A stretch of DNA of 36,186 nt from Caldifarciminota bacterium (GTDB lineage Bacteria; Hydrothermota; UBA3073): contig JAGMCL010000006.1 in NCBI GenBank assembly GCA_023129165.1, positions 1-36,186 on the forward strand, in the 5' to 3' direction. The position numbers were made by a program, and so were the translations under genes. How positions within the stretch are numbered: the stretch's first letter is position 1; every line of letters begins with the position of its first letter. Under the pieces are notes generated by a model. That model did no database searches, was not told the origin of the DNA, and saw only the letters and a program-made list of their open reading frames with translations. Positions 1 through 36,186 of the stretch are shown here, in pieces.

Positions 1-57
1 GGATGAACGATTTTCATATCAGAGGTTGCTGGGGTAGAGAAAGGAAAGGGATGAAAG

Positions 58-306
58 ATGAAAATTTACAAAGGATTTGAAGGTAAGGCAGGGAAAATAT
101 CTTACGTTGATTTTACCCAAATATATGAGGAAATAGAAAATTTTTTTCCAAGAAAAGATTTCAAAATTGCGCCAAGCAAAAAGATAGATGTTGATGGACA
201 TGCTTATGTGATATTAAAAAATTCTATTCAATATATGTCAATAAGCACAGATTTTCCACGTAGACAATTGATTGACATAATTAAAAGCATTTTAAAGGAG
301 GACTAA
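58..306 (+). CDS. Hypothetical early phage protein, 82 aa
   Basis: I do not recognise this protein. It is a soluble, mixed-charge 82-residue product with no membrane segment, signal peptide or cysteine pattern. The start is supported by a purine-rich stretch (GGAAAGGGATGAAAG) just upstream. It is followed after one base by a small membrane protein gene, so the two look cotranscribed in the early operon. An open frame from the window edge (positions 3-80) overlaps its start and could be the tail of an upstream gene. No function is inferred. Confidence 0.6.
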   Translation: MKIYKGFEGKAGKISYVDFTQIYEEIENFFPRKDFKIAPSKKIDVDGHAYVILKNSIQYMSISTDFPRRQLIDIIKSILKED

Positions 307-307
307 A

Positions 308-493
308 ATGCCAAAAGAAATGATTGTCGCACTAACTATCATCTTCGCACTATTTTGCTTAATGATTGTAAGAACTATTTGGCTACTACGGAAAGAGAAT
401 AATAAAAAGGGGGTGAAAGATTATATTAAATATCCGATGACAATGAGCATTGGGGAGAGATTGAAAAGGAAAAACAGACATTTTAGATGGTAG
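308..493 (+). CDS. Small single-pass membrane protein, 61 aa
   Basis: The N-terminal third (about residues 4-27) is strongly hydrophobic and is followed by arginines and lysines, the pattern of one membrane helix with a basic cytoplasmic tail. The start has a strong AAAGGAGG site that overlaps the end of the preceding gene. No catalytic motif is visible. Small membrane proteins of this kind are common in phage early regions, but sequence alone does not show what this one does. Confidence 0.6.
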   Translation: MPKEMIVALTIIFALFCLMIVRTIWLLRKENNKKGVKDYIKYPMTMSIGERLKRKNRHFRW

Positions 494-525
494 AGAAATT
501 AAATATTAATTAAGGGGGAGAGAAT

Positions 526-750
526 ATGAAAGTTGAAATTAAACTTACTAATTTTGGGGGAGCAGGTCTTTACGAATTAGTGACTAAAGAAAATGATATT
601 ACAGATGATGTTATTTTGAAACTTGGGAAAGGTCAACCTTTTTATTATGCAAAATTAGAAGCTGAAAGATTGGCGGTTGCCCTAAATTGTGATTTATATG
701 AGAACGGTAAATTAATAAGGAAAACAATAGGTAAGGGGGAGGAAAAGTAA
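526..750 (+). CDS. Hypothetical early phage protein, 74 aa
   Basis: An unrecognised 74-residue protein, probably soluble, starting after a GGGGGAGAG site. The body looks like a small alpha/beta protein (alternating beta-like residues 1-20, then a helix around residues 40-55), with a lysine- and glutamate-rich end. It lies directly upstream of another small gene: its stop codon TAA abuts the next ATG with no gap, which suggests translational coupling. Confidence 0.6.
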   Translation: MKVEIKLTNFGGAGLYELVTKENDITDDVILKLGKGQPFYYAKLEAERLAVALNCDLYENGKLIRKTIGKGEEK

Positions 751-918
751 ATGAAAGAATTAACTCCAGAACAGGAAAGCCTAATCGGAGATAACGTATA
801 CCACGAGAGAAAACTAGAGGAGGACATTTCTAAAGAGAAAAAAAAACATAAGACTTTCCCGGTTAATCCTGACCGTCTTGACCAAATACTAAGAAAGATA
901 GGGAGGAGAAAATTATGA
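751..918 (+). CDS. Small charged protein, 55 aa
   Basis: This frame begins immediately after the preceding stop, behind a GGGGGAGGAAAAG site, and ends with an ATGA overlap onto the next gene at 915. The predicted protein is hydrophilic, rich in Glu and Lys, probably helical, and has no recognisable domain. The tight coupling on both sides (0-bp gap and 4-bp overlap) and the good ribosome binding site are the main reasons for calling it real. Confidence 0.55.
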   Translation: MKELTPEQESLIGDNVYHERKLEEDISKEKKKHKTFPVNPDRLDQILRKIGRRKL

Positions 919-1097
919 GCCTCAGACATATCGCAAAATATAGGGCTATGGTAACCGGCAATACCGTTGAGAAAGAAATGGAGGTGTTAAAAACAAGGGA
1001 AAAGGGAAGTTATGAAAGGTTATTTGGAATGAAAGATGAGTTTAGAAAAAATAAATTATTAGGGGGAAAAAGTAATGGATGGCAAGAACGTTTTTAG
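915..1097 (+). CDS. Small basic helical protein, 60 aa
   Basis: The start codon lies in an ATGA overlap with the preceding stop and is preceded by GGGAGGAG. The 60-residue product is rich in Lys, Arg and Glu and probably helical. It ends inside the start of the Gp3-like gene, overlapping it by 23 bp in another frame. That gene's own GGGGG-type site lies within the coding sequence here. No function is recognised. Confidence 0.5.
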   Translation: MSLRHIAKYRAMVTGNTVEKEMEVLKTREKGSYERLFGMKDEFRKNKLLGGKSNGWQERF

Positions 1098-2568
1098 ACA
1101 GAAATTTACAAGAATTGAAGGGTTGTCTGCAATTAGAAGGCTACCCAGATTAGGCAAGATTAGGTTGGGGATTAAAAAAGTATCTGCAAAGACCGGGAAG
1201 GAATATCCGAGTGAGACTGATTATTTTGTATGCCCGGCAGAGGTAAGAAATGTTTGCGGAGATGAACCGAAGGAATTAAATATATCTTTTCCAATGAATG
1301 ATCCAGAGGTAATATTCCCGCAATGCTATAAATGGTATGGAAGCAGTAAAGGCTTAAAGTGTCGGGGCGATGGTGTAAACGCTTTAAGGCTAAATGATGA
1401 AACTAACGAAATGGAAGAACGAACTTGCCCTTGTGAGCTATTGGAAAGCGGTAAATGCAAACAAAGGGCAAGTTTAATCTTTAATCTTCCCGGTGTAGCC
1501 ATTGGCGGTGTATACCAGATAGACCTATCAAGCTATCACTCAATAGTTGATATTAACAGCGGTATAGATTACGCCAGAGCTTTATTAGGTGACCGAATAG
1601 CTTTTATCCCATTTAAGCTAAAAAGAGTACCTAAAGAGACGCACAACGAGGGTAAAAAGCAGATACATTATACATTACAGCTTGAACTTAATGTAACTGC
1701 CAAAGAGTTGCAGGGGTTGAGGGAAGGTCAAAAAGTATTTGCGGGACAGAATAAACGATACGAGATTGAAGCACCAAAAGAGGATATCAGTCCCGCTTAT
1801 GACAGCAAAGAAGATGGGGCAGTAATAGAAGAAGAAACAGAAGAAGAAATTAAAGCAAGAGAGGCGAAGGAAGCCGAAGAAGAAAAGGTAAGGCAGGAAG
1901 CATTAAAAAAAGAATATGACGAATTAAATGAACGACAGGCCAAACTAAAAAAAGAAATGGAAGAGGGCAAACATAAATTAAAAAGCTACGAGGAAGCAAA
2001 GGCGATATATAAGAAGAAGCAAGAAGAAAGAGTAGCAGTTGAAGCGGAACCAGTAACAGAAGACACCGACCTCGCTACTCAACCGCAAAAAGACAAAATC
2101 TATGGAAATGTAGTATGTGAGAAATGTGGCACGAGGGTATACGGTTTTAAATGTCCCAAATGTAAAAATGCTGACAATATGCATATTACTACAAAAGGTT
2201 TCATACATAGTCACTTATTAACAAAAAATGATTTTAAGAATGATATGAAACCTATATTATTCCCAGATAAATTAACCAAAATAGAAGCAATGATAATTTG
2301 GGATTGGTGGTTAGGTGATAAGCAAAATAATATTGTAGGTGAGAGGACCGTAAGAGAGGCAAAGGAAATAGAGGCCAGATCTAAAACTACTAAAGCCGAC
2401 AAGATAAAGAAAGCACAAGATATAGTTGATGGCAAGTTAGAAGTAAAAGACGAAGAAGCACCATTCCCTGATGAGGCTATCACCGACGCAGACATCCCAG
2501 GAAGCAGTCCCGACAATGCAATCCCATTTACTGGCAAACGCAGAGGCAAGGCAAAGGCTACTGACTAA
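1075..2568 (+). CDS. Gp3-like recombination directionality factor family protein with zinc ribbon
   Basis: The N-terminal half (about residues 10-230) resembles the Gp3-like family named after the phiC31 directionality factor, which makes serine integrases excise. It has the family-like RxxPRLGKIRLG opening and conserved cysteines (Cys53, 61, 84, 96, 118, 120, 128) that could bind metal. Residues about 250-325 are a highly charged coiled coil. A zinc ribbon follows (Cys348-Cys351 and Cys360-Cys363) inside a stretch resembling the 'ATxxQ..IY...LTK.' tail module often seen in these proteins, and the C-terminus is low-complexity. At 497 aa it is about twice the length of phiC31 gp3. Members are often annotated as metal-binding or hydrolase-like, so the recombination role is family inference. 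No serine integrase lies in this window. Confidence 0.7.
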   Translation: MDGKNVFRQKFTRIEGLSAIRRLPRLGKIRLGIKKVSAKTGKEYPSETDYFVCPAEVRNVCGDEPKELNISFPMNDPEVIFPQCYKWYGSSKGLKCRGDGVNALRLNDETNEMEERTCPCELLESGKCKQRASLIFNLPGVAIGGVYQIDLSSYHSIVDINSGIDYARALLGDRIAFIPFKLKRVPKETHNEGKKQIHYTLQLELNVTAKELQGLREGQKVFAGQNKRYEIEAPKEDISPAYDSKEDGAVIEEETEEEIKAREAKEAEEEKVRQEALKKEYDELNERQAKLKKEMEEGKHKLKSYEEAKAIYKKKQEERVAVEAEPVTEDTDLATQPQKDKIYGNVVCEKCGTRVYGFKCPKCKNADNMHITTKGFIHSHLLTKNDFKNDMKPILFPDKLTKIEAMIIWDWWLGDKQNNIVGERTVREAKEIEARSKTTKADKIKKAQDIVDGKLEVKDEEAPFPDEAITDADIPGSSPDNAIPFTGKRRGKAKATD

Positions 2569-2589
2569 CTTTTTCATTTTTACACTCCA

Positions 2590-2613
2590 GGGGCAGGTTG
2601 AAATCCCTGCCCT
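2590..2613 (+). other. GC-rich hairpin between genes
   Basis: GGGCAGG at 2591-2597 pairs with CCTGCCC at 2606-2612 around an 8-base loop, with a possible G-T pair closing the base. It lies in the 103-bp gap after the Gp3-like gene. The downstream bases are AT-rich but lack a clean T run, so this may be a weak terminator or an mRNA-stabilising end rather than a strong intrinsic terminator. Confidence 0.4.
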
Positions 2614-2671
2614 GCAATTATATCAATTTATATTTTATTTAAGTTAAAAAAATTAGGGGAGGTAAAAGTAA

Positions 2672-3070
2672 ATGACGATTTATAAGACTACATTCGAACA
2701 ATGTAAAAAACGAATAGGCAAGGGTGATGTTTGTGAAGGTTGCGGGGGAAAATTAGAGCCAATAGAGACTGTTGATAATTCGGATTGGCCTACTTTCTGG
2801 ATTGGTTGTAAGCATTGTATGTGTTTTAGAGGGGGAGTTAAAAAAGAATATTGGGAAATTGCTCGTCAATTAGTAAAAGAAGATGCAATTTTACCTTATT
2901 CCCATCTACAAAAATATGAATATGAAGATACACCAGAAAGATTAAATTATTATTTAGATACTCAAACTGCAGGGCTTTCTTGGAATGTAGGTTACATTCA
3001 TAGATTATTAAAAGAGAAATTTAAAGGAGATAACCAAAATGTCAATAATCTTAAAAGCCGTGAAGGCTAA
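2672..3070 (+). CDS. Zinc-ribbon hypothetical protein, 132 aa
   Basis: The N-terminal half holds two cysteine pairs, Cys21-Cys24 (CEGC) and Cys46-Cys49 (CKHC), spaced like a four-cysteine zinc ribbon, with an extra Cys51. The C-terminal half is probably helical and rich in Tyr and Lys. The start follows AGGGGAGG. The 3' end overlaps the next gene by 32 bp. I cannot assign a function; a nucleic-acid-binding or structural zinc role is possible. Confidence 0.6.
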   Translation: MTIYKTTFEQCKKRIGKGDVCEGCGGKLEPIETVDNSDWPTFWIGCKHCMCFRGGVKKEYWEIARQLVKEDAILPYSHLQKYEYEDTPERLNYYLDTQTAGLSWNVGYIHRLLKEKFKGDNQNVNNLKSREG

Positions 3071-3254
3071 ATTATTGGAAGAGCTTCGATTAGATATTTA
3101 TTTAAAAAATAGTTTCGGAGGCAATAACCACTACGAACAGGGTAGAGAAGATACAACGAGAAATCATTTAGTATTGCTTGGCTATGAAAAGGATAAGCTA
3201 ATGACGGTTAAGGGTGTAGATGGGTTGATAAAGGAGGCGGGACAAGAGATATGA
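3039..3254 (+). CDS. Hypothetical protein, 71 aa
   Basis: A 71-residue hydrophilic protein starting after AAAGGAGAT inside the end of the previous gene (32-bp overlap) and ending in an ATGA overlap with the homing endonuclease gene. No domain is recognised. The strong ribosome binding site argues for translation despite the long overlap. It may belong to the segment into which the homing endonuclease integrated. Confidence 0.5.
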   Translation: MSIILKAVKAKLLEELRLDIYLKNSFGGNNHYEQGREDTTRNHLVLLGYEKDKLMTVKGVDGLIKEAGQEI

Positions 3255-3736
3255 CAAATAAAATAGGTTGGTGTGATATGACGTGGAATGCCTATATTGC
3301 TGGTTTATTTGATGGTGAAGGGTCGGCAATTATATTAACCATAAAAAGACCTAATTTAAGGAGACCCTTTAGATTCAGACCAAAGATATTAATAGCTCAA
3401 AAAGACCGATATGTTCTTGATAAGATTGAAGAATATTTAAAAATAGGTAAGGTGGTTGAGGATAATTTTAATACTCATAAATATATTATTTTTAATCACG
3501 AGCATATCTTTAGATTTATAAAAAAGATACATCAATATTCTCTTATCAAAGAACAGCAATTGAGGTTGTTATTAAGATACATAAATATTGCTACCATAAA
3601 GGGTAATCGGAGTTATAACAGAAGAGAGCTTAACCACATCATCACCATAAGGGATAATATACATTTTCTGAATCAGACAACAAGAGAATTAAAATACGAT
3701 AGGCAAACTATATTGGAGGCGAATCTATATGAATAA
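3251..3736 (+). CDS. LAGLIDADG homing endonuclease with captured DUF5131 N-terminus
   Basis: Residues 15-25 (YIAGLFDGEGS) are a clear LAGLIDADG motif, whose acidic residue binds the catalytic metal. Only one such motif is seen in 161 residues, which fits a homodimeric enzyme cutting a near-palindromic site. The first 13 residues (MTNKIGWCDMTWN) are a diverged copy of the start of the DUF5131 protein encoded just downstream (MNKIGWCDFTFN), and the two genes overlap by 8 bp. The gene therefore appears to have inserted after codon 13 of a DUF5131 gene. It keeps that gene's ribosome site and start for its own expression, while a regenerated start serves the host gene. No intein or intron splice signals were seen. 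Confidence 0.8.
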   Translation: MTNKIGWCDMTWNAYIAGLFDGEGSAIILTIKRPNLRRPFRFRPKILIAQKDRYVLDKIEEYLKIGKVVEDNFNTHKYIIFNHEHIFRFIKKIHQYSLIKEQQLRLLLRYINIATIKGNRSYNRRELNHIITIRDNIHFLNQTTRELKYDRQTILEANLYE

Positions 3737-4478
3737 GATTGGCTGGTGTGACTTTACTTTTAATCCCGTTTGGGGTTGTAGAAATCATTGTGAGTATTGT
3801 TATGCTCGGATATTTGCTAATAGATTTTATAAGGGAACTGCTGAAAAGGAACATCGATATATACATAAATATAGAATTAATTCTTATATTGAGTGGAAAG
3901 TATTAGAGAATAGATTAAAGAATTTCAAACTTACTTTTCTACATTCTCATTTCGATAAGAAATTCCCGAAAAAACCGCAACGGATCTTCGTAGGCTCTAT
4001 GAGTGAAATTTATTATTGGAAAGATGAGTGGTTGGAAAAAGTATTGGAAAAGGTAAAAAGATATCCTCAACATACTTTTCAATTCTTAACTAAATTTCCC
4101 GAAGTATATTGCAAAGTATATGATTTTCCGAAAAACTGTTGGTTAGGGGTGACAATTACTAAAGATGATGATTTCGATAATGGAACTTATGATTTTTTGA
4201 GGAGTGACCTTAATCGTGACAATATAAAATATATTTCATTCGAGCCATTATTTGGTAGAATATTATCTTATAAATTAATAAAATATTTTGATTGGGTAAT
4301 CATAGGAGCAGAAACTGGCAATAGAAAAGATAAAGTTATTCCGAAGTTAGATTGGGTTTTAGAGATTATAAGATATTGCGAACATCATAAAATACCAGTC
4401 TATATTAAGGATAATTTAACAAAATATTATGCTGAGTGCAGAGGATATAAACAATTTCCAGAAAGGGTGAAGTTATGA
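3729..4478 (+). CDS. DUF5131 family (phage Gp37/Gp68-like) three-cysteine protein
   Basis: This 249-residue protein shows the DUF5131 landmarks in order: KIGWCDFTFNPVWGC near the start, a CxxxCxxC cluster (Cys17, Cys21, Cys24) like that of radical-SAM proteins, FVGSMSEIYYW, HTFQFLTKFP, GVTIT, ISFEPLFG, IIGAETG and YIKDNL. The cluster would bind an iron-sulfur cluster if the radical-SAM analogy holds; the substrate of the family is unknown to me. Family members commonly read TWNP where this one has TFNP. The gene starts behind GGAGGCG, inside the last codons of the homing endonuclease gene, and overlaps the next gene by ATGA. Confidence 0.8.
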   Translation: MNKIGWCDFTFNPVWGCRNHCEYCYARIFANRFYKGTAEKEHRYIHKYRINSYIEWKVLENRLKNFKLTFLHSHFDKKFPKKPQRIFVGSMSEIYYWKDEWLEKVLEKVKRYPQHTFQFLTKFPEVYCKVYDFPKNCWLGVTITKDDDFDNGTYDFLRSDLNRDNIKYISFEPLFGRILSYKLIKYFDWVIIGAETGNRKDKVIPKLDWVLEIIRYCEHHKIPVYIKDNLTKYYAECRGYKQFPERVKL

Positions 4479-4642
4479 AAATAATTGAGTCTACTATCGA
4501 GTCATTAATTATAGTCTTAGCATTCATATTAATTGTATTGCCTGAAATAGCTTACAGCTTAACGCTTAGAGGGCGTGACTGGGTTATAGATAGTATGGAG
4601 AGAACTATATTTTTTTTAAGGGGAACTATAAAAAAACTATAA
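4475..4642 (+). CDS. Small membrane protein, 55 aa
   Basis: This frame starts in an ATGA overlap with the DUF5131 stop and has GAAAGGGTG upstream. Residues about 8-28 form one long hydrophobic helix, followed by a basic, hydrophilic tail. It is a plausible single-pass membrane protein of unknown role. It could equally act as a holin-like or anchoring protein, but nothing in the sequence shows that. Confidence 0.5.
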   Translation: MKIIESTIESLIIVLAFILIVLPEIAYSLTLRGRDWVIDSMERTIFFLRGTIKKL

Positions 4643-4658
4643 AAAGGGGGGTGAAAGT

Positions 4659-4979
4659 ATGAGCTGGAGCGTTTATCTAACTATTAACACTGGCGCAGAA
4701 GAAAGAAAAGTTGTTGACATTGGTAATTATACTTACAATGTTTCGCCAATGTATATGAAGGCAATGGGGATTACAATATCGGATTTAGACGGTAAAAAAT
4801 GCTCTGAAGTTATTCCAATATTAAGAAAAGGTGTTTTACACATGACAGAAAATCCAAGGATACACAAGGCAATGAACCCGCCAAATGGCTGGGGTAAATA
4901 TGAAACCGCATTAGAATTTTTAGAGATGATTTATAAAGAATGCATAAATAATCCTAAATGTAAAATAGAAGTTTGTTAA
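4659..4979 (+). CDS. Conserved phage protein of unknown function, 106 aa
   Basis: The sequence has the layout of a small protein family I recall from many phages: an opening like WxVYxxINTG, then a VxDIGNYTYNVSPM segment, an ISDLDGKKC segment, and MNPPNGWGKYExAxxFLxxI near the end. The repeated appearance of that pattern in unrelated phages is from memory, and its function is not known to me. It starts behind AAAAAGGGGGGTG. It is cytosolic by prediction, with no signal peptide or membrane segment. Confidence 0.65.
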   Translation: MSWSVYLTINTGAEERKVVDIGNYTYNVSPMYMKAMGITISDLDGKKCSEVIPILRKGVLHMTENPRIHKAMNPPNGWGKYETALEFLEMIYKECINNPKCKIEVC

Positions 4980-5009
4980 AAATTAATTATAAAGGGGAGA
5001 GGAAGTAAG

Positions 5010-5300
5010 ATGAACGTTCAAGCGACTATTTGGGGTTTAGAATCTATACAAAAAGATGTTATAGATTATGAATCTGAATCTATCAGAGAAGCTATTAGAT
5101 TATTAAAAGAACAGGAAAGTGAAATAGAGAAGTTAAGATTTACAATTAAAACCATCATTGATTTGCAGTTAGATTTTAGTAAAGATAATACCGAAAATGT
5201 GAAGATAGAAATTCCAAATGAACAAAAAGTTGCAATGGAGAGATTGTATAAAAAAAATCAGGAATTAACTGATGAGAAGGGGGAGGAGAAGGATGACTAA
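5010..5300 (+). CDS. Coiled-coil hypothetical protein, 96 aa
   Basis: Residues about 20-55 and 70-92 are rich in Glu, Lys and Leu with heptad-like spacing, which suggests a coiled coil and possible oligomerisation. No enzyme motif is visible. The start has a GGGGAGAGGAAG site. The last codons overlap the next zinc-finger gene by 8 bp. Function unknown. Confidence 0.55.
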   Translation: MNVQATIWGLESIQKDVIDYESESIREAIRLLKEQESEIEKLRFTIKTIIDLQLDFSKDNTENVKIEIPNEQKVAMERLYKKNQELTDEKGEEKDD

Positions 5301-5481
5301 AGAGAAAACGATAAAAGTTTTTTGCGATAAATGTAATGGGAAAGGATTTTATTACGAATACGGACATAGTGGAGAAACTGAATATTACCACGAATGCGAC
5401 AAGTGTAATAGTACAGGATATATTTACATTACAGAAGGGGCATCGAAATATTTTGTTAAATTTAAAGGAGGCAACCAATGA
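5293..5481 (+). CDS. Small DnaJ-like double CxxCxGxG zinc-finger protein
   Basis: The product has CDKCNGKG (Cys11, Cys14) and CDKCNSTG (Cys35, Cys38), the paired CxxCxGxG repeats of the DnaJ-type zinc finger, with no J domain. I chose the ATG at 5293 over the in-frame one at 5272 because GGGAGGAGAAGG lies directly upstream of it. Similar minimal zinc fingers occur in many phages and are thought to bind proteins or nucleic acid. The gene overlaps the next by ATGA. Confidence 0.65.
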   Translation: MTKEKTIKVFCDKCNGKGFYYEYGHSGETEYYHECDKCNSTGYIYITEGASKYFVKFKGGNQ

Positions 5482-5837
5482 CTAACCACAATTCAATTAT
5501 CCTACGCATAATCAAATCCTATGTAGGCGACGCTAACAAGCGAACACAAGCCCAAATAACCGACGAATGTATAGCCAGAGGCGGAATCAATATCACCGAA
5601 CGGCAGACCCGAGTGATCCTTCGTGAGCTAATCGATAACGGCGCACCTATCATATCGACCCCTGCTGGTGGCTATTACTGGTATGACACGGAAGAAGAAA
5701 GAACAAGTTGCTATAAGCGGTTAAGGCATAAGGGGATAAGTATATTAGTTAGGGCAAGGCGTATGAACAGGAATTGCCTAGCAGAGAAGGCAAGAAGACG
5801 GGAGTGGGAGCAGTTGAGTTTGTTGGAGGTGGGGTAA
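5478..5837 (+). CDS. Winged-helix DNA-binding phage protein, 119 aa
   Basis: Residues about 1-70 look like a winged helix: an N-terminal helix, a region reading ITERQTRVILRELIDNG as turn plus recognition helix, then a beta wing ending PAGGYYWYD. The C-terminal part is a long basic helix with many Arg residues. The base composition is visibly richer in G and C than in flanking genes, with more CGN and GCC codons, so it may have a different history. It sits just before the replication gene and could act in regulation or replication. The start has AAAGGAGG. Confidence 0.6.
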   Translation: MTNHNSIILRIIKSYVGDANKRTQAQITDECIARGGINITERQTRVILRELIDNGAPIISTPAGGYYWYDTEEERTSCYKRLRHKGISILVRARRMNRNCLAEKARRREWEQLSLLEVG

Positions 5838-5839
5838 AG

Positions 5840-5968
5840 ATGATAAAAATAATTTCGACCGCAGGTAACGATATGTATGTGTTTACAGATATGAGAGTTT
5901 ACAGAAGATTATTTAATGCAAATAGCGATATTTTAATTTATTTACCAAATATGAATACTGCGGGTTAA
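5840..5968 (+). CDS. Short hypothetical protein, 42 aa
   Basis: An open frame reaching back to 5774 overlaps the preceding gene, but the ATG at 5840 has GGAGGTGGGG just upstream and is the better start, giving 42 residues. The protein is beta-rich by inspection and has no cysteines or membrane segment. Its short length and lack of a recognisable family keep confidence modest. Confidence 0.4.
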   Translation: MIKIISTAGNDMYVFTDMRVYRRLFNANSDILIYLPNMNTAG

Positions 5969-5991
5969 TCATTATTTTAGGAGTGTGATAA

Positions 5992-6849
5992 ATGAGCGAT
6001 AATCAAGAGCAAGAATATTTAGAAGATGGCTATGTGAAAATATCGAGGCGGGTTTTTAGCAGTAAAACATTTTCCGGACTAAATGCTATTCAAAAATTGA
6101 TAACCATCTATCTAATATTGATGGCAAACCATCAGGATAATAAGTGGTGGGATAATCACGAAAAGAAATTTATTACTATTAAGCGAGGCAGTTTTATCAC
6201 ATCGATTGACAGTATAAAGAAAAAGATTAAAGACAAATTAGTCACAACACAAAAAATCCGAGTAATTTTGTCAACTTTAAGTAAAATGGATTTTTTGACA
6301 ATCAAAACAACAAAGCAATATTCTTTTATAACTATTGTGAAATATGACCTTTATCAAGATGGAGAAAGTTATATTAACAAACCAAATGTCAAAGCGGTAA
6401 CAAAGCAACAACAAAGCGGTAACAAAGCGGTAACAACAAACAAGAATGTAAAGAATGATAAGAATGAAAAAAAGAAGAGAGAGTACGCACCTTCAGTTTT
6501 TTTGACTAAAGAAGAATACCAGAAATTAATTATTGAGTTAAGTGAAGATGTAGCTAAAGAATATATCAAGGAATTATCGCTTTATATGAAATCAAGAGGA
6601 TTAGAAAAAAAATATAAGAGCCACTATGCGACCATACTTGCTTGGCATAGAAGGGATGAGAAGCAGGGCAAGGTTAAGCGACCACAAGATAATGAAAACC
6701 AGCCAAAATATATACCGAAAAAAGCACCCAAACTGACTGCCGAGCAGATAGAAAAAAATAAAGAAAGGGTTACAGAATTAGTAAAGGGATTTAAAAATAA
6801 GTTTGATATTCCACAAGCCAGTGGGGAAAGTGGGGAGAAAGGAGGATAG
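5992..6849 (+). CDS. Phage replication initiator / helicase-loader-like protein
   Basis: The N-terminal 120 residues follow the plan of phage replisome-organiser and DnaD-like N domains: GYVKISRRVFSSKTF, a helical segment, RGSFITSIDSI and then a winged helix ending FITIVKYDLY. A low-complexity linker rich in Lys, Asn, Gln and Thr (residues 130-163) follows. After it comes the C-terminal module with PSVFLTKEEYQKLI and KYKSHYATILAWHRR seen in phage initiators that recruit helicase. It would bind the phage origin and load the replicative helicase. The gene itself contains four 11-bp repeats at 6391-6434, consistent with an origin inside the initiator gene, as in lambda O. The start follows TTTTAGGAGTG. 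Confidence 0.75.
   Translation: MSDNQEQEYLEDGYVKISRRVFSSKTFSGLNAIQKLITIYLILMANHQDNKWWDNHEKKFITIKRGSFITSIDSIKKKIKDKLVTTQKIRVILSTLSKMDFLTIKTTKQYSFITIVKYDLYQDGESYINKPNVKAVTKQQQSGNKAVTTNKNVKNDKNEKKKREYAPSVFLTKEEYQKLIIELSEDVAKEYIKELSLYMKSRGLEKKYKSHYATILAWHRRDEKQGKVKRPQDNENQPKYIPKKAPKLTAEQIEKNKERVTELVKGFKNKFDIPQASGESGEKGG
6391..6434. repeat. Four 11-bp tandem iteron-like repeats; candidate replication origin
   Basis: Units AAAGCGGTAAC, AAAGCAACAAC, AAAGCGGTAAC and AAAGCGGTAAC start at 6391, 6402, 6413 and 6424. Three are identical and one differs at three positions. The period of 11 bp is not a multiple of three, so it is not a protein repeat, and it is close to one helical turn, which would place bound proteins on one face. 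An A-rich stretch follows (6435-6480). The array lies in the linker region of the replication initiator gene, the same arrangement as the lambda origin in gene O. Confidence 0.6.
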
Positions 6850-6858
6850 AGTAAATAA

Positions 6859-7023
6859 ATGTCTGATGGTGATTATTGTGAAACTTGCGGATATGCGAGG
6901 AAAGCAACTAAAAAAGAGATTAAATTTGGAACTCATTATTGCAAATTAGATAAGGGCTTTACAAATGGCAAATCATATTGTGATGTATGGAAACCTAAAG
7001 AAAATAAGAAGGAGGAAAAATAA
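6859..7023 (+). CDS. Small zinc-binding-like protein, 54 aa
   Basis: The product has Cys7-Cys10 (CETC) plus Cys28 and Cys41, a plausible four-cysteine metal site, and a basic tail. A GGAGG lies 13 bases before the ATG, which is longer spacing than usual. Its TAA overlaps the next ATG (TAATG), implying translational coupling. It directly follows the replication initiator. Function unknown. Confidence 0.5.
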   Translation: MSDGDYCETCGYARKATKKEIKFGTHYCKLDKGFTNGKSYCDVWKPKENKKEEK

Positions 7024-7265
7024 TGATAACCAAAAATTATATTAAGATATGTGAGAAAAATGAGGAAATACAATTTGAAAAGAGATTTGCTAATTATAAT
7101 TATAAAAAAATAGTGAAGGAATTTGAAAATTGGCTCAATGAAGAGATTGGATGTTTTAAACGATTGCGGATAGAAGAAATAGAAAAGAAGTTTCCAGACA
7201 TAATCATTATCAATATATTAAATAAATTTCAAAGCATTAAGGCACAAAATGAGGTTAAAAAATGA
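7023..7265 (+). CDS. Hypothetical protein, 80 aa
   Basis: An 80-residue, Lys-, Glu- and Ile-rich protein beginning in a TAATG overlap behind AAGGAGGAAAAA. It appears mainly helical, with no recognisable motif or membrane segment. Its end overlaps the start of the following basic protein gene by 17 bp. Function unknown. Confidence 0.5.
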   Translation: MITKNYIKICEKNEEIQFEKRFANYNYKKIVKEFENWLNEEIGCFKRLRIEEIEKKFPDIIIINILNKFQSIKAQNEVKK

Positions 7266-7446
7266 ATCAATGAAAGCTAAAAAATTGAAACGTAGGGCAA
7301 AAAGGGAAGCAGGCCTAAGTAATAGAAAAAAGGTTGGGTTAGGCTGGGATAATACTTTAAAGATAGCGAGGTCTGGCTTTGAGCCTCGAACTAAAAAAGA
7401 GGCGAAAGCCCATAATATGAAATTAAAAAAGAAGGGGGGTAAGTAA
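7249..7446 (+). CDS. Very basic small protein, 65 aa
   Basis: About 40% of residues are Lys or Arg, so the protein would be strongly cationic and could bind DNA or RNA. The 7249 ATG has only a weak AAGG site. An in-frame ATG at 7270 is an alternative with no better site, so the start is uncertain. It overlaps the end of the preceding gene. No family is recognised. Confidence 0.4.
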   Translation: MRLKNESMKAKKLKRRAKREAGLSNRKKVGLGWDNTLKIARSGFEPRTKKEAKAHNMKLKKKGGK

Positions 7447-7447
7447 A

Positions 7448-7753
7448 TTGACCAACGATCAAAAGGAGGCACTTAAAAAAGTATTTTCTTCTTATGAAAA
7501 TTATGTAGTTATGAGTTGCGAAAGTGGAAATAATGAAATCTCATATATGAGGGATGTTATAAGATCGATACCTGAATTAGCTAAGGTATTTCCAGCTATA
7601 TCTCTGGAAAATGATGAGATGGGGATATTTAAAAAAATATATTTTAAAAAGAAGACTAAACAAGATAAACACCAAGCATTGCTTAATAATTGCGTTGATG
7701 ATGATGAGGCAATATTGCATAAAAGGGAAATTAAAGTTAAGGAAGGCGATTAA
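7448..7753 (+). CDS. Hypothetical protein, 101 aa (TTG start)
   Basis: The TTG start is supported by AAGGGGGGTAAG upstream, and the frame has no better-placed ATG. The 101-residue protein is hydrophilic, mostly helical by inspection, with a basic patch near residues 62-74 and an acidic run (DDDE) near residue 88. No family is recognised. Its TAA directly abuts the next ATG. Confidence 0.5.
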   Translation: MTNDQKEALKKVFSSYENYVVMSCESGNNEISYMRDVIRSIPELAKVFPAISLENDEMGIFKKIYFKKKTKQDKHQALLNNCVDDDEAILHKREIKVKEGD

Positions 7754-7939
7754 ATGTTATTGAAATGGACTAAAAAGTATAAAGAAAAATGGGGTTGGTC
7801 TAATGCAAGGGAACTCTATATAAAAGAAAAAGAATGTTTAAAAAAATCTTGTTTTAGTCCTCACGATTGGAATCATGATGGGCATTTAGTTTGCCTTACC
7901 AATGCTCGTTTTGGATGTCCAATAAAGGAGCGTGATTAA
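7754..7939 (+). CDS. Small cysteine-containing protein, 61 aa
   Basis: The protein has Cys28, Cys33, Cys47 and Cys55 plus His37, His41 and His44, a combination that could form a compact metal site. The N-terminus is basic and aromatic. It begins directly after the previous stop with AAGGAAGGCG upstream, and its TAA overlaps the next ATG by one base. Function unknown. Confidence 0.45.
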   Translation: MLLKWTKKYKEKWGWSNARELYIKEKECLKKSCFSPHDWNHDGHLVCLTNARFGCPIKERD

Positions 7940-8116
7940 ATGTTAATAACTAATATACTGCTGGGAATTGTTATATATTTTTTGATATCAATACTCGGTG
8001 AAATATCTAATATTGACAGGAAATTATTAAGCAATGAAGAATACCTAAGGCTGAAGAAACTAAGTAATAGTTTTGGCCCAATAATAAGAAAGGTGAAAGA
8101 TGAAAAGAAAACTTAG
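7940..8116 (+). CDS. Small membrane protein, 58 aa
   Basis: The first 20 residues are strongly hydrophobic (ILLGIVIYFLISILG), followed by a charged cytoplasmic-type tail. AATAAAGGAGCG precedes the ATG, which overlaps the previous stop by one base. It overlaps the VRR-NUC gene start by 17 bp. It could be a single-pass membrane protein; no function can be assigned. Confidence 0.45.
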   Translation: MLITNILLGIVIYFLISILGEISNIDRKLLSNEEYLRLKKLSNSFGPIIRKVKDEKKT

Positions 8117-8399
8117 GCTAAAAATCAAAGTAACTGAAAATGATATCAAAAGACAGGTTAAGGATTACCTATCTTTAAAAGGATATTTCCATTTTTATAT
8201 AATGCAGGGGCTTGGAGCTTATAAAGGTATTCCTGATATTGTAGCCATTAAAAATAATAGAGTGTTATTTTTAGAGATTAAGAGACCTGGTGGAAAACAG
8301 TCTGGTTACCAAAAGCAATTCCAGACAGATATAGAGGGGCAAGGCGGGGGATATCATATTGTGAAGTCATTGGAAGATTTGATTAAGATTACAGGTTGA
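8100..8399 (+). CDS. VRR-NUC domain nuclease
   Basis: The 99 residues match a minimal stand-alone VRR-NUC domain, a PD-(D/E)XK-type nuclease fold: GIPD at residues 43-46, then the catalytic-type pair LEIK (Glu59, Lys61), then GGKQSGYQ with Gln71. In phages such nucleases are thought to act on DNA structures during replication, recombination or packaging. The start has AGAAAGGTG upstream and lies inside the preceding small gene. The annotation rests on the order and spacing of these motifs. Confidence 0.8.
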   Translation: MKRKLRLKIKVTENDIKRQVKDYLSLKGYFHFYIMQGLGAYKGIPDIVAIKNNRVLFLEIKRPGGKQSGYQKQFQTDIEGQGGGYHIVKSLEDLIKITG

Positions 8400-8415
8400 A
8401 AAAAGGGGGGATATA

Positions 8416-8595
8416 ATGGTAAAAGTAGAGTATGAATATATTAGAGAAAAGGATAAATTTGTAAATGTTTCTTATAATTTAAAAACCGATGACAAAAACT
8501 GGAAAGAAATATTAAAAAAAGAATTTTGCAATATTATAGATAGTAATGAGGATATAATATATATAAAATTTGGAACAGGATTAGGTATTTTATAA
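8416..8595 (+). CDS. Hypothetical protein, 59 aa
   Basis: A short acidic and aromatic protein starting behind AAAAGGGGGGATATA. The alternation of hydrophobic and charged residues suggests a small alpha/beta fold, with one cysteine near residue 38. No family is recognised. It is followed by a promoter-like sequence and the Com-like gene. Confidence 0.45.
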   Translation: MVKVEYEYIREKDKFVNVSYNLKTDDKNWKEILKKEFCNIIDSNEDIIYIKFGTGLGIL

Positions 8596-8601
8596 CTTAA
8601 A

Positions 8602-8631
8602 TTGACAAAATATAGGCGGTGGTGATATTAT
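8602..8631 (+). promoter_or_regulatory. Candidate sigma-70/A promoter with extended -10
   Basis: TTGACA at 8602-8607 and TATTAT at 8626-8631 are separated by 18 bp, and TGA directly precedes the -10, giving an extended -10 element. The same TGATATTATA string occurs in the promoter at 15547. The -10 overlaps the ribosome site and start of the Com-like gene, so a transcript starting here (about 8638) would serve the genes after it and not that one. Confidence 0.5.
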
Positions 8632-8833
8632 AGATAAAGATAAAATAGAAGTTCGCTGTAAGGGAATAAGGAAAGACGGTCAACCCTGCAATCGTAAATT
8701 TTTTGTAGGATCACCGGGATTTGATATATTTGGCAAGCCGAAAGAGATTATAGTGAAGTGTCCGAAGTGTGGCACGTATAACATCATCACCTGTGAGATT
8801 GAGGAAAAGGTTATAGTGAGGGTGAGGGAATGA
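8630..8833 (+). CDS. Com-like zinc-finger protein (non-ATG start)
   Basis: The protein has Cys10, Cys20, Cys44 and Cys47 in a layout like the Mu Com zinc finger and related phage proteins: VRCK near the start, then KCPKCGTYN. Com activates translation of the Mu mom gene by binding mRNA; that role here is only an analogy. No ATG, GTG or TTG exists in frame after the stop at 8603. The best start is ATA at 8630, three bases after GGTGGTGAT, a spacing used by other genes in the window; ATT at 8627 is an alternative. It overlaps the next gene by ATGA. The initiation codon could also reflect a mutation. Confidence 0.5.
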   Translation: MDKDKIEVRCKGIRKDGQPCNRKFFVGSPGFDIFGKPKEIIVKCPKCGTYNIITCEIEEKVIVRVRE

Positions 8834-9039
8834 ATACAGAAGAAATTATAAATACAGGAAAAGAAATTATAAATGCAAGAGAAGCAAAGGAAATAAAATT
8901 AAGAAATGATTTAGCAGACGCAATATTAAATTATTGTAAAGATGGAGAAGGCACAATATATATTGACGATGTTAAATTTAATTTGTATACAAAAAACAAA
9001 TGGACTAAAGCATCATTCTATTTTAAGGTAGAAGAATGA
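8830..9039 (+). CDS. Hypothetical protein, 69 aa
   Basis: An ATGA overlap joins this gene to the Com-like gene and another joins it to the next. The 69 residues begin with a long helix-prone, charged segment (residues 1-40) and end in beta-type aromatic residues. No motif is recognised. The site GAGGGTGAGGG lies upstream of the ATG. Confidence 0.5.
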   Translation: MNTEEIINTGKEIINAREAKEIKLRNDLADAILNYCKDGEGTIYIDDVKFNLYTKNKWTKASFYFKVEE

Positions 9040-9263
9040 TAAATAAAAATTTTGCCATTATAGATAATGAACTTTATAATATAGTCAAAGGCGAAATAAC
9101 AGTTATTAATAATAACGGTACTTATGATGTAAAAATATCTCATACAAAATTTGAATATCCCCATGTGAAAAATGTAGGTTGCAAAAAAATATTTAAGATG
9201 GGAGATATTGTTAATGTAGGGCTTGAACATGAGAGCAAAAAATTACCGATAATTGTAAGTTAA
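9036..9263 (+). CDS. OB-fold-like small protein, paralogue of tail spike-type domains
   Basis: The middle reads VKGEITVINNNGTYDVKI, then EYPHVKN, then MGDIVNVGLEHESKKLPII. The same pattern, GxYxVxI, a YP or YPxV step, VGDxVxI and a final PVI or PII, occurs in the proteins encoded at 28845-29147 and 29163-29942, which look like the OB-fold of baseplate spike proteins. Finding a copy 20 kb away, just before the packaging genes, is unusual. It may be a decoy, a duplicated structural part, or an unrelated small OB fold. The start has AAGGTAGAAG and an ATGA overlap. Confidence 0.55.
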   Translation: MINKNFAIIDNELYNIVKGEITVINNNGTYDVKISHTKFEYPHVKNVGCKKIFKMGDIVNVGLEHESKKLPIIVS

Positions 9264-9295
9264 TCTAAAAATCAAATAAACCGTAGAGCTACCAG

Positions 9296-9342
9296 ATAGC
9301 CATTTTGATAGGTGAAAGCCTATTGAGGTGGCTATTTTTTTT
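9296..9342 (+). terminator. Two-tier intrinsic terminator before the packaging genes
   Basis: ATAGCCA (9296-9302) pairs with TGGCTAT (9329-9335), and inside it ATAGG (9308-9312) pairs with CCTAT (9319-9323), with unpaired bases on both sides between the two stems. A run of T follows (9335-9342). The nested two-stem layout resembles the terminator at 15615-15665. It sits between the early genes and terS, so it would limit readthrough into the late genes unless overcome. Confidence 0.75.
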
Positions 9343-9354
9343 GAGGTGATTTAA

Positions 9355-9897
9355 TTGAGTATAAAAAGAACACTCAGAGAACGAAAATTTATAAAAAGTT
9401 ATATAGAGAATAGTGGTAATGCGACAGAAGCATATATGGCTATCAGCCCTAAGATAAGTGAAGAATCGGCTGCGGTTTTGGGTTTTCGTATGTTAAGAAA
9501 AGTTAATATTTCAAGCGATGAGCTTATGGACATGATGGGAATGACTGACGCCTACTTACAAGAAAAATTAGATGAAGGGCTTAATGCAACTAAGACTATA
9601 TCAGTTATACCTATACCACCCAAGCAGTGCGAGCCAAGTACTGGTGATTTACCTAAAGCAACCTCAAAAAACGTTGAATATGTTGATGTAGATGATTTTG
9701 CAGTCCGTCATAAATATTTAGATACTGCACTAAAATTAAAAGGTACTTATCCCAGCGAAAAGAAGGATATTGACCTCAATGTTAAAGGCTCATTAGATGT
9801 TAACAGCGAACTTGATAAGAAATTAGCCCAGTTAGACGTCAAAGACCTTAAAAAATTAATTAAACCGAATATAAAAACCAATGAAACTAAGCAATGA
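9355..9897 (+). CDS. terS: Terminase small subunit
   Basis: The N-terminal 50 residues follow the small-subunit HTH plan: an initial RxFIxSY helix, GNATEAYMA, then AAVLGFRMLRK. LQEKLDEGLNATKT and AVRHKYLDTALKLKGTYP follow, both typical of small terminase subunits. It would recognise the phage packaging site and deliver it to the large subunit. TTG at 9355 behind GAGGTGAT is the natural start and gives 180 residues. The C-terminal 40 residues are low-complexity and charged. It overlaps terL by 17 bp, as terminase pairs often do. Confidence 0.8.
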   Translation: MSIKRTLRERKFIKSYIENSGNATEAYMAISPKISEESAAVLGFRMLRKVNISSDELMDMMGMTDAYLQEKLDEGLNATKTISVIPIPPKQCEPSTGDLPKATSKNVEYVDVDDFAVRHKYLDTALKLKGTYPSEKKDIDLNVKGSLDVNSELDKKLAQLDVKDLKKLIKPNIKTNETKQ

Positions 9898-11308
9898 TGA
9901 AATTGATATTATTCGTGAACGTGCCAAAGTAGTCTTGTGTAGGCGATCCTTCTGGGAATACTGCCTATACATGGATTATAACTTTTTTACCAGACGAGGC
10001 AAGATATTAAAGCCGATAGCCGAAGCATATCAAATGATATCAGAAGGCAAATTAAAGCATTTAGGCGTATGCTTGCCGCCTCGAACAGGTAAAAGTTACC
10101 TAACTTCCCTCTGGTGTTCATGGGAGCTTGGCAATAAACCGACTGGCTGTATAATGCGGAATAGTTGCTCTGCTACCTTAGCAGATGATTTTAGTTATGA
10201 TATCAGGGGCTGGATTGCTGGTAGCGAAAAGTATAAACAGATATTCTCAGACATGATCCTAAGCAAAGATAAGCACCGGATAGATAACTGGGCGGTCACG
10301 ACAGCTGATAAGAACTCTTACTTCTGCGCTGGTGTAGGTGGTACGATACTCGGTAAAGGCTGTAATTTAGCCGCAATTATAGATGATTCCATTAAAAATG
10401 TTGATGAGGCTTTAAGTGAGCCGGTCTTAGAGAAGAAATGGAAATGGTATACCTCAACCCACAAGTCAAGGCTGGAAAGTGGTTGCCCTGAAATATTCAT
10501 TAATACTCGTTGGAGCAGGCGGGATATATTCGGCAGGTTAGATGAGCGAGGCTTCTTTAAAAAGGAGAATGGCGGTTTAAAAATCGTTATCCCGGCATTA
10601 GATGAAAAAGGTCAGAGCTTCTGTCCGGATGTCAAGACCACTAAAGAGCTGATTGACATTAAAAACATGACTGATGAGATGATATGGCAGGCTGAGTGGC
10701 AGCAGAACCCCATCGAGGCAGAAGGGATATTACTGCCGATAGAGCAGTTGAAGCGGTTTAGCATTGATGAATTGTTTGCTAATAAAGACACGAGAGTCAT
10801 TAAAGCACCTGATGGCATAAGAGGTAGGGTCGACACAGCAGACGAGGGAACTGACTATTTTTGCTCGGTAATTGCCTTCATATATGGCGATAAAGTTTAT
10901 ATTGTAGATGTGATATTTACGCAGGAAGGTACAGAAATAACCGAGCCTAAGTTGGCACAGCAGTTAATCGACTATCACGTTGAGGTAACGACTGTCGAAT
11001 CTAACTTTGGTGGCAAGTCATTTGCAAGGGGCGTAAAGAAAATATTAAAAGATAAAGGGAATCAGTGCTTAGTTAAGACTAAGGTCACGACCCGCAATAA
11101 GGAAACCCGAATACTTATGAAGGCTGCATTTATCAAAGAGTACTTTGTTTTCCGTAACGATTACGAGCCAGGCAGTGAATATGATAGATTTATGCAGTCG
11201 CTAACGAGCTACTTGAAGGCTGGAACTAATTTGCATGACGATGCGAACGATGCAACGACTGGACTGGCTGAGGATATTGCAAGACCGACTATAAGTTTTT
11301 TGAAGTGA
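9881..11308 (+). CDS. terL: Terminase large subunit
   Basis: ATPase and nuclease halves are both visible in this 475-residue protein. Residues 66-72 (PPRTGKS) are the Walker A loop and residues 166-169 (IIDD) the Walker B acidic pair. The RNase-H-like nuclease has Asp318 in GRVDTADEG, Glu373 in TVESNFGGKS and the HDDANDA motif at residues 452-458. It cuts concatemeric DNA and pumps it into the capsid through the portal. The start overlaps terS and has no good ribosome site, so coupled translation is likely. Confidence 0.9.
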   Translation: MKLSNDEIDIIRERAKVVLCRRSFWEYCLYMDYNFFTRRGKILKPIAEAYQMISEGKLKHLGVCLPPRTGKSYLTSLWCSWELGNKPTGCIMRNSCSATLADDFSYDIRGWIAGSEKYKQIFSDMILSKDKHRIDNWAVTTADKNSYFCAGVGGTILGKGCNLAAIIDDSIKNVDEALSEPVLEKKWKWYTSTHKSRLESGCPEIFINTRWSRRDIFGRLDERGFFKKENGGLKIVIPALDEKGQSFCPDVKTTKELIDIKNMTDEMIWQAEWQQNPIEAEGILLPIEQLKRFSIDELFANKDTRVIKAPDGIRGRVDTADEGTDYFCSVIAFIYGDKVYIVDVIFTQEGTEITEPKLAQQLIDYHVEVTTVESNFGGKSFARGVKKILKDKGNQCLVKTKVTTRNKETRILMKAAFIKEYFVFRNDYEPGSEYDRFMQSLTSYLKAGTNLHDDANDATTGLAEDIARPTISFLK

Positions 11309-11320
11309 TAAGGGGTGGAT

Positions 11321-11953
11321 ATGGGAAATAATAATAAAATAATAGTAGATTTAGCAGGTGGCACGGGAGCTTGGAGCAAAAAATATAAAGAATTTGGATA
11401 TATTGTTATCGTTGTCACTCTACCATACTACGATATTTTAAGAACAGTTATTGAAAGTGAATATATTACATTCAAAGGTACTAAGGAATTAAAAGTAAAG
11501 ATCAGTGATATATACGGAATTTTAGCCGCACCTGTTTGCACTATGTTTAGCTTAGCCAGGACAAGAGCAAAAACTCCACGAGATTTTAGACAAGGTATGA
11601 AATTAGTTATAGGTTGCTTAAATATAATATGGAAATGTAGGTATAATCATAAATTAGCTTTTTGGTGTTTGGAAAATCCAATGGGTATTTTAAGACAGTT
11701 TTTAGGTAAACCAGTATTCACGTTTGACCCTTGCGATTTTGGAGACCCTTATACAAAGAAAACTGATTTATGGGGATATTTTAACATTCCAAAGAAGAGT
11801 GTAATTAAATTAGATAAAAATCAAAGGAGAAAAAGCAAAACTAACGGTAGAGGATTACCGAGTATTAGCGAGATTACGAGCAGTAAACAAACGGCGAAGA
11901 GAGCAATAACTCCTGCGGGTTTTGCAAAAGCCTTTTTTGAGGCGAATAAATAA
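11321..11953 (+). CDS. DNA cytosine-methyltransferase-like protein
   Basis: Motifs of a compact phage cytosine-C5 methyltransferase appear in order: DLAGGTGAWSK (residues 10-20, SAM loop), ILAAPVCTMFS (residues 67-77) around the candidate catalytic Cys73, WCLENPMG (residues 115-122) and FGDPYTKKTDLWG. The family normally reads PPCT at the catalytic loop; here it is PVCT, so activity is uncertain. It could modify phage DNA against restriction. I chose ATG 11321 over GTG 11315 because AAGGGGTGG is better spaced from it. The gene lies between terL and portal, where no such gene is needed, so it looks like inserted cargo. Confidence 0.7.
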   Translation: MGNNNKIIVDLAGGTGAWSKKYKEFGYIVIVVTLPYYDILRTVIESEYITFKGTKELKVKISDIYGILAAPVCTMFSLARTRAKTPRDFRQGMKLVIGCLNIIWKCRYNHKLAFWCLENPMGILRQFLGKPVFTFDPCDFGDPYTKKTDLWGYFNIPKKSVIKLDKNQRRKSKTNGRGLPSISEITSSKQTAKRAITPAGFAKAFFEANK

Positions 11954-11984
11954 ATTATTTAAAATAAAAGGAAGTGGTTAGTAT

Positions 11985-13463
11985 ATGATTAACGAGTCAT
12001 TACAAAAGATTCAATCAGGTGCATTTACTAAGGAGGAAATCTTAAAAAATCTAATCGATGATGACTTAAAAAGCGATGTAAAGGCTAAAATGACTGAAGG
12101 GGTGAACTACTACGGCAACAAGCCAGATATATTAGACGAGGACTTCCGGGAATATAAGGTTGAGAATATAACCTATACCGACCAGAGCAAAGGCAATAAA
12201 CATGTAACCAACAATTTCCAGAAGCTGTTGGTCGACCAGAAAGCCGCTTATATCGTAGGTAACCCGGTAGTGTTAGAAGTTACCAACAAAAAGATGGCGG
12301 AGCAAGCGAAAGAAAAAGCAGTTGATGACGTTAAAAATATACTTGGCGAGGGCTTTGAGGATATTTGTAATGACTGGATTATCGGAGCGAGTAACAAAGC
12401 ATGGGAAACCGTGCATGTGTTTATAGACTCGGAAGGCAGTCTAAAATATGAAATAGTGCCGAGTGAGCAGATTATCCCCATCTATGATACTAACCACGAA
12501 AAGCAAATCAATCAGATCATCCGCTATTATGAAGTTACTGTTGTAGACAATGAAGGCAAGGAATCGACCCGCTATGCAGCTGAATGGTGGACTACTATTG
12601 ATGTCACCTATTACCTTCAAAACGAGCATGGCGATTATGAGCTGGATGTCAATTATAAGCAGAACCCGGCGCCGCATTATTATAAATATAATACGAGCAA
12701 TAAAAAGAAGAAGCGGGGCTGGGGTTGGGGCAAAGTGCCGTTTATATTGCTCTATAACAACTCAAAGCAAACCACAGATTTAGAGCCGATTAAGAGATAT
12801 ATCGACGCCTACGATGCAGTCACTTCAGGCTTCCTAAACGATATCAAAGATATACAGACTGCTATTTGGGTATTAAAGGGATATGAGGGAACTGACTTAG
12901 CTGAATTTATGCAGAACTTGATTAAGTTTAAAGCTATCAAACTTGAAGCTGATGAACATGCAGGGGCAGAGCCTGAACGGTTGGAGATACCCGTTGAGGC
13001 TCGCAAGACTATATTAGAGCTACTTGACAATAAAATATACTCCATCGGGCAGGGTGTTGACTTAAATAAACTGATCGATAATACGAGTGGCGTAGCGCTA
13101 AAGATATTGTTTACTGGGCTTGATATGAAGGCTAACACACTAATCAGAAAGCTAAAAAAGGTTTTCGAGGATTTGACCTGGTTTATATGTGAGTTTATTA
13201 AACTGGATAAAAAACAGCTATACGATTATAAGGACTTCGGGTTTGTAATCAATAAATCAACTATCTATAACGTGCAAGAGCTATGCGAGAATGTCGTAAT
13301 GATGACCCCATTTATGAGCAAGGCGACAGCAGTGGCTAATAATCCATATGTTGAGGACGCTAAAGCCGAATTAGAGCTGATGGAGAAAGAAGAGGCTGCG
13401 GATATTGAGGCTTATGGTAAAGGGATAGGAAAGGAGAAGGATGAAAATACCGAAGAAGATTAA
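11985..13463 (+). CDS. Portal protein (SPP1 gp6-like)
   Basis: At 492 residues it has the usual portal length. It shows the SPP1-type order: GVNYYGNKPDI, then NFQKLLVDQKAAYIVGNPV, then IVPSEQIIPIYD, LLYNNSKQTTDLEPIKRYIDAYD and GFLNDIKDIQTA, with SGVALKILFTGLDMKA toward the end. The portal is a ring of 12 subunits at one capsid vertex through which DNA enters and leaves. The gene overlaps the metallopeptidase gene by 23 bp. An acidic tail (EKDENTEED) ends it. Confidence 0.9.
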   Translation: MINESLQKIQSGAFTKEEILKNLIDDDLKSDVKAKMTEGVNYYGNKPDILDEDFREYKVENITYTDQSKGNKHVTNNFQKLLVDQKAAYIVGNPVVLEVTNKKMAEQAKEKAVDDVKNILGEGFEDICNDWIIGASNKAWETVHVFIDSEGSLKYEIVPSEQIIPIYDTNHEKQINQIIRYYEVTVVDNEGKESTRYAAEWWTTIDVTYYLQNEHGDYELDVNYKQNPAPHYYKYNTSNKKKKRGWGWGKVPFILLYNNSKQTTDLEPIKRYIDAYDAVTSGFLNDIKDIQTAIWVLKGYEGTDLAEFMQNLIKFKAIKLEADEHAGAEPERLEIPVEARKTILELLDNKIYSIGQGVDLNKLIDNTSGVALKILFTGLDMKANTLIRKLKKVFEDLTWFICEFIKLDKKQLYDYKDFGFVINKSTIYNVQELCENVVMMTPFMSKATAVANNPYVEDAKAELELMEKEEAADIEAYGKGIGKEKDENTEED

Positions 13464-13749
13464 GGTAGCTGGGCATGTTTATAAAGTATTTTATGATGAT
13501 AAATTTTTAGTAAAGAGAGAGATTTTAGGGCAATGTGATTTTATTACTCAAAAAATAAGGTTATCCAAAAAATACGGTAAACAATCAAGAGCAAAATCAG
13601 ATATAGAAAGAACTTTTTATCATGAAATGGTACACGCAATAGATGGCAGTTATAACAATTATGGTCTTTCAGAAAAAGAAACACAAAGATTATCCACTGG
13701 TTTACATCAGGTTATGAACGATAATTTTATTGTTAAGGTTAAGAAATAA
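13441..13749 (+). CDS. Small zinc metallopeptidase-like protein
   Basis: HEMVHAID at residues 61-68 is a clear HExxH zinc-protease motif (His61, Glu62, His65). LSEKETQRLS follows (residues 76-85), whose acidic residue could supply the third zinc ligand. Small phage proteins with this order, ending in a dN-type helix, are common; their substrate is usually unknown. The N-terminal 40 residues are beta-rich. The start follows GAAAGGAGAAGG and lies inside the portal gene. It may process head proteins or act on host proteins. Confidence 0.7.
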   Translation: MKIPKKIKVAGHVYKVFYDDKFLVKREILGQCDFITQKIRLSKKYGKQSRAKSDIERTFYHEMVHAIDGSYNNYGLSEKETQRLSTGLHQVMNDNFIVKVKK

Positions 13750-13779
13750 GTAGAGGTTAATCAATGAAAGGAGGAAATT

Positions 13780-14004
13780 ATGACTGATAATACTTTTACG
13801 AGTTCACCAAAACAAAAATTGGGCAATATGAATAAAAAGACAAATTACAGCTTACGATGTATTAATTGTGGTTCAAAGGAAGAAATAAATTTGGTTGCAC
13901 ATCGAAATAAAGAAGAATATATTTGCGGATTTATAGCAGTTTGCAGTGATTGTAGTAGATTACTTGATAAATGTGAAAAAAATATTCAAATTGTTGTTAA
14001 ATGA
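13780..14004 (+). CDS. Zinc-ribbon small protein, 74 aa
   Basis: Cys27-Cys30 (CINC) and Cys55-Cys58 (CSDC), with Cys49 and Cys65 nearby, form a plausible zinc ribbon. The N-terminal 20 residues look disordered. The start follows AAAGGAGG. This and the next two genes are AT-rich small genes wedged between the portal and the minor head gene, which are usually neighbours. Function unknown. Confidence 0.55.
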   Translation: MTDNTFTSSPKQKLGNMNKKTNYSLRCINCGSKEEINLVAHRNKEEYICGFIAVCSDCSRLLDKCEKNIQIVVK

Positions 14005-14013
14005 GGAGAGAAA

Positions 14014-14199
14014 ATGAAAATACCAATGATATTTTGTAATAGAGAAACTGCAGCACTTTGTTTGGCTTTTCAAAGTGCAATAAGACATTTAAAGATAGGA
14101 TTTAGAGAACTTGGTATCTGTCTTATTTTTGCTATACCCCGTATCTTTATAACAGTTTTAGATTTGTTATCAAGAGGATTTAAGAAAAGAATAATTTGA
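14014..14199 (+). CDS. Small hydrophobic protein, 61 aa
   Basis: Residues about 33-50 form a hydrophobic segment (LGICLIFAIPRIFI) that could be a membrane helix, with basic residues on both sides. The start follows GAGGAGAG. It may be a small membrane protein of the inserted gene block. No family is recognised, and a soluble, poorly folded product cannot be excluded. Confidence 0.4.
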   Translation: MKIPMIFCNRETAALCLAFQSAIRHLKIGFRELGICLIFAIPRIFITVLDLLSRGFKKRII

Positions 14200-14209
14200 A
14201 GGTTAACCA

Positions 14210-14404
14210 ATGGGTGAACATTGTCAAATATGCGGTAAAGAATATGATTATGTTTACAAAGTTTCCGATAAGTTATGGAAAAAAATAACTGGTATTAAAA
14301 ATGGTAGTGGATTAAGATGTATTCCATGTCTCGATAAAGAGGCAAGAGAAAAGGGGATAGTAATATATTGGGAAGGAAAATTAGATGAACCAAACCGAAT
14401 TTAA
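14210..14404 (+). CDS. HNH-like or zinc-finger small protein, 64 aa
   Basis: Cys5-Cys8 (CQIC) and Cys37-Cys40 (CIPC) give a four-cysteine zinc finger. The layout 'HCQICGKEYDYVYKVSDKLW...RCIPCLDKEAREKG' is common in small phage proteins. No HNH catalytic triad is visible. Its start has only a weak site (GAAGGTTAACC). Its last 20 bases overlap the minor head gene. Confidence 0.5.
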   Translation: MGEHCQICGKEYDYVYKVSDKLWKKITGIKNGSGLRCIPCLDKEAREKGIVIYWEGKLDEPNRI

Positions 14405-15296
14405 CACATACTGGGAAAACAGGGTAGCACGTAGAACGACAGCCTACTTTTCTAATGCTGACAATGTAGCTAAAGTAATAAAAAGGGTCTATGTCAGTAA
14501 CTACAATCAGCTACAAAAAGAGATTGCCTTAATCTATAAAAAATATATGAAGACTGGCAAGGGCGTTTATCGGGCTGCATATGTGAAGCAAGTAATGACT
14601 AATATCGATCCTAAACTAACTAAGTTATTCCTAAAGCAGAATAAAGAAATGAAGGTACTGTTCGGTAATACTTACCAGAATGAGTTTTACAATGCTATAT
14701 TTGATTTAGGCAGGGGTGGCCTGCAATATTCGTTTACTCCGTTAAATAGCAAAGCACTTGCTAAGGTGTTGAGTTATCCCTGGAGCGGTGCAGACTTTTC
14801 AGAGCGATTATGGGATAACAAGGCTAAATTAATTCGCAATCTAAAGCAGAATATTACACAAGGGCTGGTACAGGGGCAGGGCTTCCCAGAGATGACCCGC
14901 AATTTGGCTAAAAGAATAGATGTGTCTTATAAGCAAGCCAATGTATTAGTCAGGACTGAAACACAATATTTCGTTAATCAAGCTCACTATGATTCTTATA
15001 TTGAAGCAGGAATAGACAAATATCAATATACGGCTACAATGGAGAAAAACACCTGTCCAGAATGTGCAAGTCTTGATGGTAGGGTCTTTTTACTTAAAAA
15101 TGCTTCGGTAGGTGATAATTACCCGCCTATCCATCCTGATTGTAGATGTTCGACTATTCCAGAGCTTGGACAGAGCAGGACAGGTACGAGGTCAGCTAAG
15201 ATAGGTGATGAATGGGTAGAAGTGCCTGAAACTATGACCTTTGATGAGTGGCGGGCTAAAAATGAATATGCTTATTTGAATCCGTTGGCAGATTAG
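14385..15296 (+). CDS. Minor head protein (SPP1 gp7 / Mu F-like)
   Basis: The C-terminal third has the Mu F-like signature: TRNLAKRIDVSYKQANVLVRTE, then TCPECASLDG (Cys224, Cys227) and PPIHPDCRC (His250, Cys253, Cys255), a zinc-binding cluster. The N-terminal 200 residues are mainly helical. Proteins of this family bind the portal and the DNA inside the capsid of SPP1-like phages. The gene normally follows the portal; here four small genes intervene. The start overlaps the previous small gene by 20 bp. Confidence 0.85.
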   Translation: MNQTEFNTYWENRVARRTTAYFSNADNVAKVIKRVYVSNYNQLQKEIALIYKKYMKTGKGVYRAAYVKQVMTNIDPKLTKLFLKQNKEMKVLFGNTYQNEFYNAIFDLGRGGLQYSFTPLNSKALAKVLSYPWSGADFSERLWDNKAKLIRNLKQNITQGLVQGQGFPEMTRNLAKRIDVSYKQANVLVRTETQYFVNQAHYDSYIEAGIDKYQYTATMEKNTCPECASLDGRVFLLKNASVGDNYPPIHPDCRCSTIPELGQSRTGTRSAKIGDEWVEVPETMTFDEWRAKNEYAYLNPLAD

Positions 15297-15304
15297 TATA
15301 TAAT
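15276..15304 (+). promoter_or_regulatory. Candidate promoter for the leaderless zinc protein gene
   Basis: TTGAAT (15276-15281) and the perfect TATAAT (15299-15304) are separated by 17 bp. The ATG of the next gene lies seven bases after the -10 (15311), exactly where transcription would be expected to start. No ribosome binding site precedes that ATG, so the transcript is likely leaderless. The element overlaps the end of the minor head gene. Confidence 0.6.
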
Positions 15305-15310
15305 ATTATT

Positions 15311-15538
15311 ATGGATGATATTGAAAAGAATATCCGTAAAATGAAACGATACTACGGTGATGATATCGAGGCGGTACAGTCAGCACTTGATCCAGATGAA
15401 ACATATTATTATTATAAAAAGCGGCACGTTGCGACCCTGACAATGTCCACGAAGGATGGGCAGGTCGGTATAAGTTTTGAGTTTGTAGACTTGTATTGTC
15501 CATTTTGTGGAAAGAAATTAGAAAGGGAAAAAGAATAG
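15311..15538 (+). CDS. Small C-terminal CPFC zinc protein, probable leaderless mRNA
   Basis: The 75 residues end with CPFCGKKLE (Cys63, Cys66), a half zinc finger that might pair with a second copy. The N-terminus is helical and acidic or tyrosine-rich. Unlike nearly every other gene here it has no Shine-Dalgarno sequence, but a -10 TATAAT ends six bases before its ATG. It may be expressed from its own promoter rather than from the late operon. Function unknown. Confidence 0.55.
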   Translation: MDDIEKNIRKMKRYYGDDIEAVQSALDPDETYYYYKKRHVATLTMSTKDGQVGISFEFVDLYCPFCGKKLEREKE

Positions 15539-15546
15539 AAGGATAT

Positions 15547-15575
15547 TTGACATTAAAATAAGTTAGTGATATTAT
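15547..15575 (+). promoter_or_regulatory. Strong promoter with extended -10 upstream of the capsid genes
   Basis: TTGACA (15547-15552), a 17-bp spacer and TATTAT (15570-15575), with TGA directly before the -10, give an extended -10. This is close to consensus and shares TGATATTATA with the candidate at 8602. It precedes the terminator at 15615-15665 by about 40 bases, so the short RNA would end there unless the polymerase reads through into scaffold and capsid genes. Confidence 0.7.
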
Positions 15576-15614
15576 AAATGAGTAAATAAAATTGAATAAG
15601 TCATGAGAACGCCC

Positions 15615-15665
15615 AGAGCGTCTTTTATCAAGAATAAAATCTTGATTTGAGACGCTCTTTTTTTT
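15615..15665 (+). terminator. Two-tier terminator upstream of scaffold gene
   Basis: AGAGCGTCT (15615-15623) pairs with AGACGCTCT (15650-15658). Inside, ATCAAGA (15627-15633) pairs with TCTTGAT (15640-15646), with a 3-by-3 internal loop between the stems. Eight T follow from 15658. This is a strong intrinsic terminator and has the same nested layout as 9296-9342. With the promoter at 15547 it would give a transcript of roughly 85 bases, which could be a small RNA or an attenuator for the capsid operon. Confidence 0.85.
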
Positions 15666-15767
15666 GTTTAATCGGGTCAGTCTAAAAGCTCAAGACCTTA
15701 AAAAATGAGGTAATCAAAAGTAGGCGGGTAACCTATTAAAAAACCTAATTGAAAGGAGTTAAATATT
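15666..15767 (+). promoter_or_regulatory. Leader between terminator and scaffold gene, possible RNA structure
   Basis: No gene is seen here. Short complementary pieces (GGTC with GACC, and GACCT with AGGT) could pair in alternative ways, and TAGG with CCTA forms a small hairpin at about 15722-15736. A GAAAGGAG ribosome site precedes the scaffold ATG. These pairings are weak and may be chance. Confidence 0.3.
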
Positions 15768-16394
15768 ATGGAAGTTTTAAAAGAATTACTCGGTGATTTA
15801 TACACAGACGAGATTAAAGAAAAGGTTGGTGATGTGAAGTTAATAAAGCTTGATGAAGGAAAGTATATTCCAGTCGATAAGTTTAATGCAAAAATTGAAG
15901 AAGTTAAACAGCAAAAAGAGCAGTTAGACGAATATAAGAAGCAGTTGAAGGATTTGGAAAAGAAGGCAAAAGGCAACGAAGAATTTGAAAAGACTATTAA
16001 AGATTTGAGGGCTGACAATGACAAGAAAGACGCTGATTATCAGGCAACTATTAAAGCTCAGACAAAAGACTTTGCCATCCAATCCGCTATTAAAGAAGCT
16101 CAAGGCAAAAATGTTAAAGCTATTAAGGCACTACTGGACGCAGATAAAATTACAGTAGACGACAAAGGGATAACGGGACTTTCCGACCAACTGGACAAAA
16201 TTAAGGAATCTGATGCTTATTTATTTGGTGAAGACAAGGTAGTCGGTAGAGATGATCAAACACCTAAAGATAAAAGCAATCCAAAACCTGAAACCTTAGA
16301 AGCTGAGTTAAAGACAGCAGAGAAAGACGGGGATACTTTGGCAGTTATATCTCTAAAAAGAAAAATATCACAACTGCCACCAAAAGAAAAATAA
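15768..16394 (+). CDS. Capsid scaffold protein (phage GP20-like)
   Basis: The protein follows the GP20 scaffold plan: an N-terminal MEVLKELLGD, then a coiled-coil segment rich in Lys, Glu, Gln and Leu (residues about 38-95), then AIQSAIKEAQGKNVKAIKALLD, and a low-complexity C-terminus. Scaffold proteins guide assembly of the major capsid protein and leave before DNA packaging. It is directly upstream of the major capsid gene, as expected. The start follows GAAAGGAG, and the length of 208 residues is normal. Confidence 0.85.
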   Translation: MEVLKELLGDLYTDEIKEKVGDVKLIKLDEGKYIPVDKFNAKIEEVKQQKEQLDEYKKQLKDLEKKAKGNEEFEKTIKDLRADNDKKDADYQATIKAQTKDFAIQSAIKEAQGKNVKAIKALLDADKITVDDKGITGLSDQLDKIKESDAYLFGEDKVVGRDDQTPKDKSNPKPETLEAELKTAEKDGDTLAVISLKRKISQLPPKEK

Positions 16395-16419
16395 AACATT
16401 GTAAAGGAGATGTTTAGTT

Positions 16420-17352
16420 ATGACAATAGGTTACCGAGCTGACCTGCCAAATTATGCAGGGCAGTTATTTACCGCAAGTAGAGAACAGACACCATTTTTA
16501 TCTATGATAGGGGGTATTAATGGTGCTAAAGTTACAAAATCGTTAAGTTTCCCTATAACAAGTGAGTATACTTTGACCTCAGTTGCACAGCCGGCTATTA
16601 CTGAAGCCGTTGCTGCTGCCGGACCGCCTGCACCTAAGAACTTTACCAGAGGGCAGACACATAATACCGTGCAGATATTCCAGGAAGGAATACAGATCTC
16701 TTATGTCACGCAGGCTACTATGGCTCAGATGAGTGGGCTTAATTTTGCCGGAAGCAAAAATAATGTAGGTGATGAGAAGGATTTCCAAATCCTCTTGAGT
16801 CTGCAAAAGATAGCTCGTGATGTAGATTATAGTTTCCTTCATGGTGCATACGTTGTATACGCAGATGAAAACAGCGCATTTACCACTCGTGGAATAGTCA
16901 CTGCTGCTGTTTCTAATACCACCGCAGAAGGTGGAGCTACCCTAACTAAAGCATTATTCAATGCTGCTCTAATCGACGCTTGGGGCAATGGAGCAAAATT
17001 CATTAAACCGGTTATTTTCTGCGGAGCATTTAATAAGACTAAATTCAGTGATATCTACGGTTATGCTCCTGAAGATAGAAACTATGGTGGATTAAATATC
17101 AAGACTATCGAAACCGACTTCGGAGTAATGGGTATTGTATTAGATCCTCATTTAACAAGCTCAACTATATTAGTAGCTGATTTAGCAGTATGTAATCCTG
17201 TATTTGCTAACCTGCCAAACAAACCAGAGTTATTCTATGAGGAACTTGCTAAAGACGGCGCAGCTGAAAAAGGGCAACTTTTCGGAATGTTAGGATTAGA
17301 CTACGGACCGGAATGGATGCATTTAACCATGACCGGATTAGCCACAAGTTAG
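16420..17352 (+). CDS. Major capsid protein (HK97-fold, SU10-like)
   Basis: The order N-terminal helix with TASREQTPFLSMIGG, then NFTRGQTHNTVQIFQEGI and ISYVTQATMAQMSG, with a central stretch (residues about 120-210) containing the expected helices, then IYGYAPEDRN and TDFGVMGIVLDPHL, resembles the SU10-type HK97-fold capsid family. At 310 residues it has the normal length. It is expected to form the procapsid with the scaffold. The gene has AAAGGAG and is followed 12 bases later by the fibre-like head gene. Confidence 0.85.
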   Translation: MTIGYRADLPNYAGQLFTASREQTPFLSMIGGINGAKVTKSLSFPITSEYTLTSVAQPAITEAVAAAGPPAPKNFTRGQTHNTVQIFQEGIQISYVTQATMAQMSGLNFAGSKNNVGDEKDFQILLSLQKIARDVDYSFLHGAYVVYADENSAFTTRGIVTAAVSNTTAEGGATLTKALFNAALIDAWGNGAKFIKPVIFCGAFNKTKFSDIYGYAPEDRNYGGLNIKTIETDFGVMGIVLDPHLTSSTILVADLAVCNPVFANLPNKPELFYEELAKDGAAEKGQLFGMLGLDYGPEWMHLTMTGLATS

Positions 17353-17364
17353 GGGGTGTTATAA

Positions 17365-18630
17365 ATGAGTTTTAATAATATAAGAAATCCCCAATTACGA
17401 GAAGATTTAGTAGATATATTTGGAGATATAATCTCTTATGCTTCAGATACAGACACACTAACTATAGCTGGTAATGTTTCAATAACAGGAAGTTTATCAT
17501 ACGGCTCAGTCAGCGTACCAGTCAGTCAGTCCTTATTAGGAACTTTAACTGTTGGAATATCCGGTACAGGTTACGATGTGAAATACTGGGGTGATACTGC
17601 TGGGAAATATTGGCTTTGGGATGAGTCTGCTGACGGCGTAGTACTTGCTGGCACATTTACCCAAACCGGCAATATGGCAGTAGAAGGAACATTCACACTT
17701 ACCGGCGCACCAAGTATTACAGGTAATATGGATATAGTAGGTACTCTTAGTGTTGGTGTAGATAATACCGGGCATGACGTAAAATTCTTCGGTGCTACCG
17801 CTTCCAAGTATTGGCTCTGGGATGAATCCGAAGACCAAATGGTTATTGCCGGAAGTGTAGCCATTACTGGTAATTCTCAATTTACCGGTACTGTTACCGT
17901 AGGAGTAAATGACACAGGACATGATGTAAAATTCTATGGCGCTGGAACTGGCAAGTATTGGCTTTGGGATGAATCAGAGGATGGTGTTGTATTAGTCGGT
18001 ACTATGTCTATAACCGGTGCTACAGCACTAACCGGAACTTTAACAGCTTCAGGAGTTACCAACGTATCTTGTACTACCGACGCTTCCGCAGTAGGAACAG
18101 CAGCCTTAAAGACAGCAGGTGGGTTAGGTGTCGCAAAGAAAGCATATATCGGAACTGACTTAGTTTTAGTTGCAAAAGGTATTGATATGTCAACTGCCGG
18201 TACTGGAAGTTATGATATAACACTTAAAACTAATATGGCAGACGCTTTGAGTATAAAGGATAGTACAGCCGATATAATTGTATTTGCGACTACTACTGGA
18301 ACTCCAGTCGTTACAGTTACACCAATTAGCACATTTACAGGTATAGTAACTATTAATGGCGGAATAACAATGGGCGACGCTAAAAATATAGCTGTAAATA
18401 CTACTACTGGAACTAAAATCGGTACAGCTACAAGTCAGAAGTTAGGATTTTTCAACGCTACTCCTGTTGTGCAACCTGCAGCCGCTGCTCAAGCCGCTGC
18501 TCCAGCAGGTGGAACAGGTGCAGCCGAAGGTGGTTGGGATACTGCCGGACATAGAGATAGTGCGATAGCAACAATAAATGCAATAAGAACCGCACTTGTT
18601 AACTTAGGAATAATTAAAGGTGAAGTTTAA
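17365..18630 (+). CDS. Repeat-containing head-fibre or decoration protein
   Basis: Three imperfect repeats with the core 'GxDVKxxG....KYWLWDES.D' begin at about residues 63, 130 and 179. Each is followed by beta-rich, Gly- and Thr-rich sequence, the pattern of trimeric beta-helical fibre proteins. A long threonine- and glycine-rich region and a C-terminal helix (INAIRTALVNLGIIKG) follow. Its place right after the major capsid gene fits a capsid decoration or head-fibre role, but similar repeats occur in tail fibres. The start follows GGGGGTG. No signal peptide is seen. Confidence 0.65.
   Translation: MSFNNIRNPQLREDLVDIFGDIISYASDTDTLTIAGNVSITGSLSYGSVSVPVSQSLLGTLTVGISGTGYDVKYWGDTAGKYWLWDESADGVVLAGTFTQTGNMAVEGTFTLTGAPSITGNMDIVGTLSVGVDNTGHDVKFFGATASKYWLWDESEDQMVIAGSVAITGNSQFTGTVTVGVNDTGHDVKFYGAGTGKYWLWDESEDGVVLVGTMSITGATALTGTLTASGVTNVSCTTDASAVGTAALKTAGGLGVAKKAYIGTDLVLVAKGIDMSTAGTGSYDITLKTNMADALSIKDSTADIIVFATTTGTPVVTVTPISTFTGIVTINGGITMGDAKNIAVNTTTGTKIGTATSQKLGFFNATPVVQPAAAAQAAAPAGGTGAAEGGWDTAGHRDSAIATINAIRTALVNLGIIKGEV
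17551..18000 (+). repeat. Three imperfect protein-level repeats (KYWLWDES)
   Basis: Repeat units begin at 17551, 17752 and 17899, spaced 201 and 147 bp. The second and third are closest in sequence. At DNA level the copies differ mainly at third codon positions, so they have been under protein-level selection for some time. The extra 54 bp in the first interval adds an 18-residue segment. Confidence 0.75.
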
Positions 18631-18641
18631 ATAATATAGGC

Positions 18642-18673
18642 TTTGCGGGTGTGCCTTTGTAAACACCCGCAAA
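18642..18673 (+). other. Perfect 11-bp hairpin between head and tail genes
   Basis: TTTGCGGGTGT (18642-18652) pairs perfectly with ACACCCGCAAA (18663-18673) around a 10-base loop. No T run follows (CTTAAAG), so it is not a typical terminator. It could be an RNA-processing site, a protein-binding site, or an attenuation element between the capsid block and the connector block. Confidence 0.6.
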
Positions 18674-18698
18674 CTTAAAGAAAGGAGGAAAAAAGTAA

Positions 18699-19091
18699 AT
18701 GAAAATTAAAGCAGGGGATTTAAGAAATATAGGTAGCGGGTTAATAGAAATCCTTAAAATTGAATTACCGGTAAAGCCATCTTATTGGCTGGCAAGGATT
18801 GCAAATAAAATCAATTCCGAACAAAAAGCATTTGAAACCGCAAGAATGAATTTAGTCAAAAAGCATGCCAAAAAAGATAAAGAAGGTAATCCGTTAGTTA
18901 TAAAAGATAAGGATGGTAAACCTACAAATAATTTTGATGTACCCGATATAGAAGCCTTTAATAAAGAATTTAACGAACTAACTGAACAGGAAATTGAAAT
19001 AAATATTGAACCGATTAAATTAGATGCTTTAGGCGATATTAAAATCAAACCGGTAATTTTGGCAAAGTTAGAAAAGATTATAGAAATATAA
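18699..19091 (+). CDS. DUF1617-like phage protein, 130 aa
   Basis: A mostly helical, Lys- and Glu-rich protein with a hydrophilic middle (KKDKEGNPLVIKDKDGKP) and an EQEIEINIEPIKLDAL segment. This reminds me of phage DUF1617 proteins, which sit near head-tail connector genes; the match is from pattern only. No enzyme motif is visible. The start follows AAAGGAGG. A connector or assembly role is a guess from position. Confidence 0.5.
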   Translation: MKIKAGDLRNIGSGLIEILKIELPVKPSYWLARIANKINSEQKAFETARMNLVKKHAKKDKEGNPLVIKDKDGKPTNNFDVPDIEAFNKEFNELTEQEIEINIEPIKLDALGDIKIKPVILAKLEKIIEI

Positions 19092-19101
19092 AGGGGGAAT
19101 C

Positions 19102-19446
19102 ATGAGGAAATTAGATTTAGCAAACTATACTTTTACAGCTAAAGACCAGCAGGGGATAGACCGATTTGTAACTTTCCAATTTAAAAATGCTTTAATAAAT
19201 GTTTTAACTCATCAAAGTTTGGCTTTAAACGGATTGGAACTATTAGAGATTGACCCAGTAGTGGTTAAAATTGAAACTGCAAATCTGGAAGTTATTTTAA
19301 CTGAAGATGATTACAAGAAAGTAATCGAGCATTTTAAACGCTTTAGAGGATTTAGTAATAATGACAGACCATTTGTGAAACGTGTTTATAACTGTCCAGA
19401 AATACCCGATGACGGTAAAAAAGTTATTGAGTTTGGTAATAATTAA
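19102..19446 (+). CDS. Phage protein of unknown function, 114 aa
   Basis: The layout (short N-terminal strand, then FKNALINVLTHQSLALNGLELLEIDPV, then a helix-rich second half ending RPFVKRVYNCPEIP) resembles small proteins that flank the DUF1617-type gene in other phages. Function is unknown to me. It is soluble, with no cysteine pattern, and starts behind AAAGGGGG. Confidence 0.5.
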   Translation: MRKLDLANYTFTAKDQQGIDRFVTFQFKNALINVLTHQSLALNGLELLEIDPVVVKIETANLEVILTEDDYKKVIEHFKRFRGFSNNDRPFVKRVYNCPEIPDDGKKVIEFGNN

Positions 19447-19461
19447 GAAAGGAGGAAAATC

Positions 19462-19731
19462 ATGGTAGATAAAAAAGAAGTCAGAAATATTAAGGTTTTT
19501 GGTCGTGGCAGGCTTCACAACCCCGATACCGGCGAATATTTTTGCAGGTTTAATGAGAACGGCGAGGCTTTGGTAAGCCCGGAAGAAGCACAAGTCATTA
19601 AGAAATATCATAAGCAGGTTAGGTTTTTAGGACAAAAAGAGAAGCCTGTTCAACAGCCGAATATAAAAGATATTACCAGACCAAAGGCAATGAGTGATAT
19701 AAAAGTCGGGTTTAAAATCCCTAATAAATAA
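19462..19731 (+). CDS. Hypothetical protein, 89 aa
   Basis: A basic 89-residue protein with an N-terminal beta-rich half (GRGRLHNPDTGEYFCRFNENG) and a charged, low-complexity second half. It follows the DUF1617-like pair in the same operon with GAAAGGAGG upstream. It is likely to be a small structural or assembly protein. I recognise no family. Confidence 0.45.
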   Translation: MVDKKEVRNIKVFGRGRLHNPDTGEYFCRFNENGEALVSPEEAQVIKKYHKQVRFLGQKEKPVQQPNIKDITRPKAMSDIKVGFKIPNK

Positions 19732-19743
19732 AGGAGATATATT

Positions 19744-20079
19744 ATGGACGTGAAATCGTGTCAAATCGCTATTGATGGTAAAACATCAACTGCGGTAGAT
19801 TTAGAGGATTGTGAAATATTAGGGTTAATCTTGCCGACACTGGTTAGCGGTGCTTTAACTTTTACCGTAAGCTCTACATTAACAGGAACTTATATTGCTC
19901 TACAATCGAAAGCCTTAGCAGCCCTGTCAATATCGGCAACTACCGGCGGGATTGCAATAGCCTCAGATGATTTAGCAGGCTTGAAAGGTTATCGTTTTGT
20001 AAAGATTGTTTCCGCAACTACGCAGACCACGACAGCCCGAACATTTACCTGGTTACTCAAGAAAAATTGGCGAAGATGA
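19744..20079 (+). CDS. Virion decoration-like beta-rich protein, 111 aa
   Basis: The protein is a small beta-sandwich-like sequence: SCQIAIDGKTSTAVDLED, ILGLILPTLVSGALTFTVSS, then ALSISATTGGIAIASDDLAGLKGYRFVKIVSAT. Similar short proteins are seen among phage head genes and are thought to be virion components. The Arg-rich C-terminus is odd for an external decoration protein. The start follows AAAGGAGATAT. The family match is by eye only. Confidence 0.55.
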   Translation: MDVKSCQIAIDGKTSTAVDLEDCEILGLILPTLVSGALTFTVSSTLTGTYIALQSKALAALSISATTGGIAIASDDLAGLKGYRFVKIVSATTQTTTARTFTWLLKKNWRR

Positions 20080-20090
20080 GGTAATATCTT

Positions 20091-20558
20091 ATGGCTTTAA
20101 TATTAGAAGAAGTTTTAGCATATCTAAATAATTATTTTGTAGATGGCTTTGCTCCTAATATATATGTAACCTTTACAGCCGTTGATAAGAAAATTACTCT
20201 TTCTACTGAAGATGAGACTCTTGACAATATAGGGGTCGAATTAGAGGCTGCCCAATATTTACGGATTGAAGGCAGTAAATTAAACGATGGGATATTCAAA
20301 GTGGATTCGGTTGGCACTAATTATATTGTAGTAGAAGAAACCTTGATAGACGAGGAAGCTGATTATATTAATCTGTATGAGCTGGCCATCCCTCAAAAAC
20401 TATTATCACTTGTAACTGAAATGATTGCTTGGTCGGGTACTAATAACGTCAAATCTGAAAGGTTGGGACCTCATTCTATAACTTATGACAAACCAGTGAC
20501 AGTATTTACTTCATTTGAAAGCAGATTAAAGCGATGGCGAAAGGTTGGCTTCAGGTAG
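20091..20558 (+). CDS. Head-tail connector / adaptor protein
   Basis: The 155 residues start with an N-terminal helix (LEEVLAYLNNYF), then beta segments (IRVEG-like LRIEGSKLNDGIFKVDSV), and IPQKLLSLVTEMIAW near the C-terminus. The layout is typical of adaptor proteins that fit between portal and head-closure proteins of siphoviruses. It abuts the next gene (stop directly before ATG). The order adaptor, closure, tail completion, tail terminator is as in SPP1-like phages. Confidence 0.65.
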   Translation: MALILEEVLAYLNNYFVDGFAPNIYVTFTAVDKKITLSTEDETLDNIGVELEAAQYLRIEGSKLNDGIFKVDSVGTNYIVVEETLIDEEADYINLYELAIPQKLLSLVTEMIAWSGTNNVKSERLGPHSITYDKPVTVFTSFESRLKRWRKVGFR

Positions 20559-20876
20559 ATGACTGCATTAAGCGAGTATATGCTCGATAAAACTATAATA
20601 CAAAAGCGAAAGGCAAGCAACACAGGTGATAGTGTCGAGGCTTGGGCCAATGTAGTAACTGATATTAAGATGGCGATATATCCTGCTGGATCATTTGCTG
20701 TATCTAATTTTCAAAGTCCTTATACAAGAATTAGATTATCTCATAATGGCTATTGCCTGACAAGTGCTGCAACCTGGCAAGTAGGCGATAGGGTCTATTA
20801 TGGTTCGATTATATATACAGTTTTAGAAATACGCACTTGGGGAACTCTGTATGAATTAAAATTAGGAGTCATATAA
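20559..20876 (+). CDS. Head closure protein
   Basis: The 105-residue beta-rich protein has KTIIQKRKASNTGDSVEAWANV and VGDRVYYGSIIYTVLEIRTWG, the usual layout of the small head-closure or head-tail joining family (SPP1 gp16-like). It seals the packaged head and gives the docking surface for the tail. It starts directly after the previous stop and ends in a one-base overlap with the next gene. Confidence 0.7.
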   Translation: MTALSEYMLDKTIIQKRKASNTGDSVEAWANVVTDIKMAIYPAGSFAVSNFQSPYTRIRLSHNGYCLTSAATWQVGDRVYYGSIIYTVLEIRTWGTLYELKLGVI

Positions 20877-21250
20877 TGGCTAAACCTAAATTTCTATCAA
20901 TGGAAATATTACAAGGTATGGACTTAGCTAACCGTTTTCGGCTGATGGGTAATAGGGCGGAAACTGAAACACAGAAATTTGTTTTAAAAGCCGGTGAGCT
21001 TGTAGGTGGAAAAGGTAGGCAGTTGGTCCATGTTTTAACTGGTCGTTGTAAGGCATCTATTTCTACACAGTTACAGGGTGGAAGTTTAACAACAAAACCA
21101 GTGTCGCTGACGGGTCCACAAGTGATTTATGGCCCGGCACTTGAAGCGATGTTTCCTTATATGAAACCAGCATTAGAGCAGAAAAGAGAAGATATCAGAA
21201 AATTAGGTGGAGGCTTATTAATCACAATCGTTAGGGGGAAATCTTATTAA
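20876..21250 (+). CDS. HK97 gp10-like tail-completion protein
   Basis: This 124-residue protein has the helix-beta plan of HK97 gp10-like proteins: TEVQKFVLKAGELV-type helix, LVHVLTGRCKASI, then VIYGPALEAMFPYMKPALEQKREDI, which closely matches the conserved 'YG..lE......PfmrPAl' part of that family. It helps complete the tail or joining region. Start and stop each overlap neighbours by one base (TAATG), so the four joining genes look translationally coupled. Confidence 0.7.
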   Translation: MAKPKFLSMEILQGMDLANRFRLMGNRAETETQKFVLKAGELVGGKGRQLVHVLTGRCKASISTQLQGGSLTTKPVSLTGPQVIYGPALEAMFPYMKPALEQKREDIRKLGGGLLITIVRGKSY

Positions 21251-21681
21251 TGGCATTAGCAACTTCATATATTACTGAATTGATTGAAAAAATAATCACA
21301 GCACTTAACACTGCCGATATTGAAGGCATTGTAGGCGTTTATTTTGGAGACCAGGAAGCGTTTTCAGCTTACCCAGTTATTTGTGTAGGAAGTCCACCAC
21401 TGCTAAACGAAGAATTTCCAGTTATGGCAAAAGGTGGAACGTATGACGAGGTATATAGCATTCCTATTTTAACCTACGTAAAATATGCCGATACTTTAGC
21501 TAATAATAAACAGCTTTACGATATTGACGGAGAGATTAAAACAGCATTAAGAAATAATTATTTTAGTGACTATGTTTATATTATCGACATTATACAGACA
21601 AGATATGTTATTGCGACTAAACCCAGTGTCAATTTAAGAGTAAGTGAAACCACTATTAAATATACAAAGAGAATCAGTTAA
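21250..21681 (+). CDS. Tail-terminator-like protein
   Basis: This 143-residue protein begins with an N-terminal helical segment and continues with strands: GIVGVYFGDQEAFSAYPVICVGSP, VYSIPILTYVKYAD, then an ending with ETTIKYTKRIS. The 'aYPaI.V' pattern fits tail-terminator or tail-completion proteins that cap the tail tube. It lies just before the tail tube gene, apart from two small genes, as expected. Confidence rests mainly on position and fold pattern. Confidence 0.6.
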   Translation: MALATSYITELIEKIITALNTADIEGIVGVYFGDQEAFSAYPVICVGSPPLLNEEFPVMAKGGTYDEVYSIPILTYVKYADTLANNKQLYDIDGEIKTALRNNYFSDYVYIIDIIQTRYVIATKPSVNLRVSETTIKYTKRIS

Positions 21682-21696
21682 AAGAAGGTGATTAAA

Positions 21697-21828
21697 ATCG
21701 GTAAAAATCAAAGAGGTAAAAGAGATGGTTCAGGTCCCTATAAGGATAGTTACCAGAGAAGAACATCTAATACAGGTAAAAGAATACAATCGGGGCAAAA
21801 ATGCCCTGTTAGAAATAAAAAAATCTAA
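21697..21828 (+). CDS. Small basic conserved protein, 43 aa (AUC start likely)
   Basis: The product reads GKNQRGKRDGSGPYKDSYQ after its first codon and ends with CPVRNKKI. Short proteins opening MGxNQRGxRDGTGP occur among phage-associated and environmental bacterial genomes, so an ancestral ATG can be inferred at the ATC at 21697. AGAAGGTGAT lies just before it with the same spacing used by other genes here. GTG at 21688 would be an alternative start but has no ribosome site. A role cannot be inferred. Confidence 0.45.
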   Translation: MGKNQRGKRDGSGPYKDSYQRRTSNTGKRIQSGQKCPVRNKKI

Positions 21829-21844
21829 ATAAGAAGGCGATAAT

Positions 21845-22039
21845 ATGAAGTTAGAATTTAATCAGAATAGCGAGCTTTTCTTCCCTGATTTTGGGCTATA
21901 TAAACCGAAACAGGTAGTAAACGTAGAAGATAAGTTGGTGGCTAAAAAGATGTTAGCTACCGGCTATTTTGACAAGGTAACAGAAATAAAGAGAAAAATT
22001 AAGATAAAAAAATCTAAAAAGAAAGGAGTTGATAAGTAA
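21845..22039 (+). CDS. Small protein before the tail tube, 64 aa
   Basis: The 64-residue protein has a beta-like first part (LEFNQNSELFFPDFG) and a short helix (LVAKKMLATGYF), followed by a very basic tail (KRKIKIKKSKKKG). Similar short proteins with a final '..ml.tGyF..v' often lie before tail-tube genes. Its role may be in tail assembly. The start follows AAGAAGGCG. It overlaps the tail tube start by one base. Confidence 0.5.
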   Translation: MKLEFNQNSELFFPDFGLYKPKQVVNVEDKLVAKKMLATGYFDKVTEIKRKIKIKKSKKKGVDK

Positions 22040-23724
22040 TGCCTACAGGAATACGCTCACATATCGGGCTTAAAAAAGAGACAACTTGGGGTAATGCGGT
22101 AACAGCGGATAAATTTCTGCCATTTACTAAAGAATCGATTACTCCGGATATCGAAGAAGTTTTATCGGAATCGCAAAGGGCAGTAGTTGACGAACCGCTA
22201 AGTTATCAAGGCGAGAAAAAATTCAGTGGCGATATTGTAATGGAGGTACACCCGGCAAATATAGGACACATTTTGCGTAGTGCTTTAGGTGCGCCTGCCG
22301 GAGCGGTAGCCGCTGGAACGGCAATAGTTGAATTAGAAGATTGCGAGGATGCTTGGGATCAAGCAGAAGGCGTTAATAGTGGGGTTATTGCAAGTATCGA
22401 TTCAGGTGATTACAAAAAGGGCAGTGCTTCAGTTAAATTAGTTGTTACTGCTGGGGTTGCAGCCGGTGAAATTTTAGCTACTGAGTTGGTAACTTCTACT
22501 GATATGAAAGCCGATACTGATTTAAAAGTATGGATCAAATGCAGTAAAGATTGTGATGCCGGACATCTGGCATTTATGATTAGTGAAGTAGCTGGTTGTG
22601 GCGGTGTAGAACATAGTACTTTTAAACATATTCCAGTTCCTGCTTTAGTAGCCGGAGTTTGGAAAGAATGTACTATTAAATTGGGCTATATTAGCAGGTC
22701 AGATATTGCATTTGTAGATGGGGGTGCTGGTGTTGATACTATAACTACCGTTGACGGTGATTTTGTGGTTGCCGGATTTGTGTCAGGAGATATAATTCAC
22801 GTTACAGGAACTGATACCAGTAACGGAGATTATACTCTTACTGGAGTAGCAGCCAAAACTCTTACTATGGCTACTGCTACTTTACCAGGGAATGAAGCAG
22901 CAGGTGCAGCGGTTATAAGTGCTATGGATACTTTTAATGCAATTATCTCTATAGGAATAAAGATGGTAACAGATAAAGCCGAATGTACTATTCATATAGA
23001 CGATGTAAGAAGAATAGTTACTTCTGACGCTTCCAACACTAAAGACCACGTATTTACACCGGTACAAGCTGATTTTCATGCTTTATGCACGCTTCCACCT
23101 TACACCTTAGAAGTATACAGAGACCAGAGTAATGATAAGGCATGGCAGTATAAGGGTGCAGTAGTTAATACTTTATCGCTTAGTTTTGGTACTGGTGAGA
23201 AAATCTTGAAAGCTACAGCCGGAATACTTGCCAAAGAAGAAGCGGAAATAGATAAAGAATCGGTTAGCCTAGAGACTACCAATCCATTCACATGGAATCA
23301 AGCTCAGGTTAAAATTGCAACTAATGACCATGACTATTTAGAAGATTTTACCCTTGACCTTGATAATAAAATCGTACCAAAATTCAGTCTTAACGAATCC
23401 AGCTATGCCAGGATGTTTTACCGTGACGGCTACAGGACTTTCAATTTTAGCTTTACAACTGATTTTGTAGATAAGACTGAATATGACAAGTTTATGCTTG
23501 GTACTCAACAGGCGTTTCAGATTGTATTTACAGGTGCATCATGTGAAGATGGCTATTACTACAAACTGCAAATTGATATACCGGCAATGCGTTATATAGC
23601 CTATCCGATTAATGTAGATGGCCCGGGAAGATTATCGGTTAAAGTTATTGGGAAAGCTAAATATAGTAGCAGTGACGGGTATGCAGTTAAAATCACATTA
23701 ACGAATTTAGAGACAAGTTATTAA
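22039..23724 (+). CDS. Tail tube protein with nested domain insertions
   Basis: The ends of this 561-residue protein (residues 1-95 and about 335-561) look like a tail tube protein: IRSHIGLKKETTWGNAVTADKFLPF, GDIVMEVHPANIGHILRSALG at the start and a C-terminal beta-rich half. Between them residues about 96-216 plus 297-328 look like one beta-sandwich (carbohydrate-binding-like, ending 'IHIDDVRRI'), which is itself split by a second small domain (residues about 222-285) reading FVDGGAGVDTITTVDGDF. Tail tubes are normally 150-350 aa. The insert would decorate the tube surface. Alternatives are one large Ig-like insertion. No signal peptide is seen. Confidence 0.75.
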   Translation: MPTGIRSHIGLKKETTWGNAVTADKFLPFTKESITPDIEEVLSESQRAVVDEPLSYQGEKKFSGDIVMEVHPANIGHILRSALGAPAGAVAAGTAIVELEDCEDAWDQAEGVNSGVIASIDSGDYKKGSASVKLVVTAGVAAGEILATELVTSTDMKADTDLKVWIKCSKDCDAGHLAFMISEVAGCGGVEHSTFKHIPVPALVAGVWKECTIKLGYISRSDIAFVDGGAGVDTITTVDGDFVVAGFVSGDIIHVTGTDTSNGDYTLTGVAAKTLTMATATLPGNEAAGAAVISAMDTFNAIISIGIKMVTDKAECTIHIDDVRRIVTSDASNTKDHVFTPVQADFHALCTLPPYTLEVYRDQSNDKAWQYKGAVVNTLSLSFGTGEKILKATAGILAKEEAEIDKESVSLETTNPFTWNQAQVKIATNDHDYLEDFTLDLDNKIVPKFSLNESSYARMFYRDGYRTFNFSFTTDFVDKTEYDKFMLGTQQAFQIVFTGASCEDGYYYKLQIDIPAMRYIAYPINVDGPGRLSVKVIGKAKYSSSDGYAVKITLTNLETSY

Positions 23725-23752
23725 AAAAAAGAGGAAGGAGGAAAATAAAAAA

Positions 23753-24031
23753 ATGGCTAAAGTAAAAATTGGGGACGTTGAATATAAACTTGAATCATTA
23801 ACAGCACTTGATTTAAAAAAACTAAATGAAGAAAAAAAAGATAAAAAAATATCAGATTATGACCAAACTTTTAATATCTATCTATATGCTATCAAGAAAT
23901 TCAACGATAACGTAAAAATGAGCCTTGAGGAATTTATGGATTCATTCCCATTATCCGGTATGCAGAAAAAGATGAAAGAGATTAACGAGATTACCGGTAT
24001 AAATTTTACACAACCTGGCAAGACATTGTAG
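23753..24031 (+). CDS. Tail assembly chaperone, zero-frame product (gpG-like)
   Basis: The 92-residue protein begins AKVKIGDVEYKLESLTALDLKKL, typical of the small tail assembly chaperones (lambda gpG-like) that bind the tape measure protein. It is followed by a second frame in the -1 register that gives a longer fusion. The gene sits between the tail tube and tape measure genes, as in most siphoviruses. The start follows GGAAGGAGG. Normal translation stops at 24031. Confidence 0.75.
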   Translation: MAKVKIGDVEYKLESLTALDLKKLNEEKKDKKISDYDQTFNIYLYAIKKFNDNVKMSLEEFMDSFPLSGMQKKMKEINEITGINFTQPGKTL

Positions 24032-24195
24032 AACTGTTTGCCTTTACTTACGGCTGGAAATATAAAGATATATTGGTAATTCCATTAATTGACTTAGGCA
24101 AATTGAAAAAAGGCACATCGAAAATATACAAACGAAAAGTAATAGTACAAGAAGCAATCTTAAAATATTTAGGTATAGATATAGATACTATTTAA
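23753..24195 (+). CDS. Tail assembly chaperone, -1 frameshift fusion (gpGT-like)
   Basis: Past the zero-frame stop the -1 frame stays open to 24195 and encodes a coherent protein (TTWQDIVELFAFTYGWKYKD and onward). If ribosomes slip one base back at A AAT TTT (24001-24007) the fusion is 147 residues: 85 from the zero frame plus 62 from the new one. The -1 frame opens only at 23986. Programmed -1 shifts between G-like and T-like products are well known in siphoviruses and set the ratio of the two chaperones. The extension overlaps the end of the antisense gene by 8 bp. Confidence 0.7.
24001..24007 (+). promoter_or_regulatory. -1 frameshift slippery site A AAT TTT
   Basis: The heptamer fits X XXY YYZ in the zero frame, so the codons AAT TTT can re-pair as AAA TTT after slipping one base back. 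It is the only canonical -1 heptamer I see between the opening of the -1 frame at 23986 and the zero-frame stop at 24031. A downstream stimulating structure was not resolved by eye. Confidence 0.65.
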
Positions 24196-24748
24196 CTTGT
24201 ACCTTCTTAATTGAATATATAGCTTGACCTAAATCAATAATGTCTGGTTTTAAAATAAATTCCCAGTATGATTGACTTATTTCAACTTCATAGGCGATTT
24301 CTCCTCTCATTAATTGATTAGGAGAAAGTTCACCATCTAAAGTACCTTTAGTGTTTGCAAAAATAGCTTGCTCTTGGGAATAACCTTCCTTATCTATTAA
24401 TTTTAACATTAACATACTGGAGAACATAACAGATTCATTGCTAATATTTTTAACAGAACAATTTAAAATTAACCAAATGTTATTGGATTCTGGCGAAAAT
24501 AAATCATCGCCCTTATTCCAACGTGCAGAATTTAAACAAAATTGGATATTGCTTATTTTAATAGTAGTACCCATTTTGAATGTTTTATAACTTTTTTGGG
24601 ATTGGTCTTTTAAGTATTCCCAAGTTCCATCGGATTTTAACAGAACTTGTTTACCATCTTGGGTAGTAGCGGTTTGATTGGCATAAACAAAAATTGAAGA
24701 GATTAAACAAAATACAATTATTAACGAAAATAATTTAACATTTTTCAT
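24188..24748 (-). CDS. Secreted DUF4352-like protein, antisense moron
   Basis: This 186-residue protein has a signal peptide (residues 1-23, hydrophobic core FSLIIVFCLISSIF, cleavage probably after VYA). A short DGKQVLLKSDGTWEY motif follows, and then a domain (residues about 60-186) like DUF4352 exported proteins: TIKISNIQF, LILNCSVKNISNESV, LDGELSPNQLMRGEIAYEV. It starts at 24748 behind AAGGAGG; an in-frame upstream ATG at 24832 lies beyond the promoter. It is transcribed against the late genes and lies between chaperone and tape measure, so it is a moron likely expressed during lysogeny. Possible roles are superinfection exclusion or host-surface change; neither is shown. Confidence 0.75.
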   Translation of the reverse strand: MKNVKLFSLIIVFCLISSIFVYANQTATTQDGKQVLLKSDGTWEYLKDQSQKSYKTFKMGTTIKISNIQFCLNSARWNKGDDLFSPESNNIWLILNCSVKNISNESVMFSSMLMLKLIDKEGYSQEQAIFANTKGTLDGELSPNQLMRGEIAYEVEISQSYWEFILKPDIIDLGQAIYSIKKVQVK

Positions 24749-24770
24749 AATTTTATCCTCCTTATTTTGA

Positions 24771-24799
24771 ATTATAAACATTAAAAAATATATTGTCAA
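24771..24799 (-). promoter_or_regulatory. Consensus promoter of the antisense moron
   Basis: Reading the - strand, TTGACA (complement of 24794-24799), a 17-bp spacer and TATAAT (complement of 24771-24776) match the vegetative sigma consensus at all 12 hexamer positions. The start codon of the moron lies about 22 bases downstream of the -10. This strength fits expression from an otherwise quiet prophage. Confidence 0.85.
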
Positions 24800-24814
24800 A
24801 TTGGAGTGAAGTAA

Positions 24815-26605
24815 TTGACCAACGAAGAACAACTTTTAATAGCCATAAAAGCAGATACAACCAACTTAATGAGTGGTTTAAAAACTGCAAGCACCGGTAT
24901 AGGTAATTTTAGCAAAAAGATTGCTGGCATAGGTAAAGGTATGACTATTGCAGGGGCTGCTATAACGGCAGGCTTTGCGATGGCTATTAAAACTGCTTCC
25001 GGCTTCGAACAGTCAATGGCTAATGTTGCATCGGTGGCAGGGGCAACCAAAGAAGAACTTAATATGCTTAGCGATGCCGCCCGCAAACAAGGCGAGGAAT
25101 CTGTTTATTCTGCAAGCCAGGCAGCTGATGCTATGTATTATTTAGGTTCTGCTGGTATGGAAGTCAATGAAATTATCGGAGCATTAGCAAGTACGATGTC
25201 ACTTGCTGCAGCTACTCAAAGCGATTTAGCTTTTACATCAGAGGCGGTTGCTTCAACTTTATCTCAATATAATTTAGAGGCTAATGAAGCCGGTAGAGTA
25301 TCGAATGTTTTTGCAGCAGCCATTTCAGGCTCACAGGCTACTATGGAAAAGTTAAAAACATCTATGAGTTATGTTGGTCCAATGGCTGCAAGTATGGGAA
25401 TGACACTCGAAGATACTGTTGGGATATTAACTAATCTCTATAATGCTGGTTATGACGGCTCAAAAGCAGGTACAGCTTTGAGAATGGCTTTTGCTAAAAT
25501 GCTTGATCCTGTTGGTAAAACTGCCGATACAATGGAAAGATTAGAGGTTGCTATTGTAGATTCAGAAGGTGTAATGCGACCTTTTAAAGATATTATTAAC
25601 GATTTAGGTGAAGCCGGAATGAGTGCCGGCGATGCTATGCAAATATTTGGTACTCGTGCTGGCCCAACAATGTTAGCACTTGTTTCACAGGGGCAAGGTG
25701 CTATTGAAGATATGACAGAAGAAGTTACAGGAACTCAAAAAGCCTTTGAGATGACTGAAACACAAATTGATACTTTTCAGGGAACTATGAAACTTTTAAA
25801 TTCAGCTTTTGAAGAATTTCAAATAACTTTAGTACAGGATTTAATGCCTGCATTAAGACCGTTTATTGAGCATATAACAGAAATAATTAAAAAAGTTAGT
25901 GATTGGATTAAAGTAAACCCGGAGTTAGCTGCGAATATTACAAAAATAGCAGCCGTAATTGGTGGAATATGTATTGTAGGTGGTCCTATCTTAATGGCAG
26001 TGGCTGCTTTTGGTGGAGTGGCTACAGCAATAGCAGCAATAATAAGCCCAATAGGGTTAGTTGTTGTAGCAGTTGCAGGGTTAGCAATAGCTTGGAAAAC
26101 TAATTTTATGGGCATACAGGATAAAACTAAAGCCGTTGTTGAATTTTTAAAAGGATTATTTGCTAAACTTGTAAAATTTGCAAGTGATAGCTTTGGTAGA
26201 TTAATTAAAATTATTGATGCTGTTAAAAAAGCAATTACCAGCATAATAGAAAGTTTTAAAAATATCAAGCTTGGTAGTAATAAAGTATCTGTCAGTGGAA
26301 TAGGCAATATTCAAGAGAGTATAGCACAGGCAACCAAAGGATTACCATCACATCAGAAGGGGATAAGCTACGTTCCGGAAACCGGCTTAGCCTATCTCCA
26401 TGAAGGTGAAGGGGTATTAGACAGAGAGGAAAACAGAGCTTATAGAAGCGGTGGCGCAAAGAGTTACACCATAAATATCAATAATCCGGTTGTTAGAGAT
26501 GATGGCGATATAGATAAAATTAAACAGCAAGTAAGAGAAGTAATGAATGAAACGACCCGGCAATTTAACCGTACCGGCAACGTATTAATTCCCGGTATGG
26601 CATAG
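24815..26605 (+). CDS. Tail tape measure protein
   Basis: The protein has the TP901-type core: IAGAAITAGFAMAIKTASGFEQSMANVASVAGAT (abridged here by position, residues about 45-80), GQSVYSA-like residues 90-110, GYDGSKAGTALRMAF and MFGTRAGPTML-like residues at 212-287. A hydrophobic region (residues about 375-428) may cross a membrane during DNA entry. Tape measure length sets tail length; 596 residues at roughly 1.5 angstrom each suggests a tail near 90 nm. TTG start behind GGAGTGAAG gives this frame; the antisense moron and its promoter occupy the gap upstream. Confidence 0.85.
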   Translation: MTNEEQLLIAIKADTTNLMSGLKTASTGIGNFSKKIAGIGKGMTIAGAAITAGFAMAIKTASGFEQSMANVASVAGATKEELNMLSDAARKQGEESVYSASQAADAMYYLGSAGMEVNEIIGALASTMSLAAATQSDLAFTSEAVASTLSQYNLEANEAGRVSNVFAAAISGSQATMEKLKTSMSYVGPMAASMGMTLEDTVGILTNLYNAGYDGSKAGTALRMAFAKMLDPVGKTADTMERLEVAIVDSEGVMRPFKDIINDLGEAGMSAGDAMQIFGTRAGPTMLALVSQGQGAIEDMTEEVTGTQKAFEMTETQIDTFQGTMKLLNSAFEEFQITLVQDLMPALRPFIEHITEIIKKVSDWIKVNPELAANITKIAAVIGGICIVGGPILMAVAAFGGVATAIAAIISPIGLVVVAVAGLAIAWKTNFMGIQDKTKAVVEFLKGLFAKLVKFASDSFGRLIKIIDAVKKAITSIIESFKNIKLGSNKVSVSGIGNIQESIAQATKGLPSHQKGISYVPETGLAYLHEGEGVLDREENRAYRSGGAKSYTININNPVVRDDGDIDKIKQQVREVMNETTRQFNRTGNVLIPGMA

Positions 26606-26615
26606 GAGGTAAATT

Positions 26616-27167
26616 ATGGCAGTAGGCACAATAGCAATAGGAGCAACGACACTTGATACACCAGTAGGATATAGCCACGAGCCTATTAAAGCTGAAACAT
26701 ATCAGAGGACTATCAGGGGTGACATGATAATAAATCGGGCAGTTACAGCAGAGGATCAACCTATAGCAAAATATCGCTTTGAAATATCCGATGTAGTTAA
26801 CAGCAAAATGCTTGCCATAAAAGCTGAAGCAGTCCATATAAGCAATCTATATTTAGTTGATTATATAGAAATAAAAGAAGTATTAAGCGGTGATGGGTCT
26901 ACTAAGACCTTTTATACATTAAGAGAAATGAATACTAAAACTGACCCTGTACCGACTATTACAGTTGGCGGAGTATCAAAATCACCTACTATCACTATAA
27001 ATGATTCAGGCAGGGCAAAGTTAGTTTTTACAGACGCTCCTGCTGATGTAGACGATAATATAATAATCCAGTACGAGCCTAAATATTCAGTTAGGATTAT
27101 TAGTTTTCGTTATACCGGCAGAATAAAAGACGTTGCTAATTATACCTTAATTTGTGAGGAAGTGTAA
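26616..27167 (+). CDS. Distal tail-like protein, 183 aa
   Basis: The 183-residue beta-rich protein lies between tape measure and hub, where distal tail proteins are found. It begins with strands (TIAIGATTLDTPVGYSHEP) and later has FYTLREMNTKTDPVPTITVGG and YEPKYSVRIISF segments that suit a small baseplate or distal tail protein. It starts behind ATAGGAGG. The family assignment is by position and fold pattern, not a clear motif. Confidence 0.55.
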   Translation: MAVGTIAIGATTLDTPVGYSHEPIKAETYQRTIRGDMIINRAVTAEDQPIAKYRFEISDVVNSKMLAIKAEAVHISNLYLVDYIEIKEVLSGDGSTKTFYTLREMNTKTDPVPTITVGGVSKSPTITINDSGRAKLVFTDAPADVDDNIIIQYEPKYSVRIISFRYTGRIKDVANYTLICEEV

Positions 27168-27169
27168 AA

Positions 27170-28852
27170 ATGGAAACAAGTTTATCGTGTTTTGTAGCGG
27201 TAAATGAACAGGATAGTGATTTAAAAACCTATGCAGAAATAGACGGTACTCTATTAGTAAATCAAGAAGGAGAATTTTTTGGCAAGACTATTGACGGCTC
27301 TTTAACCGTAGTCCGTGATGTTGTAGGGGCTTGCTTAAACACTTCTCAATCTCTACGAATAACTATCACCATTGACGGCGAAAATGTTTCCGATTCCATT
27401 GTAAGCGATATTACTATTGCTCACAATCTAAACTATATAAGCACATTCTCGCTATCACTTGGCGACCCCAAATATTCCCCATTAACCGATTCCCATATTG
27501 CAATCAATAAAGTTGTTGTAATTACTGTATTTATTAACGGGCAAGAAATTAAGATGTTTACGGGGCTAATTGATACTACCCATACCACCTATGATGGCGG
27601 GTATAGGTTAAACATTACTGGCAGGGATTATGGTAAAAAGCTACTCGATAAAACTATGACCTTGATATCGGTACAGGAATCAGCTCAAAATGCTTATCGT
27701 GGGTCAATGGTGAAATACCTTGCTGGCGAAGCAGATATATCTAATGTAAACGTGCCTACAGGCGATGCAGTCACTATTGACCATTCATTTCAAGACCAGA
27801 CTATCTGGGATATGATTCAAAAAGAATGTGCTATTGAGGGCTGGTATGTGCAATTCGATGAAGATGGGCTAATGCACTTAAAAACTCGAACGATTAAAAC
27901 TGATACAGATGACTATCCTAAAGCTAACTGGGATTATGGAGAAGATAAATTTGTCCAGTTAGGGCTGGAAACATCTGATAGGGGAATAATTAATAAGTTA
28001 ATTATATTAGGAGCGATTTTCGAGGAAGAAACGATAACTATTGAGCATGATGAAATTGAACAGCAGGTTGAAGTACCGACCGAAGAATATCAAGAAGATA
28101 CCACTACTATTAATAAAAGTTTTAGCTTAGGAGAAAGTGTCACCAATTGGTCTTATAACGATGGTGATTTTAAAGTAGTCGCAACCTATATCGGACCCTT
28201 TAAACCATCTGGTTTTATATTCCCTAAATATCAAGATTATTCATTTAAGGTAACACTATTAAATAATGATTTAGATATTCAAAACATAACCTGCACAATC
28301 ACAGGTGGGGCGAGCAAATATATATCAACTAATACAGGTTGCACAATCCATCGGGAAATAACCAGTACCCTCGATTGGAATTTTACTGAAAAGGCTTTTA
28401 TAATCTCTATCGTGATAAAAACTAAAGAACTGGTAGCAGGCGGTTCAGTATGGATTACCGAAACAATTCCTAATGAGACTACGGTATCGACTATAACTCA
28501 TACACAAGTCAAGGCAACGATAACAGATGAGGGTTCTATTGCCTTATATGGAGAACGCAAACCTAACAATGAAGGCACGCTTCCATTCCCGCTTGCAGAA
28601 ACTACAGCACAATGTAAGCGTATCGGGGAAAATATTATATTAGATTCTCATAGATTTATTAAGCAACCTGACTTTTTAGTCAACTTCAATCCGAAATTAA
28701 TCGTAGGGCATACTGTCGAATTAACCGATAAGAAGATTGGCTATAGTGCAAGCCGATACTTTGTAGAAGAAGTAATACATACTATAAGCATTAATAGCAA
28801 GACAGGGGCAGTAAGACCTCGCACACGGATAGGATGTGTTTTTTATGCTTAA
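27170..28852 (+). CDS. Baseplate hub / tail protein with insertion
   Basis: The N-terminal part (residues about 60-290) follows the gpD or gp27-like hub plan: GLIDTTHTTYDGGYRLNITGRDYGKKLLD, QTIWDMIQKECAIEGWYVQFDEDG and NKLIILGAIFEEE. The C-terminal part resumes with ALYGERKPNNEGTLPFPLAET and NPKLIVGHTVELTDKK. Between them residues about 310-452 look inserted and beta-rich (ending near SVWITETIPNETTV). The hub joins the distal tail to the spike and fibres. The end overlaps the OB-fold gene by 8 bp. The insertion call is inferred from spacing. Confidence 0.65.
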   Translation: METSLSCFVAVNEQDSDLKTYAEIDGTLLVNQEGEFFGKTIDGSLTVVRDVVGACLNTSQSLRITITIDGENVSDSIVSDITIAHNLNYISTFSLSLGDPKYSPLTDSHIAINKVVVITVFINGQEIKMFTGLIDTTHTTYDGGYRLNITGRDYGKKLLDKTMTLISVQESAQNAYRGSMVKYLAGEADISNVNVPTGDAVTIDHSFQDQTIWDMIQKECAIEGWYVQFDEDGLMHLKTRTIKTDTDDYPKANWDYGEDKFVQLGLETSDRGIINKLIILGAIFEEETITIEHDEIEQQVEVPTEEYQEDTTTINKSFSLGESVTNWSYNDGDFKVVATYIGPFKPSGFIFPKYQDYSFKVTLLNNDLDIQNITCTITGGASKYISTNTGCTIHREITSTLDWNFTEKAFIISIVIKTKELVAGGSVWITETIPNETTVSTITHTQVKATITDEGSIALYGERKPNNEGTLPFPLAETTAQCKRIGENIILDSHRFIKQPDFLVNFNPKLIVGHTVELTDKKIGYSASRYFVEEVIHTISINSKTGAVRPRTRIGCVFYA

Positions 28853-29147
28853 TTTAGCTTGGGCGTGTACTAAAAATACAGTAGGCAATATTACTTCAAG
28901 AAATACTTACATAACAGCCGAGATAAAAAAAGACCAGGGTAACGGTAAATATAAAGTTGAGATAGCAGGTAGTGATAAAGAATATCCCAATGTCTTTACA
29001 ATCGAAACTGACCCTACTTATGCAGTTGGCGATAAGGTTGGCATTTTATGGGAATATGGCAATCGTGAAAAACCTGTTGTAGCTGGCATACTTCGGGATA
29101 TTACATTTATAGAAGTGACTGGCGGGGTAAACTCGCTTGGCATTTAA
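28845..29147 (+). CDS. OB-fold spike-like protein
   Basis: The sequence ITAEIKKDQGNGKYKVEI, then YPNVFTIETDPTYAVGDKVGIL and EKPVVAGIL, matches the OB-fold tail spike or gp5-like domain pattern and is paralogous to the proteins at 9036 and 29163. ATG 28845 was preferred to GTG 28836 because AGGA lies a normal distance away; both are in frame. It is 100 residues long and follows the hub gene, as spike genes do. Confidence 0.65.
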   Translation: MLNLAWACTKNTVGNITSRNTYITAEIKKDQGNGKYKVEIAGSDKEYPNVFTIETDPTYAVGDKVGILWEYGNREKPVVAGILRDITFIEVTGGVNSLGI

Positions 29148-29162
29148 GGAGGGTTAATATGT

Positions 29163-29942
29163 ATGAAAAAATATTTATTTATACTGTTAATAATTATAGG
29201 AGTTTTAGTTATGTTAAAACCTATTAATTCAATTATAAAAGATAGTATAGGCAATATAATCTATCGGGGCAATATAGTGACTGGAATAGTAGCAGTTGAT
29301 AACGGCGATGGTAGTTATGATGTGTTTATATCAGAATCAGATAGAGCTTATCCTAAAATATTTACTTTATCGGCAAATCCTGATTTAGCAGTAGGAGATA
29401 AGGTACGAATCCTATATAAAAATGGCTGTAAAGAATTACCGATTATATTACCGCCAGTAGCAGCGACTGGAATAAATTTATATGAAAATCAAATAGTAAT
29501 CGGTGATAATGCGTATACAAATATGACTTCTGCTGATAAAAGAGAAGCAATGCCAATTTTGGCTATATCTAATCATAAAGTTAGTCAAATATATTTATAT
29601 TTATCAAGATTAAATAGCCCTGGAACTGTAAATATAAGTATAAAGGTTGCTGATGCAAATAAAAAACCCACTGGTGCAGTTTTGGCATCAGGTAATACAG
29701 ATGGAGATACATTATCAGAGACAGGCGAATGGAGAGAAATAGATATAACTTCATATACATTTTCAAAAGATATTTGGTATGTAATTATAGTCGATGTTCC
29801 TAATGCAGCTGCCTATGATTGTCTTAGATGGTGGGGAACATTTGATGATGAATATCCAGATTCAATTGGTATATATTCACAAGATGCAGGAGTTAATTGG
29901 TATAACGATATTATTGATTTCGCTTTTAAAATATATGGTTAA
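29163..29942 (+). CDS. Signal-peptide-bearing OB-fold and jelly-roll protein
   Basis: The 259-residue protein has an N-terminal hydrophobic stretch (residues 4-18, YLFILLIIIGVLVML) after MKK, like a signal or anchor. An OB-fold paralogue of the preceding protein follows (residues about 40-98, GIVAVDNGDGSYDVFISESD). A beta-sandwich domain (residues about 105-259) ends like phage and surface-protein 'choice-of-anchor' domains (DAGVNWYNDIIDFAFKIYG). Such a combination suggests exposure on the cell or virion surface. It is not obvious why a virion protein would carry a signal, so export from the host is possible. Confidence 0.6.
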   Translation: MKKYLFILLIIIGVLVMLKPINSIIKDSIGNIIYRGNIVTGIVAVDNGDGSYDVFISESDRAYPKIFTLSANPDLAVGDKVRILYKNGCKELPIILPPVAATGINLYENQIVIGDNAYTNMTSADKREAMPILAISNHKVSQIYLYLSRLNSPGTVNISIKVADANKKPTGAVLASGNTDGDTLSETGEWREIDITSYTFSKDIWYVIIVDVPNAAAYDCLRWWGTFDDEYPDSIGIYSQDAGVNWYNDIIDFAFKIYG

Positions 29943-29961
29943 TTATAAGTGAGGTGATTTT

Positions 29962-31275
29962 ATGGCAGATCCGAATCCATCAATATATAATGCTGCTGAT
30001 GATACAGAAATAACAGCAATAAATTACGGTACTGGTGACGCTGGGGCTTATAAACCAAGTTCAGCAGGTACGGAATATCATATCTGGAATGATAAGGGAA
30101 AAGTATTAACTTCTTCCCCAATGACAAGTGTCAAAGTAACAGTTAGAGATTCAGATGGGCAGTGGGTAGAAAATGTGACTGTTCAAAAATGGGTAGAGGT
30201 AAAATCTACGACTATTCACGCAGGGGCAGATGGCGGAAGTATATCAGGCTATACCGATGATAATATGGCAGACTTTCAAGCGGTAGGCAAAGATGGTTAT
30301 GCTAATTTTGGCGATATACCTTGTGACTGTTATCGAAAAGTATTTATTAGGGTCAATATTCCAACTTCGGCTTTAGAGGCAGGAGTGACCTTTAAAATAT
30401 ATGTTACTAATCAGGAAGCTTATAGCTCAATAGCTAAATATCACACAGGGCTTCATGGTAACGGAATAGTCTATAACTCCGCAGGGGCTTTGAAAGTAAC
30501 CGATAACGCAGGGGCTAATTCGGTAGTAGATATCGAAAAAGGGTTTGCACTTATTAGTGATGGTGAATTATATTATGGCTCTGGACAGACTTATACATTA
30601 TCGACTGACGCTGGGGTCTATAAAGTCTATCTTACCAGTGCAGGGGTAATAAGCTCAACGACAGGGTCTATTCCTTCTAATGCAATATTACTGTCTTGGG
30701 TCACTATTGCGGGAAGCGTAGTGACTGATGTAGTCGATAAACGAGATTTTATAATGCAAAGGGTCATATCACAGCATTTTCAAGATTTATTAGCTGCCGA
30801 TACTGACGGTATTCACGCAGCTATTACAGGTAATGGAGCAATCCAGAATATCACAACTGCAATAACCAATCCCGACTATGCAAGAAATGGCTCAATTACT
30901 GTAACTAACGTGGCAACCCCTTCGGGTGATGTAAAACTTGTAGGAATAGTTATGGGTAAAAATGATGAGGAAAGTATAACGATTATACCAGGCTCGACAG
31001 CATGCGGTAATAAACCGTTCGACTTAATATCTAAAATAGTTATACCTGCAGGCGTTTCGGCAAGTGATACGGTAACAGTAGGCTTTAGTGACAAAATAGG
31101 GCTTGATAATCCGATTGTGTTAGCTGCTGATGTCTTTAAAAAGAAAGTTAATAATGAGGATAAGACAAGTGAATTATCTACAAAGGTTAGTACGACTTAT
31201 CATACCGTAGATTGTGCAACAGTGGTCGCTAATGAAGACATGTTATTGAAATATAAAAGTATTTTAACTATTTAA
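29962..31275 (+). CDS. Tail appendage protein, 437 aa
   Basis: The protein is beta-rich and has a segment ADTDGIHAAITGNGAIQNITTAI resembling phage appendage proteins, with HTGLHGNGIVYNSAGALKVTDNAG before it. No signal peptide is visible, in contrast to its neighbours. It begins behind GAGGTGAT. It could be a baseplate or tail-fibre protein that binds the host surface. The assignment rests on length, beta content and location. Confidence 0.55.
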   Translation: MADPNPSIYNAADDTEITAINYGTGDAGAYKPSSAGTEYHIWNDKGKVLTSSPMTSVKVTVRDSDGQWVENVTVQKWVEVKSTTIHAGADGGSISGYTDDNMADFQAVGKDGYANFGDIPCDCYRKVFIRVNIPTSALEAGVTFKIYVTNQEAYSSIAKYHTGLHGNGIVYNSAGALKVTDNAGANSVVDIEKGFALISDGELYYGSGQTYTLSTDAGVYKVYLTSAGVISSTTGSIPSNAILLSWVTIAGSVVTDVVDKRDFIMQRVISQHFQDLLAADTDGIHAAITGNGAIQNITTAITNPDYARNGSITVTNVATPSGDVKLVGIVMGKNDEESITIIPGSTACGNKPFDLISKIVIPAGVSASDTVTVGFSDKIGLDNPIVLAADVFKKKVNNEDKTSELSTKVSTTYHTVDCATVVANEDMLLKYKSILTI

Positions 31276-31287
31276 GAAAGGCATAAT

Positions 31288-31782
31288 ATGTGTATAGGAA
31301 TATTAAAAAATAAATGGCGACAGTTTGAGCCAACGACCGATTATTTATCGGCAATTAAAGAACTTAACACAATTACAAAATTACATAAATATATATTGGA
31401 TTATAAATATGTTTCTGACAAAAAAGATTATTGGCAGACTCCAATCGAAACTTATATAAGGGGTAAGGGTGATTGTGAAGACTTCGCGAGATTTACTATT
31501 GATGTATTAATTAGAATACAAAATAGAAAAAATGTAAGATTTATTTGTTATTGTGGATATTCTTTATCTGGTGGAAAAATGATAAAAAGTGGGCATGCAG
31601 TAACAGTATTTCCTTATAATGAAAAATATTCTGTATTCAGTAATAATTATTTACTACATCAATACAATGATTATATTGAAATTGGACACGAATTTTATCC
31701 TAAAGGGCTAAAATATATGGAAATTAGAGATGGGACTGGCAAAATATTGCAAAGAAAATTCAAAGTTTTTGGAACATTTTAA
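31288..31782 (+). CDS. Transglutaminase-like cysteine peptidase
   Basis: The sequence DYWQTPIETYIRGKGDCEDFA matches bacterial transglutaminase-like cysteine peptidases, with Cys63 as nucleophile and GHAVTVF giving His103. The third residue, normally Asp in a '..vlDN' motif, appears as Ser118-Asn119, so the triad is atypical. These peptidases are often periplasmic and act on surface adhesins or precursor proteins. This one has no signal peptide. It sits between tail appendage genes and could process exported or virion proteins here. Confidence 0.65.
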   Translation: MCIGILKNKWRQFEPTTDYLSAIKELNTITKLHKYILDYKYVSDKKDYWQTPIETYIRGKGDCEDFARFTIDVLIRIQNRKNVRFICYCGYSLSGGKMIKSGHAVTVFPYNEKYSVFSNNYLLHQYNDYIEIGHEFYPKGLKYMEIRDGTGKILQRKFKVFGTF

Positions 31783-31794
31783 AGAGGTGATTTT

Positions 31795-33240
31795 ATGAAT
31801 ATCAAAAGATTTATAACTACATTATTACTAATAATATTATTAGCTTTTATGACAGCTTTCGGGTCCAGCATTCCACTTGGGCCATATTATAATGATACCT
31901 ATTTTGATCTGTCCAGCAATGCCTTAATATTAAAGGTTGTCCCACATGAAAAGGGCGGACTTGAAGCTGATGTAAGTGCTTATGACGGATTAATCAAAAT
32001 AATCGGTGGGGCTACTTCTAATCTTACTATTGGTATAGCCGATGATAATATCTTAGAAATAGATGATGCCGATGCTGCTGTTGATGATTATTGTAAATTG
32101 ACAGCTAATGGAATAGTAGGTAGAAGTTATACAGAAGTTAAGACCGACTTATCGCTTAATTACGTAGAAAACCTTAAGGTAAAACTTGATGGAACTACTG
32201 CTCCTGGAGTTAGTAATGATAATACAGAAGGTTATGCGGTAGGCTCCCGCTGGATAGATGTAACTAATGACAAAGAATATGTTGCTCTTGATGTTTCAAC
32301 TGGGGCTGCGGTATGGACAGAAACCACAGGAGCAGGTGGTGGTTATACTAACTTAACTTCTTTTGTAGAACAGACTGCTTGGAGAGTATTTTATTCTAAT
32401 ACTGACGGTGATGTAATCGAATTACCACTTGGTGCTGATGGAACTTACTTAGGGTCAAATGGGGCAGCGGTTGCTCCTACATTTTCTGTGCCTGCTGGTG
32501 GTGGCGATGTATTAAAAGTTGGCACTCCTGCTGATAGTCAAATTGGCGTATGGACAGGTGATGGCACGATAGAGGGTGCTGCTTCACTTACTTATGATGG
32601 TGCTAATTTACAGTTAACGGGTGACATTGGTTCAACTGGTGCGAAAATTACAAAGGGTTGGTTCACAGATATGACGGTAGCCAATGCTATCGCTGGAGAT
32701 ATTACAGGTAATGCTGCAACAGTAACAGGTTTTACTCCCGCAAGTGGAAGTTTAACTTTATCAGGTGCTGATGCTCTAACGCTAACAACGACTGCTGCAA
32801 CTGATGTAACCTTGCCGACTACAGGAACTTTACTTGCTAATTTACTTGAAGATACTACACCTGCTTATGGCGGACCAATGGACCACAATAACCAACGTGA
32901 TACCGAAGTAAAGACCGTAGAATTTAACGGATTATATGATTGTGGCAATTCAGGAGCTACTCCGACCGTTAACTGGCAAAACGGCAATTACCAAAAAATA
33001 GCAGTATCGGAAAATACTTTATTCACCTTCTCTAATGCTTTTATAGGCACAATAACATTACAAATTACTTTTAGTGGTGCATTCACAGCGGGGTTTAATG
33101 CTGGTTACACAATATTAGAAGAAGGCGGGACTGAGGTAACATTTACAGGAACTAACGGAGCAGTCGATATATTAAAAGTAATGTATTTAGGGACTGCGAA
33201 TAATTATGTAGTGGGCTTAATGGCTGACGTGAAAGATTAA
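31795..33240 (+). CDS. Signal-peptide tail-fibre-like protein, 481 aa
   Basis: The start MNIKRFITTLLLIILLAFMT is a classic signal-peptide shape: basic N-terminus, then a hydrophobic core to about residue 21. The rest is beta-rich, with phage fibre-type phrases such as AVGSRWIDVTNDKEYVALD, GDITGNAATVTGFTPASG and AVDILKVMYLGTANNYVVGL. Tail fibres normally have no signal. Either the fibre protein is exported, or a signal was fused to a fibre body. The start follows GAGGTGATTTT. Confidence 0.65.
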   Translation: MNIKRFITTLLLIILLAFMTAFGSSIPLGPYYNDTYFDLSSNALILKVVPHEKGGLEADVSAYDGLIKIIGGATSNLTIGIADDNILEIDDADAAVDDYCKLTANGIVGRSYTEVKTDLSLNYVENLKVKLDGTTAPGVSNDNTEGYAVGSRWIDVTNDKEYVALDVSTGAAVWTETTGAGGGYTNLTSFVEQTAWRVFYSNTDGDVIELPLGADGTYLGSNGAAVAPTFSVPAGGGDVLKVGTPADSQIGVWTGDGTIEGAASLTYDGANLQLTGDIGSTGAKITKGWFTDMTVANAIAGDITGNAATVTGFTPASGSLTLSGADALTLTTTAATDVTLPTTGTLLANLLEDTTPAYGGPMDHNNQRDTEVKTVEFNGLYDCGNSGATPTVNWQNGNYQKIAVSENTLFTFSNAFIGTITLQITFSGAFTAGFNAGYTILEEGGTEVTFTGTNGAVDILKVMYLGTANNYVVGLMADVKD

Positions 33241-33260
33241 AAATATAAAAGGAGTTTATT

Positions 33261-33623
33261 ATGAATAAATTAGAATTAGTTAATGATTTAAAAAGTAAAG
33301 ATTTTGTAGAACGATTAATTAACGAACCTAAACTACAACGAGAGGATTTCGGAGTTAAATGGTATACACAGGAAATATTTGAGATTGTAGGTGAAGCTGG
33401 AACTACAAGGACTATTCATTTTTTTGTGTTAAATGAAGGGCAACCTGACGAAAGGGCAGTCTATAAGGATAGATTTCCTATGGCACAGAGCAGGGATTAT
33501 GTAACTGTATCTGAATATGTAGATGATAGTGGCAAGAAATTACTAAAACAATATCTATTAAAGTATGAAAACGGCGTTCTTATAAAAACAGAGATAGCAA
33601 AAGAAATTTCTGCTATTAAATAA
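33261..33623 (+). CDS. Small protein between fibre genes, 120 aa
   Basis: A 120-residue soluble protein: TRTIHFFVLNEGQPDERAVY, FPMAQSRDYVTVSEYVDDS, then LLKYENGVLIKTEIAKEI. No signal peptide or cysteine pattern is present. Its place between fibre-like genes suits a fibre chaperone or adaptor, but that is inference from position. The start follows AAAGGAG. Confidence 0.45.
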   Translation: MNKLELVNDLKSKDFVERLINEPKLQREDFGVKWYTQEIFEIVGEAGTTRTIHFFVLNEGQPDERAVYKDRFPMAQSRDYVTVSEYVDDSGKKLLKQYLLKYENGVLIKTEIAKEISAIK

Positions 33624-33635
33624 AGAGGTAAAAGT

Positions 33636-35288
33636 ATGAAAAAACTTATATTACCGTTAATACTAATATTGCTTCTAACTTTTACCTTAATAGGTGATTG
33701 TGATTGGTTATCAGGTTATGACCAACGTATCAAATTAACTATAGATAATACAAAAGTAGATGCAGCATTATCTGATTTCCCTACAACTATATTTTTTACA
33801 TCTACACAAGGCGAAGAAATATTTAATGAGTTTGACGCTGATAGTGATTATATGAAATGTGCATTTACTTCAAGTGATGGTACTACCCAATTATATGCAG
33901 AGAAAGAATTATTCAGTGGTGTATCACAATATCCGCCTGCACAATCAGATACTTATGTTAAATCAACTACAAAATATAGTACAAGTTTTTGGGCATATTT
34001 TGCTACTAACCCTGCGAAACCATTAACTGGTTCATTTGTAAATAATGCTTGGCAATCTTCCTTAAATTCTAATACTAATCAACGCTTTCATATTGATTTG
34101 GGAAGTGCAAAAATAGTAAAAAAAATATATTATGAGAATTGTCATTCTTCTGGAATCGCTATAGATTATGGTGTCCAGAATTTTACCTTTTGGGGCAGTA
34201 ATACAGGAGCTGGAACGTTTGATGATTTAGTCTATGCTAACGATGAAGGTTGGACACAACTTACTTGTTCACAAAATACTTTTGATCAACATAGTGCATC
34301 AGACGCAGTTGACCCAAAATATATAACAGTAACCAATAGTACTGCATACAGATATTATGCTTTCAAGTTTGCAGACAATCATGGTAATGCTAATTATATG
34401 GGAGTTAGGAGAATAGAATTACAAGAAAGTAAGGCAATTTATCACGTTAAAGTTACATCGGTAGCTTCAGGTGCGGATACTGATATTTATTACTATTACG
34501 ACAACGACCACGCTGATAATACTACTTACATAGGTGCAATAAATACTACTGCTGGCGGTCATGTGTGGGACGCTAATTTTAAGGCAGTTTATCACATGGT
34601 AGACGCAACGACTTCAACGGTAATAGATAGCACTTCTAATAACAATGATGGCACAAAAAAAGGTGCCAATGAGCCAGTAGAAGTAACTGGAAAAGTAGGG
34701 CAAGGACAGGACTTTGATTATACTGATGACTATATTCAGATGGGCGATGCTTTAGATGTAGGAGCAAGTGATTTTACCATTGAGGCATTAGTCGAAAGAG
34801 ATACTGCGACTACTGCAGCACATGATATATTCACAAAATATTGGGGAGTCGATGGTGAGAGAAGTTATATGTTTTATGCACTCGCTGACGATACGCTTTC
34901 ACTCATAACTTCGAGTGATGGCTCTGATGCATCTATAGCAGGAAGTGATGGAACAGTTGACACAAGTTATCATTATTGTGCCGTTTCCAAGAGTAGTACA
35001 ACCGCATCTTTTTATATTGACGGTACAGCAAGTGGAAGTGGAACGGCAAAGGCTTCTTGTCATAACAATGTAAATTATGCTTGTATTGGGACACAAAGAA
35101 AATCTGATGGTAGTGTTGGAAACTTCATGGATGGAGAAATAGATGAAGTGAGGGTTTCTTTTACTGCCAGAAATGCTGCTTGGATAAAAGCAACTTATAA
35201 TTCGTTGTGGGATACGTTGCTTACTTATTCAGCGGAAGAAGTTAAACCATCAGCAACTAACGTCTTATTCCTTTTTAGTGATTTTTAG
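33636..35288 (+). CDS. Exported DUF2341 / discoidin-like / LamG-like protein
   Basis: A signal-like N-terminus (MKKLILPLILILLLTFTLIG) is followed by DUF2341-like sequence (residues about 24-94, WLSGYDQRIKLTIDNTKVDA). Residues about 97-266 then look like a discoidin or F5/8 type C domain (FHIDLGSAKIVKKIYY, FTFWGSN, RRIEL), and DUF2341 seems to resume at AIYHVKVTS. A LamG-like sandwich (residues about 310-535) ends DGEIDEVRVSFTARNAAWIK. All three are glycan- or surface-binding folds. The apparent split of DUF2341 is inferred from the sequence order and has not been tested. Confidence 0.7.
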   Translation: MKKLILPLILILLLTFTLIGDCDWLSGYDQRIKLTIDNTKVDAALSDFPTTIFFTSTQGEEIFNEFDADSDYMKCAFTSSDGTTQLYAEKELFSGVSQYPPAQSDTYVKSTTKYSTSFWAYFATNPAKPLTGSFVNNAWQSSLNSNTNQRFHIDLGSAKIVKKIYYENCHSSGIAIDYGVQNFTFWGSNTGAGTFDDLVYANDEGWTQLTCSQNTFDQHSASDAVDPKYITVTNSTAYRYYAFKFADNHGNANYMGVRRIELQESKAIYHVKVTSVASGADTDIYYYYDNDHADNTTYIGAINTTAGGHVWDANFKAVYHMVDATTSTVIDSTSNNNDGTKKGANEPVEVTGKVGQGQDFDYTDDYIQMGDALDVGASDFTIEALVERDTATTAAHDIFTKYWGVDGERSYMFYALADDTLSLITSSDGSDASIAGSDGTVDTSYHYCAVSKSSTTASFYIDGTASGSGTAKASCHNNVNYACIGTQRKSDGSVGNFMDGEIDEVRVSFTARNAAWIKATYNSLWDTLLTYSAEEVKPSATNVLFLFSDF

Positions 35289-35306
35289 TAAAAGGAGATG
35301 ATTGCG

Positions 35307-36146
35307 ATTAAAAAACTAATAATCATATTAGCCATTTCAATATCAATAATATTAACGGGGTGTTGGATAGTCCCACCGCCAGAACCCGAACCTGAAGTTG
35401 TTTATCGGGCTTTACTTGTGGGGGTTGGAGATTATATCGGGTGTGGTTCTGATCTAAAAAGCCCACCTTACAATGTGGACAGGATGAGAGAGATATTTGG
35501 TAATTGCAGATTTGGGAAAGAGGAAACTGATTTTTCAATAATTAATGAATTAAAGGATAAAAAGGCAACCAAAAAAGCAGTTTTAGACGAAATTTGGTAT
35601 ACCTTTCGTGATGCTACCGATGATGATATATCTTATTTCTATTGGTGTGGACACGGAACAGATAGATATGGTGTATATATTTGCCCTGCTGATAGTGATT
35701 TTGGAGATACTAAAACCTATATTAGTGTAGAAGAATTAGAAAACGCTTTGGATGCTATTGCAGGTACAAAAGTTATTATATTGGAAGCCTGTCATTCAGG
35801 GAACTTTATAGAGAAAAGTATGGAAAATTTTAATAGTAAGGTGATTGAAATCTTTTCTCGAAATCAGTCAATAGAGCTTAATAAAGATAGTTATCAAGTT
35901 ATAACTTCCTGTGCAGGTTCTCAAGTATGTTGGGAAGTGGGGCATGGAGACAAGCCATATACATATTTTACAATGGCTGTATATCAAGGATTTCAAAATC
36001 TTTCTGCTGATATAAATGAAGATAAAATAATTGATTTGTATGAGATATATTCGTATGTTCAAGGTTGGGTAATTGAGCATACTAATAAAGACCAGGCTAC
36101 TCAGATGTATCCCGATGAGTCGACTTTTCCGATTATAGAATATTAG
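35307..36146 (+). CDS. Caspase-family (C14-like) lipoprotein
   Basis: After a lipoprotein signal (IISIILTGC-like, lipobox Cys at residue 19 from the ATT start) comes a peptidase with YFYWCGHG (His116) and ILEACHSG (Cys162), the His-Cys dyad of caspases and metacaspases, and RALLVGVGDYIGCG near the start. ADINEDKIIDLYEIYSYV near the end looks like a calcium-binding loop. ATG 35298 directly abuts AAAGGAG with no spacing, whereas ATT 35307 is 9 bases from it and gives the usual MKKLIIIL lipoprotein opening. The protein should be anchored in a membrane, facing outward. A role in host defence, lysis or surface processing is possible but unsupported. Confidence 0.7.
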   Translation: MKKLIIILAISISIILTGCWIVPPPEPEPEVVYRALLVGVGDYIGCGSDLKSPPYNVDRMREIFGNCRFGKEETDFSIINELKDKKATKKAVLDEIWYTFRDATDDDISYFYWCGHGTDRYGVYICPADSDFGDTKTYISVEELENALDAIAGTKVIILEACHSGNFIEKSMENFNSKVIEIFSRNQSIELNKDSYQVITSCAGSQVCWEVGHGDKPYTYFTMAVYQGFQNLSADINEDKIIDLYEIYSYVQGWVIEHTNKDQATQMYPDESTFPIIEY

Positions 36147-36162
36147 TAAGGAGATGAGGTAA

Positions 36163-36186
36163 ATGGCTGGAAGAATAACCAATTTA
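36163..36186 (+). CDS. Partial gene at the window edge
   Basis: Eight codons (MAGRITNL) follow an AAGGAGATGAGG ribosome site and run off the window. The next gene in the operon begins here; nothing about its product can be said from this part. Confidence 0.5.

Follow-up and report, generated by a model that had tools for sequence, protein, structure and literature searches.

A LAGLIDADG homing endonuclease gene in the window (the whole 36,186-nt stretch of DNA analysed) lies inside the 5' end of a DUF5131 gene, where it is fused to the native start of that gene and is followed by a second, divergent DUF5131 start from which the complete target can be read. We consider it likely, at a probability of about 0.8, that the nuclease and the divergent start homed together into the 5' end of DUF5131 and that the start of the target was rebuilt in the process. 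Homing nucleases are usually thought to spare host genes by way of introns, inteins or intergenic sites. Judging from the sequences compared here, the 5' end of DUF5131 appears to have been invaded by unrelated nucleases at least six times, and another gene, in a cultured phage, once.

Organization of the DUF5131 locus in the window

Genes for terminase, portal, major head protein and tape measure mark the window as a tailed-phage contig or prophage within a 3.0-Mb genome assembly. Two ORFs that overlap by 8 nt occupy the locus, 3251-3736 (161 aa, beginning MTNKIGWCDMTWNAYIAGLFDGEGS) and 3729-4478 (249 aa, beginning MNKIGWCDFTFNPVWGC). We named the captured DUF5131 start A, the second DUF5131 start A' and the remainder of DUF5131 B, and with the nuclease gene (HEG) the order of parts is A–HEG–A'–B. 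The features are as follows, with the basis of each in brackets.

3230..3237, +, Shine-Dalgarno-like AAAGGAGG before the nuclease start (sequence)
3251..3289, +, A: native DUF5131 5' end (MTNKIGWCDMTWN), now nuclease codons 1-13 (39/39 nt identity with the empty allele of viral contig L002)
3251..3736, +, LAGLIDADG homing endonuclease ORF, 161 aa, single motif, I-CreI/I-MsoI type (Pfam PF00961, 3fd2, fold)
3290..3325, +, LAGLIDADG motif region AYIAGLFDGEGS, directly 3' of the junction (sequence)
3715..3719, +, GGAGG within the last nuclease codons, the Shine-Dalgarno of the regenerated DUF5131 start (Shine-Dalgarno survey)
3729..3736, +, 8-nt overlap, the TAA stop of the nuclease inside the DUF5131 start ATGAATAA (sequence, ORFs)
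3729..3764, +, A': element-borne divergent DUF5131 5' end (MNKIGWCDFTFN) (24/33 nt identical to L002 over the common codons, where A has 33/33)
3765..4478, +, B: remaining DUF5131, continuous with A in the empty allele (21/21 of the first 21 nt and 39/41 of the first 41 nt identical to L002)
3729..4478, +, intact DUF5131 target (PF07505, radical-SAM-like), 249 aa (Pfam E 6.9e-37)

The 13 codons of A are fused in frame to the LAGLIDADG protein, and after MNKIGWCDFTFN the DUF5131 protein continues with PVWGC. The first-pass annotation had noticed that NKIGWCD.T.N begins both proteins and that the LAGLIDADG motif begins where DUF5131 has PVWGC; both observations were confirmed, the two proteins having 9 of the 11 residues in common. 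Its proposals that the nuclease uses the captured start and that a new start keeps the target functional also agree with what we found, namely the in-frame fusion of A and an intact 249-aa DUF5131 ORF running from A', in which PF07505 scores 127.7 bits against a gathering cut-off of 28.9. At the DNA level A and A' differ at 9 of 33 nt and in 7 of 11 codons, five of the changes being synonymous and two residue-changing.

Elsewhere in the window, 1075-2568 encodes a Gp3-like recombination directionality factor (PF18897, E 9e-43). The position of a small membrane-protein gene (MKIIESTIESLIIVLAFILIVLPE / MKAIEYLLEKLVLILGFLLVILPE) indicates local gene shuffling at the locus: it is 3' of DUF5131 in the window (4476 onward) but precedes the HNH/DUF5131 pair in locus L010 (3611-3739).

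The window nuclease

The first ORF is classified by sequence and modelled fold as a single-motif LAGLIDADG homing endonuclease, with cleavage predicted. LAGLIDADG_1 (PF00961) was matched from residue 16 (E 7e-10), the motif YIAGLFDGEGS has the acidic catalytic residue, and the best sequence match in the PDB was the I-MsoI-derived chain 3fd2 (E 3.8e-15). A Foldseek search with the nuclease model gave I-Vdi141I and I-CreI (prob 1.00, TM 0.66), the model having a mean pLDDT of 71.8 with low confidence at residues 1-23 (<50). Homologues of the endonuclease elsewhere that carry the same N-terminus, the case named in the first-pass annotation as speaking against capture, were sought and not found: the LAGLIDADG relatives from the same phylum align from residue 14-15 only, and the captured N-terminus is absent from them. 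A search of phage records for close relatives of the window nuclease found none. Neither an intron nor an intein was detected, as had been supposed from the letters: positions 2600-4700 gave no Rfam match at E up to 1, and LAGLIDADG_1 was the only Pfam domain in the nuclease ORF. The A|B junction was examined for a pseudo-palindrome that could serve a homodimer as target, without a significant result (shuffle p 0.43 and 0.91).

An empty site and the origin of A'

The DUF5131 5' end is uninterrupted in viral contig L002, which is an endonuclease-free allele of the kind that the first-pass annotation had proposed to look for, and its junction could be aligned. A is identical to L002 at 39/39 nt and the first 41 nt of B at 39/41, so that A and B of the window, when joined, match L002 at 78/80 nt across the junction, against 24/33 for A' (Fisher p 2e-4); because L002 gave the best match to A and to B among about 22 alleles, the window/L002 pair alone is moderate evidence. 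Since A and B match L002 and A' does not, the nuclease entered at the codon 12|13 boundary and A' came along with it. We read the ancestral allele as A-B, the occupied allele as A-HEG-A'-B, and A' as a foreign piece that arrived with the nuclease. The L002 DUF5131 protein is about 59% identical overall to that of the window, and L002 is therefore an empty site and not the immediate parent. An insertion inside the 5' end of DUF5131, after codon 12/13 in the window (the first-pass annotation had placed it after codon 13), is backed by L002, by the phage pair GAL1/ODay described below and by at least 11 further DUF5131 loci with other nucleases.

In the occupied locus L197, the region upstream of A (a methylase end and a ribosome-binding site) is homologous to the upstream regions of the empty loci L167 and L174 (81.6% over 125 nt for L167), which indicates that A is in its original place. 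The 9/33 divergence of A and A' falls inside the range among ordinary DUF5131 alleles (median 7, maximum 12 of 33), so A' is best read as an allele from another lineage; the same divergence does not demonstrate selection for resistance of A'. The first-pass annotation had concluded from the many third-position differences that the duplication is old. This is unsupported, as A is identical to an extant empty allele; nor can the differences be used to date the insertion, since the second copy derives from a different lineage. One uninterrupted DUF5131 gene, in L170 (= L046, about 2002), has a site, GACATCACATGGAATAGCGTTTGGGG, equal to the rebuilt site of the NUMOD4-HNH element of L159; speculatively, L170 may be a candidate resistant allele without the element.

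Recurrence at DUF5131

We searched DUF5131 in viral contigs and genomes and scanned 101 distinct N-termini for a second DUF5131-like start upstream. A second start was present 400-700 nt upstream in 12 of the 101, and a nuclease lay between the two starts in 12/12. These 12 occupied loci hold at least six nuclease lineages, one of them antisense:

LAGLIDADG: window
HNH_3 with CACGCG-type motif: L010 (= L184), L185
NUMOD4-HNH_3: L031 (= L197), L047 (= L159), L257
HNH_3 with C-terminal helix-turn-helix region: L228, L296
Cys-rich HNH-like type: L259, L323 (family match of L259 weak, best nuclease PHROG E 6e-4)
HNH PF01844: L254
NUMOD3-HNH, opposite strand: L317

A 13th occupied locus, L163, was found by hand and has a five-codon remnant, MKNKI, followed by an HNH nuclease of the L185 type. 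The nucleases are inserted within the motif KIxWxDxTWNPV or ahead of it, at junctions between codons 5 and 16. A DUF5131 query blind to nucleases returned 46 loci, among which five distinct ones were occupied (L159, L163, L184, L185/186, L197); the remaining DUF5131 searches favoured occupied loci in part. A nuclease is only rarely the gene immediately upstream of an empty DUF5131 locus (L182, by sequence). When neighbouring ORFs were compared across 2.08 Mb of fetched records, and tandem paralogues and low-complexity matches were set aside, the common N-termini with high scores were nuclease/DUF5131 pairs. Signs of movement were found as well: the NUMOD4-HNH proteins of L031 and L047 share 85% identity although they come from two phages and their surroundings differ, and L184 and L163, from different phages, have a near-identical HNH 3' end and the A' start in common.

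A search of viral contigs for IEWTDxTWN followed by a residue other than proline gave 46 matches, with no nuclease read in that frame; L228, one of these 46 contigs, later proved occupied. The W-to-F change in TFNPVWGC was considered as a mark of occupied loci and rejected, as it occurs in empty alleles too.

Three further arrangements were observed at DUF5131 starts. In L318 (13343 onward) a DUF5131 N-terminus (MSENTKIEWCDH) is followed by an endonuclease VII domain and a DUF5131-like C-terminus, RTASRLIDGRTHDEFP; here the nuclease seems to have replaced the DUF5131 body, with no rebuilt gene behind it. In L317 (7397-8110) the antisense NUMOD3-HNH gene lies between two DUF5131 starts, the first of which (MSENTKIEWCDH) has exactly the same DNA sequence as the start in L318. 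On the minus strand of L306 (about 4292-4560) a short ORF without a nuclease match separates two DUF5131 starts, and this may be a decayed or a non-nuclease insertion.

A second gene: DUF3310 in Gordonia phage GAL1

An HNH gene interrupts the 5' end of DUF3310 in Gordonia phage GAL1 (KR053194): it is preceded by VNHPKHYTDHP and followed by a complete DUF3310 gene with a regenerated start, VNKPQHYRSHASGVEC. The counterpart gene of phage ODay is uninterrupted.

L340 (KR053194.1 43457-46177), locus 1059-1946: GAL1 HNH/DUF3310 locus

Compared with ODay, A of GAL1 is identical at 32/35, B at 57/60 and A' at 23/35 (p 2e-4). By these alignments GAL1/ODay is an independent second pair with the same signature as window/L002. 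The GAL1 deposit annotates one long hypothetical protein here, in which the nuclease is hidden, and this is a warning for the annotation of similar genes. At 16 other HNH loci sampled from phage isolates, start duplication was found in 0/16 (the scores there were non-coding or low-complexity matches), so the phenomenon is uncommon overall and, in this sample, concentrated at DUF5131. The HNH genes before DNA ligase in Klebsiella phages have no start in common with the ligase gene.

Probable rescue of the target gene

In the same-strand loci the nuclease stop abuts the new DUF5131 start or overlaps it by about 1-22 nt, and a core Shine-Dalgarno lies 4-18 nt before the A' start in 11/12 of them, against a background of 24/264 (9%) at internal start-like triplets of the same nuclease genes. 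The sole exception is L185 (1667-1690), where the rebuilt start is without a clear Shine-Dalgarno or ATG (GTG or ATT candidate). DUF5131 is open in all occupied loci, contig ends aside. At most loci A reads in frame into the nuclease; at L323 A serves as a leader of 16 codons and the nuclease begins at an overlapping start of its own in another frame, in L317 the nuclease is antisense and A is not its N-terminus, and in GAL1 the nuclease starts on its own in another frame. Capture of the start is therefore common but optional, and the constant feature across the loci is the rebuilt target start.

Proposed mechanism and alternative explanations

We propose that the mobile unit would be the HEG plus A' (about 475 nt: the nuclease body and the second, divergent DUF5131 start). 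The nuclease would recognise the conserved DUF5131 5' end and cut empty alleles, and double-strand-break repair from an element-bearing genome would place HEG and A' between A and B. The ribosome-binding site and start codon that had served the target, with its first 12-13 codons (A), would then drive the nuclease as an in-frame fusion, while the target would receive from the 3' end of the element a Shine-Dalgarno, a start codon and a substitute for its first 12 codons (A') overlapping the nuclease stop. DUF5131 would still be made from A', both proteins presumably being translated. The differences in A' would block recutting of the rebuilt site and would limit deletion by recombination between A and A'.

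A stub of this kind could also be left by tandem DUF5131 paralogues, if the body of the first copy were replaced by a nuclease or deleted and its 5' end remained before a complete copy. Body replacement is real in L318, and L306 has a non-nuclease insert between two starts. However, paralogues would not give a match of A and B to one empty allele across the junction, with A' outside it, which is what both testable pairs have; no 3' remnant of a first copy was present in the occupied loci examined, and all 12 scanned second starts come with a nuclease, so that we regard this origin as improbable. Nearly the same low probability, if anything a little lower, attaches to a free-standing intergenic HEG onto which gene conversion had copied the DUF5131 start, in which case A would be the copy and A'-B native. 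L182 (by sequence) and Microcystis phage yong2 do have, immediately before DUF5131, a nuclease that carries no captured start, but in both testable pairs it is A that is native-like and A' that is divergent, and the native upstream region precedes A in L197.

The seamless insertion between A and B would also suit synthesis of DUF5131 beginning at the first start, with the nuclease skipped by RNA or protein splicing or by ribosomal bypass (intron, intein or gene-60-type). We hold this very improbable: beside the lack of an Rfam match reported above, a Shine-Dalgarno and a start codon precede A', A' encodes the same conserved residues as A, and the nuclease ORF has its own stop. As to chance or convergence, a similar KIGW stretch does precede the motif in LAGLIDADG relatives, but seven residues closer to it, and unrelated nucleases also have captured starts; identity to a DUF5131 gene at 39/39 nt refutes a chance origin of the common N-terminus, to which we give almost no weight.

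Homing of the nuclease with A' into the DUF5131 5' end, followed by use of the rebuilt start, is thus the reading that we prefer. We further think it reasonably probable, with less confidence than for the window itself, that start regeneration is general for homing nucleases of any family, given a divergent resistant start copy and a conserved target about 5-16 codons from the start, and that at least six nuclease lineages have independently invaded the DUF5131 5' end, which would make it a hot spot. Such elements would explain the puzzling short duplicated gene starts of phage genomes, and GAL1 and ODay offer a cultured test case for cleavage, co-conversion and resistance of the rebuilt start.

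Comparison with known systems

Searches of the open literature found no report of a 5' version of replacement-end homing and no paper on DUF5131 together with a homing endonuclease. Among phage systems, the free-standing T4 HEGs (seg and mob genes) lie between genes and cleave at distant sites (PMC2988022). They resemble the elements described here as phage nuclease genes without intron or intein, but their cleavage site is far from the insertion and they carry no copy of the target end, whereas the window nuclease is inside the 5' end of its target, with A|B seamless in L002. Mitochondrial introns of Tremella fuciformis show host-gene duplication (PMC7315562); these insertions likewise carry a copy of the adjacent part of the host gene and some do not act as introns, but the copy resembles the following exon and the context is that of introns.

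Closer parallels exist at the 3' ends of genes. Fungal mitochondrial mobile ORFs with carboxy-terminal duplication occur in Allomyces atp6 and in Glomus atp6, atp9, cox2 and nad3, in which the remnant of the native end agrees with the sister species, and the copy brought in by the element differs mostly at synonymous sites (PMC3630166). As in our loci, a nuclease (LAGLIDADG or GIY-YIG in the mobile ORFs) is inserted with a replacement gene end, and the native remnant matches the empty allele while the carried copy diverges, as in window/L002 and GAL1/ODay. The mobile ORFs replace the 3' end, with the nuclease behind the gene and in the mitochondrion, whereas in the phage elements the 5' end with its start codon is replaced and the nuclease stands in front and usually takes the native start. 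The yeast WHO elements at FBA1 combine a nuclease with a resistant allele of the 3' gene end; allelic differences give the resistance, many diverse WHO genes hit FBA1, fragments remain as scars, and cleavage of FBA1 was tested (PMC7282813). A nuclease with a gene-end copy, and diverse nucleases at one gene, are common to WHO and to the DUF5131 loci, but WHO elements act at the 3' end, express the nuclease separately and have assayed cleavage, while the loci here concern the 5' end and cleavage is inferred from sequence. The first-pass annotation had called the arrangement a third way to avoid harming a host gene, which is right in kind but not wholly new, given the 3' precedents (PMC3630166, PMC7282813). 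A 5' version in phages, with unrelated nucleases at one conserved motif, would make the principle general. By analogy, the elements described here may be regarded as the mobile ORF/WHO principle mirrored to the 5' end, in phages, a 5' form that would be new beside known 3' precedents.
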